Positions 1 through 64,000 of a DNA stretch of 64,000 nucleotides are shown here, piece by piece. The notes under the pieces are model-generated. The model searched no databases and had not been told where the DNA came from. It worked only from the letters and a program-made list of their open reading frames with translations. Source of the stretch: Alloalcanivorax gelatiniphagus (GTDB lineage Bacteria; Pseudomonadota; Gammaproteobacteria; Pseudomonadales; Alcanivoracaceae); contig NZ_VCQT01000020.1 of assembly GCF_005938655.1 (NCBI RefSeq), positions 1 to 64,000 on the forward strand, in the 5' to 3' direction. Every line of letters starts with the position of its first letter. The first letter of the stretch is position 1. Made by a program: the position numbers and the translations under genes.

Positions 1-52
1 TGGAAAGACACAAGGAGCGGCCGGGCGGCGTACCGCTTTAGCCGCGATACCC

Positions 53-1219
53 CTATTCCACCGTGAACTTCAAACCGGCGTGCTCGATGAGCCGCTTGAT
101 CAGCTTGTCGCCCATCGCCGGGGCGGTGGTCCAGATGCCGCCGGCGGTGTCGGTGGCGTCGCGCAGCAGGCACAGGGCGCTTTCGCTGATCATCCGCGAG
201 GTGGAACCGTAGCCCGGGTCCTTGTCGCCGGACACGCTCACCGCCAGTTGCTCGCCCTGGTCGTTGCTGCCCAGGAACAGCACGTCGTAGAACCCGTTCT
301 CGCGCTCTTCCTTGCTGGGGCCTTCGCCGGGCTTGGGGGCATCCTCGCCGGCCAGGGAACGGTCCTGGGCCACCGCCTCGGCGGTGGCCTTGCCCTTGTC
401 GCCGTCGCCGGTGAGCAGCATTTCGTCATAGACGAAGTTGTCGCCGTAGGCGTGGCCGAGCAGGAAGTTGGAGCGGTGCACGTTGCGGGTATTGATGGCG
501 GCCATAACGAACGGCGCCGCCCAGGTGCCCAGGGCGTCGTCGTACTCCGGCTTGGCCGCCGGCGGCTGCGCCGGGCCGCTGAACCCGGGGGTGAGCGCGA
601 ACGGGTCGGTGAGCAGGGCGCGGATTTCAGGGTCCTTGGCCGCCGCCAGGGTGGCCTTGAGGCTGGCGGCGGTGCCGCCGGAGAAGGTGCCCTTCATCTT
701 GCGCACCCGGCCCTTGACCCGGGTCATCGGCGCCAGGCCTTTCTCCTTGGCCTGTTGTTCCAGGAACAACACGCCCAGATCGAAGGGAATGGAGTCGAAC
801 CCGCAGGAGAACACGATGCGCGCGCCGCTCTGCTTGGCGGTGTCGCCGTAGCGGTCGATCATCTGCCGCATCCAGGCCGGCTCGCCGCACAGATCCACGT
901 AATCGGTGCCGGCTTCCGCGCAGGCCTTCACCAGCGGCTCGCCGTACAGCTGGTACGGGCCCACCGTGGTCAGCACCAGGCGGGTGCGCTCGGCCAGCGC
1001 CTTGAGGGTGTCCGGCTGGTCGGCGTCGGCGGTCAGCACCGGCACGTTGTCGCTGATGCCCATTTCCGCCCGTACCGCCGCCAGTTTCTCGGCGTTGCGG
1101 CCGGCCAGCGCCCAGTTCAGGTCGCCGCCGTAGGTCTGATCCAGGTATTCCGCCACCAACCGGCCGGTGAAGCCGCTGGCGCCGTACACGATCAGATCGA
1201 ACTCTCTTCCGTTGCTCAT
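53..1219 (-). CDS. Saccharopine dehydrogenase-like NAD(P)-binding oxidoreductase
   Basis: A 388-residue protein that starts with a Rossmann nucleotide-binding motif (IVYGASGFTGRLVAEYL, about residues 10–26). The following ARxxA-type and VGPYQLYGEPLVKACAEAG segments are typical of the saccharopine dehydrogenase NADP-binding family. Bacterial members of this length are usually annotated as trans-acting enoyl reductase-like or membrane-associated oxidoreductases, not lysine-pathway enzymes. No lysine or lipid genes lie beside it, so the substrate cannot be named. The ATG start is preceded by a purine-rich GGAACGGA. It is probably monocistronic, because a 298-bp repeat-bearing gap separates it from dnaE2 upstream. 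Family assignment is firm; function is unknown. Confidence 0.85.
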   Translation of the reverse strand: MSNGREFDLIVYGASGFTGRLVAEYLDQTYGGDLNWALAGRNAEKLAAVRAEMGISDNVPVLTADADQPDTLKALAERTRLVLTTVGPYQLYGEPLVKACAEAGTDYVDLCGEPAWMRQMIDRYGDTAKQSGARIVFSCGFDSIPFDLGVLFLEQQAKEKGLAPMTRVKGRVRKMKGTFSGGTAASLKATLAAAKDPEIRALLTDPFALTPGFSGPAQPPAAKPEYDDALGTWAAPFVMAAINTRNVHRSNFLLGHAYGDNFVYDEMLLTGDGDKGKATAEAVAQDRSLAGEDAPKPGEGPSKEERENGFYDVLFLGSNDQGEQLAVSVSGDKDPGYGSTSRMISESALCLLRDATDTAGGIWTTAPAMGDKLIKRLIEHAGLKFTVE

Positions 1220-1357
1220 GATCGGTTGTCCGTTCCGTTGCGAATGATGGGCTCACTATAGACCCCTGACCCGCCCCCCGTGCAGGGTCGCGAACGGCCT
1301 TTTGATGGTGAAGGTGGCCGTGGGTCTGGTTCGTGGTCAACCACGGTGCCGCGACCT

Positions 1358-1499
1358 ATCGCGACTGAAGTCGCTCCTACGGCAATTCTGACCCATGGAG
1401 CCGCTTTTGGCGCCACCTCCGGACGAAGCCCCCTGTAGGAGCGACTTCAGTCGCGATCCCCGGCGGTGCCGTCTTCATCGCGGCTGAAGCCGCTCCTAC
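1358..1499. repeat. Cluster of three REP-like palindromes
   Basis: Three copies of the window's REP-like unit lie in the gap between the saccharopine-dehydrogenase-like gene and dnaE2: 1358–1380 (forward, variant core GCGACTGAAGTCGC), 1435–1457 (inverted, same variant) and 1477–1499 (forward, standard core GCGGCTGAAGCCGC). The first and second form an inverted pair able to fold into a large hairpin. I see nothing else in 1220–1517. Confidence 0.85.
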
Positions 1500-1517
1500 A
1501 GTCTCCCCCGTGAACCT

Positions 1518-4500
1518 TTATTTGAAGTCCCGCGAGCGCACCTGCAGTTGGTCCAGGGCGTCGCGGGCGTCTTGGAGGCGGCCGGCCATCAGGTGGACGA
1601 TGCCTTCCGGGCTGATCTCCACGGTGCCGGTGACGATCACCAGCGGGCTTTTCAGCAGGATCTGCCGGTAGCGCTCCTGGATCGAGGTCCAGATCACCAC
1701 GTTGGTGTTGCCGGTTTCATCTTCCAGGGTCATGAACAGGGTGCCCTTGGCGGAGCCCGGGCGCTGGCGGTTGGTGACCAGGCCGGCCACCCGTACCAGC
1801 TGGTTGGGGCGGGCGCGCTTCAGGTCCCGGGCCCGGTAGCAACGGTGGAAACGGGGCAGGTGGCGTACCAGGGCCATGGGGTGGCGACCCAGGGTCAGCC
1901 CCAGGTGACGGTAGTCCTCGATCAGCGAGGTGTGCTCCGAGGGGGCGTCCAGGTAGACGCCGTCGTGGGCGTCGCGGAGTTCGCCGCCCTGGCCGCCGAG
2001 CAGCGGTCGCTGTGCTTCCAGGCCCTGCACGTCCCAGTGGGCCTGATGGCGGTGGCCGCTGAGGCCGCGCAGGGCGTTGCCGGCCACCAGTGCCTCGCGC
2101 TCCCGGCTGCCCAGGGCGGCCCGCTCGCACAGGTCGTGCACGCTCTGGAAGGGGCGCTGGTGGCGGGCCGCCACCAGCCGGTCGGCGGCGTCGGCGTTGA
2201 AGCCCTTGATCTGGCGCAGCCCCAGGCGCAGAGCCGGCTGCACCCCCAGCCTTTCGCGGTGGGCGTCCTCCAGGGTGTGGTCCCAGTGGCTGTGGCGCAC
2301 GTCCGGCGGCCGGGTTTCGATGCCGTGGCGGCGGGCGTCTTGCAGCAACTGAGAAGGGGAATAGAAGCCCATGGGCAGGCTGTTGAGCAGCCCGCAGAAG
2401 AAGGCGCTGGTGTGGTGGCGCTTGAGCCAGGCGGACACGTACACCAGCAGCGCGAAGCTGGCGGCGTGGGATTCCGGAAAGCCGTAGCCGCCGAAGCCTT
2501 TCATCTGCTCGAACAGCCGGCGCGCGTAGTCGCCGCTGTAGCCATTGGCGCGCATGCCCTCGATCACCTTGTGCTCGAACTGCAACAGCTCGCCGCTCTT
2601 GCCCCAGCGGGCCATGGCCCGGCGCAGCTGGTCCGCCTCGCCGCCGGAGAAACCGGCGGCCACCATCACCAGCTGGATCACCTGTTCCTGGAAGATGGGC
2701 ACGCCGTAGGTGCGCTCCAGCACGCTTTTGACCTTGTCGTCCGGGTAGTCCTCTTCCTCCAGGCCGTCCCGGCGGCGCAGGTAGGGGTGCACCATGTCGC
2801 CCTGGATCGGCCCCGGCCGCACGATCGCCACCTCCACCACCAGGTCGTAGAAGCGGCGCGGGCGCAGGCGCGGCAGCATGTTCATCTGCGCCCGGGACTC
2901 CACCTGGAACACGCCCACGCTGTCGCCCTGGCAGAGCATCTCGTAGGTGGCTCCGTCACCGGCGGGAATGTCCTGCATGGTCAGCGGCCGACCCCGATAA
3001 CCGCCCACCAGATCCAGGGTTTTGCGGATCGCCGTGAGCATGCCCAGGGCCAGCACGTCCACCTTCATCAGCCCCAGGGACTCCAGGTCGTCCTTGTCCC
3101 ACTGGATCAGGGTGCGGTCGGGCATGGCGGCGTTTTCCACCGGCACCAGGGTGTGCACCGGGTCGCGGGTGATCACGAACCCGCCCACGTGCTGGGACAG
3201 GTGGCGGGGAAAGCCGATCATCTCCTGAACCAGCTCCCGGTAGTGGCGGCCCAGGGTGGAGCCGCCCAGGCCCAGCTCCCGGAAACGCTCCACCAGGGAG
3301 TCCGGCTTGTCCCACCAGGCCAGGTTGCCGCTGAGCCGCTCGATCACGTCCTGGTCCACGCCCAGGGCCCGGCCCACGTCGCGCACCGCCGAGCGGGTGC
3401 GGTAGCGGATCACGGTGGCCGCCAGGGCGGCCCGCTCGCGGCCGTACTTGCGGTACAGGTACTGCATCACCTCCTCGCGGCGCTCGTGCTCGAAGTCCAC
3501 GTCGATGTCCGGCGGCTCGTCCCGCTCCTGGGAAATAAAACGCTCGAACAGCAACTGGCTGCGCCCCGGGTCCACCTCGGTGACCCCCAGGCAGTAACAC
3601 ACCGCCGAGTTGGCGGCGGAGCCGCGCCCCTGGCAGAGAATGCCCTGGCTTCGGGCGAAGGCGACGATGTCGTGCACGGTGAGAAAGTAATGGGCATAGC
3701 GGAGCTGGCGGATCAGCGCCAGTTCCTTGTCGATCAGGGTGCGCACGGTATCCGGTACGCCCTCCGGGTAGCGGACCTCGGCGCCCTGGTGGGCGAGGGC
3801 GGCCAGGTACTGGTCCGCGTCCTGGCCCGGTGGCACCACCTCCTCCGGGTACTGATAGCTGATCTCGTCCATGCGGAAGTCGCACTGGTCGGCGATCCAC
3901 TCCGCCTCCCGCAGCAACGCCGGCGGGTACACCGCCGCCAGCCGCTCCGGCGGCCGCAGGTGACGCTGGTCGTTACGGAAGCGGCGGTCGCCGAGCTGCT
4001 GCACGGAGGTGTTCAGCCGCAGGGCGGTGAACACCTCCTGCAGGCGCTGCCGTTCCGGCAGGTGGTAATGCACATCGTTGCTGGCGGTCATGGCCAGACC
4101 ATGGCGCCGGGCCAGGTCGTACAGGTAACGGTAGCGCAGGGCGTCGTTGCCCTCCTGGAGCAGTTCGCAGGCCAGCCACAGCCGCTCGCCGAAGTGCTCG
4201 CGCAGCAACGGCCCATGGGCCTCGTCGCGGGCGTCGCCGGCGGGCAGCCACAGGCACAGGGCATGGCGCTCAATGCGCGCCAGGTCCCGCCAATGCAACT
4301 CATAGTGCCCCTTGGGCGCCCGCCGCCGGCCCTGGGTGATCAGGGTGGCGATCTCCCCGTAGGCCCGCCGGTCCCGGGCCAGCAGCACCAGCCGCAGTTC
4401 CCCCTGTTCCTGGCCGAGACGAAAATGGCTGCCGACGATCAGCTTGAAATTCAACGGCTTGCCGGCGTCTTTGCAGGCGGAATCGAGGTTTTTCCAAGCC

Positions 4501-4655
4501 TGCCAGGCCCGCGCCACCCCGGCCAGGGAACCGTCATCGGTGATCGCCAACGCCCGGTACCCCAACTCATGGGCCCGCACCACCAACTCCTCCGGATGAC
4601 TGGCACCGGTCAGGAAGGTGAAGGCGGAGGTGCAATGGAGTTCGGCGAAAGACAT
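1518..4655 (-). CDS. dnaE2: Error-prone DNA polymerase DnaE2 (ImuC)
   Basis: A 1045-residue C-family polymerase, the catalytic subunit of the SOS-inducible ImuA–ImuB–DnaE2 mutasome that performs translesion synthesis. The N-terminal PHP domain begins SFAELHCTSAFTFLTG. The polymerase active-site motif PDIDVDFEHERREEV and the second catalytic region LMKVDVLALGML are present, as is a C-terminal OB-fold segment near VRVAGLVTNRQR. I chose the ATG at 4655, giving MSFAELHC, because homologues start there; an in-frame start 14 codons upstream adds a non-conserved tail. Its length matches DnaE2 rather than replicative DnaE (about 1160). It lies downstream of imuA-imuB on the same strand, but a 296-bp repeat-bearing gap intervenes and I see no second LexA box there. 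Confidence 0.97.
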   Translation of the reverse strand: MSFAELHCTSAFTFLTGASHPEELVVRAHELGYRALAITDDGSLAGVARAWQAWKNLDSACKDAGKPLNFKLIVGSHFRLGQEQGELRLVLLARDRRAYGEIATLITQGRRRAPKGHYELHWRDLARIERHALCLWLPAGDARDEAHGPLLREHFGERLWLACELLQEGNDALRYRYLYDLARRHGLAMTASNDVHYHLPERQRLQEVFTALRLNTSVQQLGDRRFRNDQRHLRPPERLAAVYPPALLREAEWIADQCDFRMDEISYQYPEEVVPPGQDADQYLAALAHQGAEVRYPEGVPDTVRTLIDKELALIRQLRYAHYFLTVHDIVAFARSQGILCQGRGSAANSAVCYCLGVTEVDPGRSQLLFERFISQERDEPPDIDVDFEHERREEVMQYLYRKYGRERAALAATVIRYRTRSAVRDVGRALGVDQDVIERLSGNLAWWDKPDSLVERFRELGLGGSTLGRHYRELVQEMIGFPRHLSQHVGGFVITRDPVHTLVPVENAAMPDRTLIQWDKDDLESLGLMKVDVLALGMLTAIRKTLDLVGGYRGRPLTMQDIPAGDGATYEMLCQGDSVGVFQVESRAQMNMLPRLRPRRFYDLVVEVAIVRPGPIQGDMVHPYLRRRDGLEEEDYPDDKVKSVLERTYGVPIFQEQVIQLVMVAAGFSGGEADQLRRAMARWGKSGELLQFEHKVIEGMRANGYSGDYARRLFEQMKGFGGYGFPESHAASFALLVYVSAWLKRHHTSAFFCGLLNSLPMGFYSPSQLLQDARRHGIETRPPDVRHSHWDHTLEDAHRERLGVQPALRLGLRQIKGFNADAADRLVAARHQRPFQSVHDLCERAALGSREREALVAGNALRGLSGHRHQAHWDVQGLEAQRPLLGGQGGELRDAHDGVYLDAPSEHTSLIEDYRHLGLTLGRHPMALVRHLPRFHRCYRARDLKRARPNQLVRVAGLVTNRQRPGSAKGTLFMTLEDETGNTNVVIWTSIQERYRQILLKSPLVIVTGTVEISPEGIVHLMAGRLQDARDALDQLQVRSRDFK

Positions 4656-4674
4656 TGGGGGCTCCGGAAAAAGG

Positions 4675-4700
4675 CGGCTGCAAGCGGCAAGCTTCAAGCC
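4675..4700. repeat. Short AAGCGGCAAGCTTCAAGC-type repeat
   Basis: The string GGCTGCAAGCGGCAAGC followed by TTCAAGCC lies immediately upstream of dnaE2. A close relative occurs at 7206–7232 and a degenerate one near 4931–4943. These resemble low-complexity AGCTTGAAGC arrays known in pseudomonads. No function can be read from the sequence. Confidence 0.5.
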
Positions 4701-4725
4701 AGGGGCGGGGCTGGGGCTGGGGCTG

Positions 4726-4868
4726 AGTTGAAAGTTAAAAGTTAAAAGTTAAAAGTTGAAACGCGGGATAGGGTTGCGGAACGCGGCGCGGCCTTGCCCG
4801 CGTTTCCGGTGTGGATCGCGGCTGAAGCCGCTCCTACGCCCTTGTAGGAGCGGCTTCAGCCGCGACCT
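4726..4868. repeat. Left copy of about 140-bp inverted repeat (AAAGTT arm plus REP pair)
   Basis: This segment has an AAAGTTAAAAGTT array (4726–4760), a GAAACGCGGG…CCCGCGTTTCC internal stem, and an inverted REP pair at 4815–4837 and 4844–4866. Its reverse complement is nearly identical to 9777–9916. A further array of the opposite strand (AACTTTTAACTTTAAACTTTC) follows at 4869–4893, so the element has inverted AAAGTT-type ends. The gap between imuB and dnaE2 holds nothing else that I recognise. Confidence 0.85.
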
Positions 4869-4951
4869 TTCAACTTTTAACTTTAAACTTTCAACTGACC
4901 CCTACCGGCACGGCCTCCCAGCCCCCCGGCCCACCAGCTTGCCGCCTGCAG

Positions 4952-6382
4952 CTAAAAAAAACCCTGCAACCACCACCCTTCCTGGTCGTCCTGGAAAACC
5001 CAACAACACAGGCCGTCCGGGTGGTGGGCCACGTGGTAGCGGCGGGCGGCCTGGGTTTGCCAGGGTTGGCTGAAGCGTTCCTCCTGGGCAAACAGGGTGA
5101 GGGGGCGGTTGCGCCAGTGGGGCACGGTGTCGCGCACGGTGAGCGGGCGCGGCGGGTCCAGCAGCCACAGGGGGCGGTCTTCCGGGGTGGCCGCCGTCAC
5201 CGTCGGCAGCGCCGGCGGGGCGGGGCGGTCCAGGGGCGGGCGGCCACGCTCGCTTTCCTCGGGCAGATGGCCCGGTGCCCGGTCCGGCCGGTACAGGCTC
5301 AGGGCCGGCTCGGCGGCCAGCTTCTCCAGCAGGCTGGCCAGCGGCGCCCGTGCCCCCGGGTCCGGGAACAGGTCGGCCAGGGCCGGATTACGCGGTCGCG
5401 GGCGTCCGCCGTCCAGGCCCAGTCCCAGCACCGGCGCTTCCAGCACCTGGTGCTCCAGGCGCCGGCGGGTCAGGTCCAGCCAGGTGGCGGCGTCGTGGCC
5501 GGCCTGGGCCCGGCGCACCACCAGGGTGTCCCGGTGGCCGTTGTTCAGATACAGATGCCAGCGGATCGCGGTGAGGCTCTCCTGGTGCCGCTCCAGGTCG
5601 CTGCTCAGCCGCGCCAGCAGCCGGGTCATCGGCCCGTGCAGATAGTCCAGATTGTCCAGCGGGTCGTCGAAATCCAGCCGCTCGCGGAACGGCCGGGGCG
5701 GCGGCAATGGCCGGCGCGGGTCCGGCTTCTCCCCCAGCAGGCGTTGCAGCCAGTCCAGGAAGCCGGCGCCGAAGCGCTTGCCCAGGGCCGGCCGGGGCAG
5801 GGGATACAGTTCTCCCAGGGTGCGGAAACCCGGCGCCCGCAGCCGTTCGCGCAGGCGCGGCTCCAGGTCCAGCCGGTCCAGCTCCAGCTCCGCCAGCCAG
5901 GCCTGGAAACGGGCCGGCTCCGGTACCTGCTCCAGCGGGGGCGGGTCGGTAAGGTGCCAGGCGGCCAGCGGCGTGGGCCCCAGCCCCAGGCGGGTGGTCA
6001 GCGGGCAATGCAGGCGGTAGCGGTCCACCCGCGCCATCAGGCCCTGGAAGCCGCCGTACAGCTTCAGGCAGCCGCCCACTTCCAGCAGCAGAGTGGACGG
6101 CGGCGCCGTGCACACCTGGGGGGTAAGTGCCAGCAGGTGTTGGCCCTGGCGGCGCAGGGCCGCTTCCCGGGCCGGCTCGTCCGCCTCGCGGACTTCCAGG
6201 TCCTCGCACAGGGCGCGGGCGGTGGCCAGCCGCAGGCCGCTCTCCACGCCGGCGGCGCGGGCCGCCGCGTTGGCCAGCCGCACCCGGTGCTGGTGCACCA
6301 GCACCCGGGGCTGCTCCACCGGGCCGTCCGCCGCCTCCAGGGCCAGCAGCGGAAAATGCAGGGCCAGCCACAGCGCGGTCAT
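4952..6382 (-). CDS. imuB: ImuB, catalytically inactive Y-family polymerase-like mutasome adaptor
   Basis: A 476-residue Y-family (DinB/UmuC-like) protein that links ImuA, the beta clamp and DnaE2 in damage-induced mutagenesis. The N-terminus WLALHFPLLALEAADG corresponds to the polymerase palm start, but the catalytic aspartate of true Y-family polymerases is absent. The second acidic motif is replaced by LLLEVGGCLKLYGG, as expected for ImuB. I chose the ATG at 6382 (MTALWLAL), because it overlaps the imuA stop in an ATGA and matches family starts; the open frame extends upstream only as a GC-rich artefact. Co-transcription with imuA from the LexA-controlled promoter is inferred from the overlap. 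Confidence 0.95.
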   Translation of the reverse strand: MTALWLALHFPLLALEAADGPVEQPRVLVHQHRVRLANAAARAAGVESGLRLATARALCEDLEVREADEPAREAALRRQGQHLLALTPQVCTAPPSTLLLEVGGCLKLYGGFQGLMARVDRYRLHCPLTTRLGLGPTPLAAWHLTDPPPLEQVPEPARFQAWLAELELDRLDLEPRLRERLRAPGFRTLGELYPLPRPALGKRFGAGFLDWLQRLLGEKPDPRRPLPPPRPFRERLDFDDPLDNLDYLHGPMTRLLARLSSDLERHQESLTAIRWHLYLNNGHRDTLVVRRAQAGHDAATWLDLTRRRLEHQVLEAPVLGLGLDGGRPRPRNPALADLFPDPGARAPLASLLEKLAAEPALSLYRPDRAPGHLPEESERGRPPLDRPAPPALPTVTAATPEDRPLWLLDPPRPLTVRDTVPHWRNRPLTLFAQEERFSQPWQTQAARRYHVAHHPDGLCCWVFQDDQEGWWLQGFF

Positions 6383-7125
6383 GGCCGCAGCTCCGGCGGC
6401 GGGGGCGCCAGCGGGCGCGGCGGCGGCGCTTCCAGGGCCGGGCGCGGCCGCCGGGTCAGGGCCGCCAGGCTGGCGGTGGCCGGCGGCGCCCGGCGCAGAT
6501 GCTCCGGCAACAGCGTCAGGTGACAGCGGTCGCCGGGGCGTCCGCCGGGCTGTTTGTGCACCGTCACCGCCAGTTCGCCGGGGGCCGGGCACTCCAGGCC
6601 CAGCCGCAGCGGCGCCGGGCTGGGTTGCCGGGCCACCCGCCGGGGGCGGGCCAGCACCAGCAGGCAACGGCCCTGCTGGGCGCCCAGATGCAGCCGCCGC
6701 AGGGTGCCCGCCGGCAGCGCCCCGGCCGGCGCCCACAGCAGCAGCACGCTGAGCGCGTCACTGGCGGCGGCCTCATGGCAGGCGCGCAGCAGACCGTCCC
6801 GCTCCCCGTGCAGCACCAGCAGCCGCGCCAGCGGCACCCCGGCGCGGGCCAGGGTATCGGCACAGGGCCGCTCCGGCGGGTTGGCGATCACCCGTGCCCC
6901 GGGATCGTCGCCGGCCAGCACCGGCAGCATCAGATGCAGCAGCGGCGGGCAGGGCAGCGGACACAGCAGCTCCACCAGCCCATGCACCGGCCAGCCCCCC
7001 TGGCTCAGCAACCGGTCCAGACCGGCAAAACCGGTGGGCCGACCGCCCCGGACGGCGCCGTCGAGATCGCGCCCCCGCCAGGTATCCCGACGGGAGAGCA
7101 GCTGTTGCAGAAACGCGGACGACAT
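6379..7125 (-). CDS. imuA: ImuA, RecA/SulA-like mutasome protein
   Basis: A 248-residue ImuA, the first gene of the SOS mutasome operon. The protein has the family opening (TGFAGLDRLLSQGGWPVHGLVELL), a RecA-like fold region where a weak P-loop would lie, and a proline-rich C-terminus. I chose the ATG at 7125 (MSSAFLQQLLSRRD) because a LexA box ends 17 bp upstream of it. A longer reading from 7212 would put the operator inside the coding sequence. The stop overlaps the imuB start in an ATGA, so translation is likely coupled. Confidence 0.93.
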   Translation of the reverse strand: MSSAFLQQLLSRRDTWRGRDLDGAVRGGRPTGFAGLDRLLSQGGWPVHGLVELLCPLPCPPLLHLMLPVLAGDDPGARVIANPPERPCADTLARAGVPLARLLVLHGERDGLLRACHEAAASDALSVLLLWAPAGALPAGTLRRLHLGAQQGRCLLVLARPRRVARQPSPAPLRLGLECPAPGELAVTVHKQPGGRPGDRCHLTLLPEHLRRAPPATASLAALTRRPRPALEAPPPRPLAPPPPELRP

Positions 7126-7141
7126 GGGAAGACACTCGGAA

Positions 7142-7161
7142 TACTGTACATAAGGACAGTA
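7142..7161 (-). promoter_or_regulatory. LexA (SOS) operator of imuA-imuB
   Basis: The sequence TACTGTACATAAGGACAGTA contains CTGT, eight bases, then ACAG. This is an exact match to the gammaproteobacterial LexA box, with symmetric TA flanks. It sits 16 bp upstream of the imuA ATG at 7125, where LexA would block transcription. DNA-damage induction of imuA-imuB is therefore expected. Confidence 0.93.
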
Positions 7162-7205
7162 TCTGAGATGGGGGCGGGGTGCAAGGTGAAAGCTTCGGGT
7201 TGGGA

Positions 7206-7407
7206 GCGGCAAGCTTCAAGCTGCAGGCTGCTAGCGGTGGGGTGTTTGGGTGGGGGAGTTGAAAGTTGAAAGTTAAAAGTTGAAACGCGAGCAGCCGCCC
7301 CGCACCGACCAAGCCCTGCCCGCGCACTTGCCCCAACTGGCCGCAGGCCACCCCCCAACCCCCTCAGCAAACGCCCTTTTAACTTTTAACTTTCAACTTT
7401 CAACTTA
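7206..7407. repeat. AAAGTT-armed inverted element in the imuA/Tat-subunit intergenic region
   Basis: A left array (GTTGAAAGTTGAAAGTT continuing to AAACGCG, 7258–7288) and a right array of the opposite strand (CTTTTAACTTTTAACTTTC, about 7377–7406) bracket about 90 bp. The organisation, including the GAAACGCG junction, resembles the elements at 4726 and 9777, but this one lacks the REP pair. It is preceded by a GCGGCAAGCTTCAAGC repeat (7206–7232). Apart from the LexA box and the leader of the next gene, I see nothing else in 7126–7549. Confidence 0.7.
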
Positions 7408-7549
7408 GCCTTGCTTGCAGCTCGCCGCGCCAGCGGCGCAGGCGCGGCGCTGTCCCCAACGGTCAAGGCCGGCTGTGCGGGTAAACATATTGTATTCCCG
7501 GGGGTGGTTGAGTAGCTTCGGAGGCCTGTTTCCGAGCGGCGAGAGATCG

Positions 7550-8206
7550 ATGGCACAACAACATAGCGCCGGCCGGGTGTCGGCTGTTTGGCAGCGTGGC
7601 GTGAGCCGGCGTCGTTTTCTTGTTTGGACGCTGGCGGGTACCGCCGGGGTGGCGGCGGTGGCCGCCGGTGGTTTCGCGTTGCTGCGCCGTTCGCCTTTGG
7701 ACCAACAGCCCAAGCCGGCTTGGGCCGAGGGCCTGAGCCGTCAGGAATACCATCTGTTCGACCGGGCCCGGGTGGCGTTGCTGCCCACGGAGGGCACGGC
7801 GCTGCCCGCCACCGATCAGGTGCCGGTGGTGGCCAATGTGCGGAAAACCCTGGGCTATATGGCGCCACCGCTGCGCGAGCAACTGGGCACCGGCCTGGGC
7901 CTGTTCGATAACGCGGCGGTGGTGTTTCACGGGCGCCGTTTCGTGGACCTGGACCCGGCCACCGCCCGGGACTATTTCGATGCCTGGAGCCGGGGCAACG
8001 CCATCCAGCGCACCCTGGCCACGGTGATCAAGCAACTGGTGTACAGCGCCTACTGGAGCGACCCGGCCACCTGGCCGCCCATCGAGTTCGACGGGCCGGT
8101 GTCCGAACAGTGGGGGCTGGCCTATCTGGGTAACGCGCCGCTGCCGGAGGAAGACCGCGCGGCGGAAGATCATGGGGAGGAAGACACCATGGAGCAACAG
8201 GCATGA
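7550..8206 (+). CDS. Tat-signal small subunit of a GMC dehydrogenase (gluconate 2-dehydrogenase subunit 3-like)
   Basis: A 218-residue protein with a twin-arginine signal (SRRRFLVWTLAGTAG, about residues 18–32) followed by a hydrophobic alanine/glycine stretch, so it is probably exported folded. The rest (LSRQEYHLFDRARVALLPTEG, and the TVIKQLVYSAYWSD segment) resembles small helical subunits that accompany GMC-family dehydrogenases. I chose the ATG at 7550 because upstream residues are non-conserved and would bury the Tat signal. The stop overlaps the GMC gene start (ATGA), indicating a stoichiometric partner. The name is a family-level inference. Confidence 0.8.
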   Translation: MAQQHSAGRVSAVWQRGVSRRRFLVWTLAGTAGVAAVAAGGFALLRRSPLDQQPKPAWAEGLSRQEYHLFDRARVALLPTEGTALPATDQVPVVANVRKTLGYMAPPLREQLGTGLGLFDNAAVVFHGRRFVDLDPATARDYFDAWSRGNAIQRTLATVIKQLVYSAYWSDPATWPPIEFDGPVSEQWGLAYLGNAPLPEEDRAAEDHGEEDTMEQQA

Positions 8207-9765
8207 CGGCGGCGCGACAGGAACCGATCCAAGGCCAACAGGTTCGGCAATCCGGGCTGGCGGTGACCCGGGCCGAGGACATCCGCGAATCCCGGCTGAC
8301 CCTGGACGCGGACGTGGTGATCGTCGGTTCCGGCGCCGGCGGCGCGGTAACCGGCTACGAGCTGGCGCGGCGCGGCAAGAAGGTGGTGATCCTGGAGGCC
8401 GGGCCCTACATCCCTTCCCAGGCGTTCACCGAGCGCTTCACCGACAGCCTGCAAACCCTCTATCAGGACCATGGCGGCCAGACCAACAAGAGCGGCGATC
8501 TGCTGGTGTTGCAGGGCGCCTGCGTGGGCGGCTCCACGGTGATCAACGGCTGTGTGTGTTTCCGCACGCCGGATTTTATTCTCGAAGACTGGCAACGGGA
8601 CTTCGGGCTGTCGGCGCTCACCAGTGAGGAAATGACGCCGTACTTCGAGCGGGTGGAGCGCAACCTGGCGATCCACGAGAACGCCGAGCATGAAATCGCC
8701 CGCCACGGCCGGCTGATCCGCGCCGGCGCGCAGAAGCTGGGCTGGTCGGTGAAGCCGTTCAAACGCAATATCCGCGACTGCGCGCTCACCGGCCACTGCC
8801 TGTCTGGCTGCAAGACCGAGCGCAAGCAGTCCATGCTGGTCAGCTATCTGCCCTGGGCCAGCGCCCACGGGGCGCGCATCTTCGCCGACACCCGGGTCAC
8901 CGAGGTGCTGGCGGAAAATGGCCGGGCCCGGGGCGTGCGCGCCCAGGTCACCGGCCACGACGGCGCCAAGGTGGCGGATATGACGGTCAACGCGGAGCGG
9001 GTGATCCTGGCCGCCGGCGCCGTGCAGACGCCGCTGCTGCTGCTGAAAAGCGGCCTGGCCAACAGCTCCGGGCAGGTGGGCCGCAACTTCGCCTGCCACC
9101 CGTCCCTGTATGTGTCCGCCCGCTACCCGGAACCGGTGCACCCCTGGCGGGGCGCCATGCTGGGGGTCTATGTGGACGAGTTCCTGCACCCGGACAAGGG
9201 CGGCTTCGTGCTGGAGGACGGCGGCGCCGGCCCGGTGGAACTGAGCATGACCGCCGAGCCCGGCAGCGGCGAACCGTTCATGGATTTCATGCGCGACAGC
9301 AAGTACCTGGCCGGGCTGGTGACCCTGATCCACGACCACAATGTGGGCACCATCCGCTGGGAAGACGGCCGCAAGGTGATCGACTACCAGCTCGACAACG
9401 CCGATTTCCCATCCATGAAACGGGCCCTCAAGGCCGCCGCCCGGCTGCACCTGGCGTCCGGCGCCGAGGAGGTCTATGTGCCCTCCAGCGACCGCCGCGT
9501 GATCCGCTCCGAAGCGGACATCGACGCCGCCGTGGACGGCCTGGAAAACGCCCCCCAACACCTGCGCATGGTCAGCTACCACCCCCAGGGCAGCACCCGC
9601 ATGGGCGCCGACCCGGCCAACAGCGTGGTCAACGCCAACGGCCAATGCCACGACGTAAAAGGACTCTACATCGCCGACGCCGGCCTCCTGCCCACCTCGA
9701 TCATCGTCAACCCACAGGTGACGGTTTATGCGCTCGCTACACGTATCGCGCACAGGATGGTTTGA
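8203..9765 (+). CDS. GMC-family FAD-dependent oxidoreductase
   Basis: A 520-residue flavoenzyme. The FAD-binding motif VVIVGSGAGGAVTGYELARRG sits near residue 35 and the GMC signature GGSTVINGCVCFRTP near residue 107. A cysteine-containing GHCLSGCKTERKQS segment and the C-terminal catalytic His/Asn region (SYHPQGSTRMG … IIVNPQVTVYALATRIAH) follow. It has no signal peptide of its own. Overlap with the upstream Tat-signal gene suggests the two proteins form a complex and cross the membrane together. Relatives oxidise alcohols, including long-chain alcohols, but the substrate cannot be told from sequence. Confidence 0.9.
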   Translation: MTAARQEPIQGQQVRQSGLAVTRAEDIRESRLTLDADVVIVGSGAGGAVTGYELARRGKKVVILEAGPYIPSQAFTERFTDSLQTLYQDHGGQTNKSGDLLVLQGACVGGSTVINGCVCFRTPDFILEDWQRDFGLSALTSEEMTPYFERVERNLAIHENAEHEIARHGRLIRAGAQKLGWSVKPFKRNIRDCALTGHCLSGCKTERKQSMLVSYLPWASAHGARIFADTRVTEVLAENGRARGVRAQVTGHDGAKVADMTVNAERVILAAGAVQTPLLLLKSGLANSSGQVGRNFACHPSLYVSARYPEPVHPWRGAMLGVYVDEFLHPDKGGFVLEDGGAGPVELSMTAEPGSGEPFMDFMRDSKYLAGLVTLIHDHNVGTIRWEDGRKVIDYQLDNADFPSMKRALKAAARLHLASGAEEVYVPSSDRRVIRSEADIDAAVDGLENAPQHLRMVSYHPQGSTRMGADPANSVVNANGQCHDVKGLYIADAGLLPTSIIVNPQVTVYALATRIAHRMV

Positions 9766-9776
9766 GGCGGAAAGCT

Positions 9777-9916
9777 AAAAGGTCGCGGCTGAAGCCGCTC
9801 CTACAAGGGCGTAGGAGCGGCTTCAGCCGCGATCCACACCGGAAACGCGGGCAAGGCCGCGCCGCGCTTCGCAACCCTGTCCCGCGTTTCAACTTTTAAC
9901 TTTAAACTTTCAACTC
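9777..9916. repeat. Right copy of about 140-bp inverted repeat
   Basis: The segment begins AAAGGTCGCGGCTGAAG, contains a REP pair (about 9783–9804 and 9811–9833) and a GGAAACGCGGGCAAGG…CCCGCGTTTC stem, and ends with an AACTTTTAACTTTAAACTTTC array. Read on the opposite strand it matches 4726–4868 almost base for base over about 140 bp. Between the copies lie imuB, imuA and the GMC pair. Confidence 0.88.
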
Positions 9917-9928
9917 CTCCCCCCATTG

Positions 9929-9985
9929 ATCGCGGCTAAAGCCGCTCCTACAAAACATGCTGATCGCGGCTGAAGCCGCTGCTAC
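9929..9985. repeat. Two direct REP-like palindromes
   Basis: Two same-orientation copies of the GCGGCT(A/G)AAGCCGC palindrome (about 9930–9951 and 9964–9985) follow the long inverted repeat and precede the lipoprotein stop. The second carries a GCTGCTAC variant tail. Confidence 0.8.
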
Positions 9986-10008
9986 GAAACATACCAAGGG
10001 CGGTGGGT

Positions 10009-10518
10009 TTATTGCCCGCGTGTGATGACAACCCGATGCACTTCGCCGGGTACCTGGTAGCGGAGGATGTCGCTTTCCCGGGCCAGGCAGGTGCCGTGTT
10101 GGGGGTTGAGGCGGCACCAGCGTATTTGTTGGTCGACGCTGGGGGGGACGCTGAAGCGGGTCAGGTAGTTGTCGCCGCTGCGCAGGGCGATGAACAGTTG
10201 GTTGGCCTGCCAGCCGCAGCGGGGGTCGGTGAACAGGTCCAGGGCCACGTCGAACACCAGGCTCTGGCCTTGCCGGCGGGGCGCGACGCGGGTGCCGGCC
10301 TGGGTCACCGGGCATTCCGGGCGGCTGGCCCGGTAGACCACTTCCACGCGCACCTGCTCCGGCGGCAGGGGCGGGTCGATGCGCAGTTGATAGCTGCGCA
10401 GGTCCCGGGGCGCCGGGTTGGCGTGGGGCTGGTAGTCGCTGGCCGGGGCGGTCACGCAGCCGCCCAGGGCGAGGGCGGCGGCCAGAACGCCGGCGGTGAT
10501 GGCGGCGCGTGGAGCCAT
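10009..10518 (-). CDS. Exported lipoprotein of unknown function
   Basis: A 169-residue protein with a lipoprotein signal: MAPRAAITAGVLAAALALGGC, with the lipobox cysteine at about residue 21. I chose the ATG at 10518 because it gives a clean signal peptide and has an AGGAG ribosome site seven bases upstream. The mature part contains four cysteines (for example RPECPV, DPRCGW, RWCRLN, HGTCLA), suggesting two disulfides in the periplasm or outer membrane. It lies just downstream of the DUF748-type gene on the same strand with a 19-bp gap, so the two are probably co-transcribed. No function recognised. Confidence 0.75.
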   Translation of the reverse strand: MAPRAAITAGVLAAALALGGCVTAPASDYQPHANPAPRDLRSYQLRIDPPLPPEQVRVEVVYRASRPECPVTQAGTRVAPRRQGQSLVFDVALDLFTDPRCGWQANQLFIALRSGDNYLTRFSVPPSVDQQIRWCRLNPQHGTCLARESDILRYQVPGEVHRVVITRGQ

Positions 10519-10537
10519 GGGCTTCTCCTGTGAGCTG

Positions 10538-11608
10538 TCAGTCGTCGTTGCCGCCGTTCTCGAAGCGCGCCGAGAAGGCTTCCACGAAGGCATTGCGCAG
10601 AATACCGAAAAGCGCCGCCCAGGTACCGGTTTCCTTGTCTTCCACCTGGCCGCTGATCGGCACCCGGGTGGCGAACTGGTCCTGGCTCTGGTTCTTGAAC
10701 AGGGTCTGCACGGCGCCGGCCAGGGCTTCCCAGAGGCCGCCCAGCACCGAGCCGTCCGGGCCGGCCACGTCCTGTTGCCAGTCGAACACGTCCAGATCCT
10801 TGAGCAGCGGTTTCACATAGCCGTCCAGCTGGCCGTCCCGGGCGCTCAGTTCCATCACCAGGTCGCCCCGGCCGGACTGCACATCCAGATTGGCGTAGGC
10901 GCGGCTGAAGTCGTTGAGGCGGGTCAGGTCCACGTCGGTGACGCGCAGTTGAAAGTCGAAGTCGCGCAGGTCACTGAGCGGGTCGAAGGCGGCGGAGGTT
11001 TCCAGGGGCGCTTCGCCGAGCACCCGGGCGCGGGCCTCCAGCGTGGCCACCCGGGTGCCCTTGGTGTCGCGGGTGTTGGTGAGATTGGTGACCCGGCCGT
11101 TGACGTCGGTGGCCTCGATATTCACCGGAGGTTCCGAGTGATCGTTGCGGAACACCAGGCGGCCGTTTTGCACCCGCACTTCGTTAAGGGTGATCGGCAC
11201 CAGCTGTTGCAGTCGGGCCTGCCAGTCGGTGCCGGCACCGGTCTGATCGGCGCCGTCGGCGCCGCCGTCCACGAAGGTCACCGTGGGCCGCTCGAACAGC
11301 ACCCGCGCCACCAGGGCATGGTCCTGCCACAGGGCCCGCCAGCTCACCGCCAGATCGATGGCCGGGGCGTCCAGCAACGGCTGCGGCACGGCGCCGTCCA
11401 CCCGCGCGATGGTGAATCCCTCCAGCCGGTAGGCGCCGCGCCACCAGGCCAGGTCCACGTCCTCGATATGGCCCCGGTAATCGCCCATGTCGGCCATCTG
11501 CTTGTTGAGGTAATCGCGCACCAGCCAGGGCAGCGCCAGGTGCAGCACCAGCAGCAGGGCGATCAGGGTCAGTGGAACGGCGAGGGCGATACGGCGACGT
11601 CGTGTCAT
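10538..11608 (-). CDS. DUF748/AsmA-like envelope protein
   Basis: A 356-residue protein with one N-terminal membrane segment (RRRRIALAVPLTLIALLLVL) and a long periplasmic body. The RGHIEDVDLAWWRGAYRLEG segment and later beta-rich repeats (PTVTFVDGG, VRVQNGRLVFRND) are typical of DUF748/AsmA-like proteins, a group now linked to lipid transport between envelope membranes. I chose the ATG at 11608 (MTRRRRIAL). The next gene on the same strand is a small lipoprotein. The specific role is unknown. Confidence 0.7.
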   Translation of the reverse strand: MTRRRRIALAVPLTLIALLLVLHLALPWLVRDYLNKQMADMGDYRGHIEDVDLAWWRGAYRLEGFTIARVDGAVPQPLLDAPAIDLAVSWRALWQDHALVARVLFERPTVTFVDGGADGADQTGAGTDWQARLQQLVPITLNEVRVQNGRLVFRNDHSEPPVNIEATDVNGRVTNLTNTRDTKGTRVATLEARARVLGEAPLETSAAFDPLSDLRDFDFQLRVTDVDLTRLNDFSRAYANLDVQSGRGDLVMELSARDGQLDGYVKPLLKDLDVFDWQQDVAGPDGSVLGGLWEALAGAVQTLFKNQSQDQFATRVPISGQVEDKETGTWAALFGILRNAFVEAFSARFENGGNDD

Positions 11609-11648
11609 GGGCAATGCCTGTCCTTGCGGCACTATCGGGCTATTTCTG

Positions 11649-11710
11649 ATCGCGGCTGAAGCCGCTCCTACAAAGACAAGGGTTCGCGTAGGAGCGGCTT
11701 TAGCCGCGAT
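11649..11710. repeat. Inverted REP pair
   Basis: Two inverted copies (11649–11671 forward, 11688–11710 reverse) separated by 16 bp lie between the divergent DUF748-type and thioesterase genes. The promoters of both genes must lie in or beside this pair. Confidence 0.85.
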
Positions 11711-11756
11711 CCCGGGTTATCATCGCGCACCCGCACGATTTTCGCGAGGACTGTGC

Positions 11757-12203
11757 ATGAGTGAAAACAAAACGCGCCCGCTGCGCGACGAATTCGGATA
11801 TCTGTGCCCGGTGGACAGCCGCTGGGCGGACAACGATGTCTACGGCCACATCAACAACGTGGTGTATTACAGCTATTTCGACTCCACCATCAACCGTTAC
11901 CTGATCGAGCAGGGCGGCCTGGATATCCACGACGGTGACGTGATCGCCTATGTGGTCAGTTCCGGCTGCGATTACTTCGAGGCCGCCGCCTATCCGGACG
12001 CGCTGGCGGTGGGCATGCGGGTGGACAAGCTGGGCAACAGTTCGGTGCGCTACGGGCTGGCGTTGTTCGGCGCGGAGGGGGCCGCCAAGGCTCTGGGCTT
12101 CGTGGTGCATGTGTTCGTGGACCGGGCCAGTGGCCGGCCGGTGCCGATTCCGGAGCGGCTGCGTGAGGCGCTGGCGGCGCTGGGCCGGGAGAGCAGTGAC
12201 TAG
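11757..12203 (+). CDS. Acyl-CoA thioesterase, 4-hydroxybenzoyl-CoA thioesterase (hotdog) family
   Basis: A 148-residue single hotdog-domain protein. The motif RWADNDVYGHINNVVYYSYFD (about residues 20–40) contains the aspartate and the HxNN helix start that mark the YbgC/4HBT family, which hydrolyses acyl-CoA thioesters in the cytoplasm. I chose the ATG at 11757, with CGAGGA upstream; the longer open frame would read through the REP pair. Natural substrate unknown. The gene's end abuts the AraC remnant. Confidence 0.88.
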   Translation: MSENKTRPLRDEFGYLCPVDSRWADNDVYGHINNVVYYSYFDSTINRYLIEQGGLDIHDGDVIAYVVSSGCDYFEAAAYPDALAVGMRVDKLGNSSVRYGLALFGAEGAAKALGFVVHVFVDRASGRPVPIPERLREALAALGRESSD

Positions 12204-12310
12204 CGTTGCCGCCACTCGCTGGGGCTGACGCCGAAGGCCGCTTTGAAGGCGCGGCTGAAGGTGGCGCTGTCGGTGAAACCGTAATCCAGGGCGATGTCCA
12301 GAATACCGCG
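12200..12310 (-). pseudogene. C-terminal remnant of an AraC-family regulator
   Basis: The last 35 or so codons on the minus strand encode ILDIALDYGFTDSATFSRAF and then FGVSPSEWRQR. This is the second helix-turn-helix and tail of an AraC-family protein. No upstream AraC sequence follows in any frame; from about 12311 the DNA belongs to another truncated gene on the other strand. It cannot encode a working regulator. Confidence 0.8.
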
Positions 12311-12514
12311 GTGGGCGGCGGGGTGCTTCCGGACCTGCGTTATCTGGACCAACAGGGCCACCAGGCGTTTCCCGCCATCGTCGCCGGGCTCTACGCGGAC
12401 AAGGGCATGCCGTCCTTGGCCGGGGAACTGAGCCTGGATCAGGTGCAGGCGATCCACCAGTACCTGATCAAGCGCAGCGGTGACCTGCAACGGGAGCTGC
12501 GGGCGGCGCCCTGA
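12311..12514 (+). pseudogene. C-terminal remnant of a PQQ-dependent (quinohaemoprotein) alcohol dehydrogenase
   Basis: Codons in frame to the stop at 12514 read GGGVLPDLRYLDQQGHQAF, then IVAGLYADKGMPSLAGELS and VQAIHQYLIKRSGDLQ. This is the tail of the cytochrome c domain of type II quinohaemoprotein alcohol dehydrogenases. The CxxCH haem site and the whole PQQ propeller are missing, so this is a fragment of about 67 codons. It is joined head to head with the AraC remnant at about 12310, which suggests one deletion that removed the 5' parts of a divergent regulator/dehydrogenase pair. Confidence 0.8.
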
Positions 12515-12527
12515 GCGCCGCCCCGGG

Positions 12528-13784
12528 TCAGCGCGGCTGCCAGTGGCTGGCCGGGCTGGCCAGCCGGCGTGCCGCGTAGGCCGCCGGGTCGTCCTCGCCC
12601 TGGCCGTCGGAGAAGTACAGCTCGGCGACGAAATAGAACGACTGGCCGAACGGAATGCGGTCCAGGGCGAAGCCCACATTGGGCCGCTGGCCGGGGAACC
12701 GCTCCGGTTCATCGTCCAGCTCCGGGTCGTCCTGATAGATAAAGCGGGCGCCGGTGTCGAAGCCGTCGGCGAAATACAGCCGCGCCAGCAGATCAAAGCC
12801 GTCCCCGGTGCCGAACCACAGCCAGTTATCGGTGGGCACCGGGGTATCCACCATGGCCCGCTCGCTGTCGTCCAGATGGCCGTCCACGCGGGCTTCCCGT
12901 TCACCGGTCCAGCTGGTGCGCAGGCGCGCGCCGGTCAGGTTGTTGCCGTCCACGGTGACCCGGGCGCCGGGTTCGCGCAGCACCGCGGCGGCGAAGCCGG
13001 GCAGGGTGAAGCGGCTGTGCACCGCCACCGCCCGATCGCGGATCAGAAAGTAGTTGTGCAGCTTGAGCACCGGCAGGCCGGCCACCCGTACCCGGGTGGT
13101 GACGTAGGCGCGGGTGGCCAGGGGGCCGTCTTCCAGCTGGCGGATTTCCGGGTCCAGGTTTTCATTGGTCAGGGTAAGCCGGGCGCCGGCGCTGAACACC
13201 CCGGCGCTGAGCCGCAGCTTGAGGCTGTCCAGCAGGTTGAGCGGCTGGCCATCCGGGCCGGTGCGGCCGGTATAGAAGAAATCCCCCCAGCGGAACAGGT
13301 TGTCGTCCTCGAAGGCGAGTTGGAATGCTGGTGTGCGCAGGGCCAGCGGGTCCCGCTGCAGACGTGCCGGGGCGGGGCGCTCCGGTGGCCGCCGGGCCAG
13401 GGCGTAGAGGCTGCGGGCGTCTTCGCGGGTGCCCACGGTGAGCACCCCGAGCACTTCCTCGGGCAATGGCGCCGGCGCGGCCCGGGCGGTGTCCGGCAGG
13501 TCCACCAGCAGATGGTCCTCGGCGGCGATGCGGTCGGCGGGCTGGGAGCGCTCGGCGTCGCCGTCCTTCTCGAACCAGGGCGCCCGGCCCTGGCTCCAGG
13601 GCAGCCACTGGTGGGTCAGGCTGACAAAGTCGCCGCCCTGGTACACGGCCAGATCCACCTCCGCCGGGTGATGCCCGGCCAGCCCGGCGATGGCCGGGCC
13701 CTGTAACTCCACGATGGCCGCCGTGGCCGGGGCGCCGAGCAGCGCCACCGCAAGCAGTGTGACAATACGAAGGGGGGTGAGCAT
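12528..13784 (-). CDS. Exported protein of unknown function
   Basis: A 418-residue protein with a Sec signal peptide (LRIVTLLAVALLGAPATAA, cleavage likely near residue 23) and no further membrane segments. The mature part is rich in aromatic and acidic residues (DNLFRWGDFFYTGR, DNWLWFGTGDGFDLLARLYFADG, SFYFVAELYFSDGQ), which looks beta-rich and periplasmic or surface-exposed. I do not recognise a named family. It is monocistronic: a deletion scar lies downstream, and a long tandem-repeat gap begins just upstream of its start. Confidence 0.7.
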   Translation of the reverse strand: MLTPLRIVTLLAVALLGAPATAAIVELQGPAIAGLAGHHPAEVDLAVYQGGDFVSLTHQWLPWSQGRAPWFEKDGDAERSQPADRIAAEDHLLVDLPDTARAAPAPLPEEVLGVLTVGTREDARSLYALARRPPERPAPARLQRDPLALRTPAFQLAFEDDNLFRWGDFFYTGRTGPDGQPLNLLDSLKLRLSAGVFSAGARLTLTNENLDPEIRQLEDGPLATRAYVTTRVRVAGLPVLKLHNYFLIRDRAVAVHSRFTLPGFAAAVLREPGARVTVDGNNLTGARLRTSWTGEREARVDGHLDDSERAMVDTPVPTDNWLWFGTGDGFDLLARLYFADGFDTGARFIYQDDPELDDEPERFPGQRPNVGFALDRIPFGQSFYFVAELYFSDGQGEDDPAAYAARRLASPASHWQPR

Positions 13785-13900
13785 GGGGCCTCCCTGGCAC
13801 CGGTTGTTCCGTTACCGGACAGGCTGAGGCAAAGCGCCGGCCCGGTCGAGGCCCGGCGGCGGGGGATCCGTGGCTGCGGAGCCGTTGGCGAGGAGGGAGG

Positions 13901-14460
13901 GATCGCGGCTGAAGTCGCTCCTACGGGGTAAGGGTGTTGTAGGAGCGACTTCAGTCGCGATAAGCAGGCTTGCTCAGCCCTCCAGCTCGACCCGATCAGT
14001 TTCCAACGGGCCCGCTCAGCGGTGATGTGGATGATCGCAGTCGTTGGGCGAGGTTGGCGGGAGGGATCGCGGCTGAAGCCGCTCCTACGGGGTAAGGGTA
14101 TTGTAGGAGCGACTTCAGTCGCGATCAGCAGGCTTGCTCAGCCCTCCAGTTCGGCCTGATCAGTCTCCAACGGGCCCGCTCAGAGGTGATGTGGACGATC
14201 ACAGTCGTTGGGCGAGGTTGGCGAGGAGGGATCGCGGCTGAAGCCGCTCCTACGGGGTAAGGGTATTGTAGGAGCGACTTCAGTCGCGATAAGCAGGCTT
14301 GCTCAGCCTTCCTGCTCGGCCCGATCAGTCTCCAACGGGCCCGCTCAGCGGTGATGTGGATGATGGCAGTCGTTGGGTGAGGTTGGCGAGGAGGGATCGC
14401 GGCTGAAGCCGCTCCTACGGGGTAAGGGTATTGTAGGAGCGACTTCAGTCGCGATCAGGG
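13901..14460. repeat. 165-bp tandem repeat, about 3.4 copies, each with an inverted REP pair
   Basis: Copies begin at 13901, 14065, 14230 and 14395 (periods 164, 165, 165). Each unit holds a REP pair (GCGGCTGAAGCCGC, then GCGACTTCAGTCGC inverted after about 17 bp) and about 100 bp containing GCTCAGCC(C/T)TCC and CAACGGGCCCGCTCAG. Copies differ at several positions, so they are not newly made. The last copy runs into the 3' end of aacS, and each unit carries a degenerate version of that gene tail. I see no gene in 13785–14466. Confidence 0.92.
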
Positions 14461-14466
14461 GCGAGC

Positions 14467-18368
<3,902 letters not shown>

Positions 18369-18399
18369 TTTTCTTCCTTAGCGTATGGGCGTGGGCGGT

Positions 18400-18422
18400 T
18401 CGCGGCTGAAGCCGCGAAACAC
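18400..18422. repeat. Truncated REP palindrome
   Basis: The sequence TTCGCGGCTGAAGCCGCGAA lies between liuC and liuD. It is a perfect palindrome that keeps the REP core but lacks the TCCTAC tail. It could fold in the operon mRNA. Confidence 0.75.
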
Positions 18423-18429
18423 GATCCGC

Positions 18430-19209
18430 TTATTCGCCGGTCCAGTTCGGTGCGCGTTTTTCCAGAAAGGCGCTCAAGCCCTCCTGACCCTCGGCGCCGG
18501 TGCGCAGCTCGGCGATCAGGTCGGCGGTGTAATCCACCACCGCCGGGTCCACGGCGCTCCCGTCGGCCCGGTGCACCAATTCCCGGGCGCGACGCTGGGC
18601 ACCGGGGGCGCCGGCCAGCAGGGCGGCGGTCAGGCGTTCCACGGTGGTGTCCAGATCCACGGCGGGCACCACCTCATGGACCAGCCCCAGTTGGCCGGCG
18701 CGGGGCGCGTCGATCACCTCGGCCGTCATGAAATAGCGGCGCGCCTGGCGGGCGCCCATGGCGCGTACCACATAGGGGGCGATCACCGCCGGCAGAATGC
18801 CCAGCTTCACTTCGCTGAGGCAGAAGCGGGCGTCGTCGGCGGCCACCGCCATGTCGGCGGCGCAGATCAGCCCCAGGGCGCCGCCGAAAGCGGCCCCCTG
18901 GACCCGGGCGATCACCGGCTTGGCGGCGCCATCGATGGTGCTCATCAGCGCCGCCAGGCGGCGGGCGTCGGCGCGGTTCTGGTCCGCGTCCAGCTCGCCC
19001 ATGGCGCGCATCCAGTTCAGGTCGGCGCCGGCGGAAAAATGCTTGCCGGCGGCGTCCAGCAGGATCACCCGGGTGTCCGGGTCGGCGCTGGCCTGCTCGA
19101 AGGCCTGAATCAGCGCTTCGATAACGGTGTTGTCGAAGGCATTGCGTTTGTCCGGCCGGTTCAGGGTGATGCGAGTCACCGGGCCTTGGTTTGTGCTTGT
19201 TATGGTCAT
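18430..19209 (-). CDS. liuC: Methylglutaconyl-CoA hydratase (enoyl-CoA hydratase family)
   Basis: A 259-residue crotonase. The CoA/oxyanion motifs HFSAGADLNWMR (about residues 58–69) and VQGAAFGGALGLICAADMAVA (about 104–124) are intact. In the liu operon it hydrates 3-methylglutaconyl-CoA to HMG-CoA. I chose the ATG at 19209 because AGGAG precedes it and homologues begin there; the frame upstream is an open GC-rich extension across the liuB gene. The window has no adjacent HMG-CoA lyase to take the product further. Confidence 0.94.
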   Translation of the reverse strand: MTITSTNQGPVTRITLNRPDKRNAFDNTVIEALIQAFEQASADPDTRVILLDAAGKHFSAGADLNWMRAMGELDADQNRADARRLAALMSTIDGAAKPVIARVQGAAFGGALGLICAADMAVAADDARFCLSEVKLGILPAVIAPYVVRAMGARQARRYFMTAEVIDAPRAGQLGLVHEVVPAVDLDTTVERLTAALLAGAPGAQRRARELVHRADGSAVDPAVVDYTADLIAELRTGAEGQEGLSAFLEKRAPNWTGE

Positions 19210-19227
19210 TGTTTGCTCCTGGGGCGG

Positions 19228-19281
19228 ATCGCGGCTGAAGCCGCTCCTACCCGCCAATGTAGGAGCGGCTTCAGCCGCGAT
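19228..19281. repeat. Inverted REP pair between liuB and liuC
   Basis: Copies at 19228–19250 and 19259–19281 in opposite orientation, eight bases apart, occupy almost the whole gap. In the operon transcript they would form one long hairpin that could protect the upstream liuAB mRNA or reduce read-through. Confidence 0.85.
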
Positions 19282-19286
19282 CACTG

Positions 19287-20897
19287 TTACATCCGGAAAA
19301 TGCCGTAGCGGGTGTCGTCGATCGGGGCATTGAGGCTGGCGGAGATCGCCAGGCCGAGCACGTCGCGGGTGTCCGCCGGGTCGATCACGCCGTCGTCCCA
19401 CAGCCGGGCGCTGGCGTACCAGGGCTGCGCCATGGTTTCGTATTGCTCGGTCATGTCCGCCTGGAAGCGGCGCGCTTCCTCTTCGTCCCAGTGTTCGCCT
19501 TTCTTTTTCAGGGCGGCGGCTTTCACCTGGGTGAGCACGCTGGCGGCCTGCTCGCCGCCCATCACCGAGATGCGCGCGTTGGGCCACATAAACAGAAAGC
19601 GCGGGTCGTAGGCGCGCCCGCACATGCCGTAGTTGCCGGCGCCAAAACTGCCGCCGGTGATCACCGTGAACTTGGGCACGGCGGCGCAGGCCACCGCGTT
19701 GACCAGTTTGGCGCCGTGCTTGGCGATGCCCTCCGCTTCGTATTTCTTGCCCACCATGAAGCCGGTGATGTTCTGCAGAAACAGCAGCGGAATCTTGCGC
19801 TGGTTGCACAGTTCCACGAAGTGGGCGCCTTTCAGGGAAGACTCGGAGTAGAGCACCCCGTCGTTGGCGAGAATGCCCACCGGAAAGCCGTGGATGCGGG
19901 CGAAGCCGGTGACCAGGGTGGTGCCGTAGTTGGCCTTGAACTCGTCCAGGTCGGAGTCGTCGACGATGCGCGCGATCAACTCCCGGGCCGGCATCGGTGA
20001 GCGGGTGGTGGGCGGGATCAGGCCGTACAGCTCGTCGCCCTGGTAGGCCGGTGGCCGCGCCGGGCGCACGTCCAACTGCTGGGGCTTGTGCCAGTTGAGC
20101 CGGTCGATGCAGCGCCGCGCCAGGTCCAGGGCATGGGGCTCGTCGTCGGCCAGGTGGTCGGCCACCCCGGACTGCTCGCCGTGCAGGGCGGCGCCGCCCA
20201 GTTCCTCGGCGGTGACATCCTCGCCGGTGGCGGCTTTCACCAGCGGCGGGCCGGCCAGGAACACGGTGGAATGCTCGCGCACCATGATCACTTCGTCGGC
20301 CATGGCCGGCACATAGGCGCCGCCGGCGGTGCAGGAGCCCAGCACCACGCTGATCTGGGGAATGCCGGCGGCGGACAGGTTGGCCATGTTGAAGAAGATG
20401 CGGCCGAAGTGTTCCCGGTCCGGAAACACCTCGTCCTGGCGGGGCAGGTTGGCGCCGCCGGAGTCCACCAGATAGATGCAGGGCAGGCGGTTTTCCGCCG
20501 CCACCGCTTGGCAGCGCAGGTGTTTTTTCACCGTCAGCGGGTAATAGCTGCCGCCTTTCACGGTGGGATCGTTGGCCACGATCATGCATTCCACGCCGGC
20601 CACCCGGCCGATGCCGCCCACGCAGCCGGCGGCGGGCACGTCCTCGCCGGGGTAAACGCCATCGGCGGCCAGCGCCGACAGTTCCAGGAACGGCGAGCCC
20701 GGGTCCAGCAGGTGCTGGATGCGCTCGCGCACCGGCAGCTTGCCGCGCTCGCGCAGGCGCTGCTCGGCGGCTTCACCGCCACCGGCGGCGACCCGGTCCA
20801 GTTTTTCCCGGAGTTGCTCGCGCAGGGCCAGATTATGCTCCCGGTAGTCGGCGTATTCCGGGGTGCTTTTGTTGAGTTGGCTGATGATCTTGGGCAT
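19287..20897 (-). CDS. liuB: Methylcrotonyl-CoA carboxylase carboxyltransferase (beta) subunit
   Basis: A 536-residue carboxyltransferase, the partner of LiuD. It has both halves of the crotonase-like CT fold, including [20 protein letters not shown] and later [13 protein letters not shown]. Length agrees with LiuB/MccB (about 535). I chose the ATG at 20897 (MPKIISQLN); a TTG eight codons upstream is possible but less likely. The first six codons are copied at 21126–21143 as the start of a chimeric mini-ORF. Confidence 0.95.
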
Positions 20898-20920
20898 TTG
20901 GGTGGTCTCTTCGCGGCTCA

Positions 20921-20976
20921 ATCGCGGCTAAAGCCGCTCCTACGGTAGCTCCTGTAGGAGCGGCTTCAGTCGCGAT
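20921..20976. repeat. Inverted REP pair upstream of liuB
   Basis: Copies at 20921–20943 (GCGGCTAAAGCCGC variant) and 20954–20976 in opposite orientation. This pair and its flanks are the first copy of a segment of about 170 bp repeated at 21127–21292. Confidence 0.85.
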
Positions 20977-20981
20977 GGTTT

Positions 20982-21143
20982 TCAGGCGGTCTCGTTGAAC
21001 AACTCGCGGCCAATCAACATACGGCGGATTTCGCTCGTCCCGGCTCCGATTTGGCTACGGCCGCCGCACAGCGGCTTAACCTCGGTGTCGCCGAGGTTAG
21101 CCTTCGCCGAATCGTCGCTTTGGTAACTGATGATCTTGGGCAT
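20982..21143 (-). CDS. Chimeric 53-codon mini-ORF (liuB start fused to liuA end)
   Basis: An uninterrupted ATG-to-TGA frame of 53 codons. Residues 1–6 (MPKIIS) equal the start of LiuB. Residues 32–53 ([18 protein letters not shown] then NETA) equal the end of LiuA. The middle (about YQSDDSAKANLGDTEVKPLC then GGRSQ) matches neither. It looks like the scar of a liuA-liuB duplication followed by internal deletion, because the upstream leader of liuB was copied with it. The leader has no better ribosome site than liuB itself. Whether a peptide is made is unknown; a decayed remnant is equally likely. Confidence 0.5.
   Translation of the reverse strand: MPKIISYQSDDSAKANLGDTEVKPLCGGRSQIGAGTSEIRRMLIGRELFNETA
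21077..21099. repeat. Hairpin TAACCTCGG-N5-CCGAGGTTA
   Basis: Nine-base perfect arms separated by TGTCG lie in the filler of the chimeric mini-ORF. It has no T-run, so it does not look like an intrinsic terminator. It is unrelated to the REP family. Confidence 0.6.
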
Positions 21144-21165
21144 TTGGTGGTCTCTTCGCGGCTCA

Positions 21166-21220
21166 ATCGCGGCTGAAGCCGCTCCTACGCGGTTCTGTAG
21201 GAGCGGCTTTAGCCGCGATG
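21166..21220. repeat. Inverted REP pair downstream of liuA
   Basis: Copies at 21166–21188 and 21198–21220 in opposite orientation lie just after the liuA stop. This is the second copy of the duplicated block that also contains the pair at 20921–20976. Confidence 0.85.
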
Positions 21221-21224
21221 GTTT

Positions 21225-22388
21225 TCAGGCGGTCTCGTTGAACAACTCACGGCCAATCAACATGCGACGGATCTCACTGGTCCCGGCTCCGATTTCATAG
21301 AGCTTGGCGTCGCGGAGCAGGCGGCCGGTGGGGTAGTCGTTGATGTAGCCGTTGCCGCCCAGGCACTGGATCGCGTCCAGGGCCATTTGCGTGGCGTTCT
21401 CGGCGCAGTAGAGGATGGCGCCGGCGGCGTCCATGCGGGAGGTGCGGCCGGTGTCGCAGTTGCGCGCCACCTGGTAGAGGTAGCTGCGGCTGGCGTTGAG
21501 GGTTACGTACATGTCGGCGATCTTGCCCTGCATAAGCTGGAATTCGCCGATCGCCTTGCCGAACTGCTTGCGCTCGTGCACGTAGGGCAGCACCACGTCC
21601 AGGCAGGCCTGCATGATGCCGGTGCAGCCGCCGGCCAGCACGGTGCGTTCGTAGTCCAGGCCGCTCATCAATACCTTGACCCCTTCGCCGACCCGGCCGA
21701 GTACGTTTTCTTCCGGCACTTCGCAGTCCTCGAACACCAGCTCACAGGTGTTGGAGCCGCGCATGCCCAGCTTGTCCAGCTTCTGGGCCCGGGAGAAACC
21801 GGGGAAGTCGCGCTCCACCAGGAAGGCGGTGATGCCACGGGGGCCGGCGTCCGCGTCGGTCTTGGCGTAGATCACATAGGTGTGGGCGTCCGGGCCGTTG
21901 GTGATCCACATCTTGTTGCCGTTGAGCACATAGCGGTCGCCTTTCTTGTCGGCGCGCAGGCGCATGCTGACCACGTCGGAGCCGGCGCCGGGTTCGCTCA
22001 TGGCCAGGGCGCCGATGTGCTCGCCGCTGACCAGGCCGGGCAGGTAGCGGGCGCGCTGGGCGTCGTTACCGTTGAGCCAGATCTGGTTCACGCACAAATT
22101 GGAGTGGGCGCCGTAGGACAGGCCCACCGAGGCGGAGGCCCGGGAAATCTCTTCCATCACCAGGGTATGGGCCAGATAGCCCAGGCCGGCGCCGCCGTAT
22201 TCCTCGCCCACGGTGATGCCGAGCACGCCCAGGTCGCCGAGCTTCTTCCACAGCTGATTGGGAAACTGGTTGTCGCGGTCCAGCTGTTCGGCCAGGGGCG
22301 CGATCTCGTTGCGGGCGAAGGCGCGGGCGCTGTCACGCAGGGCCTCCAGGGTGTCGTCCAGTTGAAAGTCCAGGCCGCCGTTGAACAT
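21225..22388 (-). CDS. liuA: Isovaleryl-CoA dehydrogenase
   Basis: A 387-residue acyl-CoA dehydrogenase. FAD and substrate motifs are present: [30 protein letters not shown], and the C-terminal [20 protein letters not shown]. It oxidises isovaleryl-CoA to 3-methylcrotonyl-CoA, the first committed step of the leucine branch. An AGGAG site lies before the ATG. It is the first catabolic gene after liuR, 75 bp downstream, and is followed by REP pairs and the chimeric mini-ORF before liuB. Confidence 0.96.
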
Positions 22389-22463
22389 CTGTCTCTCCTG
22401 TCGGGGGAGCCGCGCGGGTTGTTGTGGGTATGCGGGCTCGGCGTGTCGGTAAAGTCGGTCTCG

Positions 22464-22838
22464 TCAGAGCCCGGTCAGGGCTTGCCGGGTGCGGGCCTCG
22501 GCGTCGTCCAGCTCGGTTTGCAGCACCTGGATATCCGCCAGTTGCCGTTCCAGCTGCGCTCGTTTGTCGGCGATCCGTTGCAGCAGGGCTTCCAGCTGCT
22601 GCCGGTTGTCGCTGGCGGGCCGGTACATGCGGATCAGGTCGCGGGATTCCGCCAGGGAAAAGCCCAGCCGCTTGCCGCGCAGAATCAGCTTCAGGGTGGT
22701 GCGGTCCGCCGGTGAGTAGACGCGGGTCTGGCCGCGCCGCCGGGGGCTCAGCAGGCCCTGGTCCTCGTAGAAACGGATGGTGCGCGTGGTGACGTCGAAT
22801 TCCCGGGCCAGCTCACCGATTGAATAGGTCTTGGTCAT
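22464..22838 (-). CDS. liuR: MerR-family regulator of leucine/isovalerate utilisation
   Basis: A 124-residue MerR-type regulator. The winged helix-turn-helix is YSIGELAREFDVTTRTIRFY (about residues 5–24), followed by EDQGLLSPRRRGQTRVYSPAD and a C-terminal coiled coil (about residues 75–120, leucine/glutamine rich). No metal-binding cysteines are present, as expected for LiuR. It is the first gene of the liu operon and has a palindromic operator just upstream, so autoregulation plus control of liuABCD-aacS is likely. Confidence 0.92.
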   Translation of the reverse strand: MTKTYSIGELAREFDVTTRTIRFYEDQGLLSPRRRGQTRVYSPADRTTLKLILRGKRLGFSLAESRDLIRMYRPASDNRQQLEALLQRIADKRAQLERQLADIQVLQTELDDAEARTRQALTGL

Positions 22839-22858
22839 GGTTCGGAGAGTAGGGGAAG

Positions 22859-22874
22859 TTTACGTTAACGTAAA
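22859..22874. promoter_or_regulatory. LiuR-type operator
   Basis: TTTACGTTAACGTAAA is a perfect 16-bp palindrome located 20 bp upstream of the liuR ATG. It fits the TTGACGTTAACGTCAA-like motif described for LiuR in proteobacteria. Its position upstream of the first gene supports autoregulated control of the operon. Confidence 0.88.
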
Positions 22875-22898
22875 GTATTGAGGTGGCGTTTTGGGGGG

Positions 22899-22958
22899 AT
22901 CGCGGCTGAAGCCGCTCCTACACGCGTACCCACCCGTAGGAGCGGCTTCAGCCGCGAT
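22899..22958. repeat. Inverted REP pair between liuR and the sensor kinase
   Basis: Copies at 22899–22921 and 22936–22958 in opposite orientation lie between divergent genes, so their promoters must flank or include them. Confidence 0.85.
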
Positions 22959-23022
22959 ACGGTAGCCTGGCCGGTTGGGGGGTGTTACCTTTAGCGCCCG
23001 CTGGTTCCGAGGGTATGGAACG

Positions 23023-25242
23023 GTGATTTACCGTAAAGATCGCAAGGTCCTCAAAAGAGTGGATTTCGGGGCCGCCAAGAATTCCCTGATGGGGATATTG
23101 GCGGCTCTTGTGGTTTACGCGCTGGTGATCGCCTGGGGTCGGGTGTATCAGGCGTTTCAGCTGGAAACGTTGCTGGTCGGCGGCGCGGTGATGGTGGTCA
23201 CCGCCTTCCGGCTATGGTTGGTGGCGCGCTTCGACGCCCTGTACGGCGCCGGGCCGGCGCGCTGGCGCAAGCTGTTCGCTTTCGGCCTGATCCTGCACGC
23301 CCTGGTGTGGGGCCTGTTGCCGGCCTGGCTGGTGTGGCGGGTCGGCACCGGCTTCAACTTCTTCGTGGTGATCCTCTACAACGTGGGCGTGACCACCGCC
23401 CTGGGCAGTTCCTGGATGGCCGGGCTGAGGGTGCGGCAGGTCTATATTCTGCTCATGTTCCTGCCGGTGATCGGCGCCCTGTTCCTGGGCGGCGGCCTGC
23501 GTGAATGGCTGCTGGCCTTGCTGGTCACCGCCTATACCTTCTATCTGTTCCGCCTGTACCGGGGCCAGTACGAGCTGTTCTGGCACGCGGTGACCCGGGA
23601 GCGTCGTGGTGGCGCCACCGAGCGGCGCCGGGAATTGCCGGCCAGCACCGACATTCAGTTGAGCCTGGTGTACCGGCTGGCCCACGAGCTGCGCACGCCG
23701 ATGAATTCGGTGATGGGCATGATGTCGCTGCTGGAAGACACCCGCCTGGACGACGAGCAGAAGGAATATCTGCAGGTGGCGGGGCAGAGCGGCAAGCTGA
23801 TGATCACCCTGATCGACGACGTGCTCGATTATTCCCGCATTCTCACCGGCCGCATTACCCTGAGCCCGGACTATTTCGACCTGCGCGGCGCCATGGAGCA
23901 GATTCTGGAGGCGTTCGGGCCGATGGCCCAGGCCAAGGGGCTGGAACTGTCGGCGGTGGTGGACCGGCTGTTGCCGAAGCGGGTGCGCGGTGATCGGGAC
24001 CGGCTGATGCAGGTGCTCACCAATTTGCTCAGCAACGCCATCAAATTCAGCGATAACGGCGAGATCCGCGTGGACGTGGATTTCACCGCCGAGGGCGAAA
24101 ACGACGGCGTGCTGCGGGTGCGGGTCAGCGACCAGGGCGCCGGCATGGACACCGACACCCTCAAGCATCTGTTCGAGGACCAGTTTCTGGATGGCGCCGT
24201 GGATGCCTTCGCGGTGCGCCATGCCGGTTTCGGGCTGCTGGTCTGCAAGGGGCTGATCGAGGCCATGGGCGGGGCCATCGGCGCCGAGAGCGTGGAAGGC
24301 GAGGGCTCCACCTTCTGGTTCACGGTGCGCCTGGGGATGCAGGCGGACATGAGCGAAACCTCCCGGCTCAGTGGCGTCATGGCCGAGCTGCAGGGCGTGG
24401 TGGTGGGCGCCAGCGCCGGCTCCCTGGCCTGCCTGCAGGAGGAGTTCGAGGCCCTGGGCAGCCAGTGCCAGGGCGCCCGCGACTACGACCATGCGCTGCA
24501 GGCGCTGCGCGCCGGTCACCGGGAGCAGGCGGAGTTCGATCTGTTGCTGGTGGACACCCACGGCCGTCGGGAGCTGGCACTGAATCTGTGCCGTAATGTG
24601 CTGGAGGACCCCAGCCTGCGGCCGGTGAAGCTGATGCTGATGTGCACCATCGAGCAGCGCGGCGAGCCCACCGTGCAACGGCTGGTGGACAAGCACGGCC
24701 TGGTGACCCTGGTGCGCCCGGTGCACCGCACCGGCCTGCGCATCGCCCTGGGCCGGCTGCTGGGCGTGCCGCGCTCGCAACCGGTGCAGGACCTGCCCAC
24801 GGAAACCCCGGAAGAACGCCAGCGCCGCAAGCTTTTCCGGCTGCTGCTGGTGGAGGACAACGAGGTCAACCAGCTGGTCACCCGGGGCATGCTCGGCAAA
24901 CTGGGCTATCAAGTGAAAACCGTCAATAACGCGGAAACCGCTCTGGCGTTGCTGGAACAGGAACACTTCGACCTGGTGCTGATGGACTGCATGATGCCGG
25001 ACCTGGACGGCTTCACCGCCACCCGCGACCTGCGCGAGCGGGAGCAGCAGGAGCAGCGCCCGCGCACCCCGGTGATCGCGGTCACCGCCAACACCGCCGA
25101 AGGGGCCCAGGCCCGCTGCCTGGCCGCCGGCATGGATGACTTTCTCGCCAAACCCGTGCATCTTCAGGAACTGGAAACGGTGCTGCGGCGCTGGTTGTCC
25201 CGTGAGGATGACCCCGCCAGCGGAGAACCGGACAGCGAATGA
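23023..25242 (+). CDS. Hybrid sensor histidine kinase with one degenerate and one intact receiver
   Basis: About 739 residues from the GTG at 23023, chosen for the upstream GAGGG; a TTG at 22975 is possible. The N-terminal 180 residues form about five or six membrane helices with no periplasmic domain. The kinase has the H-box YRLAHELRTPMNSVMG (phospho-His about 221), N-box VLTNLLSNAIKFS and G-boxes VSDQGAGMD and FGLLVCKGLIEAMGG. A receiver-like segment follows (LLLVDTHGR, Asp about 511) that lacks several receiver residues. A canonical receiver ends the protein (LVEDNEVNQ, LMDCMMPDLDGF, phospho-Asp about 655, conserved K in LAKPVH). This is BarA/TorS-like architecture without an Hpt domain. 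The signal and output partner are unknown. Confidence 0.88.
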   Translation: MIYRKDRKVLKRVDFGAAKNSLMGILAALVVYALVIAWGRVYQAFQLETLLVGGAVMVVTAFRLWLVARFDALYGAGPARWRKLFAFGLILHALVWGLLPAWLVWRVGTGFNFFVVILYNVGVTTALGSSWMAGLRVRQVYILLMFLPVIGALFLGGGLREWLLALLVTAYTFYLFRLYRGQYELFWHAVTRERRGGATERRRELPASTDIQLSLVYRLAHELRTPMNSVMGMMSLLEDTRLDDEQKEYLQVAGQSGKLMITLIDDVLDYSRILTGRITLSPDYFDLRGAMEQILEAFGPMAQAKGLELSAVVDRLLPKRVRGDRDRLMQVLTNLLSNAIKFSDNGEIRVDVDFTAEGENDGVLRVRVSDQGAGMDTDTLKHLFEDQFLDGAVDAFAVRHAGFGLLVCKGLIEAMGGAIGAESVEGEGSTFWFTVRLGMQADMSETSRLSGVMAELQGVVVGASAGSLACLQEEFEALGSQCQGARDYDHALQALRAGHREQAEFDLLLVDTHGRRELALNLCRNVLEDPSLRPVKLMLMCTIEQRGEPTVQRLVDKHGLVTLVRPVHRTGLRIALGRLLGVPRSQPVQDLPTETPEERQRRKLFRLLLVEDNEVNQLVTRGMLGKLGYQVKTVNNAETALALLEQEHFDLVLMDCMMPDLDGFTATRDLREREQQEQRPRTPVIAVTANTAEGAQARCLAAGMDDFLAKPVHLQELETVLRRWLSREDDPASGEPDSE

Positions 25243-25271
25243 AAGACAACCGATAACAAGAGGGACGCGCC

Positions 25272-25967
25272 ATGAGCAGACGGGCCTTGCTGTTGGGCGC
25301 CACCGGGTTGGTGGGCGGACATTGCCTGCGCAAACTGCTGGAGTGCGACGATTACCAGGAAGTAAGAGTGCTGACCCGCCGACCGGTGGGCATCGAGCAC
25401 GAAAAATTGGTGGAACGGGTGATCGACCCGGGGGACATCGATCAGCACCAGGATTTCTTCGCCGTGGACGACGTGTTCTGCGCATTGGGCACCACCCTCA
25501 AGCAGGCGGGCTCCAAGGAAGCGTTCCGGCGTGTCGATCTGGACCTGGTGGTGCACATCGGGCGCCTGGCCCGGGACGCCGGGGTACAGCGCTTTCTGCT
25601 GGTCTCGGCGGTCAACGCCAACGCCCATTCGCCGTTCTTCTACGCCCGCATCAAGGGCCAGCTGGAACGGGAACTGAAAGCCCTCAAACTGCCATTGCTG
25701 GCGCTGTTTCAGCCGTCCCTGCTGCTCGGCGAACGGGAAACGCCGCGCCCGGTGGAGGCCTTCGGCATCCGCTTTTCCAAGATCATCGACCCGATCACCC
25801 GCTGGACCGATGCCCACTGGCTGCCGGTGAGCGGCGAGCGGGTCGCCGATGCCCTGCTGGGCATGGCGCTGATGGGGCCGGACAACGGCACCTATCGGGT
25901 GCGTTTCCGGGACTTCGTGGTCTATGCCGGCAAGTACCGGGACAAATATCTGCGCTCGGCGTCCTGA
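25272..25967 (+). CDS. NAD(P)-binding atypical SDR (TIP30/YraR-like)
   Basis: A 231-residue Rossmann protein: LLLGATGLVGGHCLRKLLE at the N-terminus, FCALGTTLKQAGSKEAFRRVD and a Y-x-x-x-K motif in FFYARIKGQLE (about residues 118–127). This set matches HTATIP2/TIP30-like atypical short-chain dehydrogenases. It follows the sensor kinase by 29 bp and precedes rraA by 39 bp on the same strand. No enzymatic role is known for close bacterial relatives. Confidence 0.8.
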   Translation: MSRRALLLGATGLVGGHCLRKLLECDDYQEVRVLTRRPVGIEHEKLVERVIDPGDIDQHQDFFAVDDVFCALGTTLKQAGSKEAFRRVDLDLVVHIGRLARDAGVQRFLLVSAVNANAHSPFFYARIKGQLERELKALKLPLLALFQPSLLLGERETPRPVEAFGIRFSKIIDPITRWTDAHWLPVSGERVADALLGMALMGPDNGTYRVRFRDFVVYAGKYRDKYLRSAS

Positions 25968-26006
25968 AGCGGGACGCCGGATTCCATCCCCCACCGAGGA
26001 GAAACA

Positions 26007-26489
26007 ATGAGCTTCGTCACCTGCGACCTGTGCGACGACAACGCCGATATCGTATCCGTGGTTACCGGTTTGCACTGGTACAGCTACGGCGGCCGATCCG
26101 CGTTCGGCGGTGAAATCGTCACCGTGAAGTGCTTCGAGGACAATTCCCGGGTCAAGGAGCATCTGGGCACCGACGGCAAGGGCAAGGTACTGGTGGTGGA
26201 CGGCGGCGGCAGCCTGCGCAATGCCCTGATCGGCGACATGATCGCCGAGAACGCGGTGAAAAACGGCTGGGAAGGGGTGATCATCCACGGCGCCTGCCGC
26301 GACGTGGACGAACTGGCCAAGCTGGATATCGGCGTTATGACCCTGGGCTGCGTGCCGATCAAGTCGGTGCGCCGCGATGAAGGCCAGCTCAATATCGATA
26401 TCACCTTCGGTGGTGTCACCTTCCGCCCCGGCGAGTATGTGTACGCCGACAATAACGGTGTGATCACCGCCCCCCGCGCGCTGCTCTGA
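26007..26489 (+). CDS. rraA: Regulator of RNase E activity RraA
   Basis: A 160-residue RraA. Characteristic segments are the [19 protein letters not shown] stretch, [21 protein letters not shown] and [20 protein letters not shown]. In gammaproteobacteria RraA binds RNase E and dampens mRNA decay; the fold also occurs in aldolases, but this length and the CRDVDEL motif fit RraA. A GAGGAGAAACA ribosome site precedes the ATG. Confidence 0.93.
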
Positions 26490-26509
26490 GCGCGCTCGCG
26501 TTTTCTGTT

Positions 26510-26600
26510 CGCGGCTGAAGCCGCTGCTACTGTCACGGCAATTTCGCGGCTGAAGCCGCTCCTACCGCATAGCCCCGTAGGAGCGGCTTCAGCCGCGGTC
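26510..26600. repeat. Three REP-like palindromes upstream of opgG
   Basis: Two direct copies (about 26510–26531, with a GCTGCTAC variant tail, and 26542–26565) and one inverted copy (about 26577–26598) lie between rraA and opgG. The rest of 26490–26752 is leader sequence with an AT-rich stretch at about 26620–26635. Confidence 0.82.
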
Positions 26601-26752
26601 CCCCCACGTGAACGTTTTGCGAAAATTTATAGTTTCCCGGGGCTCACCGCGAGCCAGTTGGTTGTCCGCCGTATAGGATGTGTCGGATTATCTTGCGGGA
26701 CGGTCGCCGCGATGGTGATGCCTGCATCTTGTGTGCTCAAGGGGTGGAATAC

Positions 26753-28312
26753 ATGGAGCGTTGTCGTGGCTGGCTGGTGCTGTTGCTGGCATTGATGTGC
26801 TGGTCATTCTCGGCCCGGGTCTCGGCCCAGGGTTTCGGCTTTCAAACCGTGATCGACAAGGCCAGGGAACGGGCGGGCGAGTCCTACCAGGCGCCCACGC
26901 CGGTGCCGCAGTTTCTCCAGGATCTGTCCCAGGAGCAGTATCAGGGCATCCGTTTCAAATCCGAGGACAGCCTGTGGCGGGAGAGCGGCTCCCGTTTCCA
27001 GGTGTCGATGATGTCACCGGGGCTGTATTTCAAACACGCGGTGAAGCTGAACGTGGTGGACGCCCAGGGCGTCCATGATCTGGCCTACGACAAGAACAGT
27101 TTCACCTACACCAGCGAGGAACTGGCGCGCCGGGTGCCCGCCGACCTGGGCTATGGCGGTTTCCGTATCACCTATCCGGACTCGCAGGCGGAAAACGGCC
27201 GCCGGGCGTTCATGGTGTTCGCCGGCGCCAGCTACTTCCGCGCCATTGGCAAGAACAACCATTTCGGGCTTTCCGCCCGGGGCATCGCGGTGAACACCGG
27301 GCTGCCCTCCGGTGAGCAGTTTCCCTCCTTCACGGAATTCTGGCTGGTCCGGCCCGATGCCAAGGCCGACACCCTGACCCTGTACGCGCTGCTGGACGGC
27401 CGCAGCCTGACCGGCGCCTACCAGTTCGATATCCGCCTCGGCGACGCGGCGGTGATGGACGTGAAATCGCGCCTGTTTATCCGCAACGACATCGAGAAAC
27501 TGGGCGTCGCGCCGCTCACCTCCATGTTTTTCTACGGCGGCAACACCGCCCGCCCGGTGGGCGAATGGCGGCCCCGGGTGCACGATTCCGACGGCCTGCT
27601 GATGCACGACGGCACCAGCGGCGAATGGCTGTGGCGGCCGCTGCTCAATCCCAAGAACCTGAAGATCGATTATTTCAGCGCCGGCCAGGTGCAGGGTTTC
27701 GGCCTGATGCAACGGCAAACCCGCTTCGACGATTTCCAGGACTTCGCCGCCCATTACCATGAGCGACCCAGCGCCTGGGTCCAGCCCAAGGGCGAGTGGG
27801 GCAAGGGCCGGGTATCCCTGGTGCAACTGCCCTCCAACAACGAAATGAACAACAACATCGTCGCGTTCTGGAGCCCGGACGAGCCGGTGCGCCAGGGGCA
27901 GACGCTGGCCTATGACTACCAGCTCAAGGTGGGCGCGCCGTCGATCAGCGGCAGCGATCGGGCCAGCGCGGTGAAGACCTTCGTTGGTGACGGCAACCGT
28001 GCCGGCGGCGGCAATGTGGAAGGCGCCTACCGCATCGTGGTGGATTTCGCCGGCGGACCGCTCCAGGGCGTCACCGAAGGCGCGCCGGTGACCAGCGAGG
28101 TGATCGCCGAGGGCGATGGCGAAGTGATCGAGCATTTCGTGGAATATCTGGCGCCGGTGGATCGCTGGCGGGTGTCCATCCTGGCGCGCCCGGCCGCCGA
28201 CAAGCCCCTGGCCCTGCGTGCTTTCCTGAAGAAGGGCGAGGACACGGTGTCGGAAACCTGGTCCTATGAGATCCCGGTGAACAACGACATCCTGGGCGGA
28301 GATTCCCGATGA
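26753..28312 (+). CDS. opgG: Periplasmic glucan biosynthesis protein OpgG (MdoG)
   Basis: A 519-residue periplasmic protein of the OpgG/OpgD family that acts with OpgH to make branched osmoregulated periplasmic glucans. The Sec signal peptide ends near ARVSAQG (about residue 25). Family segments include FKSEDSLWRE, the LTSMFFYGGN stretch and HDSDGLLMHDG, followed by the C-terminal Ig-like domain. I chose the ATG at 26753 because it gives the signal peptide and has an AAGGGGTGG site upstream. It overlaps the next small gene by four bases. Confidence 0.94.
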   Translation: MERCRGWLVLLLALMCWSFSARVSAQGFGFQTVIDKARERAGESYQAPTPVPQFLQDLSQEQYQGIRFKSEDSLWRESGSRFQVSMMSPGLYFKHAVKLNVVDAQGVHDLAYDKNSFTYTSEELARRVPADLGYGGFRITYPDSQAENGRRAFMVFAGASYFRAIGKNNHFGLSARGIAVNTGLPSGEQFPSFTEFWLVRPDAKADTLTLYALLDGRSLTGAYQFDIRLGDAAVMDVKSRLFIRNDIEKLGVAPLTSMFFYGGNTARPVGEWRPRVHDSDGLLMHDGTSGEWLWRPLLNPKNLKIDYFSAGQVQGFGLMQRQTRFDDFQDFAAHYHERPSAWVQPKGEWGKGRVSLVQLPSNNEMNNNIVAFWSPDEPVRQGQTLAYDYQLKVGAPSISGSDRASAVKTFVGDGNRAGGGNVEGAYRIVVDFAGGPLQGVTEGAPVTSEVIAEGDGEVIEHFVEYLAPVDRWRVSILARPAADKPLALRAFLKKGEDTVSETWSYEIPVNNDILGGDSR

Positions 28313-28563
28313 CCGACAACATCGTAGAGGACGCCCTGGGCCGGGTGCTGGCCTATCTGCGGCTGTCCGGTGTGAGCGTGGACACCGACACCACCCGGGC
28401 CGCCCTGCGGCTGGTGGATGACACCCTTGAAGCCGGCGAGGAGGGGCTGCTGGAACGGCTGATGGCCGCCGTGCCGGAGCGCTTCGGCCTGGATCAGCCG
28501 GCGCCGCCGATGCTGGCGCCGCCGGTGCACCACGGCTCCATTCACTACCCGCGGCGCCCGTGA
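28309..28563 (+). CDS. Small acidic protein encoded between opgG and opgH
   Basis: An 84-residue protein, overlapping opgG by four bases at its start and opgH by four at its end, so translation of all three is probably coupled. It is predicted helical and acidic (MTDNIVEDALGRVLAYLRLS; LVDDTLEAGEEGLLERLM), with a short proline-rich tail. It has no signal peptide or membrane segment, so it would be cytosolic. I do not recognise the family. Position suggests a role with the OpgH glucosyltransferase. Confidence 0.75.
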   Translation: MTDNIVEDALGRVLAYLRLSGVSVDTDTTRAALRLVDDTLEAGEEGLLERLMAAVPERFGLDQPAPPMLAPPVHHGSIHYPRRP

Positions 28564-30659
28564 GCACAGCGACGACGGACACCGCCGGCCCACGCCGCCG
28601 CCGCTGGAAGGCGGTGGCGGTGCTGCGCCGCGCCACCCTGATTTTGCTGGTGCTGGCGCAAACCCTGGCGGGCCTCTATGGCATGCAGTCGGTGCTGCCG
28701 TACCACGGCGGCAATCTGCTGGAAAAGGGCATCCTGTTTCTGTTCGCGGTGCTGTTCGCCTGGATTTCGGTGGGCTTCTGGACCGCCTTGCTGGGCTTCT
28801 GGCTGCGCCGTCGGGGCGGCGACCCCTGGTCCCTGGTGCGCCGCTACGACGCCGCCACCGTGGCCGCCACGCCGCTGGCCCGCACCGCCGTGGTGATGCC
28901 GATCTACAACGAGCCGGTGGACCGCACCCTGGCCGGCCTGCGCGCCACCATCCAGTCCCTGCGCGACACCGGCGAGCTGGAACATTTCGACTTCTATCTG
29001 CTGTCCGACAGCCGCGACGCGCAACAATGGCTGGAGGAGCGCACCGGCTGGTACCGGCTGTGCCAGGAGCAGGGCCTGCAGGGCCGCCTGTTCTACCGCC
29101 ACCGGCCGGTCAACCTCAACTTCAAAAGCGGCAACGTGGCGGACTTCCTGCGCCGCTGGGGCAAGGACTACGAGTACATGGTGGTGCTGGACGCGGACAG
29201 CGTCATGGGCGGCGCCACCCTGACGCGCATGGTGCGCCATATGGAGCTGGCGCCCAAGGTGGGCATCCTGCAAACCAGCCCGTCGCTGATCAACGCCCAC
29301 TCCGCCTTCGCCCGTTTTCAGCAGTTCGCCAACCGGGTCTACGGGCCGCTGTTCACCGCCGGGCTGGCCGGTATTCAGTTGGGCGAGGCGGCCTACTGGG
29401 GCCATAACGCCATTATTCGCTGCAAGCCGTTCATGGAGCACTGCGGCCTGCAACACCTGTCCGGTTTCGGCCTGTTCCGGGGCCCGATCATGAGCCACGA
29501 CTTCGTGGAGGCCGCCTACATGGGCCGCGCCGGCTATGAGGTATGGATGGAGCCGGAGCTGGACGAAAGCTACGAGGAATCGCCGCCGACCCTGGTGGAC
29601 GAACTGACCCGCGACCGGCGCTGGGCCAAGGGCAACCTGCAACACGCGTGGCTGTTTCTGTTCGCGCCTAAGCTGCGTTTCGCCCACCGCATGGCGTTTC
29701 TCAACGGCATCCTGTCCTATCTGTCTTCGCCGATCTGGCTGGCCTTTCTGATTCTCACCAGCATCGAGGCCACGCGCCTGACGCTGTGGCCCATCGACTA
29801 TTTTCCCGAGCAGCAAAACAGCATGTTTCCGGCCTGGCCGGAATGGCACCCGCACTGGGCGGTGGGCCTGATACTGAGCACTTTCTTTTTGCTGTTTCTG
29901 CCCAAGTTCCTGGCCATTGCCGACGTGCTGCTCAGTGGCCGGCGGCGCCAGCATGGCGGCGCCTGGCGGTTGTTCGCCTCGGTGTGCCTGGAACTGCTGG
30001 TGTCCATGCTGCTGGCGCCGATCCGCATGCTCACCCACAGCCGCTATGTGCTCGGGGCGCTGTTCAATCTGTCGCTGCACTGGGGCGGCCAGAACCGCAC
30101 CGACGAGACCGGCTGGCGCGAGGCCTTCGTCAGCCACGCGCCGGGCACGCTGCTGGCGGCGGGCTGGGCCGGCCTGGCCCTGTGGCTGGACCCGTTCTTT
30201 TTCTTCTGGTCGTTGCCGGTGGCCCTGCCGCTGATTCTGGCGGCGCCCACCTCGGTGGTGCTCAGCCGGGTGGCCCTGGGCGAGGCGTTACGGCGCCGGC
30301 GTTTGCTGCTTACCCCGGAGGAGCAGCGGCTGTCTCCCCAGGTGGACGCCATCGCCGATCCCCGGCCGCTCAACCCGGGCGCCCTGAGCGCCTTCGACGC
30401 GGCGGTGGTTGACCCGGACCTGAACCACCTGCACCGGGCCCTGGCGCGCCGCCGCCGCTGCCTGGAACCGGAGGCCCGGGAGGAATGGCTGCAACGCTGC
30501 ATCCAGCACGGGCCCGAAGGTCTCAACCGGCGCCAGCTCAATGCGCTGGCCCGGGACGGCGAGGCCCTGGCGCGCCTGCACCGGGCCGCCTGGGTGGCGC
30601 CGCCGGACAGCTATTGGGGCACGCGTATCGGACTGGTGAAGCGGCGGGATTATGGGTAG
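28560..30659 (+). CDS. opgH: Glucan glucosyltransferase OpgH (MdoH)
   Basis: A 699-residue inner-membrane family-2 glucosyltransferase that polymerises the glucan backbone from UDP-glucose and extrudes it. It has two N-terminal membrane helices (residues about 22–75), the catalytic domain (VVMPIYNEPVDRTLAGL, VVLDADSVMGG, and the RDRRWAKGN motif), then several C-terminal membrane helices. It starts with GTG inside the small upstream gene. It is shorter than the Escherichia coli enzyme (847 residues), mostly at the N-terminus, where the FtsZ-interacting tail lies in that species, so that activity may be absent here. Confidence 0.94.
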   Translation: MSTATTDTAGPRRRRWKAVAVLRRATLILLVLAQTLAGLYGMQSVLPYHGGNLLEKGILFLFAVLFAWISVGFWTALLGFWLRRRGGDPWSLVRRYDAATVAATPLARTAVVMPIYNEPVDRTLAGLRATIQSLRDTGELEHFDFYLLSDSRDAQQWLEERTGWYRLCQEQGLQGRLFYRHRPVNLNFKSGNVADFLRRWGKDYEYMVVLDADSVMGGATLTRMVRHMELAPKVGILQTSPSLINAHSAFARFQQFANRVYGPLFTAGLAGIQLGEAAYWGHNAIIRCKPFMEHCGLQHLSGFGLFRGPIMSHDFVEAAYMGRAGYEVWMEPELDESYEESPPTLVDELTRDRRWAKGNLQHAWLFLFAPKLRFAHRMAFLNGILSYLSSPIWLAFLILTSIEATRLTLWPIDYFPEQQNSMFPAWPEWHPHWAVGLILSTFFLLFLPKFLAIADVLLSGRRRQHGGAWRLFASVCLELLVSMLLAPIRMLTHSRYVLGALFNLSLHWGGQNRTDETGWREAFVSHAPGTLLAAGWAGLALWLDPFFFFWSLPVALPLILAAPTSVVLSRVALGEALRRRRLLLTPEEQRLSPQVDAIADPRPLNPGALSAFDAAVVDPDLNHLHRALARRRRCLEPEAREEWLQRCIQHGPEGLNRRQLNALARDGEALARLHRAAWVAPPDSYWGTRIGLVKRRDYG

Positions 30660-30700
30660 GCTTTCGACATTCCCATAAAAACGCTTCAAAGGATGAAGCC

Positions 30701-31123
30701 ATGAACGATATGCGACCCGGTTTGGCTGAACCGGTCAGGGATTGCATGAAGCCGGATCCCTTTTCTCTTTCCCCCGTTATGTCCGTCCATGACGCCGCCC
30801 GGGCGCTGCTGGCCCGTGACCTGTGCGGTGCGCCGGTGGTGGACGAGCGGGGCGTGCTGGTGGGGATGTTTTCCGAGGCCGACGCGCTGAAAAGCACTTT
30901 GGATGCCGACTATCATGGCGCCGGTGCCGGCTGCGTGGCGGACTATATGAGCCGTGAAATCCTGGGCGTGGCGGTGTCCGCCACGGTTCAGGAAGCAGCG
31001 GAAATGCTCTTGCGCCATCACCGGCGGATTCTGCCGGTGGTGCAAGGTCCGCGGCTGGTGGGGCAACTTAGCCGCGGGGATGTGCTGCGCAGGGTGGTGC
31101 CGACGAGGGCGGCGCCACCCTGA
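30701..31123 (+). CDS. Tandem CBS-domain protein
   Basis: A 140-residue protein made of two CBS motifs (VRDCMKPDPFSLSPVMSVHD … LCGAPVVDERGVLVGMFSE and VADYMSREILGVAVSATVQE … RRILPVVQGPRLVGQLSR). Such stand-alone pairs bind adenine nucleotides and act as energy sensors. I chose the ATG at 30701, with AAAGGATG upstream. The partner protein is unknown; opgH lies 41 bp upstream. Confidence 0.88.
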   Translation: MNDMRPGLAEPVRDCMKPDPFSLSPVMSVHDAARALLARDLCGAPVVDERGVLVGMFSEADALKSTLDADYHGAGAGCVADYMSREILGVAVSATVQEAAEMLLRHHRRILPVVQGPRLVGQLSRGDVLRRVVPTRAAPP

Positions 31124-31161
31124 CGTGGTGTTCTATGATTCAGTAAAACCAAGGGAAGATC

Positions 31162-31707
31162 ATGAACCAACCTTATCAATCCCCCGAGGCCGATCTGGGG
31201 ACGGCCGCCGTGGAGACCTACCAGCCACGCATGTTCCAAACCACCGGCCGGCTGGGACGGGCACGCTACTTCGTCTACGTGATGGTGTTCACCATGATCC
31301 TGTACGCGATCATGGGCCTGGCCATGGCGGCCGGATTCAGCGTCGATCCGTCCGGCGGCACGATGATGATTCCGATGATCCTGGTGGTGGCGGTGCTGTC
31401 GATTTTCCTGGCCGTGATGAGCATCATCTACGGCATCCGCCGTCTCAATGACATGAACATGAGCGGCTGGCTGATTCTGTTGATCTTCGTGCCGATCGCC
31501 AACTTCGTGATCGCCATCATGCTGCTGTTCGTGCCCGGCTCCAAGGGCGCCAACAATTACGGCCCCAAACCGGCTCCCAATGGCTCGGGGGTGATCATCG
31601 CCCTGGTGGTATTGCTGGTGCTGTTTGTCGGCGGCTTTATCGGCATGGGCGCCATGATGGGCTCCATGAGCGGTGGCATGGACCCGTCCATGTACCAGAA
31701 TTACTGA
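31162..31707 (+). CDS. DUF805 membrane protein
   Basis: A 181-residue inner-membrane protein with four or five membrane helices. The DUF805 hallmarks are GRLGRARYFVYVMVF near residue 28 and IYGIRRLNDMNMSGWLILL near residue 93. A glycine/methionine-rich tail follows the last helix. The family has no established function. It is followed by one REP and an intrinsic terminator. Confidence 0.85.
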   Translation: MNQPYQSPEADLGTAAVETYQPRMFQTTGRLGRARYFVYVMVFTMILYAIMGLAMAAGFSVDPSGGTMMIPMILVVAVLSIFLAVMSIIYGIRRLNDMNMSGWLILLIFVPIANFVIAIMLLFVPGSKGANNYGPKPAPNGSGVIIALVVLLVLFVGGFIGMGAMMGSMSGGMDPSMYQNY

Positions 31708-31723
31708 TCGCCGCGAACCGCAC

Positions 31724-31746
31724 GTAGGAGCGGCTTCAGCCGCGAT
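31724..31746. repeat. Single REP-like palindrome
   Basis: One inverted-orientation copy lies between the DUF805 stop and the shared terminator. Confidence 0.8.
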
Positions 31747-31777
31747 AAAGCTGTCGGTTCCCCGCAAGGCGTGAAAC

Positions 31778-31810
31778 AAAAAAAGGCTCCCGCGAAGGGA
31801 GCCTTTTTTT
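31778..31810. terminator. Bidirectional intrinsic terminator between DUF805 and mdh
   Basis: AAAAAAAGGCTCCC, loop GCGA, AGGGAGCCTTTTTTT. The stem is flanked by A- and T-runs on both sides, so it can stop transcripts from the convergent DUF805 and malate dehydrogenase genes. Confidence 0.93.
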
Positions 31811-31842
31811 ATCGCTGGTTGCCGCCGAGGCGGCCAGCGGAG

Positions 31843-32823
31843 TTACGGCAGCAGGTGTTGCACCGCGTCCCGTTCCTCGGCCAGCTCGGTCTCGGTGGCG
31901 GTCATGCGCTCACGGGAGAAGTCGTTGACTTCCAGACCCTGAACGATTTCCCAGTCGCCGTTCTTGCACACGCAGGGGAAGGAGTAGATCAGGCCTTCCT
32001 GAATGCCATAGGAGCCGTCGCTGTAGATGCCCATGGACACCCAGTCGCCTTCGTCGGTGCCCAGCGCCCAGGAGCGCATGTGGTCGATGGCGGCGTTGGC
32101 GGCGGAAGCGGCGGAAGACGCACCGCGTGCCTTGATGATGGCGGCGCCGCGCTGTTGCACGGTGGGGATGTACTCATCCGCGTACCAGCTCTGATCCACT
32201 TGCTCGGCGGCATTCTTGCCGTCCACTTCGCAGTGGTGCAGATCCGGGTACTGGGTGGAGGAGTGGTTGCCCCAGATGGTCATCTTCTTCACGTCGTTGA
32301 CGGTCTTGCCCAGCTTCTCGGCCAGCTGCGCCATGGCGCGGTTGTGGTCCAGGCGGGTCATGGCGGTGAACTGACGGGGATCGATGTCCGGCGCGTTGCG
32401 CTGGGCGATCAGTGCGTTGGTGTTGGCCGGGTTGCCCACCACCAGCACCTTGATGTCGCGGCTGGCCACGTCGTTGATGGCCTTGCCCTGGGCGGAGAAG
32501 ATCGCCGCGTTGGCTTCCAGCAGATCCTTGCGCTCCATGCCCGGACCGCGCGGACGGGCGCCGACCAGCAGGGCGTAATCGGCGTCCTTGAAGGCCACCT
32601 TGGCGTCATCGCTCTGCACGATGCCGGCCAGCAGCGGGAAGGCGCAGTCGTCCAGCTCCATGGCCACGCCTTTCAGCGCTTCCAGGGCGGGGGTGATTTC
32701 GAGCAGCTGCAGGATAACCGGCTGGTCCTTGCCGAGCATGTCGCCGGAGGCAATACGGAACAGCAGGGAGTAGCTGATTTGGCCAGCGGCGCCGGTCACG
32801 GCTACGCGTACGGGTGCTTTCAT
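31843..32823 (-). CDS. mdh: Malate dehydrogenase
   Basis: A 326-residue NAD-dependent malate dehydrogenase of the TCA cycle, of the cytosolic-type subgroup found in many proteobacteria. It has [21 protein letters not shown] (NAD-binding), [15 protein letters not shown] (mobile loop with substrate arginines) and the catalytic histidine in [15 protein letters not shown] chose the ATG at 32823 (MKAPVRV). With malate synthase G at 45 kb, the window supplies two enzymes around malate, but they are not in one operon. Confidence 0.95.
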
Positions 32824-32929
32824 GAACAATCTCCTAACTGGAATTCGGGAGAACTAAAGTGACTGAAACCTGGGGAGCCTCTGAGCAATGGCGATGCCCG
32901 ATGAGGGGGCAGGGTCCCGGACGGCGCGT

Positions 32930-32935
32930 ATTATA
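32930..32935 (-). promoter_or_regulatory. Possible -10 element of mdh
   Basis: On the minus strand TATAAT occurs about 105 bp upstream of the mdh ATG. No good -35 hexamer sits at 16–18 bp, so this is only a candidate. Confidence 0.35.
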
Positions 32936-32981
32936 GAGTAGCGGCGGGGCGAGCGCACGGATCGTCGCCCGCCGGCACGAT

Positions 32982-34025
32982 TCAGGGCGACGGAGCGTCC
33001 CGGTGATGCTCCCGATAATGCACCGGCGTGACTCCGAACCAGCGCTTGAAGGCCCGGTTGAAGGCGCTCTGTTCCGAATAGCCCAGGTCCAGGGCGATCT
33101 GGTTCACTGAGCGGTCGCTGTGGCGCAGCCAGTCGCAGGCGAGCCGGCGGCGTTCGTCTTCCAGCAGGGTGGAGAAGTCGGTCTGTTCGGCGCGCAGGCG
33201 CCGGCGCAGGGTCCAGGGTTTGACGCCCAGCCGTTCGGCGATGGGTTCCAGTTGCGGGATGCCCTTGATCAGCCGTTGCTGGATTTCCAGGCGTACCTGC
33301 TCAAGCAGGTTGTCGCGGGCGCGGTACTGGGTCACCGCGCGTTGCACCCGGGAGCGGGCCAGGCGGTGGACCTCCGGGTCCGCGTCGCGCAGTGGCCGGT
33401 CCAGCACCCCGGCGTCCAGCACCACCGCGTTGAGTGTTTGGCCGAAGTGGATGGGGCAGCGGAACACGCGGCGGTATTCGTCGTCCTGGTCGGGGGCGGG
33501 GTGCACCAGGTGCACCGCCAGCGGGTCGTGGTCCTCGCCGAGAATCCAGCGGCCGAACACCACCGCGCCGGCCAGGGTGGCGTCCACCCGGTGACCGCTG
33601 AGCGGGGAGTTGTCCAGGGTGTCCCAGATCAGCCATAGATCGTCGTCGCGCCATTCGAAGCGCAGTTCAAAGAATTCCGAGGTGACCCGGGTGAAGGGGA
33701 TCATCAGTTCGATGGCGTCGCGCAGGGTGGCGCTGGACATGCTGGCGTAGCCCAGTTCGCCCATGAAGCGTGGGCGGATGCCTTCGCCCATATGCAGGCC
33801 GAACAGCGGGTCGCCGCTGCGGGTCACGGCGTGCTCCAGCAGCCGTTGTTCGACTTTGAGCGGCAGGCGGGCGTGGGGCGATTCCAGGTCCGCTTCGCTG
33901 ACGCCCAGCCGCACCAGGGCATCGCTCAGGTCGACGCCGGCGTGCAGGGCGGCATCAAGCAGGTGCTCGACCCAGAAGGAGGCGACGGTGAGGGAGCCGG
34001 AATGGAGCGGCGCTGCAGGGGCCAT
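32982..34025 (-). CDS. AraC-family transcriptional regulator (OruR-like)
   Basis: About 347 residues: an N-terminal arabinose-binding-like ligand domain (LGVSEADLESPHARLPL; PLFGLHMGEG) and a C-terminal double helix-turn-helix ending ALDLGYSEQSAFNRAFKRWF. I chose the ATG at 34025; a TTG at 34076 would add 17 residues. It shows no obvious operon partner. The divergent or neighbouring targets (mdh downstream, phasin upstream) do not reveal its ligand. Confidence 0.87.
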   Translation of the reverse strand: MAPAAPLHSGSLTVASFWVEHLLDAALHAGVDLSDALVRLGVSEADLESPHARLPLKVEQRLLEHAVTRSGDPLFGLHMGEGIRPRFMGELGYASMSSATLRDAIELMIPFTRVTSEFFELRFEWRDDDLWLIWDTLDNSPLSGHRVDATLAGAVVFGRWILGEDHDPLAVHLVHPAPDQDDEYRRVFRCPIHFGQTLNAVVLDAGVLDRPLRDADPEVHRLARSRVQRAVTQYRARDNLLEQVRLEIQQRLIKGIPQLEPIAERLGVKPWTLRRRLRAEQTDFSTLLEDERRRLACDWLRHSDRSVNQIALDLGYSEQSAFNRAFKRWFGVTPVHYREHHRDAPSP

Positions 34026-34153
34026 GGGCGCTTTTCTTATTGGTGCCAGCCAGCGGAGGCTGTCAGCAAACGACAAACCGCCTGTTTAAGTCAATGACAG
34101 CAATCATCGACAGCGCCATCATCGGCCGGGCCAAGGCCGGCCCGGCCGGTGTT

Positions 34154-34474
34154 TCAGGTTTTTTGTTCGCGGGCCAGTTTGTTGACCTTGCGGCTGATGC
34201 GGTTGAGTTTCTTGTCCAGGCTCTCCATTTCCTCGCGGGTGGGCAGGCCCAGGCCGTGGGCCAAGCGCACGCGCCATTCGTCCAGCGGGCTGTCCTGGCG
34301 GGCGGCGGCGTTCTTGCCGGTGCCCTTGGCCTGCTCGGCGCGTTTGCTCTCGCCGGTTTCCACCAGATCGCGGAACCAGGCGCGACCGGATTCCGTCAGT
34401 CGATTGATCGCGCCCAGCGCGGCTTTGTTAAGCTTGTCGGCGGCGGTGTTCAGATCATTCAGGGTCTCGTTCAT
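34154..34474 (-). CDS. Phasin-like (polyhydroxyalkanoate granule-associated) protein
   Basis: A 106-residue helical, charged protein (NETLNDLNTAADKLNKAALG … AWFRDLVETGE … LDKKLNRISRKVNKLAREQK) resembling PhaI/PhaF-type phasins. It has an amphipathic N-terminal half and a basic C-terminal coiled coil. I chose the ATG at 34474, with GGAGGCC upstream. No PHA synthase is near, so involvement in storage granules is inferred from family resemblance only. Confidence 0.65.
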   Translation of the reverse strand: MNETLNDLNTAADKLNKAALGAINRLTESGRAWFRDLVETGESKRAEQAKGTGKNAAARQDSPLDEWRVRLAHGLGLPTREEMESLDKKLNRISRKVNKLAREQKT

Positions 34475-34599
34475 GGGAAGGGCCTCCTTTTCCAAATGAA
34501 GTAACAACGAGGGTACCGGCGCGCCACCGGCTATTCGTTGGTATTGTTCGACAATTACACAACCTGTTCCGGCCCGGCCGGACCTTTGGGAGATCAGTT

Positions 34600-36126
34600 A
34601 TGCGAGTCGTTTTGCCCCAGGGCAGTTATCAATCGGTGGCCGGTGACGGTGTCCGGGAATTCCGTGGCGTGCCGTTCGCCCGGCCGCCGCTGGGTGAGTA
34701 CCGGTTCAAGGCGCCCCAGCCGCTGCCGGACAGCGACGACGAGCACAACGCGGACCGTTATCCGACCCCGTCCCTGCAAATGCGTAATCCGGCCATGGGC
34801 ATTGATGAAAGCGGTGAGGACTGCCTTTATCTGAATCTGTGGGTGCCGGAAGGGGAGGGGCCGTTCCCGGTGATGCTGTGGTATCACGGCGGCGGTTACA
34901 CCGCCGGTTCCGCCTCCCAGTTGCTGTACAGCGGCGCCCGCCTGGCCGCCGACCAGAAGGTGATCGTGGTGAACGCCGCCTACCGGCTGGGTGCCCACGG
35001 TTTCGGCGACTTCAGCGCCCTGGCGCCGGAGCTGGAGGCGGACACCAACCTGGGGCTGCGTGATCAGGTGGCAGCGCTGGAGTGGGTGCACCACCATATC
35101 GAGGCGTTCGGCGGCCGCCCGGACCAGGTGACCATCTTCGGCGAATCCGCCGGCGGCTTCAGTGTCGCCACCCTGATGGCCACGCCCCGGGCGCGGCCCC
35201 TGTTCCAGCGCGCCATCGTGCAGTCCGGCGGCGGCGACTTCGTGCTCGCCCAGGAGGAGGTGGCCAAGGTCACCCGCGCCTTTGTCGAGGCCCTGCCCGG
35301 CGAGGGCGGCGCCGCCGAGCGGCTGCGCGCGGCGGACGCCAAAACCTGGGTCAAGGCCCAGGGCCAGGCCCTGCGCACCCTGGTGCGGCGCGGCCTGCGC
35401 GACACCACGCCGCAGTTCGCCATGAACTTCCTGCCGATGGTGGACGGCGATCTGCTGCCGGGGCTGCCGGTGGACGCCATCGCCGCCGGTGAGGCGGCGG
35501 ACATCGCGCTGATGGCCGGCGTTTGCCGCGACGAGTATCATTTCTTCCAGTACGCCGGGCCGCTGGCCGGCTTCCCCAGCGTGGAGGAGCTGCGTGGCTA
35601 CGACGACGAGGAAATCCTGCGCCGCTTTGAGCGGGCGCTGCCCGGTAACGGTGAGCGCGCGCTGGCCCACTACCGGCGCACCGTGACCCCGGACCCGGCG
35701 CGCAGCAACATGGACTGGTTCTCCGCCATGGAGAGCGACCGCCTGTTCCGCGTTCCCACCCTGCGTCTGCTGGATGCCCAGGCCGCCCATCGGGCCGACA
35801 CCCGGGGCTATCAGTTCACCTGGACCAGCAACCAGTTCGGCGTGCCCATGGGCGCCTGCCATGTGATCGATGTGCCGTTCGTGTTCGGTGTCACCGACAC
35901 CGTGCCGGGGCAGTTTCTCACCGGTGGCGGCGAGCAGGCGGCGGCGCTGTCCGCCCGGGTGCGCGCCGATTGGGGCGCCTTCGCCCGGGGCGAGACCCTG
36001 GACGGCCCGGCCTGGCGGGAACGCCGCACGGTGCGGCAGTACGGTCCCGGGGATGCCGAGGCGGCGCTGTTCGACGCCGACGATGAGGCCCTGTGGGCGG
36101 ACCTGATCCCGGCACCGCGCGATTAG
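34600..36126 (+). CDS. Type-B carboxylesterase
   Basis: A 508-residue alpha/beta hydrolase of the carboxylesterase/lipase family B. The nucleophile elbow FGESAGGFSVATLM contains the catalytic serine, the oxyanion hole is LWYHGGGYTAGSAS, the family signature EDCLYLNLWVPEG is present, and a histidine lies in MGACHVIDVPFVFG. It has no signal peptide, so it is probably intracellular. Substrate unknown. It stands alone, with GGAGATC upstream of the ATG. Confidence 0.9.
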   Translation: MRVVLPQGSYQSVAGDGVREFRGVPFARPPLGEYRFKAPQPLPDSDDEHNADRYPTPSLQMRNPAMGIDESGEDCLYLNLWVPEGEGPFPVMLWYHGGGYTAGSASQLLYSGARLAADQKVIVVNAAYRLGAHGFGDFSALAPELEADTNLGLRDQVAALEWVHHHIEAFGGRPDQVTIFGESAGGFSVATLMATPRARPLFQRAIVQSGGGDFVLAQEEVAKVTRAFVEALPGEGGAAERLRAADAKTWVKAQGQALRTLVRRGLRDTTPQFAMNFLPMVDGDLLPGLPVDAIAAGEAADIALMAGVCRDEYHFFQYAGPLAGFPSVEELRGYDDEEILRRFERALPGNGERALAHYRRTVTPDPARSNMDWFSAMESDRLFRVPTLRLLDAQAAHRADTRGYQFTWTSNQFGVPMGACHVIDVPFVFGVTDTVPGQFLTGGGEQAAALSARVRADWGAFARGETLDGPAWRERRTVRQYGPGDAEAALFDADDEALWADLIPAPRD

Positions 36127-36186
36127 CGCGGTACCCAAAACCCGTTATGTACCATAGAATATAGCCCGTAATGAAGGAGCACCCCC

Positions 36187-36519
36187 ATGACCGTGGCCCA
36201 GGCCATTGAAAGCAAGGTGCGCGATGCCTTGCCCGTCGCTCACCTGCAACTCGACAACGAAAGCCACAAGCACGGCGTGCCGCCCAACTCGGAGACCCAC
36301 TTCAAGCTGGTGCTGGTGTCCGAGGCGTTCCAGGGGCAGATGCCGGTGCGCCGCCATCAGACCGTCTACGGCGTGCTCGCCGAGGAAGTGGCCGGGCCGG
36401 TGCACGCCCTGGCCCTGCACCTGTTCACGCCGGCGGAATGGCAGGCCCAGGGCGGCGAGGTGAGCGCCTCGCCGGATTGCCTGGGCGGCAGCAAGAACGA
36501 CCCGGAGTTCGGCCAATGA
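36187..36519 (+). CDS. bolA: BolA-family protein
   Basis: A 110-residue BolA. It has the typical N-terminal helix ([21 protein letters not shown]), the conserved [24 protein letters not shown] core and [14 protein letters not shown]. BolA proteins pair with monothiol glutaredoxins in iron–sulfur trafficking and stress morphology. An AAGGAG site precedes the ATG. It overlaps trhO by four bases. Confidence 0.93.
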
Positions 36520-37454
36520 GCGGTACCATCGTGGTGGCGGCGCTGTACCGCTTCACCCGCCTGGAAAACTTCGAGGCCCTGCGCGAACCCTTGCTGGCGC
36601 TGATGGAGCGCCACGATGTGAAGGGCACCCTGCTGCTCGCCCACGAGGGCATCAACGGCACCGTCTCCGGCCACCGCGCCGGCATCGACGCGCTGGTGGC
36701 CTGGCTGCGCGCGGACCCGCGCCTCAGCGATCTGGAGTACAAGGAATCGTTCACCGACGCCCACCCGTTCCTGCGCAGCAAGGTCAAACTCAAGCGTGAG
36801 ATCGTCACCATGGGCGTGGAGGACGTGGACCCCAACCGCAGCCGCGGCACCTACCTGGAAGGCGAGGACTGGAACCGGGTCATCGCCGATCCGGAAACCC
36901 TGGTGATCGACACCCGTAACGACTACGAGTACGAGGTGGGCACCTTCGAGGGCGCGCTGAACCCGAACACCAAGAGCTTCCGGGAATTTCCGGACTATGT
37001 GCGCGAACATCTGGACCCCGGCCGGCACAAGCGGGTGGCCATGTTCTGCACCGGCGGCATCCGCTGCGAGAAGTCCACCGCCTACCTCAAGGAACAGGGC
37101 TTCGACGAGGTCTATCACCTTAAGGGCGGCATTCTCAAATACCTGGAAACCGTGCCCAAGGAACAGTCCCTGTGGCGCGGCGAGTGCTTCGTGTTCGACG
37201 AGCGGGTGACCGTGGACCACGACCTGAAGCCGGGCGCCTACGACCAGTGCCACGCCTGCCGCCGGCCGATCTCGGAGGCGGACAAGGCCTCGCCCCTGTA
37301 TCGGAAAGGGGTGTCCTGTCCGCACTGTCACGACGAATCCTCGGCGGAGCAGAAAGCCCGCTTCGCCGAGCGGCAGAAGCAAATTGAACTGGCCCGGCAG
37401 CGGGGCGAGCCCCATCTGGGCCATGATCCGCGCGAGCACGGGAACAAGGAGTAA
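36516..37454 (+). CDS. trhO: tRNA uridine-34 hydroxylase TrhO (rhodanese-like, YceA family)
   Basis: A 312-residue rhodanese-family protein that introduces the hydroxyl of 5-hydroxyuridine at tRNA position 34 in an O2-dependent manner. The N-terminal acylphosphatase-like part contains [14 protein letters not shown], the rhodanese active site is [15 protein letters not shown] with catalytic cysteine, and the C-terminus has a four-cysteine cluster (QCHACRRP … CPHCHDES). I chose the ATG at 36516, which overlaps bolA. The next gene, modA, starts seven bases downstream. Confidence 0.93.
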
Positions 37455-37461
37455 TCCGCCA

Positions 37462-38187
37462 ATGCGTTTTTTGTTGTTGCTGGCTGGTCTGACCCTGTCG
37501 ATGGCGGTTTCCGCCGCCGAACCGGTGCGCGTGGCGGTGGCCGCCAATTTCGCCAAACCCCTGGAAACCCTGGTGGCGTTGTACGGCAGGAGTCACCCGG
37601 ACGCGACCATCGAGATCACGGTGGCGTCCACCGGCAAGCTGGCGGCACAGATTCGCCAGGGCGCGCCGTTCGATATTTTCCTGGCCGCCGACGACCGCCG
37701 GCCCACGGAACTGGACCAGGAAGGGCGCGGCGTGGAGGGCACCCGGCGGGTCTACGCCCTGGGCCGGCTGGCGCTGTGGAGCCCCCGGGCCGGGCTGGAC
37801 CTGGGGCCGGCGTTGCTGGAGAGCGGCGACCTCAGCCCGATTGCCCTGGCCAACCCCCGGCTGGCGCCCTACGGCGCCGCCGGGCAGGCGGTGCTGGACA
37901 CCCTGAGGCTGCCCGCCTCGGTGAAGGTGGTGCAGGGGGAAAACGTGGGCCAGGCCTATCATTTCGTCAGCAGCGGCGCCGCCCCGGCGGGCTTCGTGGC
38001 GTTCAGCCAGGTGCGCGGCGCCGGCGGCAGCCTGTGGCTGCCGGACAGCGGGCTTTACCCGACCATCGAACAGCAGAGCCTGCTGCTCCAGGACCGGGCC
38101 GAGACCCGGGCGTTCTATGAGTTTCTGGACAGTGACGCGGCCCGCGCCCGCATCGAGGAAGCGGGCTATGGTGTCGCCCCCCGGTGA
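37462..38187 (+). CDS. modA: Molybdate ABC transporter, periplasmic binding protein
   Basis: A 241-residue protein with a Sec signal peptide (RFLLLLAGLTLSMAVSAA) and ModA-type ligand segments: VAVAANFAKPLETL, ASTGKLAAQIRQGAPFDIFLAAD and QGENVGQAYHFVSSG. It binds molybdate or tungstate in the periplasm. I chose the ATG at 37462; its AAGGAG ribosome site overlaps the trhO stop. It overlaps modB by four bases. Confidence 0.94.
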   Translation: MRFLLLLAGLTLSMAVSAAEPVRVAVAANFAKPLETLVALYGRSHPDATIEITVASTGKLAAQIRQGAPFDIFLAADDRRPTELDQEGRGVEGTRRVYALGRLALWSPRAGLDLGPALLESGDLSPIALANPRLAPYGAAGQAVLDTLRLPASVKVVQGENVGQAYHFVSSGAAPAGFVAFSQVRGAGGSLWLPDSGLYPTIEQQSLLLQDRAETRAFYEFLDSDAARARIEEAGYGVAPR

Positions 38188-38864
38188 GCGTGTCTCCGGC
38201 GGATTGGCAGGCGCTCTGGGTCAGCGTCAAGCTGGCGCTGATCAGCACCGCGCTGCTGCTGGTGCTGTGCACGCCGCTGGCCTGGTGGCTGGCGCGCCGC
38301 CGCCGGCGCGGCCAGGCGCTGCTGGAAGCGCTGCTGGCGCTGCCGCTGGTGCTGCCGCCCACGGTGCTGGGTTTCTATCTGCTGCTGTGGCTGGGGCCGA
38401 ACGGCCCCGGCGGTCAGTTGGCCGGCCTGTGGGGCGCCCACAGCCTGGCCTTTACCTTCACCGGCCTGGTGCTGGGCTCGGTGCTCTATTCGCTGCCGTT
38501 CGTGCTGCAACCCCTGAAAAACGCCTTCGTGACGGTGGACCAGGACACCCTGGACATGGCCGCCAGCCTGGGCGCCGCGCCCTGGGACCGGTTCCGCAAC
38601 GTGGTGCTGCCGCTGGCGCGCCCCGGCTATCTGTCCGCGGCGGTGCTGGGGTTCGCCCATACCCTGGGTGAGTTCGGCGTGGTGCTGATGATCGGCGGCA
38701 GCCTGGCCGGCGAGACCCGGGTGGCGTCGGTGGCGCTCTACGAACACGTGGAAGTGGGTGACTACGGCCAGGCGCACCGGCTGGCGCTGGTGCTGGTGTT
38801 GATGTCGCTGGTGCTGCTGTGGGGCCTGTTCCGCTGGCAGCGGCGGCCGGGAACCCTGACCTGA
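38184..38864 (+). CDS. modB: Molybdate ABC transporter permease
   Basis: A 226-residue integral membrane protein with five or six helices and the EAA-like loop SLGAAPWDRFRNVVLPLARPG, the contact point for ModC. The start is a GTG inside modA. It forms the channel of the ModABC importer that supplies molybdenum cofactor synthesis. Confidence 0.94.
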   Translation: MSVSPADWQALWVSVKLALISTALLLVLCTPLAWWLARRRRRGQALLEALLALPLVLPPTVLGFYLLLWLGPNGPGGQLAGLWGAHSLAFTFTGLVLGSVLYSLPFVLQPLKNAFVTVDQDTLDMAASLGAAPWDRFRNVVLPLARPGYLSAAVLGFAHTLGEFGVVLMIGGSLAGETRVASVALYEHVEVGDYGQAHRLALVLVLMSLVLLWGLFRWQRRPGTLT

Positions 38865-38876
38865 TGAGTGCCTGAT

Positions 38877-39923
38877 ATGAGTCTGCAGGTGGATATCAAA
38901 CTGCAACGGGGTGACTTCCGGCTGGCGGTGAACGGCCGGCTCCCCGAGCGCGGGGTGACCATCCTGTTCGGGCCCTCCGGCGCCGGCAAGAGCAGCCTGC
39001 TCAAGGCCATCGCCGGGCTGCAGCCGTGCCAGGGGCTGATCCGCTTCGCGGACCGGGTCTGGCAGGATGAGCGCGACAGCCTGCCGGCCCACCGTCGGCC
39101 GGTGGGGCTGATGCTGCAGAAACCCACCCTGTTTCCCCATCTGAGCGTGGCCGGCAATCTGACCTTCGCCGCCCGCCGCTCCGGCGCCGATGCCGGCCGC
39201 TGGCGGCAGGTGGTGGCGCTCACCGAGCTGCAGCCGCTGCTGGAGCGCGGCGTGGCCGGCCTGTCCGGCGGCGAGGCCCAGCGCGTGGCCCTGGCCCGGG
39301 CACTGCTCACGGAGCCGGATCTGCTGCTGCTGGACGAGCCCCTGTCGGCGCTGGATAGCGACCGCCGCCAGGCGCTGATGGCGGTGATCGCCCGGGTGGC
39401 GGAACGGCTGCCGGTGCTGTATGTGACCCACCAGCTGGAGGAGGTGATGACCCTGGGGGATCACCTGTGGTGGCTGGATCAGGGCGGGCTGCGGGAGCAG
39501 GGCGAACTCACCGAGCGGCTGGCCGGCCTGCACGGTCCCCTGGCCGCCGGTGGCCAGGCGGCGGTGGTGCTGCACACCCGGCATCGCCATTACGACCCGC
39601 AACACCATCTGCTGGAACTGGCCCTGGGCGAGCGGCTGCTGCGCCTGCCCGCCGACGGCCCCCGTGGCGATACGCCCCGTCTCAAGGTGGCGGCCCGGGA
39701 CGTGAGCCTGGCGCTCACCGCCGCCCGCGACTCCAGCGTGCTCAACATTTTGCCGGCCCGGGTGGACAGCCTGCGCGACCTGGGCCACGGACAGTGCCTG
39801 GTGCGCCTGGAATGCGAAGGGCAGTGGCTGCTGGCGCGGCTGTCCACCCTGTCCCGGGACAGCCTGGCGCTGCGGCCGGGCACCCCGGTGTACGCGCAGA
39901 TCAAGGCCGCCGCCCTGGTGTGA
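38877..39923 (+). CDS. modC: Molybdate ABC transporter ATP-binding protein
   Basis: A 348-residue ATPase: Walker A GPSGAGKSSLLKAIAG, signature LSGGEAQRVALARALL, Walker B LLLLDEPLSALD and H-loop YVTHQLEEV. The C-terminal 100 residues form the molybdate-responsive TOBE domain (NILPARVDSLRDLGHG). I chose the ATG at 38877 rather than the GTG three codons upstream. It closes the bolA-trhO-modABC run of same-strand genes. Confidence 0.94.
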   Translation: MSLQVDIKLQRGDFRLAVNGRLPERGVTILFGPSGAGKSSLLKAIAGLQPCQGLIRFADRVWQDERDSLPAHRRPVGLMLQKPTLFPHLSVAGNLTFAARRSGADAGRWRQVVALTELQPLLERGVAGLSGGEAQRVALARALLTEPDLLLLDEPLSALDSDRRQALMAVIARVAERLPVLYVTHQLEEVMTLGDHLWWLDQGGLREQGELTERLAGLHGPLAAGGQAAVVLHTRHRHYDPQHHLLELALGERLLRLPADGPRGDTPRLKVAARDVSLALTAARDSSVLNILPARVDSLRDLGHGQCLVRLECEGQWLLARLSTLSRDSLALRPGTPVYAQIKAAALV

Positions 39924-39988
39924 GGGGCAAGGGCTGCGCGGCCCGGCGGCGATCTGCTAATCTGCCGGGGGCGTCGCGGCTTGGGGGA

Positions 39989-40049
39989 GATCGCGGCTGA
40001 AGCCGCTCCTACGGCGAGCAATGGTTGGTAGGAGCAGCTTCAGCCGCGA
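39989..40049. repeat. Inverted REP pair
   Basis: Copies at about 39990–40012 and 40027–40049 (the second with a GAGCAGC variant) in opposite orientation separate modC from the next GMC gene. Confidence 0.83.
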
Positions 40050-40094
40050 TCAACCCAGACCGCCGGGGAACACCATGGACAGGGGGGAACAGAC

Positions 40095-41663
40095 ATGGAA
40101 AGCATCAATACGCTGATTATAGGCAGTGGCTTCGGCGGCTCGGTGATGGCCTGCCGGCTGGCGGAACGGGGCGAGCCGGTGGTGGTGCTGGAGCGCGGCC
40201 GGCGCTGGCGGCCGGAGGACTATCCCAGCGTCAGCCAGGATCACTGGTTCTGGGACGAGGACGAGCCGGAGCGCCAGAACGGCTGGCTGGATTTCCGCTA
40301 CTTCGGCGACATGAGCATCGCCCTGGGCGCCGGCGTCGGTGGCGGCTCGCTGATCTACGCCAATGTCAGCATCGAACCGCCGGCCCAGGTATTCGAACGG
40401 GGCTGGCCGGAGGCGATCAGCCACGCCGCCCTGAAACCCCATTACCGCACGGTGGGCCGCATGCTCAACGTGCAGAGCCTGCCCGACCGCCAATGGACCC
40501 CGCGCACCCGCCTGATGCACGAGTCCGCCGACAAGCTCGGCCACGGCCACCGCTTCCGGGTGGTGCCCCAGGCGGTGACCTTCGACCCGGACTGGCACGC
40601 CGGCCTGGACGACGCCTTCGACTACCGCCACAGCAAGCCCTGGACCAACGATCAGGGCCAGCGCCAGGGCACCTGCGTGCACTGCGGCAACTGCGACCTG
40701 GGCTGCCCGGTGCAGGCCAAGAACACCCTGGACCTGAACTACCTGGCGCGGGCCGAGGAGAAGGGCGCCGACGTGCGCCCGCTGCAGCAGGTGCGCTGGA
40801 TTCGGCCGCTGGAAGGGGGCGACTACGAAGTGGGCGTCCGGGACCTGGACGCCGGCGCCTGGCGCCGGCTGCGCGCCCGCCGGGTGATCGTCGCCGCCGG
40901 CAGTGTCGGCTCCACGGAACTGCTGCTGCGCTGCCGGGACCAGTACAAAACCCTGCCGCGCCTGAGCCGCGCCCTGGGCCGGGGCTGGACCAGCAACGGT
41001 GACTTCATGACCCCGGCGTTTTACCCGGACCGGGACATCGCCCCCACCCGGGGGCCGACCATCACCTCGGCCATCGATTACCTGGACGGCAGCGACGGCG
41101 GTGCCCGCTATTTCGTGGAAGACGGCGGCATTCCGGACCTGCTCGGCAACTGGCTGGACCGGGCCGGCCGGCATCCGCGCCTGGCCCGCACCCGCCTGGG
41201 CGCGGCGCTGCTGGAGTATGGCCGCGACAGCAATCCCTTCGCCGGCATGATGCTGTGGTTCGGGCAGGCCATCGACGGCCCCGGCGGCGAATTTTCCCTG
41301 GCGCGGCGCTGGTACGCACCCTGGAAAAAGGACCGCCTGCGGCTGAAATGGGATTACCGGTTCGCCGAAAAAGCGGTGCAGGGCCTGGCCAACCGCCACC
41401 TGCGCCTGACCGAGGCCACCGGCGGCCGCGCCATGACCCCGGCCACCTGGCGTTGGTTCCGGAACCTGGTCACGCCACACCCGCTGGGCGGCTGCAATAT
41501 GGCCGATACCGTGAAACAGGGCGTGGTGAACCACGCCGGAGAAGTGTTCAATTATCCGGGACTGTATGTGGTGGACGGCGCCACGGTGCCGCGGGCCCTG
41601 GGGCTCAATCCGTCACGCACCATCGCCGCCCTGGCGGAGCACGCCGCCGCCTGCTGGCGCTGA
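40095..41663 (+). CDS. GMC oxidoreductase of the cholesterol-oxidase type
   Basis: A 522-residue flavoenzyme: FAD motif TLIIGSGFGGSVMACRLAER, signature GAGVGGGSLIYANVSIEPP, an unusual cysteine cluster CVHCGNCDLGCPVQAKNTLD and the C-terminal HPLGGCNMADT … LGLNPSRTIAALAEHAA. The arrangement is that of cholesterol-oxidase-like GMC proteins, which in gammaproteobacteria often act on unknown alcohols or sterols. It has no signal peptide. A small Pro/Ala-rich protein gene follows after 37 bp. Confidence 0.88.
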   Translation: MESINTLIIGSGFGGSVMACRLAERGEPVVVLERGRRWRPEDYPSVSQDHWFWDEDEPERQNGWLDFRYFGDMSIALGAGVGGGSLIYANVSIEPPAQVFERGWPEAISHAALKPHYRTVGRMLNVQSLPDRQWTPRTRLMHESADKLGHGHRFRVVPQAVTFDPDWHAGLDDAFDYRHSKPWTNDQGQRQGTCVHCGNCDLGCPVQAKNTLDLNYLARAEEKGADVRPLQQVRWIRPLEGGDYEVGVRDLDAGAWRRLRARRVIVAAGSVGSTELLLRCRDQYKTLPRLSRALGRGWTSNGDFMTPAFYPDRDIAPTRGPTITSAIDYLDGSDGGARYFVEDGGIPDLLGNWLDRAGRHPRLARTRLGAALLEYGRDSNPFAGMMLWFGQAIDGPGGEFSLARRWYAPWKKDRLRLKWDYRFAEKAVQGLANRHLRLTEATGGRAMTPATWRWFRNLVTPHPLGGCNMADTVKQGVVNHAGEVFNYPGLYVVDGATVPRALGLNPSRTIAALAEHAAACWR

Positions 41664-41700
41664 CTGCCTGTCCCTGGATGAACCGAGTGGGGGAAGCACC

Positions 41701-42366
41701 ATGAACGACGACGCCCGATTCCATGTGGTGATCACCGGCGAAACGCTGGGCGGCGCCGACCCGGATCAGGTGGCGGCACGGCTGGCTAAGCTGTTCAAGA
41801 TGCCGGAGAGCAAGGCCCGGCAATTGATCGGCGGCGGACCCCGGGCGGTCAAGAAGGACGCGGACGAAGCCACCGCCCGGAAATTCCAGGTGGCCCTGCG
41901 TCAGGCCGGTGCCCGCTGCGAACTGAAGCCGGCCGGCCCGGTGCCCGCTGCCACCACCGCGCCCCCTGCCCAGAGCGCTCCAGCAGCCCAGAGCGTGCCG
42001 GCCGCCTCGACCGCAGCCGCCGCGCGGAACGCGCTCGCCGACCAGACCGCACCGCCTGCCCAGGCCGCTCCCGCTGCCCCGACGGCGCAGCCGGCAGCCG
42101 GGGCTCCCGGCCCGGTCACCGGCGGTGAACTGGAAACCGTGGGCACCCTGCGTACCGGCGGCACCGGTTTTACCGGACCCTTTCAAGTGGCCCCGGTGGG
42201 GGCGGATCTGGATACCAAGGAAAGGTCGGCCCCGGCGCCGGCGCCGGACACCAGCCACCTGTCCATGGCCGAGCCCGGCGCGGTAATCGAAACGCTGAAG
42301 CGGGAGGAGGCGGTAAGTGTGCCGGACACCGGCCATCTGTCGCTGGTCGGGGAGGATCGCCGCTAA
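41701..42366 (+). CDS. Protein with small N-terminal alpha/beta domain and Pro/Ala-rich tail
   Basis: 221 residues. The first 75 or so (HVVITGETLGGADPDQVAAR, LAKLFKMPESKARQLIGGG, then AVKKDADEATARKFQVALR) form a compact domain also seen at the N-terminus of other gammaproteobacterial proteins, where it precedes membrane segments. The rest is Ala/Pro/Thr/Gln-rich low complexity (about residues 80–135), then two related DTSHLSMAEPG / DTGHLSLVGED motifs near the end. I chose the ATG at 41701, with a GGGGGAAG site. Function unknown. Confidence 0.7.
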   Translation: MNDDARFHVVITGETLGGADPDQVAARLAKLFKMPESKARQLIGGGPRAVKKDADEATARKFQVALRQAGARCELKPAGPVPAATTAPPAQSAPAAQSVPAASTAAAARNALADQTAPPAQAAPAAPTAQPAAGAPGPVTGGELETVGTLRTGGTGFTGPFQVAPVGADLDTKERSAPAPAPDTSHLSMAEPGAVIETLKREEAVSVPDTGHLSLVGEDRR

Positions 42367-42416
42367 AGCGCCACGCCGCCCGGCCGCCCCTACACCGGTT
42401 CCATATCACCGGGTCC

Positions 42417-42440
42417 TGTAGGAGCGGCTTCAGCCGCGAT
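42417..42440. repeat. Single REP-like palindrome
   Basis: One inverted-orientation copy lies between the Pro/Ala-rich protein gene and the convergent UPF0149 gene. It is followed by three CGCGATCA(G/A)CCTT short direct repeats at about 42434–42487, the last reaching into the stop of the UPF0149 gene. Confidence 0.78.
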
Positions 42441-42479
42441 CAGCCTTTGGCCCTCGCGATCAACCTTTGGCCCCCGCGA

Positions 42480-43016
42480 TCAGCCTTCCGGCCCCTGAGA
42501 GTGCAGCAAAATCTCCTCAAGCACATCCGGAATCCCCCGGCCCATCTGGCGCACCAGCTTCTCGTCACGCCACACCTCGTCCAGCTCCGGGTCCTCGTCG
42601 ACGCCGGAAATCAGGATCATGGGCAGCAGCCAGTTGGCCATGGTGTCGTCTTCGTCGTCCTCGGTGAACCACTGCTGCTCGTGCAGGAACACGCCGCTGA
42701 GAAAGCCCGCGCACCAGGACGCCAGGTCATTACCGTCGTCCTCCTGGTAGGGGTCCAGCAGGCAGGGCAGGGTGATCCGCTCGCCGGCCAGGGTGTCGGT
42801 GAGCAGGCGCGCGCGCAGTTCGTCCAGGGCGGCGGCCACCGCCTCCGGCAGCGGCATTTCCAGGGCGGTGCTGAAATCCTCCGGCCCCTGGTAGGGGCCC
42901 ACGGCGAAAGCGCACAGCAGGCCGTGGGTCTCCACCCAGGTAGGGGCCTCTTCGCCCTGGTCGGCGAAATAGTGGGTGACGGTGTCCTTGAGCTGAGGAT
43001 TGGCGATGCTGGTCAT
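42480..43016 (-). CDS. UPF0149/YecA–YgfB family protein
   Basis: A 178-residue acidic protein. The family core DLASWCAGFLSGVFLHEQQW and the downstream DDEDDTMANWLLPMILISG are typical of the UPF0149 group. No SEC-C zinc motif follows, so it is nearer to YgfB-type members. Function is poorly defined; YgfB-type proteins modulate ampicillin tolerance regulators in some pseudomonads. I chose the ATG at 43016. Confidence 0.82.
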   Translation of the reverse strand: MTSIANPQLKDTVTHYFADQGEEAPTWVETHGLLCAFAVGPYQGPEDFSTALEMPLPEAVAAALDELRARLLTDTLAGERITLPCLLDPYQEDDGNDLASWCAGFLSGVFLHEQQWFTEDDEDDTMANWLLPMILISGVDEDPELDEVWRDEKLVRQMGRGIPDVLEEILLHSQGPEG

Positions 43017-43145
43017 GGGGTCCTGGCGGGTTGCGGGCACGGGCCCTCAGGATACCCGTTCGCCGGCGCCGCGCCCAGCCGGGGCCTTGCCGGAAGCGCC
43101 CGGGGCTTCTACTCTCAGTGACCCCGAAAACAAGGAGAATCGGAT

Positions 43146-43946
43146 ATGCCTTCATCGTCGTTAGCGGATCAGGTGGTCTGGATCACCGGCGCGTCCTCCG
43201 GCATCGGCGAGGCGGCGGCGGCGGAATACGCCCGTTACGGCGCGCGTCTGGTGCTGTCCGCCCGCCGCCGGGAGGAGTTGGAGCGGGTGCGCGCCGGCCT
43301 GGTCAACGCCGAGGAGCATCTGGTGGTGCCGCTGGACCTGGCCGACGAAGCCGCCATGGAGCCGGCCACCGAGCAGGTGCTCAACCACTTCGGCCGCATC
43401 GACCAGGTGGTGCACAACGGCGGCATTTCCCAGCGCGCCCTGGCCCGCGACACCAGCCTGGCGGTGGACCGGCGCATGATGGAGGTGAATTACTTCGGCA
43501 CCGTGGCGCTGACCAAGGCGGTGCTGCCCGCCTTCCTGCGCCAGGGCGGCGGCCGGTTCGTGGTGGTCACCTCGTTGGTGGGCGAGCTGCCGACCCCGAA
43601 GCGCTCCGCCTACAGCGCCAGCAAACATGCCCTGCACGGCTTTTTCGAGGCGCTGCGCGCCGAGGAGTATGAGAACGGCGTGCGCGTGACCATGGTGCTG
43701 CCCGGCTTTATTCATACCCGGTTGTCCTACAACGCGCTGGTCGGCGACGGCAGCGCCCAGGGTACCCTGGACGACGCCCAGGCCAACGGCATGGACGCGG
43801 CGGAGTGCGGGCGCCGGCTGGTGGAGGCCGTGCAGCGTGGCCGCGATCAGGTTATCATCGCCGGCCGCGAGGGCGCGGGCGTCTACCTGAAGCGTTGGGC
43901 GCCGCCGCTGTACCGTCGCGTCATCCGCAAAATCAAGGTGACCTGA
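43146..43946 (+). CDS. Short-chain dehydrogenase/reductase
   Basis: A 266-residue classical SDR: cofactor motif [23 protein letters not shown]-equivalent HNGGIS, and active-site YSASK (tyrosine about residue 158). The arginine in [11 protein letters not shown] suggests NADP preference. A basic C-terminal tail ([19 protein letters not shown]) resembles membrane-associating DHRS7-like members. Substrate unknown. AAGGAG precedes the ATG. Confidence 0.88.
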
Positions 43947-43953
43947 TCTTTCC

Positions 43954-43976
43954 GTAGGAGCGGCCCCGGCCGCGAG
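43954..43976. repeat. Divergent REP-like palindrome in the ttcA leader
   Basis: CGTAGGAGCGGCCCCGGCCGCGAG keeps the tail and palindromic arms but has a diverged centre. It ends five bases before the ttcA ATG. Confidence 0.65.
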
Positions 43977-43980
43977 TGCC

Positions 43981-44838
43981 ATGAACGCAGATACCCTGGA
44001 CGCCAAAAAACGCACCCGCCTCAACAAGCTGCAGAAGAAGCTGCGGCGGGAAACCGGCCGTGCCATCGCCGATTTCAATATGATCGAGGAAGGCGACCGC
44101 ATCATGGTGTGCCTGTCCGGTGGCAAGGACTCGTACACCATGCTGGAGATTCTGCGCAATCTGCAGCACTCGGCGCCGGTGCACTTCGAACTGGTGGCGG
44201 TGAACCTGGACCAGAAACAGCCCGGCTTTCCGGAGCATGTGCTGCCCGAGTACCTGGAACGGGAAGGGGTGGCCTACCACATCCTGGAAAAGGACACCTA
44301 TTCCATCGTCAAGGAGAAGGTGCCGGAGGGTAAAACCACCTGCGCGCTGTGTTCCCGTCTGCGCCGGGGCAGCCTGTATGGCTTCGCCGAGGAAATCGGC
44401 GCCAACAAGATCGCCCTGGGCCACCACCGGGACGACATCGTGGAAACCCTGTTTCTCAACATGTTCTTCGGCGGCAAGATGAAGGCCATGCCGCCCAAGC
44501 TGCGCAGTGACGACAACAAGCACATCGTGATCCGGCCGCTGGCCTACTGCCGCGAAAAGGACATCGTTGAATTCGCCGCCTTCAAGGAATTTCCGATCAT
44601 TCCCTGCAACCTCTGTGGCTCCCAGGAGAACCTGCAGCGCCAGGCGGTGAAGGAAATGCTCAATCGCTGGGACAAGCAGTTTCCCGGGCGCATCGAGAAC
44701 ATCTTCTCGGCGATCGGCAACGTGGCGCCCTCCCAGCTGGCCGACACGCGCCTGTTTGATTTCGAGAACCTGGAAAACGGCCAGCAGCGCGGCGGTGCCG
44801 CCGCCCATCGGCTGGACGTGGTCAACCTGTTCCAATAA
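43981..44838 (+). CDS. ttcA: tRNA 2-thiocytidine(32) synthetase TtcA
   Basis: A 285-residue PP-loop ATPase that thiolates cytidine 32 of tRNAs with an iron–sulfur cluster. The PP-loop [15 protein letters not shown] is near residue 42, with the catalytic CxxC pairs [10 protein letters not shown] and IIPCNLCGS. The [19 protein letters not shown] segment is diagnostic. The start aligns with homologues. The only AGGAG upstream lies inside a diverged REP, about 19 bp from the ATG, so ribosome binding may be weak or unusual. Confidence 0.95.
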
Positions 44839-44998
44839 CGATCGGCGGTGATCGTTCATTTTCCGTGACCGATGCGTCACGACGGCACGGCCCCACCGCA
44901 TGATTCACGGCGGTCTTTCCGGTAAAATGCCGCCGCTTTCCGGCCAGCACGCGTTGCCCTGGCCTCGTATCGACTCTCGACCTGAAAGGTAGGAGCAC

Positions 44999-47158
44999 AT
45001 GACCGATCGCATCCAAAAAGGCGGCCTGGAAGTCGCTAAAGAACTCCATGATCTGGTGGCCAACGAGATCGCCCCGGGCACCGGCGTGGATCCGGAGCAC
45101 GTCTGGGCCGAGCTGGAAAAAATCCTTGCCGACCTGGCGCCGCGCAACAAGGCGCTGCTCGCCAAGCGTGAGGACATCCAGAAGAAAATCGACGCCTGGC
45201 ACCTGGATCGCAAGGGTCAGAAGATCGATCCGGCGGAGTACAAGTCGTTCCTCCAGGAACTGGACTACCTGCTCCCCGAAGGCGGTGACTTCAAGATCAG
45301 CACCAAGAACGTGGACGAGGAATTCGCCCACATCGCCGGCCCGCAGCTGGTGGTGCCGGTGCGCAACGCCCGCTTCGCCCTGAACGCCGCCAACGCCCGC
45401 TGGGGCAGCCTCTACGATGCCCTGTACGGCACCGACATGATTTCCGACGAGGGCGGCGCCGAGAAAGGCGGCGCCTACAATCCCAAGCGCGGCGCCAAGG
45501 TGATTGCCTACGCCCGGGACTTCCTGGACAAGTATTTCCCGCTGGCCAGCGGCTCCCACAAGGACAGCACCGGCTACGCCATCGACGGCGGCAAACTGGT
45601 GGTGCGCCTCAAGGACGGCGAATCCGGCCTGAAAGACGAAAGTCAGCTGCAGGGCTACCGGGGCGACGCCGCCCGACCGGACGGCGTGCTGCTCAAGCAC
45701 AATAACCTGCACGCGGAAATCCAGGTGGACGATCAGCACCCGATCGGCGCCGAGGACCCGGCCCACGTCAAGGACGTGCTGATGGAATCCGCCGTCACCA
45801 CCATCCAGGACTGCGAGGACTCGGTGGCCGCGGTGGACGCGGAAGAGAAGGTCGAGGTGTACCGCAACTGGCTGGGCCTGATGAAGGGCGACCTGAAGGA
45901 ATCCTTCGAGAAAGCCGGCCGCACCCTGACCCGCGAACTGAACCCGGACCGGGAATACACCGCTCTGGACGGCGGCACCCTGGTACTGCCGGGCCGCTCC
46001 CTGATGCTGGTGCGTAACGTGGGCCACCTGATGACCAACCCGGCCATTCTCTTCAAGGGCGAAGAAATTCCGGAAGGCATCATGGACGCCATGTTCACCG
46101 TACTGGCGGCCATGCACGATCTGAAGAAAACCGACGGCGCGCGCAACAGCCGCACCGGCTCCGTGTACATCGTTAAGCCGAAGATGCACGGCCCCGAGGA
46201 AGTGGCCTTCGCCGTGGAGCTGTTCGAGCGCGTGGAAGACGCCCTGGGTCTGGAACGCAACACGCTCAAGATCGGCATCATGGACGAAGAACGCCGCACC
46301 ACCGTGAACCTGAAGGAGTGCATCCGCGCCGCCAAGGACCGGGTGATCTTCATCAACACCGGCTTCCTGGACCGCACCGGCGACGAAATCCACACCTCCA
46401 TGGAAGCCGGCCCCATGGCCCGCAAGGGCGACATGAAAGGCATGCCGTGGATCAACGCCTACGAGGCCTGGAACGTGGACATCGGTCTGGAATGCGGCCT
46501 GAAAGGCGTGGCCCAGATCGGCAAGGGCATGTGGGCGAAGCCGGACGAGATGGCGGAAATGATGGCCACCAAGGCCGGCCACCCGAAAGCCGGCGCCAAC
46601 TGCGCCTGGGTGCCGTCGCCCACCGCCGCCACCCTGCACGCCATGCACTACCACGAAGTGAACGTGCAGGAGGTCCAGGACCAGCTGGCCAGCCGTCAGC
46701 GCGCTTCCCTGGACGACATCCTCACCATCCCGCTGCTCGACCGTGAGCTCAGCGACGAGGACATCCAGCAGGAACTGGACAACAACGCCCAGGGCATCCT
46801 TGGCTATGTGGTGCGCTGGATCGACCAGGGCGTGGGCTGCTCCAAGGTACCGGACATCAACAACGTGGGTCTGATGGAAGACCGGGCCACCTGCCGGATC
46901 TCCAGCCAGCACATCGCCAACTGGCTGCACCATGGCATCGTCACCGAGGAACAGGTGATGGCGTCCATGAAGCGCATGGCCGAAGTGGTGGACCAGCAGA
47001 ACGCCGGTGACCCGACCTATGTGAACATGGCCCCCGGTTTCAACGGCAAGGCCTTCCAGGCCTCCTGCGACCTGGTGTTCAAGGGCTGCGAACAGCCCAG
47101 CGGCTACACCGAACCGGTCCTGCACCGCCGTCGCCTGGAACTCAAAGGCGAAGCCTGA
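44999..47158 (+). CDS. glcB: Malate synthase G
   Basis: A 719-residue monomeric malate synthase that condenses glyoxylate and acetyl-CoA, the second glyoxylate-shunt step needed for growth on C2 units from alkanes or fatty acids. Signature segments are NYFVGPQ-like [37 protein letters not shown] (catalytic acidic residues), [13 protein letters not shown] and [21 protein letters not shown] precedes the ATG and an intrinsic terminator follows. No isocitrate lyase is nearby. Confidence 0.96.
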
Positions 47159-47165
47159 CCCTCGC

Positions 47166-47194
47166 AAAAGCCCGGCTCCGCCGGGCTTTTTTTT
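47166..47194 (+). terminator. Intrinsic terminator of glcB
   Basis: AAAAGCCCGG, loop CTCCG, CCGGGCTTTT followed by TTTT. It starts eight bases after the glcB stop. Confidence 0.93.
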
Positions 47195-47334
47195 GTTCAT
47201 CACGTCCAGCCGGGGGGCGGTGAACCTTTTTGCCCGCCAAAATCACACAGCGATGCGCCGGTCCCCGATCATCCCTTGAGAAGCCCCCACCCCGAGGTTC
47301 TAATAGAGGGCTAAATAAAAAGGGGAGTTTGACC

Positions 47335-47586
47335 ATGGATACGGTACATGCACGCATGACCAATCTGTTTCTCCAGCTCGGCCTTGATGCCAGCCCGCGG
47401 GGCATCGAGGATTTTATCGCCGGGCATGACCTGCCACCGGAAGTGAATATCGTCGACGCGCCGTTCTGGAACGAGGGGCAACGGCAACTGCTGCGTGAAC
47501 TGCTGAACAGCGACGCGGAATGGGCGTTGGTGGTGGACCAGCTGAACGAGTCGCTCCATGAACAACAGGGGGGAGGCCGTTCGTGA
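47335..47586 (+). CDS. DUF2789 family small protein
   Basis: An 83-residue acidic helical protein (FLQLGLDASPRGIEDFIAGH and the RQLLRELLNSDAEWALVVDQ stretch), matching the DUF2789 family found across gammaproteobacteria. Function unknown. I chose the ATG at 47335, with AGGGGAG upstream. It overlaps the next gene by four bases. Confidence 0.83.
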   Translation: MDTVHARMTNLFLQLGLDASPRGIEDFIAGHDLPPEVNIVDAPFWNEGQRQLLRELLNSDAEWALVVDQLNESLHEQQGGGRS

Positions 47587-47996
47587 ACCGTACTGTCTTT
47601 GTCGGCGCTCATTTCAAACCGACCTACAAGAAAGTGACCGTGGAGGTCGCCACCGGGGAAACCAAACGCGGCCTGTTCGGCGGTGAAAAAGCGGTGACCC
47701 GCGAGGAAAAACGTCTGCAGCAAGTGGGCTGGTCCGACCGGGAGATCGACGGCCCGCGCCTGGCCCGTGACTTGGATGAAGCGATTCAGGAACTGAACCG
47801 GGAAGACTACGAGGTAATCAGCGTGACCCCGGTAACCTCCGGCGCCTATCGCTTCCAGTACAGCGACGAAGACATTTCCAGCAGCCGCCGCGTGTTCGGC
47901 GACACCGAGCGTGTGACCGGCGGCGGCAGTTACGGCTACGGCTATGGCTACAGCTACACCGAAGGCATGCTCATCCTCGCCCGCCACAAACCCTGA
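47583..47996 (+). CDS. Small protein with Gly/Tyr-rich turn
   Basis: 137 residues starting at a GTG that overlaps the DUF2789 gene. It is charged and mostly beta (RTVFVGAHFKPTYKKVTVEV), has a helix (ARDLDEAIQELNREDYEVIS) and a striking GGSYGYGYGYSYTEG stretch near residues 116–130. No signal peptide. I do not recognise the family. The stop at 47996 touches the left end of a MITE-like element. Confidence 0.7.
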   Translation: MNRTVFVGAHFKPTYKKVTVEVATGETKRGLFGGEKAVTREEKRLQQVGWSDREIDGPRLARDLDEAIQELNREDYEVISVTPVTSGAYRFQYSDEDISSSRRVFGDTERVTGGGSYGYGYGYSYTEGMLILARHKP

Positions 47997-47997
47997 A

Positions 47998-48356
47998 CCA
48001 TGGGGTCGGACCACGATAACTACTTGATTTAACCCATGGGGTCGGACCACCGCAACTACTTGATTTAGCTGGATTTTAGGCTCAAAAAGGAAGCCTTTTA
48101 CGTGCTTGGCGGCGGGTTTTCCTTAGCGGCGGGCTTTCGGGCCTGAAAAGGCGGTAATAGAGGGCACGGTGTGGTCTGGTCGGCTGAGAGAAGCTCGCCC
48201 CTTAAAGGCCATCAAGTGCGCTAAAAACCGCCTTTTAAGCCTCTTTTTAGCCCCTCTGGAAGGCAGGAATCCTCATAAAAACAAGGGGTTGGGGTGGTCC
48301 GACCCCGGCCCCCCCCCGGCCCCCATATCAAGGGGTTATGGTGGTCCGACCCGTGG
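47998..48356. mobile_element. MITE-like element with duplicated terminal inverted repeats
   Basis: The left end has two direct copies, 36 bp apart, of ATGGGGTCGGACCAC followed by CTACTTGATTTA (from 47998 and 48033). The right end has two copies of CAAGGGGTT..GGTGGTCCGACCC in the opposite sense (from about 48283 and 48330). Left and right ends match over about 31 bp with few differences. The interior is an imperfect palindrome (TTAGGCTCAAAAAGGAAGCC against CTTTTAAGCCTCTTTTTAG). No transposase is encoded. The right end overlaps the 3' end of the TetR gene. Confidence 0.75.
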
Positions 48357-49059
48357 GGGTTGCTTGCATGCCGGCGGTGACGAAGGCGGTCATTTGTTGG
48401 AGGACTTCTTCGGAGTCTTCCGGGTGGCAGATGCCGGGGGCCAGTTGTTCCAGGCGGTGGGTGTCGGAGAAGGCGTACATGTAGGCGCCGATCATCAGGA
48501 TGACGCGCCAGTGGGCGTCCCGTTCGCTGATTTCCGGGAGGGCCTTGCGGAAGGCTTCCACGAACGCTTTGGTGGATTCGTTGTAGGCCTCGTCGCGGAG
48601 TTCGTAGGAGATCTCCGGCGGTTCCGTGTGCAGGCGCGCTTGCAGGCGGATAAAGGCGCGGCCGGATACGGTGGCGCGCAGCTCCAGGGTGGGGATCAGG
48701 AAGGCGCGCACGATGTCGACGACCTGCAGCGGTCCCTGTTTTTCCAGTTCATTCAGACGTTCCAGACGCTGGTCGGAGATGTGCTTGCCGCGGCGCAGAA
48801 AGACTTCCTGGAACAGGCCGTATTTGGAGCCGAAGTAGTAGTTGATCAGCGCCTGGGTGACCTCGGCGGCGTCCGCCACTTCGCGCAGGGTGGTGCCGGC
48901 GTAGCCGCGTTCCGCGAACAGCAGCTCGGAGGCGTCCAGAATGCGGTCGCGGACCTGGCCGTTGGAGCCTTCCGGGCGGCCGGGGCGGTTACGGGCCGCG
49001 GCCTTGGTTTTTTTGTTCGGGGCGACACCGCGTCGGCCCTGGACTTTGGGGCTGGGCAT
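48328..49059 (-). CDS. TetR-family regulator of the pyridine catabolic cluster
   Basis: A 243-residue TetR regulator. A basic Lys/Arg-rich N-terminal tail (residues 1–30) precedes the helix-turn-helix (YAGTTLREVADAAEVTQALI, then NYYFGSKYGLF, about residues 55–86). The C-terminal domain resembles TetR_C_6/RutR-like members. It is the last gene on the strand after nicF (97-bp gap), so it probably controls the cluster. Its last nine codons (PTGRTTITP) and stop are encoded by the terminal repeat of the MITE-like element, so the original tail was replaced. I chose the ATG at 49059. Confidence 0.87.
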   Translation of the reverse strand: MPSPKVQGRRGVAPNKKTKAAARNRPGRPEGSNGQVRDRILDASELLFAERGYAGTTLREVADAAEVTQALINYYFGSKYGLFQEVFLRRGKHISDQRLERLNELEKQGPLQVVDIVRAFLIPTLELRATVSGRAFIRLQARLHTEPPEISYELRDEAYNESTKAFVEAFRKALPEISERDAHWRVILMIGAYMYAFSDTHRLEQLAPGICHPEDSEEVLQQMTAFVTAGMQATPTGRTTITP

Positions 49060-49156
49060 GGGACTCCGGCAAGAATTAAAGAGGTGAATAAATACAGCGC
49101 CGCCGCGTATTCTAGGGCCTGTTTCCCCCATTTGCATCAGGTCGCGGCGGCGCCAC

Positions 49157-49777
49157 TCAGGTGGTTAGTTGGCGGCGCAGCGCCGCCCAGGGCATCACGT
49201 CCGCGTTCTTCTGGGCCATGTCGAACAGATTGGCCCGGTGCGGCGCCAGCGCCCGGTCGCCGACGCAGTCTTCCAGCACCACCGGCCGGAAACCATGGCT
49301 CATGGCATCCACCACGCTGGCGCGCACGCAGCCGCTGGTGGTGCAGCCGGCGACCACCAGGGTGCTGACGCCGCGATGGGTGAGCCAGGCGGCCAGGCCG
49401 GTGCCGAAGAACGCCGAGGGCACGGTCTTGCGCAGCACCCATTCGCCGTCCACCGGCGCCAGCCGCTGGACGATGGCGCTGGCCGGATCCGCTTCCTTGA
49501 GCGCCAGCAGACTTGGCACCTTGAGGGTGAACACATTGGCGTCGGCGTCATCGTCGGCGAACACGATGCGGGTGTGCACCACCGGCCAGCCCCGGCGGCG
49601 CGCCTCGGCCAATACCGGCACGGTGGCCTCGATGGCCTCGGCGATATTGCCGCCACCGAAACGTTGCGGGTCGGCGAAGCCGTTGACGAAATCCACCAGC
49701 AGCAGGGCGGGTTGGCCCTGCAGACCCAGCCGACCACCGAAGCCCTGCTGCCGGTACACCTGTTGATCGTCGCTCAT
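49157..49777 (-). CDS. nicF: Maleamate amidohydrolase (isochorismatase-like, NicF type)
   Basis: A 206-residue cysteine hydrolase. The catalytic triad is visible: Asp in LLVDFVNGF, Lys in VLRKTVPSAF and Cys in VVAGCTTSGCVRASVVDAMS. In the 2,5-dihydroxypyridine pathway NicF hydrolyses maleamate to maleate and ammonia; the RASVVDAMSHGFRPVVLEDCVGDR stretch is also shared with N-carbamoylsarcosine amidases. Function is assigned from the neighbouring nicX, nicD and nicE genes. The ATG overlaps the nicX stop (ATGA). Confidence 0.87.
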   Translation of the reverse strand: MSDDQQVYRQQGFGGRLGLQGQPALLLVDFVNGFADPQRFGGGNIAEAIEATVPVLAEARRRGWPVVHTRIVFADDDADANVFTLKVPSLLALKEADPASAIVQRLAPVDGEWVLRKTVPSAFFGTGLAAWLTHRGVSTLVVAGCTTSGCVRASVVDAMSHGFRPVVLEDCVGDRALAPHRANLFDMAQKNADVMPWAALRRQLTT

Positions 49778-50820
49778 GCGTCGGGCTCCTGGTCCAGCAC
49801 CCGGCCGTCCCGCACCACCGCCTGGCCGTCCAGGGTCACGGTGCAGCCGCGCATGGGAATGTCGATGTGGCAGGCGGCGGTGCGCTGGCCGCCGGCTTCG
49901 TTGTTGGGGCCGGTGGACCACAGGAAGTTGCCTTCGAAGGCGCGGGCGTCCTGGGCGATGGTGGCCTCCCGGTCGTACTGCGCCAGGGTCGACCAGCGGG
50001 CCCGCTTTTGCAGGCCCCAGCCCACATGGGAGAGGGCATAGGATTCCGGGTCGTCGAAGGCGTCCATATAGTCGCGCAGCAGGTCCGCTTCCAGCCCGCC
50101 CTCGATGGCGGTGACGTAGCCGTCGCGCACGGTCATGCGCACCGGGTCCCGCACATAGCTTTTCTCGGGCAGCAGAATGTCGCCCCGGTCCAGCACCACG
50201 GTGCCGTTGGCCTGGCCTTCGTTGGCCCAGGTCACCACGAAGCCGCTGGGCCAGTGGTCCCAGCGGCCGGGCTGGTCCACGAAACCGTATTCCTGGATCA
50301 CCGGGTAATCCCCCAGCGGGCAGCGCAGGTCAGTGCCGGCGGCGGAGGTGACGTGCATCTCGGCGGCCCGCTCCAGCCGCGCGGCGGCCCGGTTGACCCG
50401 CTCCCGGTCCGCTTCCGTGGGCACCAGCCGGGTGAGAATTTCCGGCGGCTCCACCGCCAGCAGAATGCGGGTGCCGGACTTGAGGATGTCGAGCTGTTCC
50501 GGCGAGAACAGCAGGGTCATCAGATCCAGCACCAGATCGCTTTCCTTGAGCGCGGCGATGGCCGCCCGGTTGCCGCTCAGCGGGGTGGTGCCCAGGTAGG
50601 CCAGCGGGTCCCGGCTGAGGGACTTGTCGCCGTTCACCGGCGGCAGTTGCAGCTGGTTGGCGCGGGCGCCCAGCTGACCCAGCGCCACCAGGGCGGTGCG
50701 CAGGGTCTGCGGGTGGCTGGTGTCGCTGGTCAAAAGGGTGACGATATCACCGGCTTTCAATTTGCTGAGGGTCAGAACCTGTTTCCAGGCCTCGATCATC
50801 TGGGTATCGCTGACCGCCAT
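49774..50820 (-). CDS. nicX: 2,5-dihydroxypyridine 5,6-dioxygenase (NicX type)
   Basis: A 348-residue extradiol-like, non-haem iron dioxygenase that opens 2,5-dihydroxypyridine to N-formylmaleamate. Likely iron ligands are the histidine in YALSHVGWGLQKRA (about residue 265) and the His/Asp pair in AACHIDIPMRGC (about residues 319–321), which correspond to the ligands known in the Pseudomonas putida enzyme. It is an M29-aminopeptidase-fold protein by origin. It lies 21 bp after nicD and is coupled to nicF. Confidence 0.92.
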   Translation of the reverse strand: MAVSDTQMIEAWKQVLTLSKLKAGDIVTLLTSDTSHPQTLRTALVALGQLGARANQLQLPPVNGDKSLSRDPLAYLGTTPLSGNRAAIAALKESDLVLDLMTLLFSPEQLDILKSGTRILLAVEPPEILTRLVPTEADRERVNRAAARLERAAEMHVTSAAGTDLRCPLGDYPVIQEYGFVDQPGRWDHWPSGFVVTWANEGQANGTVVLDRGDILLPEKSYVRDPVRMTVRDGYVTAIEGGLEADLLRDYMDAFDDPESYALSHVGWGLQKRARWSTLAQYDREATIAQDARAFEGNFLWSTGPNNEAGGQRTAACHIDIPMRGCTVTLDGQAVVRDGRVLDQEPDA

Positions 50821-50841
50821 GGCGGGGCTCCTTTATAACAG

Positions 50842-51648
50842 TCAAAGCGGGGTGCCGAGGAAATCGCCGAAGGCGCGGTAGAAGGCGTCCTCGTCGTCCC
50901 AGGGAATCATGTGGCCGGCGCTGGTCACGCGGGTCACGCGCAGTTCGGGAATCAGGGTTTCGATTTCCGCCACGTCCGCGTCGCTGATCACGTCGCCCCG
51001 GCCCGCCGCCATCAACAGCACCGGCACCTGGATATGCGGCATGTCCTGGTGAATGTCTTCCTGGTGCATATCGTCGTAGCTTTTCACCACCGCCCGCTCG
51101 TCGCAGGTGTGCAGCCATTCCGCCCGCAGGCGCAGCTGCTGGTCGCTCCAGGTGGGGCAGAATTGGCGCATGGCGTCCGCGTCCATGCCCTCCAGGGCGG
51201 CGCGGATGGAATCCACGTACCAGGGCAGGGCGGACGGGTAGGGGCGCCGGCCGGGGCCGGACACCGGCGGGTCGATCAGCGCCAGCCGGTCAAAGCCGGC
51301 GTGCGGGTGACGGCGGGCCAGGCGCACGGCGATGCGCGCGCCCATGGAATGGCCCACCACCATATAGCGCTGCAGACCCAGCGCTTCGGCGAAGGCGGCC
51401 ACGTCGTCGGCCTGGGCGTCCAGCCCGTAGTCCAGAGTGTCCGAGGCTTCGCTGAGGCCCCGGCCGCGCACGTCCAGCACATAGGTGTCGAAGTGGCGGC
51501 CGAAGCGCTCGGCCACGAAGCCCCAGGTCACCGCCGGGCTGGTGATGCCCGGCACGATCACCACCGCCGGGCCGTTACCGCCATAGCGCAGGTAGTGCTG
51601 GCGGATGCCATTGGCGCGCACATTGGCGCCGTACAGGTATTCGCTCAT
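50842..51648 (-). CDS. nicD: N-formylmaleamate deformylase (NicD type, alpha/beta hydrolase)
   Basis: A 268-residue alpha/beta hydrolase. The nucleophile serine is in VVGHSMGARIAVRLA (about residue 102), an acid in LMAAGRGDVIS and the histidine in TSAGHMIPWDD. In NicD this triad removes the formyl group from N-formylmaleamate. Assignment rests on position between nicE and nicX as well as sequence. An ATG start follows GGAGG. Confidence 0.9.
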   Translation of the reverse strand: MSEYLYGANVRANGIRQHYLRYGGNGPAVVIVPGITSPAVTWGFVAERFGRHFDTYVLDVRGRGLSEASDTLDYGLDAQADDVAAFAEALGLQRYMVVGHSMGARIAVRLARRHPHAGFDRLALIDPPVSGPGRRPYPSALPWYVDSIRAALEGMDADAMRQFCPTWSDQQLRLRAEWLHTCDERAVVKSYDDMHQEDIHQDMPHIQVPVLLMAAGRGDVISDADVAEIETLIPELRVTRVTSAGHMIPWDDEDAFYRAFGDFLGTPL

Positions 51649-51657
51649 GGGGCCTCC

Positions 51658-52425
51658 TCAGTAAGCGCCGGACAGCAGGGCGCCGGCGCCGGGAACCACC
51701 GGTTCCAGGTCCAGTGCCTTGAGCATCTGGTAAGTGGTGGCGATGGCGGCGGTGACCACCGGCTTGCCGGTGAGCGCCTCGACCTTGGCCACCGCCGCCA
51801 GGGACGGCATCTGCACACAGGCGGACAGCACGATGGCGTCGGCATCGGAGACGTCCATGCTGGCGACGATGTCCGGCAGCTTGGCGGTGTCGTGGCGGGC
51901 CACGTCCAGGTTGTTGGGGATTTCCAGGGCGCGGTATTCCAGCACCTCGGTGCCTTCGCGCTGGATGTAATCCACCACCATCTCGGTGAGCGGCTTCATG
52001 TAAGGCGCCACCACCACAACTTTCTTGGCGTTAAGCACCTTGAGCGCGTCCACCAGGGCACCGGCGCTGGTCACCACTTCGGTTTCCTGGCCGTTTTCCT
52101 TGGTGCGCTCACGCAGGCGTTTTTGCGATTCCCGGTGGTAGCCGGGGCCCATGGACATGATCGCCACCAGGCAGGCGTAGCCCATCACATCCACGGCGGC
52201 GTCGCTGAGTTCCAGGGCGCAGCGGTCGGACTCGCCGTCCATGGCGGCCAGCTCTTCCTTGCTCACGGTTTTCATGCGCATGCGGCTGGAATGGAAGGTG
52301 AAGCGCTCCGGGCGGATCAGTTGCCGGGCGTTGAGCATGGCCGGAATCTCGGTCTCCATGGTGATGTTGGAGCTCGGTACGATCTGGCCGATTCGATACA
52401 GGTTCTTGTTATTCGCGCTTTGCAT
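51658..52425 (-). CDS. nicE: Maleate cis-trans isomerase (NicE type)
   Basis: A 255-residue Asp/Glu racemase-superfamily enzyme that isomerises maleate to fumarate. The two catalytic cysteines are likely those in MGYACLVAIMSMG (about residue 82) and VLSACVQMPSLAAV (about 200). The N-terminal RIGQIVPSSNITMETEIPAM segment is diagnostic of maleate isomerases. I chose the ATG at 52425. Fumarate produced here would enter the TCA cycle. Confidence 0.93.
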   Translation of the reverse strand: MQSANNKNLYRIGQIVPSSNITMETEIPAMLNARQLIRPERFTFHSSRMRMKTVSKEELAAMDGESDRCALELSDAAVDVMGYACLVAIMSMGPGYHRESQKRLRERTKENGQETEVVTSAGALVDALKVLNAKKVVVVAPYMKPLTEMVVDYIQREGTEVLEYRALEIPNNLDVARHDTAKLPDIVASMDVSDADAIVLSACVQMPSLAAVAKVEALTGKPVVTAAIATTYQMLKALDLEPVVPGAGALLSGAY

Positions 52426-52438
52426 GGCGTCGCTCCGG

Positions 52439-53665
52439 TCAGGCGGTGGCGGTGGCGTCGAACCGCTCGCCGCAGGTGGTGGCGTCGTATTCGTAGATCC
52501 ACTCGGCACGGATACCCACGGCGTTGGGGTCCTTCTTCTGTGCTTCGCGGAACGCTTCGTCGCGCTTGCGCAGTTCTTCCGGAGTGGACAGGTGATAGCT
52601 GCGGCCGCGCTCGCGGGCTTGCAGCTGCACCTCGGCGGTGCGCGGCCGGCGCTCCTGTTCGTAGGCGCGCAGCGCGGCGGCGCTGTCGCCCTGGTAGTGG
52701 GTGAGCGCCTCGGCCAGCACATAGGCGTCCTCGATGGCCATGGCCGCGCCCTGGGACAGGAACGGCAGCATCGGGTGGGCGGCGTCGCCGAGCAGGGTGG
52801 CCCGGTCGGTGGACCAGCGCGCCATGGGGTCGTGGTCGAACAGGCCCCATTTGAAGGTCTGGCTGGGGTCGGTCATCTTGAACAGCCGGACCAGGTCCTC
52901 ATGCCAGCCTTCATAGGCGGCCAGCAGCTCCTCGGTGCTGCTCGGTTCGGTCCAGGATTCCTCCACCCAGTCGGCGGTTTCGGTGACGGCGACGATGTTC
53001 ACCGCCTTGCCGCCTTTCACGTAGTAGGTGACCACATGGGCCTTGGGGCCCATCCAGAAGGCCGCGTCCGGGCCCACGAACGGCAGCGGGTGCTGATCCA
53101 CCGGTACCAGCGCCCGCCAGCACATATGGCCGGTGAACCGGGGCTGGTCCTGGCCCCACAGGGAGGCGCGCACCGGCGAGTGGATGCCGTCGGCGCCCAC
53201 CACCAGGTCGGCCTTGAATTCAGTGCCATCGGCGAACCGGGCGAGCACCCCGTCGCTGTGCTCCTCGATGCCGGTGCAGCGGGCGTTGAAGGTGATCTTG
53301 TCCGCCGGCAGGTCGGCGCAAAGAATGCCGTGCAGATCGGCCCGGTGCACATGGTAGAACTCGGCGCCGTAAACCTGGGGAAAGGCGTCCTTGAGCGGCG
53401 TGCGGAACAGGGTCTCGCCGGTTTGCCAGTTGATGCCGCGCATGGACTCGGGCAGAAAACCGATATCGTCCAGCGACTCGGTGAGCCCCAGGGCCTTGAG
53501 CACTTTTACCGCGTTGGGGGTCATCTGCACCCCGGCGCCCACTTCGCCGAACGCCGGTGCCTGCTCGAACAGATGAAAATCGATGCCGCGCCGACTCAGG
53601 GCCCGGGCCAGGGCCACGCCGCCGATGCCGCCGCCGATGATGGCCACACGAAGTTGCTCAGACAT
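52439..53665 (-). CDS. FAD-dependent aromatic monooxygenase forming 2,5-dihydroxypyridine (NicC/HpaM-like)
   Basis: A 408-residue group A flavin monooxygenase: GxGxxG motif AIIGGGIGGVALARALSRRG, the DG motif VVGADGIHSPVRASL and the second FAD motif LLGDAAHPMLPFLSQGAAMA. Because nicE, nicD, nicX and nicF follow, its product should be 2,5-dihydroxypyridine. The body resembles salicylate-type hydroxylases more than the best-known NicC. The tail (EWIYEYDATT) does recall the end of NicC. Substrates to consider are 6-hydroxynicotinate, 5-hydroxypicolinate and a succinoyl-pyridine, all decarboxylated or cleaved during hydroxylation. Confidence 0.85.
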   Translation of the reverse strand: MSEQLRVAIIGGGIGGVALARALSRRGIDFHLFEQAPAFGEVGAGVQMTPNAVKVLKALGLTESLDDIGFLPESMRGINWQTGETLFRTPLKDAFPQVYGAEFYHVHRADLHGILCADLPADKITFNARCTGIEEHSDGVLARFADGTEFKADLVVGADGIHSPVRASLWGQDQPRFTGHMCWRALVPVDQHPLPFVGPDAAFWMGPKAHVVTYYVKGGKAVNIVAVTETADWVEESWTEPSSTEELLAAYEGWHEDLVRLFKMTDPSQTFKWGLFDHDPMARWSTDRATLLGDAAHPMLPFLSQGAAMAIEDAYVLAEALTHYQGDSAAALRAYEQERRPRTAEVQLQARERGRSYHLSTPEELRKRDEAFREAQKKDPNAVGIRAEWIYEYDATTCGERFDATATA

Positions 53666-53689
53666 GCAAAACTCCTTATTAAATATTCA

Positions 53690-53703
53690 ACTAATTAATT
53701 ATT
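53690..53703 (-). promoter_or_regulatory. Candidate operator upstream of the nicC-like gene
   Basis: On the minus strand TAATTAATTAGT lies 25–36 bp upstream of the ATG at 53665. It matches TAATCGATTAGT upstream of livK in ten of twelve positions, and its core TAATTAATTA is a perfect palindrome. It sits in an AT-rich stretch in otherwise GC-rich DNA. The TetR at 48328 is the likely binder. Confidence 0.6.
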
Positions 53704-53772
53704 GCGGGCGCGCCGTTTCCGGGGCGCCGCCGGTATTGTCGGTGTCGATGGAAAGGCGCCTGCCGGCGCCCC

Positions 53773-54501
53773 TCAGGCGCCCAGATAAGCGCTCAACACC
53801 TCCGGGTCCTCCAGCAGGGTGGCGCTGTCCGCCTCGGTGCTGATGGTGCCGGTCTCCACCACATAGGCCCGGGAGGCCACCGCCAGGGCGTTGTGCACGT
53901 TCTGCTCCACCACCAGCACGGTGACGCCGTGGCCGTTGATCTCACGGACCACCTCGAACACCTCGTCGGCCATTTTCGGCGACAGCCCCAGGCTCGGTTC
54001 GTCGAGCAGCAGCATGCGCGGCTCCGACATCAGCGCCCGGGCGATGGCCAGCATTTGCTGTTCGCCGCCGCTGAGGGTGCCGGCCATCTGCTTGTAGCGT
54101 TCGCGCAGCCGTGGGAAGCGGTGAAAGGCCATGCCCACCCGTTCTTCCACCTGTTGCCGGGAGCTGACCAGAAAGGCGCCCAGGATCAGGTTCTCGCGCA
54201 CCGTCATGGCCGGCCACACGTGCCGTTCCTCCGGGCAGTGGGCGATGCCGGCGGCCACCACCTTCTCGGCGGACCGGCCGGTGATGTCGTCGCCGTTCCA
54301 GACAATGCTGCCCCGGCTCGGTTTGAGCAGGCCGGAGATGGCCCGCAGGATGGTGCTCTTGCCGGCGCCGTTGGCGCCGATCAGCGCCACGGTTTCGCCT
54401 TCGCCCACCGCCAGATCAATGCCGTGCAGGGCGGCGATCTTGCCGTAGGCCACATGCAGGTCGCTGACCCGCAGCAGGATTTTCGGGTTGCTTGCGGTCA
54501 T
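53773..54501 (-). CDS. livF: Branched-chain-type ABC transporter ATPase LivF
   Basis: A 242-residue ATPase with Walker A GANGAGKSTILRAISG, signature LSGGEQQMLAIARALM and Walker B MLLLDEPSLGLSP, plus the PEERHVWPAMTVRENL region of LivF proteins. Last gene of the importer operon, overlapping livG by four bases and 107 bp from the nicC-like gene. Confidence 0.92.
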   Translation of the reverse strand: MTASNPKILLRVSDLHVAYGKIAALHGIDLAVGEGETVALIGANGAGKSTILRAISGLLKPSRGSIVWNGDDITGRSAEKVVAAGIAHCPEERHVWPAMTVRENLILGAFLVSSRQQVEERVGMAFHRFPRLRERYKQMAGTLSGGEQQMLAIARALMSEPRMLLLDEPSLGLSPKMADEVFEVVREINGHGVTVLVVEQNVHNALAVASRAYVVETGTISTEADSATLLEDPEVLSAYLGA

Positions 54502-55286
54502 GCCCGTGCCCTCCCCAGATAAGCTTCCACCACATCCGGATCGTTCTTCACCTGGGCCGGCGTGCCTTCCGCCAGCTTGCGGCCAAAGTCCATCACCATG
54601 ACCCGGTCGCTGACGTCCATCACCAGGCTCATGTTGTGTTCGACGATGACGATGGAGGGCACCTGTTCGCGGCGCAGCCGCTTGAGGATGCCGCCAAAGC
54701 GCATGGCCTCCTGGCTGTTGAGCCCCGCCGCCGGCTCGTCGAGCATCAGCAGGGTGGGGCGGGCGGCCAGCGCCACCGCCACTTCCAGCAGCCGCAGCTC
54801 ACCGCAGGAAAGCCGGTAGGCCGGGGTGTCCATGCGCGCCCCCAGGTCCAGCAGCTTCACCAGCCGGGCGGCGTTGTCACGGACCTCCTGTTCCGCCCGC
54901 CGTACCGGCGCGGTGGGGAAGAAGGTGGCCAGCAGGCTTTGCCGCGCGCTCAGGTAATGACCGGCCAGCACGTTTTCGAACACGGTCAGGGGTTTCAGCA
55001 CATTGGTCTTCTGGAAGCTGCGCACCAGGCCCCGGCGGGCGATCCGGTAGGGGCTCTGGCCGGTGATGTCCTGGCCCTGGAAGGTCACCCGCCCGGTGGT
55101 GGGCGTGTAGAAACCGGTGATCAGATTGAAGCAGGTGGTCTTGCCGGCGCCGTTGGGACCGATCAGGCCGAACACCTCGCCCCGGTTCACCTGGAAGTCG
55201 ATGTCCTGCACCGCCTTGATGCCGCCGAAGGTCTTGCTCAGGCCTTCCACGGTGAGCAGCGGCGCGTCGCTTTGCGTCGGGTTCAT
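54498..55286 (-). CDS. livG: Branched-chain-type ABC transporter ATPase LivG
   Basis: A 262-residue ATPase: Walker A GPNGAGKTTCFNLITGFY, a LivG-type RSFQKTNVLKPLTVFENV stretch, signature SCGELRLLEVAVALA (a variant LSYG form) and Walker B LLMLDEPAAGLNSQE. It overlaps livF and livM by four bases each. Confidence 0.92.
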   Translation of the reverse strand: MNPTQSDAPLLTVEGLSKTFGGIKAVQDIDFQVNRGEVFGLIGPNGAGKTTCFNLITGFYTPTTGRVTFQGQDITGQSPYRIARRGLVRSFQKTNVLKPLTVFENVLAGHYLSARQSLLATFFPTAPVRRAEQEVRDNAARLVKLLDLGARMDTPAYRLSCGELRLLEVAVALAARPTLLMLDEPAAGLNSQEAMRFGGILKRLRREQVPSIVIVEHNMSLVMDVSDRVMVMDFGRKLAEGTPAQVKNDPDVVEAYLGRARA

Positions 55287-56269
55287 GCCGGGCCTCCCTG
55301 CACGCCGGTGGCGCCGTTGTCGGCCTGGTCGCTGTGATTGCGCTCGCGCCGCTGGTTTAGAAAGCCCATCAGACCGTTGGGCAGGAACAGCACCACGGCC
55401 ATCACGATCAGGCCGAACAGGGACAGCCGCAGCTCCTGCAGCTCACGCAGGTACTCGGTGAGCAGGGTCACCAGCAGAGCGCCCAGCAGCGGCCCGATCA
55501 GGGTGCCCTTGCCGCCGATTAGCACCATGATGATCATGCTCACCATAAAGGCGAAGCCGAACACATTGGCGCCCACGAAGGTGATGTAGTGGGCGTAGAA
55601 GCCGCCGGCCAGGCCGGCCAGAAAGGCACCCAGCACGAAGGCGCGCATGGCGTAGACGAACGGGCGGATACCCACGGACTGGGCCACGAAACGGTTTTCG
55701 CGCACGGTCACCGCGGCGCGGCCGTTGTTGGAGTAGACGAAGCGGTAGGCCAGGTACAGCGAGACCGCGGTGAGCGCCAGGGCCAGATAGAAATAGAAGC
55801 GCTTGGCCATCAGCGGCGAGGCGTCCGCCAACAGCGCCGGCTGCGCCACCCCGGACAGACCCATGGGCCCATTGGTGAAGTCCACCCAGTTGTTGGCGAT
55901 CAACCGCAGCACCTCGGCGAAGGCCAGGGTGATGATCACGAAGTAGGGGCCGCGCAGGCGCAGGGTGATGGCGCCGATCAGCACACCGAACAGCGCCGAT
56001 ATCACGCCGGCCAGGGGAATGGTGGCCCAGGCCGGCAGCCCCAGCCGCAGGGACAGCAGCGCGGCGCTGTAGGCGCCCAGGCCGAGAAAGGCGGTGTGGC
56101 CCAGGGAAAACTCGCCCACGTAACCGACGATCAGGTTCAGGCTGGTGGCGAGCATGGCGTAGAGCAGCACCATGATGCCGATGTGCAGCAGGTACTGGTT
56201 GCCCACCAGCAACGGAAAGGCGAGGGCGATCAGGCCCAGGGCCAGCAGGGTATTGCGTTCAAATTTCAT
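55283..56269 (-). CDS. livM: Branched-chain-type ABC transporter permease LivM
   Basis: A 328-residue permease with about nine hydrophobic segments. It contains LNLIVGYVGEFSLGHTAFLG and the loop RENRFVAQSVGIRPFVYAMR that contacts the ATPase. I chose the ATG at 56269 (MKFERNTLL); the upstream frame runs into livH. It lies two bases from livH. Confidence 0.92.
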   Translation of the reverse strand: MKFERNTLLALGLIALAFPLLVGNQYLLHIGIMVLLYAMLATSLNLIVGYVGEFSLGHTAFLGLGAYSAALLSLRLGLPAWATIPLAGVISALFGVLIGAITLRLRGPYFVIITLAFAEVLRLIANNWVDFTNGPMGLSGVAQPALLADASPLMAKRFYFYLALALTAVSLYLAYRFVYSNNGRAAVTVRENRFVAQSVGIRPFVYAMRAFVLGAFLAGLAGGFYAHYITFVGANVFGFAFMVSMIIMVLIGGKGTLIGPLLGALLVTLLTEYLRELQELRLSLFGLIVMAVVLFLPNGLMGFLNQRRERNHSDQADNGATGVQGGPA

Positions 56270-56271
56270 GC

Positions 56272-57144
56272 TCAGGCCCTCTCCACCTGGGTTGAAAACA
56301 GCCCGTAGGGTTTGAAGATCAGAGTCAGGATGACAATGATGAAGCCGATGATGTCCACCGTTCCCGTGGAGATGTAGCCGCCCCACAGGGCTTCCGCCAG
56401 GCCCAGCAACAGGCCGCCGACAATGGCGCCGGCGAAGCTGCCCATGCCACCCAGGATCACCACCACGAAGGCCTTCAGGCTGACCAGCCCGCCGGCGCTG
56501 ACATGGGTGGAATAGATGGAACCGAGCAGCATGCCGGCGGACGCGGCCAGCATGGTGCCCAGGGCGAAGGTGCTGGCGTACACCCGGGCGGTGTTGATGC
56601 CGGCCAGCCGGGCCGCCATCGGGTCCTGGAAGGTGGCGCGCATGGCGCGGCCCAGCCGGGTATGACGGATCACCAGGTGGGCGGCGAGAATCAGCACCGC
56701 GCAGGCGGCCACCGCGAACACCCGCAGTTCGGTGAGCACCACCGGACCCAGGAACACCGGCTTGTTGGGCAGCGGGCCTTCGATGGTCAGCGGCGCGGTG
56801 CCCACCAGCAGCAGGGCGGTGTTGGTCAGGAAGATCGACAGCCCGATGGTGAGCAGAATGCTGGGCTCCTCGCCCTGGTCGCGCACCCGCTCGATCAGGA
56901 AGCGGTCCACCAGCCAGCCGCAGGCGCCCATCACCGCCAGGGTCAGCGCCAGGCCGGCGAAGAAGTTCAGGCCCAGCACCGTGGTGGCCAGCCAGCCCAT
57001 CACGCCGCCCAGCATGTACAGCTCACCGTGGGCGAAGTTGACCACCCGCATCAGCCCGAAGATCAGGGTCAGGCCCAGGGCCGAGAGCGCGTAGAACGCC
57101 CCCGACACCAGACCGTTGGCGATAAACTGCAACAGCATATCCAT
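56272..57144 (-). CDS. livH: Branched-chain-type ABC transporter permease LivH
   Basis: A 290-residue permease with about eight membrane helices. Family segments are FGLMRVVNFAHGELYMLGG near the N-terminus and ATFQDPMAARLAGINTARVY, the cytoplasmic coupling loop. It lies three bases downstream of livK. Confidence 0.93.
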   Translation of the reverse strand: MDMLLQFIANGLVSGAFYALSALGLTLIFGLMRVVNFAHGELYMLGGVMGWLATTVLGLNFFAGLALTLAVMGACGWLVDRFLIERVRDQGEEPSILLTIGLSIFLTNTALLLVGTAPLTIEGPLPNKPVFLGPVVLTELRVFAVAACAVLILAAHLVIRHTRLGRAMRATFQDPMAARLAGINTARVYASTFALGTMLAASAGMLLGSIYSTHVSAGGLVSLKAFVVVILGGMGSFAGAIVGGLLLGLAEALWGGYISTGTVDIIGFIIVILTLIFKPYGLFSTQVERA

Positions 57145-57147
57145 GGG

Positions 57148-58311
57148 TTACTGCCCGTCCTTGGCGTGGTTTGCCTCGGGGTCGGCGATGCGGGTGGTGG
57201 CGACCACCTCGGTGTGGCCATCGCGGATCTGCACCAGCGCCGCCTCGAAGCCATAGCCCTGGCCCTTGGCGGTGAACCGGTAGCGGCCGTTGGGGGCCTG
57301 GTAGTCGGTGGCGTGGAGCCCGTCGACGATGGCGTCGGCGTCGGTGCCGCCGGCCCGCTGGATGGCGTCCATCATGATGTTCAGGGAGTTGTAGCCGGCG
57401 GCGGCGTACTTGCCGGGGGCGTGGTCATAGGCGGCGCTGTAGTCCTCCACGAAGCGCTGGTTGCGCTCGCCGGGCAGGTTGGACACATAGGGCACGGCGG
57501 CATAGATGCCTTCCGCCGCCTCGCCGGTGATCTTGATGAAATCGCTGGTGGCCCAGGAGCCCACGCCGAACACGTCCATATCAATGCCGAACTGCTTGAT
57601 CTGCTTGACCAGGGTGGAGCCGTCCTGGGTTTCGGCGGCCACGAACACGCCGTCGGCGCCGGAGCCGCGCAGCTTGGTGAGCAGGGTGTAGAAATCGGTG
57701 GCGCCATGGTTGAAGTACTCGACCAGGGTGGTCTCCACGCCGTGGCTGGAAAGCTCCTGCTCGAAGGCCTTGGCGCTGCCCCGGCCCCAGTCGTCGTTGA
57801 CGCCGATATAGGCCACTTTCTTGAGGCCCAGGTTGTCGACGATCAGGCGTGAGAATGCCTGGCCGAGCAGGGCGTCGGTCTCGGCGGAGCGGAAGAAGTA
57901 GGGGTTACCTTTTTCGGTAAGGCTGGCCTCGGAGGACACCCCGGTGAGGAACGGCGTTTTGTACTTGCCCGCCACCGGCATCACCGCGGAGGTGGCGGAG
58001 CTGCAGAAGGCGCCCACCAGCGCCACCACCTGGTCGCGCTGGATCAGTTTTTCGGCGGCGTTCACCGAGTTGGCCGGGCTGCACTGGCCGTCCTCGATGA
58101 TCAGTTCCACCTGTTTGCCGAGGATGCCGCCGGCTGCGTTGCGTTGCTTCACGGCCAGCCGCGCGCCGTTGGCGTCGGCGGTGCCGTTGTAGGCCACCGA
58201 ACCGGTGAGCGGCTGGATCAGACCGATTTTGACAGTGTCTTGGGCCTGCAGGGCCGGGGCACAGGCCAGCAAGGCAGTCGCCATTATCGGAGCCAGAATC
58301 TGTTTTCTCAT
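57148..58311 (-). CDS. livK: Periplasmic ligand-binding protein of the HAAT-type ABC transporter
   Basis: A 387-residue Periplasmic_binding_protein_6 (LivK-like). The signal peptide ends near APALQAQ (about residue 23). Ligand and hinge segments are KIGLIQPLTGSVAYNGTAD, VALVGAFCSSATSAVMPVAG and YIGVNDDWGRGSAKAFE. Relatives import amino acids, amides, urea or aromatic acids. Its place directly before the pyridine genes suggests a hydroxypyridine carboxylate or similar as ligand. I chose the ATG at 58311, with AGGAG upstream; the longer frame is non-conserved. Confidence 0.9.
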   Translation of the reverse strand: MRKQILAPIMATALLACAPALQAQDTVKIGLIQPLTGSVAYNGTADANGARLAVKQRNAAGGILGKQVELIIEDGQCSPANSVNAAEKLIQRDQVVALVGAFCSSATSAVMPVAGKYKTPFLTGVSSEASLTEKGNPYFFRSAETDALLGQAFSRLIVDNLGLKKVAYIGVNDDWGRGSAKAFEQELSSHGVETTLVEYFNHGATDFYTLLTKLRGSGADGVFVAAETQDGSTLVKQIKQFGIDMDVFGVGSWATSDFIKITGEAAEGIYAAVPYVSNLPGERNQRFVEDYSAAYDHAPGKYAAAGYNSLNIMMDAIQRAGGTDADAIVDGLHATDYQAPNGRYRFTAKGQGYGFEAALVQIRDGHTEVVATTRIADPEANHAKDGQ

Positions 58312-58360
58312 CGTCGTTATCTCCTGTTGAGCTTTGTTGTTAGCGCGACTGATCGACATA

Positions 58361-58382
58361 TTAATTAATCGATTAGTAAATT
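58361..58382 (-). promoter_or_regulatory. Candidate operator/promoter region of livK
   Basis: The plus-strand string TAATCGATTAGT (58366–58377) has the perfect palindrome TAATCGATTA at its core and lies in an AT-rich tract about 55 bp upstream of the livK ATG. It shares ten of twelve bases with the motif upstream of the nicC-like gene. Confidence 0.6.
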
Positions 58383-58503
58383 TACAAGCGCCGTCGGCTT
58401 CATAGCAATTTGCGGACCACAATACGGGACGGTAAGAAGCCGGGCTTTCCGGCTGAAACGGGCTGGAACGCCCCGGCAGTGGGCGTTTTTTGGTGCGCGC
58501 AAA

Positions 58504-58530
58504 CGAAAACCGCCCCAGGCTGGGGCGGTC
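58504..58530 (-). terminator. Intrinsic terminator of the aldo/keto reductase gene
   Basis: On the minus strand ACCGCCCCAGCCTGGGGCGGT is followed by TTTTCG. It begins 18 bases after the reductase stop. The rest of the 58312–58547 gap holds the livK leader and a short GC hairpin at about 58437–58465. Confidence 0.85.
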
Positions 58531-58547
58531 GGCAGGCGGTGGCGGCT

Positions 58548-59543
58548 TCAGCGGTGGTGGCGGTCCGGCGGCGCCATGAACTCCGGGCCCACCGGGTCGG
58601 TGAGGGTGTCCGCCAGGATGAGATCGATCTCCGCCCGGGCATCGTCGTCCAGGTGCCAGCCCTGGATATCGGTGACCGCCTCGATCTGCTCCGGGCGGCG
58701 GGCCCCCCACAGCGCCACCGACACCCCGGGCTGGTCGAGCAGCCAGCGCAGCGCCAGGGCCAGCACCCGCTTGCCATAGCGCCGCCGGGCCAGGGCATCG
58801 AGCCGGGTCACCGCTTCCAGGTATTGCCGGTAGCGGGGCGGTTGGAATTTGGGATCGTTGTTGCGCAGGTCGTCGCCGTCGAAGCGGGTATGCTCGCGCA
58901 TCTTGCCGGACAGCAGCCCCCGGCACAGAGCGCCGTAGGTGAGGGTGTCCAGCCCCAGTTCGCCGAGCACCGGCAGCAGGTCCTTCTCCATGTCCCGTTC
59001 GAACAGGTTATAGGGCGGCTGCACCGTGGACAGCGGGCACACCGCGTGGAAGGCGCGAATCTGATCGGCGTCGAAATTGCTGACGCCCACGGCGCGGATC
59101 TTGCCGGCGCGCTTCAGGTCCGCCATGGCTTCGGCGGCTTCCTCCACCGGCCGGGTGGGGTCCGGCCAGTGCAGCTGGTACAGGTCGATCACGTCGCTGC
59201 GCAGCCGCCGCAGGCTGTCGTTCACTTCCTGGACAATCCGCTCCCGGCCGGCGTCCCGGTAGGGGCCCTGGTGGTCCCAGTTCAGTCCGCACTTGGTGGC
59301 GATGGCCACGCGCTGGCGCAGCCGGCCCTGTTGCAGGGCCAGGCCCACCCGTTCCTCGGACTCGCCGAAACCATATACCGGCGCGGTGTCGATCAGGGTG
59401 ATGCCCCGGTCCACCGCTTCCTGAATGGTGCGGATCGAGTCCTGTTCATCATTGCCGCCCCACATCCAGCCGCCAATCGCCCAGGTGCCCAGGGCGATGC
59501 GGCTGCAGGTGATGTCGCTGTTGTGGAGAGTGACGGTGTCCAT
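58548..59543 (-). CDS. Aldo/keto reductase
   Basis: A 331-residue TIM-barrel oxidoreductase with the catalytic tetrad visible: Asp and Tyr in LIDTAPVYGFGESEERVG, Lys in VAIATKCGLNW and His in LYQLHWPDP. The C-terminal LDQPGVSVALWGARRPEQIE segment binds NADP. It is most similar in layout to the YajO/Tas-like group. It is on the same strand upstream of livK but is cut off by a terminator, so it is not part of the importer operon. I chose the ATG at 59543. Confidence 0.9.
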   Translation of the reverse strand: MDTVTLHNSDITCSRIALGTWAIGGWMWGGNDEQDSIRTIQEAVDRGITLIDTAPVYGFGESEERVGLALQQGRLRQRVAIATKCGLNWDHQGPYRDAGRERIVQEVNDSLRRLRSDVIDLYQLHWPDPTRPVEEAAEAMADLKRAGKIRAVGVSNFDADQIRAFHAVCPLSTVQPPYNLFERDMEKDLLPVLGELGLDTLTYGALCRGLLSGKMREHTRFDGDDLRNNDPKFQPPRYRQYLEAVTRLDALARRRYGKRVLALALRWLLDQPGVSVALWGARRPEQIEAVTDIQGWHLDDDARAEIDLILADTLTDPVGPEFMAPPDRHHR

Positions 59544-59592
59544 GGCATTGCTCCGGTGGTCTGAAGGCAATCGGGGCGCGGGTGGGGGAGGG

Positions 59593-60366
59593 CTAACGGC
59601 CCTCCACCTCCACTTTTACTTCCAGCGGCAGGGCCAGACGCTCGCTGTGCCTGGCGCCGCCGCCCAGGCCGCGGGCGGCGCTGTTCTCGGTGACGGTGAT
59701 GGCGCCCAGGGGCTGCCATTGTCCGGGGACCATCATCAGGGTGGTGGCGGCTTCCTGGATGGTGGCGGTGCCGCCGCCGGTGGGCCGGTCGAAACGCTGG
59801 CTGATATCCAGGCGCACGCGGCCATCGCCGGTGAGCATGGGCAGCACCTGGATGCCCTGTTTCAGGCTCATCAGGGCCGGGTACTGGGTGCCGGTGATCG
59901 CCACCAGGGTGCCCTGGCCGATGGTCGCCGCATGGCCGGACAGGGTATTGATGCGGTAATCGTCCTGGCGCCGGGTGCTGATGCTGCCGGCGCCGAGGCC
60001 CACCCCGCCGGTGCCGATGCGCACACCGCCGCCCTCGGCGTCACCGTCGGCCCGGCGGCGCAGGTGCACGGACACCGTGCGCGGGGCTTCCGGCATATCG
60101 CCCAGGGCGCCGAGGATCTCGTCGAAATTGGCGCTGGTGGTGCGGATGATCAGCTTGCCCTGGTAGGCGTTGACGTAGCCGCCCTCGGGCAGCAGCGGAC
60201 GGATCACCGGCACCAGGGCCTGGGCATCGGCCCGCTGGATGATGTGCAGCGACAGGGCGTCGGCGCGCCCGATCAGGGGCAGCAGGACCAGCAACAGCAG
60301 GGCGGGCAGCAATGTGGCCAGCGTCCGTCGGCTCCGCCCCTGGAAAACTCGTGACATGATGAACAT
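59593..60366 (-). CDS. Exported secretin-like (N-domain) protein
   Basis: 257 residues with a signal sequence or membrane anchor (RRTLATLLPALLLLVLLPLI, about residues 13–32). Next comes a secretin N-domain-like segment (LHIIQRADAQALVPVIRPLL … GKLIIRTTSANFDEILGALG) with a glycine-rich linker (GGGVRIGTGGVGLGAG). The C-terminal half (QVLPMLTGDGRVRLDISQRF … ATTLMMVPGQWQPLG) resembles the start of the secretin beta domain. It lacks the full pore domain. Another ATG nine bases in is possible. Role unknown. Confidence 0.7.
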   Translation of the reverse strand: MFIMSRVFQGRSRRTLATLLPALLLLVLLPLIGRADALSLHIIQRADAQALVPVIRPLLPEGGYVNAYQGKLIIRTTSANFDEILGALGDMPEAPRTVSVHLRRRADGDAEGGGVRIGTGGVGLGAGSISTRRQDDYRINTLSGHAATIGQGTLVAITGTQYPALMSLKQGIQVLPMLTGDGRVRLDISQRFDRPTGGGTATIQEAATTLMMVPGQWQPLGAITVTENSAARGLGGGARHSERLALPLEVKVEVEGR

Positions 60367-60461
60367 CCCGGTTCAGCAGGAAACCGCATCATAGCCACAA
60401 CTCCCCTGTTCGGGAAACCGCGCCGGCCGGTGCCGGTATCAGGGGGCAGCGGCGGGCCCGC

Positions 60462-62186
60462 TCACCGGTTCGAGGGCGGCGCCGGTTCCACCCGCCGGCC
60501 CTGCTGCCAGCGCGCCGGCACCAGTGCCTGGTCGCGGTCACGAATCCAGCCCTTGCCGTCCGCCTTGCCGTCCCGGTAGGGGGTGATGGTCTCCACCCGG
60601 CCGTCTTCGCCGTACTCCACGAAACGGCCGTCACGTTTGCCTTGCCGATAATGGCCCTCCAGCAGCGGGTAACCCTGCTCGGTGGTTTCCAGATAATCGC
60701 CGTGCAGGCTGTCGGCCTGGAAGTGGGCGTGGATCTGGTGGCCGTTGTCGTGGCGTTCGTAGACCGGGCCATTGAGCTTGCCGTCGCGGAACGTCTTACT
60801 GGTCAGCAGGGTGCCGTCCTCCCGGAAGCTTTTCCATTCACCCACCGCCTGGCCACGCCGGTAATGGCGCTCGGCCAGCAGTGCCCCGGAGGTGGCGTGC
60901 AGGCTCCAGTCGCCGTCCAGCTTGCCGTCCACGTAGGTGCCCTTTTCCACCGCGTCGTTCTGGTCCAGGGTGCGCCAGTCGCCCACCGGCACGCCGTTGC
61001 GGTATTGGCCGGATTCCACCACCTCGCCGGCGGCGTTCTCGGTGCGCCAGGGGCCGTCCTTCTGGTCCTGCTGGTAATGGGTGTAGGTCCAGCGCTGGCC
61101 GTCCGGGCCACTGCGTTGGCGGCTTTCCCCTTGCAACCGTCCTTTCTCGAAAACGCGCACCCGGATCAGCTGGTCCCGGGCGTCGTAGCCGCGCCAGGTG
61201 CCGGTGCGCAGGCCGTCGCGCATCTCGCCCTGTTCGCGGCCGCCGTCGTCCCGGGGCAGGATGGTGTGCCCCTGGCGGATGTCGTTCACCTTGTGTTCCA
61301 GCCGCACCACGGTGCCGTCCAGGAAGCCGGTGATCCATTCGCTGTGCTGGCGCGGGTAGTGCAGATTGACCCGGCGCGGTTTGCCGTGGTCGTCATAGCT
61401 GGCGTTGACCCGCAGCCACAGCGGGGCGTCGTTGCGGAAGCGGCCCTGGTCGTCGCGCTGGAAGAAGGCTTCGCGGCCGGTGTAGTTGCCGTCCCGGTCG
61501 CGGGTCCAGGCCATCAATACGCCGGGGGCGATGTAATCGGCGTGGCCGATGTGGTTGCCGTCCCGGTCGTAGCGGTTATAGAAGTTGTCGTAGTTGCCGT
61601 CGCGGTAGCGGCGCTCTTCGTGGATCTGGCCGCCATCCGGGCCACCGCCGTCGCCGTAATAGTAGATCTGCATGCCGTCCGGCCGGCCGTCCTTGACCTG
61701 CCTTTTCAGCAACAGGTTACCGTCCTCGTCGTACTCTTTTTCGACGCCGTTGATGCTGCCGTCGCGGTAGGGTTTGTATTTCTCCACCTGGCCGTTTTCA
61801 TGGTAGGAGATCAGTTCACCGTCCGGGCGGCCCTGGGCATCGTTGTGCCCCTTCTCCTTGACCTGACCGTCCGGGTACAGATAGCGCCAGTCGCCCAGCC
61901 ATTTGTCGTCCTTGCCGGGGCCGGAGCGCACCCCTTCGGCGTAGAGCGCGTCGTTTTCCCGATAGTGGGCCTTGTAGAGATAACCGGGGCCGTCCGGGTT
62001 CTCCGGCAACGGCACCTCCACATAGTAGAAGGCGCTGTCCGGCTTGTCGCTGGGGTAGTCGTATTCGCTGAAGTAGAGCCGCTCCGCCCGGGCGCCGGCG
62101 CTGAGCAGCAGCAGGCCCAGGGTGAGCAGCGCGGCCCATGGCCGGGCCAGGGCCCGGCGGCGAGGTGACATCCGGGTCGCGGTCAT
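60462..62186 (-). CDS. Exported MORN-type repeat protein
   Basis: A 574-residue protein with an N-terminal signal sequence (ALARPWAALLTLGLLLLSAG, cleaved near ARAERLYF). It then has a long chain of antitoxin-YwqK/MORN_2-like repeats of about 20–24 residues: EDGNLLLKRQVKDGRPDG, AGEVVESGQYRNGVPVGDW, ALLAERHYRRGQAVGEWKS, DGTLLTSKTFRDGKLNG and so on. At least a dozen units run to the C-terminus. Such proteins are beta-rich and probably periplasmic scaffolds. I chose the ATG at 62186, overlapping the upstream gene's stop (ATGA). Confidence 0.8.
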   Translation of the reverse strand: MTATRMSPRRRALARPWAALLTLGLLLLSAGARAERLYFSEYDYPSDKPDSAFYYVEVPLPENPDGPGYLYKAHYRENDALYAEGVRSGPGKDDKWLGDWRYLYPDGQVKEKGHNDAQGRPDGELISYHENGQVEKYKPYRDGSINGVEKEYDEDGNLLLKRQVKDGRPDGMQIYYYGDGGGPDGGQIHEERRYRDGNYDNFYNRYDRDGNHIGHADYIAPGVLMAWTRDRDGNYTGREAFFQRDDQGRFRNDAPLWLRVNASYDDHGKPRRVNLHYPRQHSEWITGFLDGTVVRLEHKVNDIRQGHTILPRDDGGREQGEMRDGLRTGTWRGYDARDQLIRVRVFEKGRLQGESRQRSGPDGQRWTYTHYQQDQKDGPWRTENAAGEVVESGQYRNGVPVGDWRTLDQNDAVEKGTYVDGKLDGDWSLHATSGALLAERHYRRGQAVGEWKSFREDGTLLTSKTFRDGKLNGPVYERHDNGHQIHAHFQADSLHGDYLETTEQGYPLLEGHYRQGKRDGRFVEYGEDGRVETITPYRDGKADGKGWIRDRDQALVPARWQQGRRVEPAPPSNR

Positions 62187-64000
62187 TGCGGCACCTCCTC
62201 GAAGCGGGCTTGCAGGTCGCGCTGCTGGTCGCCGTCGGCGCGCAGCAACCGCACTTTCTTGACCTTGCCCCAGAAGCGGCGCACGCCGTCGTCGTCCTCG
62301 CCGAGCGGTTGCAGGGCCAGGCCGGTGTCGTCCAGGGCGGCGTAATCCAGGCCTTCGATGCCGCCGCAATCGTCGCCCAGCCGCACGCCGTTGTCGCCGT
62401 CGAAGCGGGCGCAGCCGGGTTGTTCGCGGGTCAGGGTGACGGTTTCCACGGCGGTGGGGCAGCGGGCCTGGAAGTTCAGTTCACGGCCATAAAAATAGCG
62501 AACCTGGTCGTCCTCGGTGCGCAGTTCGAAGCCCGGGTCCAGGTGCTCCTTGGCGTCGCCCTTGTCCCACACGAAGTGCAGCGGCGTGCCGTGGTAGTCG
62601 GCGCCGTCCTCCGGGGTCAGGGTGCACAGCCGCAGACCCGGCGGGCCGGTGACCCGCAGGCGGTTGTCGTCGAGGCCTTGCAGGGTCAGGCCGTCCAGCA
62701 GGGCACCGGTGTCGTCCGGAACCTCCGGCAGCGGCGAGGCCTGATGGCGCACGCCGCCCGGGTCGGTGCCGGGCTTACGGTCGTCCGGCAGCGGCCGCAC
62801 GGTGAAGGTCAGGGGGCGTTCGCTCTCCCGCAGCGGCGTGAGGCGCAGGGTGGCGATGGGGTGCTCGGTGATCAGGGTCAGCTGGTCCAGGGGCGGGTCC
62901 AGGGTCAGCCGCTCCACGAACACCCGGGCGGACGGGTCCGCCTGCTGGAAGGGCCGGTAGATCACCGCGTAGGGCAGCGGCTCGCCGTCGCCGTCCAGGG
63001 GCTGGGCCCGCCATTGGCCCAGGTCGCCGCCCAGCTGCAGGTCCACGCGCTGGTCCTGCCAGTCGAGGATCTTCAGTGACTCCGGCGCGCCGTCGCCGCG
63101 CTTCAGGGTGACCGGCTCGCCGTCGGTCCAGATGCGTGCCGCGCCGGTGAGTTTGATCGGCCCGTCGGCGTCGAATTTGCCGTCGCCGGTGAGCACCAGC
63201 GGATCGCGTCCCACGTCAGAGGGCATCGGCGTGGCCAGGCCATAGAAGCCGCCGGTTTCCCCCAGGCGGTTGAGCAGCAGGCCATCCGGCGCCGGCCCGT
63301 CGAAGCCGGTAAAGTGAAAGCTGGCCTGTTGCTGCAACGGATGGGCCAGGGACCAGTCGCCTTCGGTGAGCAGCCGGGCTTCTTCCAACTGGTCCGGTTG
63401 GTAGAACAGACTTTGCTCGGCGCTGTCGAGCAGGGTGTTCACATAGTCCTGGTCGCGCATCGACAGGCGCTGGTCCGGGTCGACGATGCGCGGGTCGTTC
63501 AGTTGCCGTTCGGTGGTTTCCGCGTACATCTCCACCCGCAGCGGGTCCACGTCCCAGTCCTGCACCGGATAGGGGTAGTGGCGCTGGCTGATCAGCAACA
63601 GACGTTGCTCCAGGGTGGCGTCCTGGTCCGGCACGCTGGCGGTGCTGTGCAGGCGCAGTGCTTCCGGCATGCCGGACGGCCAGCGCGCGATCATGCGTGC
63701 CTCGCCGTCGACGCCCTCGCCGGCCAGGGTCAGGGCGATCAGCACCCGGTCGCCGTCCCGGTCCAGCACCCGGTAGTCGGCGGTGACCTTGGGCAGCCCC
63801 CACAGGGAGGCGCTGGCTTGCCAGGTGTCGCCGGGCCGTGGGTCATTGGGCAACGGCACCGAGGTGGCGGTGGCCTGGTCGAGCAGCTGCTCCACCTTGT
63901 CGCCGAAGCGTTCCACCATTTCCTCGTGCAGGGCCGGATCGGCGATGCGGGTTTCGGCGATTTCGCCGTCTTCCACCCGGCTCAGCGTGCCGGTGTCGAG
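62183..64000 (-). CDS. Large protein of unknown function (5' end outside the window)
   Basis: At least 605 codons, open to the window edge at 64000, so the N-terminus is missing. It has no membrane segment in the visible part. It is acidic and aspartate-rich, with many beta-type segments (LVLTGDGKFDADGPIKLTG, DDNRLRVTGPPGLRLCTLTP) and a run of cysteines near the end (ARCPTAV, PGCARFD, GDDCGGIEG). The stop overlaps the MORN-repeat gene's start, so the two are probably co-translated. Family not recognised; it is probably a periplasmic partner of the repeat protein. Confidence 0.7.
   Translation of the reverse strand, partial: LDTGTLSRVEDGEIAETRIADPALHEEMVERFGDKVEQLLDQATATSVPLPNDPRPGDTWQASASLWGLPKVTADYRVLDRDGDRVLIALTLAGEGVDGEARMIARWPSGMPEALRLHSTASVPDQDATLEQRLLLISQRHYPYPVQDWDVDPLRVEMYAETTERQLNDPRIVDPDQRLSMRDQDYVNTLLDSAEQSLFYQPDQLEEARLLTEGDWSLAHPLQQQASFHFTGFDGPAPDGLLLNRLGETGGFYGLATPMPSDVGRDPLVLTGDGKFDADGPIKLTGAARIWTDGEPVTLKRGDGAPESLKILDWQDQRVDLQLGGDLGQWRAQPLDGDGEPLPYAVIYRPFQQADPSARVFVERLTLDPPLDQLTLITEHPIATLRLTPLRESERPLTFTVRPLPDDRKPGTDPGGVRHQASPLPEVPDDTGALLDGLTLQGLDDNRLRVTGPPGLRLCTLTPEDGADYHGTPLHFVWDKGDAKEHLDPGFELRTEDDQVRYFYGRELNFQARCPTAVETVTLTREQPGCARFDGDNGVRLGDDCGGIEGLDYAALDDTGLALQPLGEDDDGVRRFWGKVKKVRLLRADGDQQRDLQARFEEVPQ

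Follow-up and report, generated by a model that had tools for sequence, protein, structure and literature searches.

Among the described systems closest to the locus presented here is the hpa pathway of Alcaligenes faecalis JQ135, reportedly laid out by Qiu in 2018 as HpaM-HpaX-HpaD-HpaF plus MaiA. The likeness, at the level of the pathway, is that a single FAD monooxygenase feeds NicX-, NicD- and NicF-type enzymes. The nic cluster of Pseudomonas putida KT2440 (NicAB, NicC and NicXDFE), a species whose NicS is TetR-type, shares the NicX, NicD, NicF and NicE type of lower pathway with our cluster, which comes from the marine bacterium Alloalcanivorax gelatiniphagus; the latter, however, has no NicAB or NicC orthologue and possesses a LIV importer and a TetR regulator. 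According to PMC10142695, the pic (picolinate) cluster of Alcaligenes and Bordetella comprises the dehydrogenase PicA, the multicomponent PicB and the decarboxylase PicC, and it meets the same pathway at 2,5-dihydroxypyridine, from where the enzymes are shared; none of PicA, PicB or PicC was seen in the window cluster. Finally, the combination of 2,5-dihydroxypyridine genes with a TetR gene and substrate-induced ABC transporter genes is already documented for the nicotine cluster of Agrobacterium S33 (PMC5500553); this cluster differs in having transporters annotated as putrescine/spermidine type and in its entry via nicotine enzymes and Hsh.

Organization of the locus

In the window (the whole 64,000-nucleotide stretch of A. 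gelatiniphagus DNA that was analysed), eleven genes lie head to tail on the minus strand ( Table 1 ). All the members of the same-strand run from livK to tetR proposed by an earlier sequence-only reading were found, in the order it gave and with the small gaps and overlaps it described: there are 4-bp overlaps at livM/livG, livG/livF and nicX/nicF, and the other junctions are gaps of 2 to 21 bp, with the one exception of a 107-bp gap between livF and the FAD monooxygenase gene (MO). Because this gap holds the second copy of a recurrent palindrome, the cluster probably forms two transcription units rather than one. An aldo/keto reductase gene adjoining livK (58548-59543) was considered as a further member and dropped, having no match in loci L006-L008. 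We favor, with reasonable but far from complete confidence, a locus dedicated to the uptake and degradation of a pyridine monocarboxylic acid with a hydroxyl group in the para position, 5-hydroxypicolinate being the most likely one. Among the substrates suggested by the sequence-only reading this one fits best, with 6-hydroxynicotinate second.

Table 1. Genes and putative operators of the cluster (window positions)
Feature	Position	Strand	Assignment
livK	57148-58311	-	Periplasmic solute-binding protein, Peripla_BP_6 (Pfam); alternative starts up to about 58382
livH	56272-57144	-	Permease, BPD_transp_2 (Pfam)
livM	55283-56269	-	Permease, BPD_transp_2 (Pfam)
livG	54498-55286	-	ATP-binding subunit; NCBIfam best match LivG NF008449, 271 bits vs cut-off 362
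livF	53773-54501	-	ATP-binding subunit; NCBIfam best match LivF NF008626, 242 bits vs cut-off 441
MO	52439-53665	-	Single-component FAD monooxygenase, FAD_binding_3; proposed 5-hydroxypicolinate 2-monooxygenase (HpaM/HpoO type)
nicE-like	51658-52425	-	Maleate isomerase; Asp/Glu racemase family, Amdase PF17645
nicD-like	50842-51648	-	N-formylmaleamate deformylase; alpha/beta hydrolase, Abhydrolase_1, GHSMG motif
nicX	49774-50820	-	2,5-dihydroxypyridine 5,6-dioxygenase; PDB 7cn3 match
nicF-like	49157-49777	-	Maleamate amidohydrolase; isochorismatase family PF00857, GCTTSGC motif
tetR	48328-49137	-	TetR regulator with TetR_C_30 domain (Pfam); start perhaps 49059
Putative operator 1, ATTAATTAAT	58360-58369	n/a	Upstream of livK
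Putative operator 2, TAATTAATTA	53692-53701	n/a	livF-MO gap, upstream of MO

The lower pathway is encoded together with the monooxygenase, the dioxygenase, deformylase and amidohydrolase being the products of nicX, nicD and nicF. NicX matches the P. putida enzyme (PDB 7cn3) with an E-value of 7.8e-117 over 345 residues and retains the SHVGWG and CHIDIP motifs, which we take to be those of the metal site. Maleate isomerase is present twice, as the cluster nicE and as a copy in the genome's own nic locus, the two having 99.06% DNA identity over 741 bp, and we regard this as a clear example of one gene exchanged between two operons within a genome; the cluster NicD has 64% identity to the NicD of the nic locus.

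Recurrence of the block

The block is found in Alpha-, Beta- and Gammaproteobacteria, a recurrence that makes the association of these genes more than chance. Among 49 well-flanked loci (those extending at least 6 kb to either side, with one record counted twice), neighbors within 8.5 kb were tallied if they reached 45% identity. By this measure TetR is universal (49/49), nicX occurs in 42/49 and the LIV importer in 38/49, while five of the 49 have neither nicX nor LIV and two have LIV without nicX; nicAB was found within this distance and at this identity in none (0/49). At loci without LIV, other transporter families lie near the same enzymes. Mo-hydroxylase-type genes adjoin the cluster upstream of livK in L134, L135, L136 and L168 (31-38% identity, below the limit of the tally). 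In L138, a 4,375-bp contig, such a gene, of the NicB type (58%), shares the strand of MO and precedes it by 33 bp; MO is followed there by a solute-binding protein that by eye resembles the type found at Variovorax nicotinate loci.

The monooxygenase

The MO protein carries the GGGIGG, ADGI and GDAAH motifs, and its nearest structures in a structure-database search are TrlE, vanillate 1-hydroxylase and NicC. Phylogenetically, 60 MO sequences form a clade (support 0.911) apart from that of NicC (support 0.989; 9 sequences from 8 genes). At the NicC active-site positions, which we assume to be H47, C202, H211, Y215 and H302, the pocket of the window MO reads Q/A/H/Y/F against H/C/H/Y/H in NicC. 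Three of the five positions thus differ, and the distinction is without exception in the alignment: Q/(A,S,T)/H/Y/F in 60/60 core MO members and H/C/H/Y/H in 9/9 NicC sequences. Given the separate clade and the three changed positions, MO is, on sequence grounds, not a NicC orthologue. According to PMC6692525, a 5-hydroxypicolinate monooxygenase is counted among the NicC-related decarboxylating flavin monooxygenases. The MO type of pocket is not specific for pyridines, since two relatives (in L031 and L032; 50-51% identity) have the same pocket and lie among CoA-pathway genes.

Two other substrates have to be weighed against 5-hydroxypicolinate. MO could be a second, non-orthologous 6-hydroxynicotinate 3-monooxygenase, its substrate coming from other cells or, where NicC is absent, from NicAB. 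The alignment with NicC (PDB 5eow, E 5.5e-66), the sharing of H211 and Y215 and the NicB-type gene directly before MO in L138 speak for this, but the separate clade and the altered pocket speak against it, and altogether we consider it rather unlikely. Alternatively, MO might form 2,5-dihydroxypyridine from some other para-substituted pyridine, for example 3-hydroxypyridine or a different side-chain acid; this compound could originate elsewhere or from the Mo-hydroxylases that adjoin some of the clusters, as described above. NicX, NicD and NicF indeed constrain only the product of MO. Nevertheless, most of the structures nearest to MO are those of enzymes that hydroxylate aromatic acids at the ipso or para position, and both the LivK residues and the Alcaligenes clusters discussed below count against this possibility, which we judge improbable.

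Nicotinate genes elsewhere in the genome

The sequence-only reading had nicAB as absent, and this is true of the cluster but not of the genome: a search of the rest of the genome, which it had proposed as a check, found NicA, two NicB-type proteins and NicC on contig C11. The NicC there matches PDB 5eow with an E-value of 1.6e-174 and keeps all five active-site residues. The genome's separate nicotinate locus has NicAB, NicC and a transporter reading as TctABC, and the nicotinate route joins that of the cluster at 2,5-dihydroxypyridine. A further nicX of the genome, NicX2, lies on contig C13 (C13:98397). The idea that the organism bypasses nicotinate hydroxylation thus finds no support. The uptake of a preformed hydroxypyridine acid, with a bypass limited to the cluster, would still fit, because the cluster lacks a hydroxylase and its first enzyme is a one-step, decarboxylating-type FAD monooxygenase, so that it would need a ready-made hydroxypyridine acid; such a bypass does not describe the genome as a whole.

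MO is present in 5/13 Alloalcanivorax genomes and NicC in all five of these, so that another enzyme for 6-hydroxynicotinate would be superfluous in them. When 15 named MO genomes were scored for NicB and NicC at 45% or more, six had neither, five had both and four, all Variovorax, had NicB without NicC. Since six of the 15 have neither, the cluster can exist without NicAB, a point against 6-hydroxynicotinate as the substrate. The four Variovorax genomes are a point in its favor: their NicB matches at 56-57%, none of their NicC-like matches exceeds 39%, and their NicA-NicB adjoins another LIV importer, so in Variovorax the cluster might follow NicAB. Against this, in Variovorax G019 MO occurs together with NicC and two NicB loci. 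The Variovorax and L138 results reduce the weight of the 5-hydroxypicolinate reading and add to that of its 6-hydroxynicotinate rival.

Three 2,5-dihydroxypyridine clusters in Alcaligenes

Five Alcaligenes genomes have a locus that probably corresponds to hpa, with the same LIV importer and TetR as the window and an MO of 60-61% identity to ours. The order there is livKHMGF-nicD-nicX-nicF-MO-tetR with no nicE nearby, whereas the window has MO-E-D-X-F with nicE inside. The genus call comes from a 3-hydroxybutyrate dehydrogenase in G088 that is identical at 257/260 positions to PDB 2yz7, whose source organism is presumably Alcaligenes, and from a naaD primer that G084 and G085 match exactly. Nitrite reductase was set aside as a genus marker: it is present in all five genomes, yet its sequence appears unlike that of the A. 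faecalis S-6 enzyme. A possible identity of the MO cluster with the naaD/E/F genes of Alcaligenes P156 was rejected, since each of the six primers differs at 5 to 6 positions from the MO loci of the five Alcaligenes genomes, and the primers suit the nic locus. Both G084 and G085 carry a further NicX copy beside a three-component nicotinate dehydrogenase, and in G084 a third copy has a Rieske oxygenase and a PicC-like amidohydrolase as neighbors. As the other two NicX copies of G084 belong to nic and pic, the MO cluster is left for 5-hydroxypicolinate; by elimination, it would be the hpa cluster and its MO homologue HpaM. The degradation of 5-hydroxypicolinate by A. faecalis JQ135 is described in PMC6460240.

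The LIV importer

The importer belongs to the same family as E. coli LivJ/LivK-HMGF and has the same five-gene architecture. It could therefore be a branched-chain amino acid importer that merely neighbors the catabolic genes: in an NCBIfam scan of livK, livG and livF the best LIV-type models were amino acid transporters, and the LIV genes form a separate unit before the 107-bp gap. However, all three scores lie under the curated cut-offs, LIV is linked in 38 of the 49 loci, the same palindrome precedes livK and MO, and the binding pocket has changed. In LivJ, E226 presumably binds the amino group, Y18, Y150 and Y202 make up the amino acid site and S79 and T102 lie on the carboxylate side. While the E. 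coli proteins have E226 and the tyrosines, LivK of the window has Gly at the E226 position and Asn, Trp and Glu at those of Y18, Y150 and Y202. From a family set of 15 sequences, the window protein and eight relatives were aligned to E. coli LivJ/LivK, and all nine share this G/N/W/E pattern (9/9 Gly at E226). We thus regard a plain amino acid importer as very improbable. S79 is retained and T102 is replaced by Ser, so that LivK keeps serines on the carboxylate side, in keeping with the uptake of a hydroxypyridine acid; this also counts against the alternative of another para-substituted pyridine. The nearest structures of LivK are a mix of leucine and p-hydroxybenzoate binders, so the structure search does not settle the ligand.

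TetR and the palindrome

The palindrome TAATTAAT has its sole sites in the window at the two putative operators (4 overlapping matches against 0.04 expected). The sequence TTAATTA occurs within 200 bp upstream of MO in 39/58 regions and of livK in 35/41, and of tetR in only 3/55 cases. The resulting 81-fold enrichment is inflated by the AT-richness of promoters, and the palindrome was picked after inspection of the same promoters in which it was counted.

A proposed pathway and its meaning

In the pathway that we propose, LivK would bind the acid on the periplasmic side for ATP-driven import by LivHMGF. MO would then hydroxylate the carboxyl-bearing carbon and release CO2 to give 2,5-dihydroxypyridine, the chemistry of HpaM, after which NicX would open the ring to N-formylmaleamate, NicD take off formate, NicF take off ammonia and NicE convert maleate to fumarate. 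TetR would repress the two units, livKHMGF and MO-nicEDXF-tetR, via TTAATTA-type palindromes in both promoters. More generally, we see about an even chance that one conserved monooxygenase core is served by transporters from five or more families that can replace one another (LIV, MFS, TRAP, NMT1/Tau-type ABC and TctABC), with livKHMGF here as the founding case of a pyridine-carboxylic-acid LIV subfamily, with TetR reading the palindromes before importer and enzymes, and with a second, distant LIV subfamily serving the Variovorax nicotinate loci.

A recurrent gene block, the parts of which carry annotation labels such as branched-chain amino acid transporter and FAD-dependent monooxygenase, thereby gains a testable substrate, transporter and operator, and the changed LivK pocket is a possible sequence mark for importers of pyridine acids. 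Alloalcanivorax, a genus better known for hydrocarbons, can carry two converging pyridine-acid routes.

Organization and conservation of the window cluster

All 11 genes of the run described in the sequence-only reading are present at their claimed places on the minus strand, and the FAD-binding, NicX metal-site and hydrolase motifs are intact in their products. The window NicX matches no Pfam or NCBIfam model at E 0.001; it aligns at full length with P. putida NicX (PDB 7cn3, E 7.8e-117). The aldo/keto reductase gene adjoining livK was rejected as a cluster component, since none occurs near the cluster in three other loci (L006-L008).

Features of the window cluster and of related stretches
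Feature	Location	Strand	Content or best match
Window cluster	window 48328-58382	minus	livKHMGF, MO, nicE, nicD, nicX, nicF, tetR
FAD monooxygenase (MO)	window 52439-53665	minus	FAD_binding_3 (Pfam)
Window nicE	window 51658-52425	minus	
Binding protein		minus	Peripla_BP_6 (Pfam)
Two permeases		minus	BPD_transp_2 (Pfam)
Two ATPases		minus	best NCBIfam matches LivG and LivF, both below cut-off
Alpha/beta hydrolase		minus	Pfam
Isochorismatase-type hydrolase		minus	Pfam
Amdase-type isomerase		minus	Pfam
TetR protein		minus	TetR_C_30 (Pfam)
TAATTAAT, livF-MO gap	window 53692-53701		
TAATTAAT, upstream of livK	window 58360-58369		
Aldo/keto reductase	window 58548-59543		rejected as cluster part
Conserved neighbouring segment	window, around 43.2-47.2 kb		719-aa protein
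Nicotinate (nic) locus	L068 (C11)		nicF, nicE, nicD, NicC, MobA-like gene, NicA, sodium-solute symporter; a molybdopterin and a cytochrome c-domain NicB-type protein
nic-locus nicE	L068:7705-8442		
NicX2	C13 at 98397		second NicX-type gene
NicX2 and second TetR	L066:9512-11390 (G000:C13, about 97.5-99.4 kb)		NicX2, 43-45% identity
Further FAD monooxygenase	L067:4962-8087 (G000:C11)		39% to MO
MO cluster of G006	L078 (G006:C1:155000-173000)		without nicX

Within the genus, MO is found at 86% identity or more in 5 of 13 genomes, and relatives at 94-95% occur in two Alloalcanivorax marinus records and one Alcanivorax sp. A conserved neighbour of the cluster in G003, G004 and G006 is the 43.2-47.2 kb segment, whose 719-aa protein we read as malate synthase G.

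To describe the cluster more widely, 64 loci were tallied, with five more distant ones (L031-L033, L169, L170) left out; 4 were dropped for MO identity below 54% and 60 kept, 49 of them with 6 kb on both sides (48 distinct, L008 and L080 being one record). All 49 have TetR; nicX is found in 42, nicD in 40, nicF in 37 and nicE in 22, and none has nicAB at 45% or more within 8.5 kb. The LIV importer is present in 38; five loci have neither LIV nor nicX and two have LIV without nicX. Among the LIV-less loci, there is near MO an MFS transporter (L027, L163, L164), an NMT1-type ABC system (L149), a TRAP transporter (L013), TctC with TctA (L147) or a cytosine/purine-type permease (L020), while L028 and L029 have ABC genes and L017 a TctC protein.

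Transporter ligand and putative operator

In an alignment of the window LivK with eight relatives and E. coli LivJ and LivK, E226, Y18, Y150 and Y202 are replaced in the window protein by G, N, W and E, respectively, whereas S79 is retained and a serine stands at 102; we take all these positions to be ligand-site residues of LivJ/LivK. These changes, together with the kept serines, argue against amino acids as the ligand; a carboxylate without an amino group would fit. The predicted model (pLDDT 78) resembles leucine-binding and p-hydroxybenzoate-binding proteins alike.

Within the 64-kb window, the motif TAATTAAT is confined to the livF-MO gap and the DNA upstream of livK, with 4 overlapping matches versus 0.04 expected for a motif chosen by eye from these promoters and their relatives and counted afterwards. 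Over 58 loci, TTAATTA (or its complement) appears 192 times in 30.4 kb of DNA upstream of livK, MO and tetR versus 84 times in 1,082 kb elsewhere, an enrichment to be read as an upper figure because promoters are AT-rich; it precedes livK in 35/41 cases, MO in 39/58 and tetR in 3/55. We infer that the cluster TetR binds this putative TAATTAAT operator. The exact motif is absent from L068 and L066, which cover the surroundings of the nic locus and of nicX2; there is one copy in L067, on contig C11.

A second converging route in the same genome

The absence of nicAB, noted in the sequence-only reading, holds for the window cluster and fails for the organism: NicA and two NicB-type proteins are encoded on C11, and the missing hydroxylase is therefore a trait of the cluster. 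The NicC of this nic locus matches PDB 5eow at E 1.6e-174, and we read three further genes there as tctCBA. A three-component nicotinate dehydrogenase is on record for Alcaligenes (PMC6403243).

No nicX was found in L068, and the window genome has only two NicX-type genes, window nicX and NicX2. Genus member G002, without the MO cluster, has its own nicX beside nicC; nicX is missing from the nic loci examined in MO-bearing Alloalcanivorax genomes (L068, L081, L082, L085), and in the last three a 4.6-4.7 kb stretch separates nicC from mobA. The sole NicX-type gene of G006 is NicX2, apart from both its MO and nic clusters. Dioxygenases of the NicX2 type, 83-87% identical to that of the window genome, are carried by L009, L013 and L029 and suggest that a functional 2,5-dihydroxypyridine dioxygenase is encoded by nicX2. 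The TetR beside NicX2 belongs to the same C-terminal family as the cluster TetR, and the 19-kb stretch L066 holds no further nic gene. The additional FAD monooxygenase in L067 comes after what we read as apparent gentisate dioxygenase and fumarylacetoacetate-type genes.

The window and nic-locus copies of nicE share 99.06% DNA identity over 741 bp. Both copies of the window genome pair with each other (0.995) in a nucleotide tree, as do those of G003 (0.990); the MO-cluster nicE of G006 falls outside. Such identity and within-genome pairing show concerted evolution, a single gene, nicE, being homogenised between two operons inside one genome. Several contigs terminate at or just before nicE.

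The monooxygenase and its substrate

The MO is proposed as a 5-hydroxypicolinate 2-monooxygenase of the HpaM/HpoO type, HpaM being presumably the Alcaligenes faecalis JQ135 enzyme for 5-hydroxypicolinic acid. By its sequence it is not orthologous to NicC. The 60 members of the MO core (54% identity or more, rounded) make up a single clade (support 0.911) in an 83-sequence tree, where nine sequences of NicC type, encoded by eight genes, form another (0.989). At the equivalents of NicC H47, C202, H211, Y215 and H302, whose roles we assume, all 60 core members have Q, A/S/T, H, Y and F, and all nine NicC-clade members H, C, H, Y and H. Two more distant relatives, L090 (H/V/H/Y/H) and L091 (Q/N/H/Y/H), join the NicC side. 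The structures closest to MO (predicted model, pLDDT 86) are tropone 2-monooxygenase, decarboxylative vanillate 1-hydroxylase, NicC, 3-hydroxybenzoate 6-hydroxylase and 4-hydroxybenzoate 1-hydroxylase. Relatives at 50-51% (L031, L032) have the same pocket amid CoA-pathway genes, and thus the pocket alone is insufficient to name the substrate.

Of 268 genomes searched in the Pigmentiphaga family, 45 have MO at E 1e-90 or better, and its surroundings were examined in 38, one of them twice. Five (G084, G085, G087, G088, G089) have the order livKHMGF-nicD-nicX-nicF-MO-tetR, without nicE. We have taken these as probable Alcaligenes, because the 3-hydroxybutyrate dehydrogenase of G088 is identical at 257/260 positions to PDB 2yz7, which we take to be an A. 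faecalis entry, and an exact match to the naaD forward primer of Alcaligenes P156 is present in G084 and G085, against one or two mismatches in G087, G088 and G089. G084 and G085 each have a nic locus containing a second NicX copy; in that of G084, 4/6 P156 primers match exactly, and the two naaF primers have 1 and 4 mismatches. A third copy in G084 stands alongside an amidohydrolase and Rieske oxygenase parts, components also described for the picolinate (pic) cluster (PMC10142695). With these two copies assigned to nic and pic, elimination would leave the MO cluster for 5-hydroxypicolinate. According to PMC6460240, JQ135 degrades 5-hydroxypicolinic acid and A. aquatilis QD168 has only two nicDXF copies; copy number therefore varies within the genus. 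PMC6692525 places HpoO, a 5-hydroxypicolinate monooxygenase, among the relatives of decarboxylating flavin monooxygenases.

In some hosts MO may instead act downstream of a hydroxylase, perhaps on 6-hydroxynicotinate. Among 15 named MO genomes, NicC reaches 59% or more in four, 49% in one and at most 39% in ten; NicB-type proteins reach 51% or more in nine and 33-43% in four, and P. massiliensis and Halomonas colorata (2/15) give no match at E 1e-20. At 45%, both are present in 5/15 and neither in 6/15; the 4/15 with NicB and MO and no NicC, which favour this alternative, are all Variovorax (G018, G020, G025, G026). Their NicA and NicB genes adjoin LIV-type transporter genes, the LivK being only 25-26% identical to that of the window (3/4, where the stretch covers it). 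Variovorax G019 has such a NicA-NicB/LIV locus, the MO cluster and a second, NicB-type locus (L200) with NicC, NicD, NicX and LIV genes. Across these five genomes, the NicA-NicB-type genes of L195-L200 thus adjoin a LIV importer of another type, with a LivK 25-28% identical to that of the window in the stretches that reach it. Also in favour, a NicB-type gene with MoCoBD domains stands directly before MO in L138 (G119:C263, 4,375 bp), where a LivK-type protein, 25% to the window LivK, follows; and in L134, L135, L136 and L168 matches to NicA (31-32%) and a cytochrome subunit (37-38%) precede livK. Pfam confirms the Mo, 2Fe-2S and cytochrome c parts in L134, with a RibD_C protein between these and livK. 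The Variovorax, L138 and L134-type loci therefore lower our confidence in the 5-hydroxypicolinate reading.

Precedent and significance

In the open-licence literature, judged by titles and abstract openings, we found no relevant report pairing dihydroxypyridine with a branched-chain amino acid transporter. Agrobacterium S33 offers a precedent, with TetR and ABC-transporter genes by its 2,5-dihydroxypyridine genes (PMC5500553). The window locus is a widespread, catabolic one that is best assigned to the known pathway for 5-hydroxypicolinate; the useful additions are its transporter specificity and operator, both predicted, and a second converging route in the same genome.
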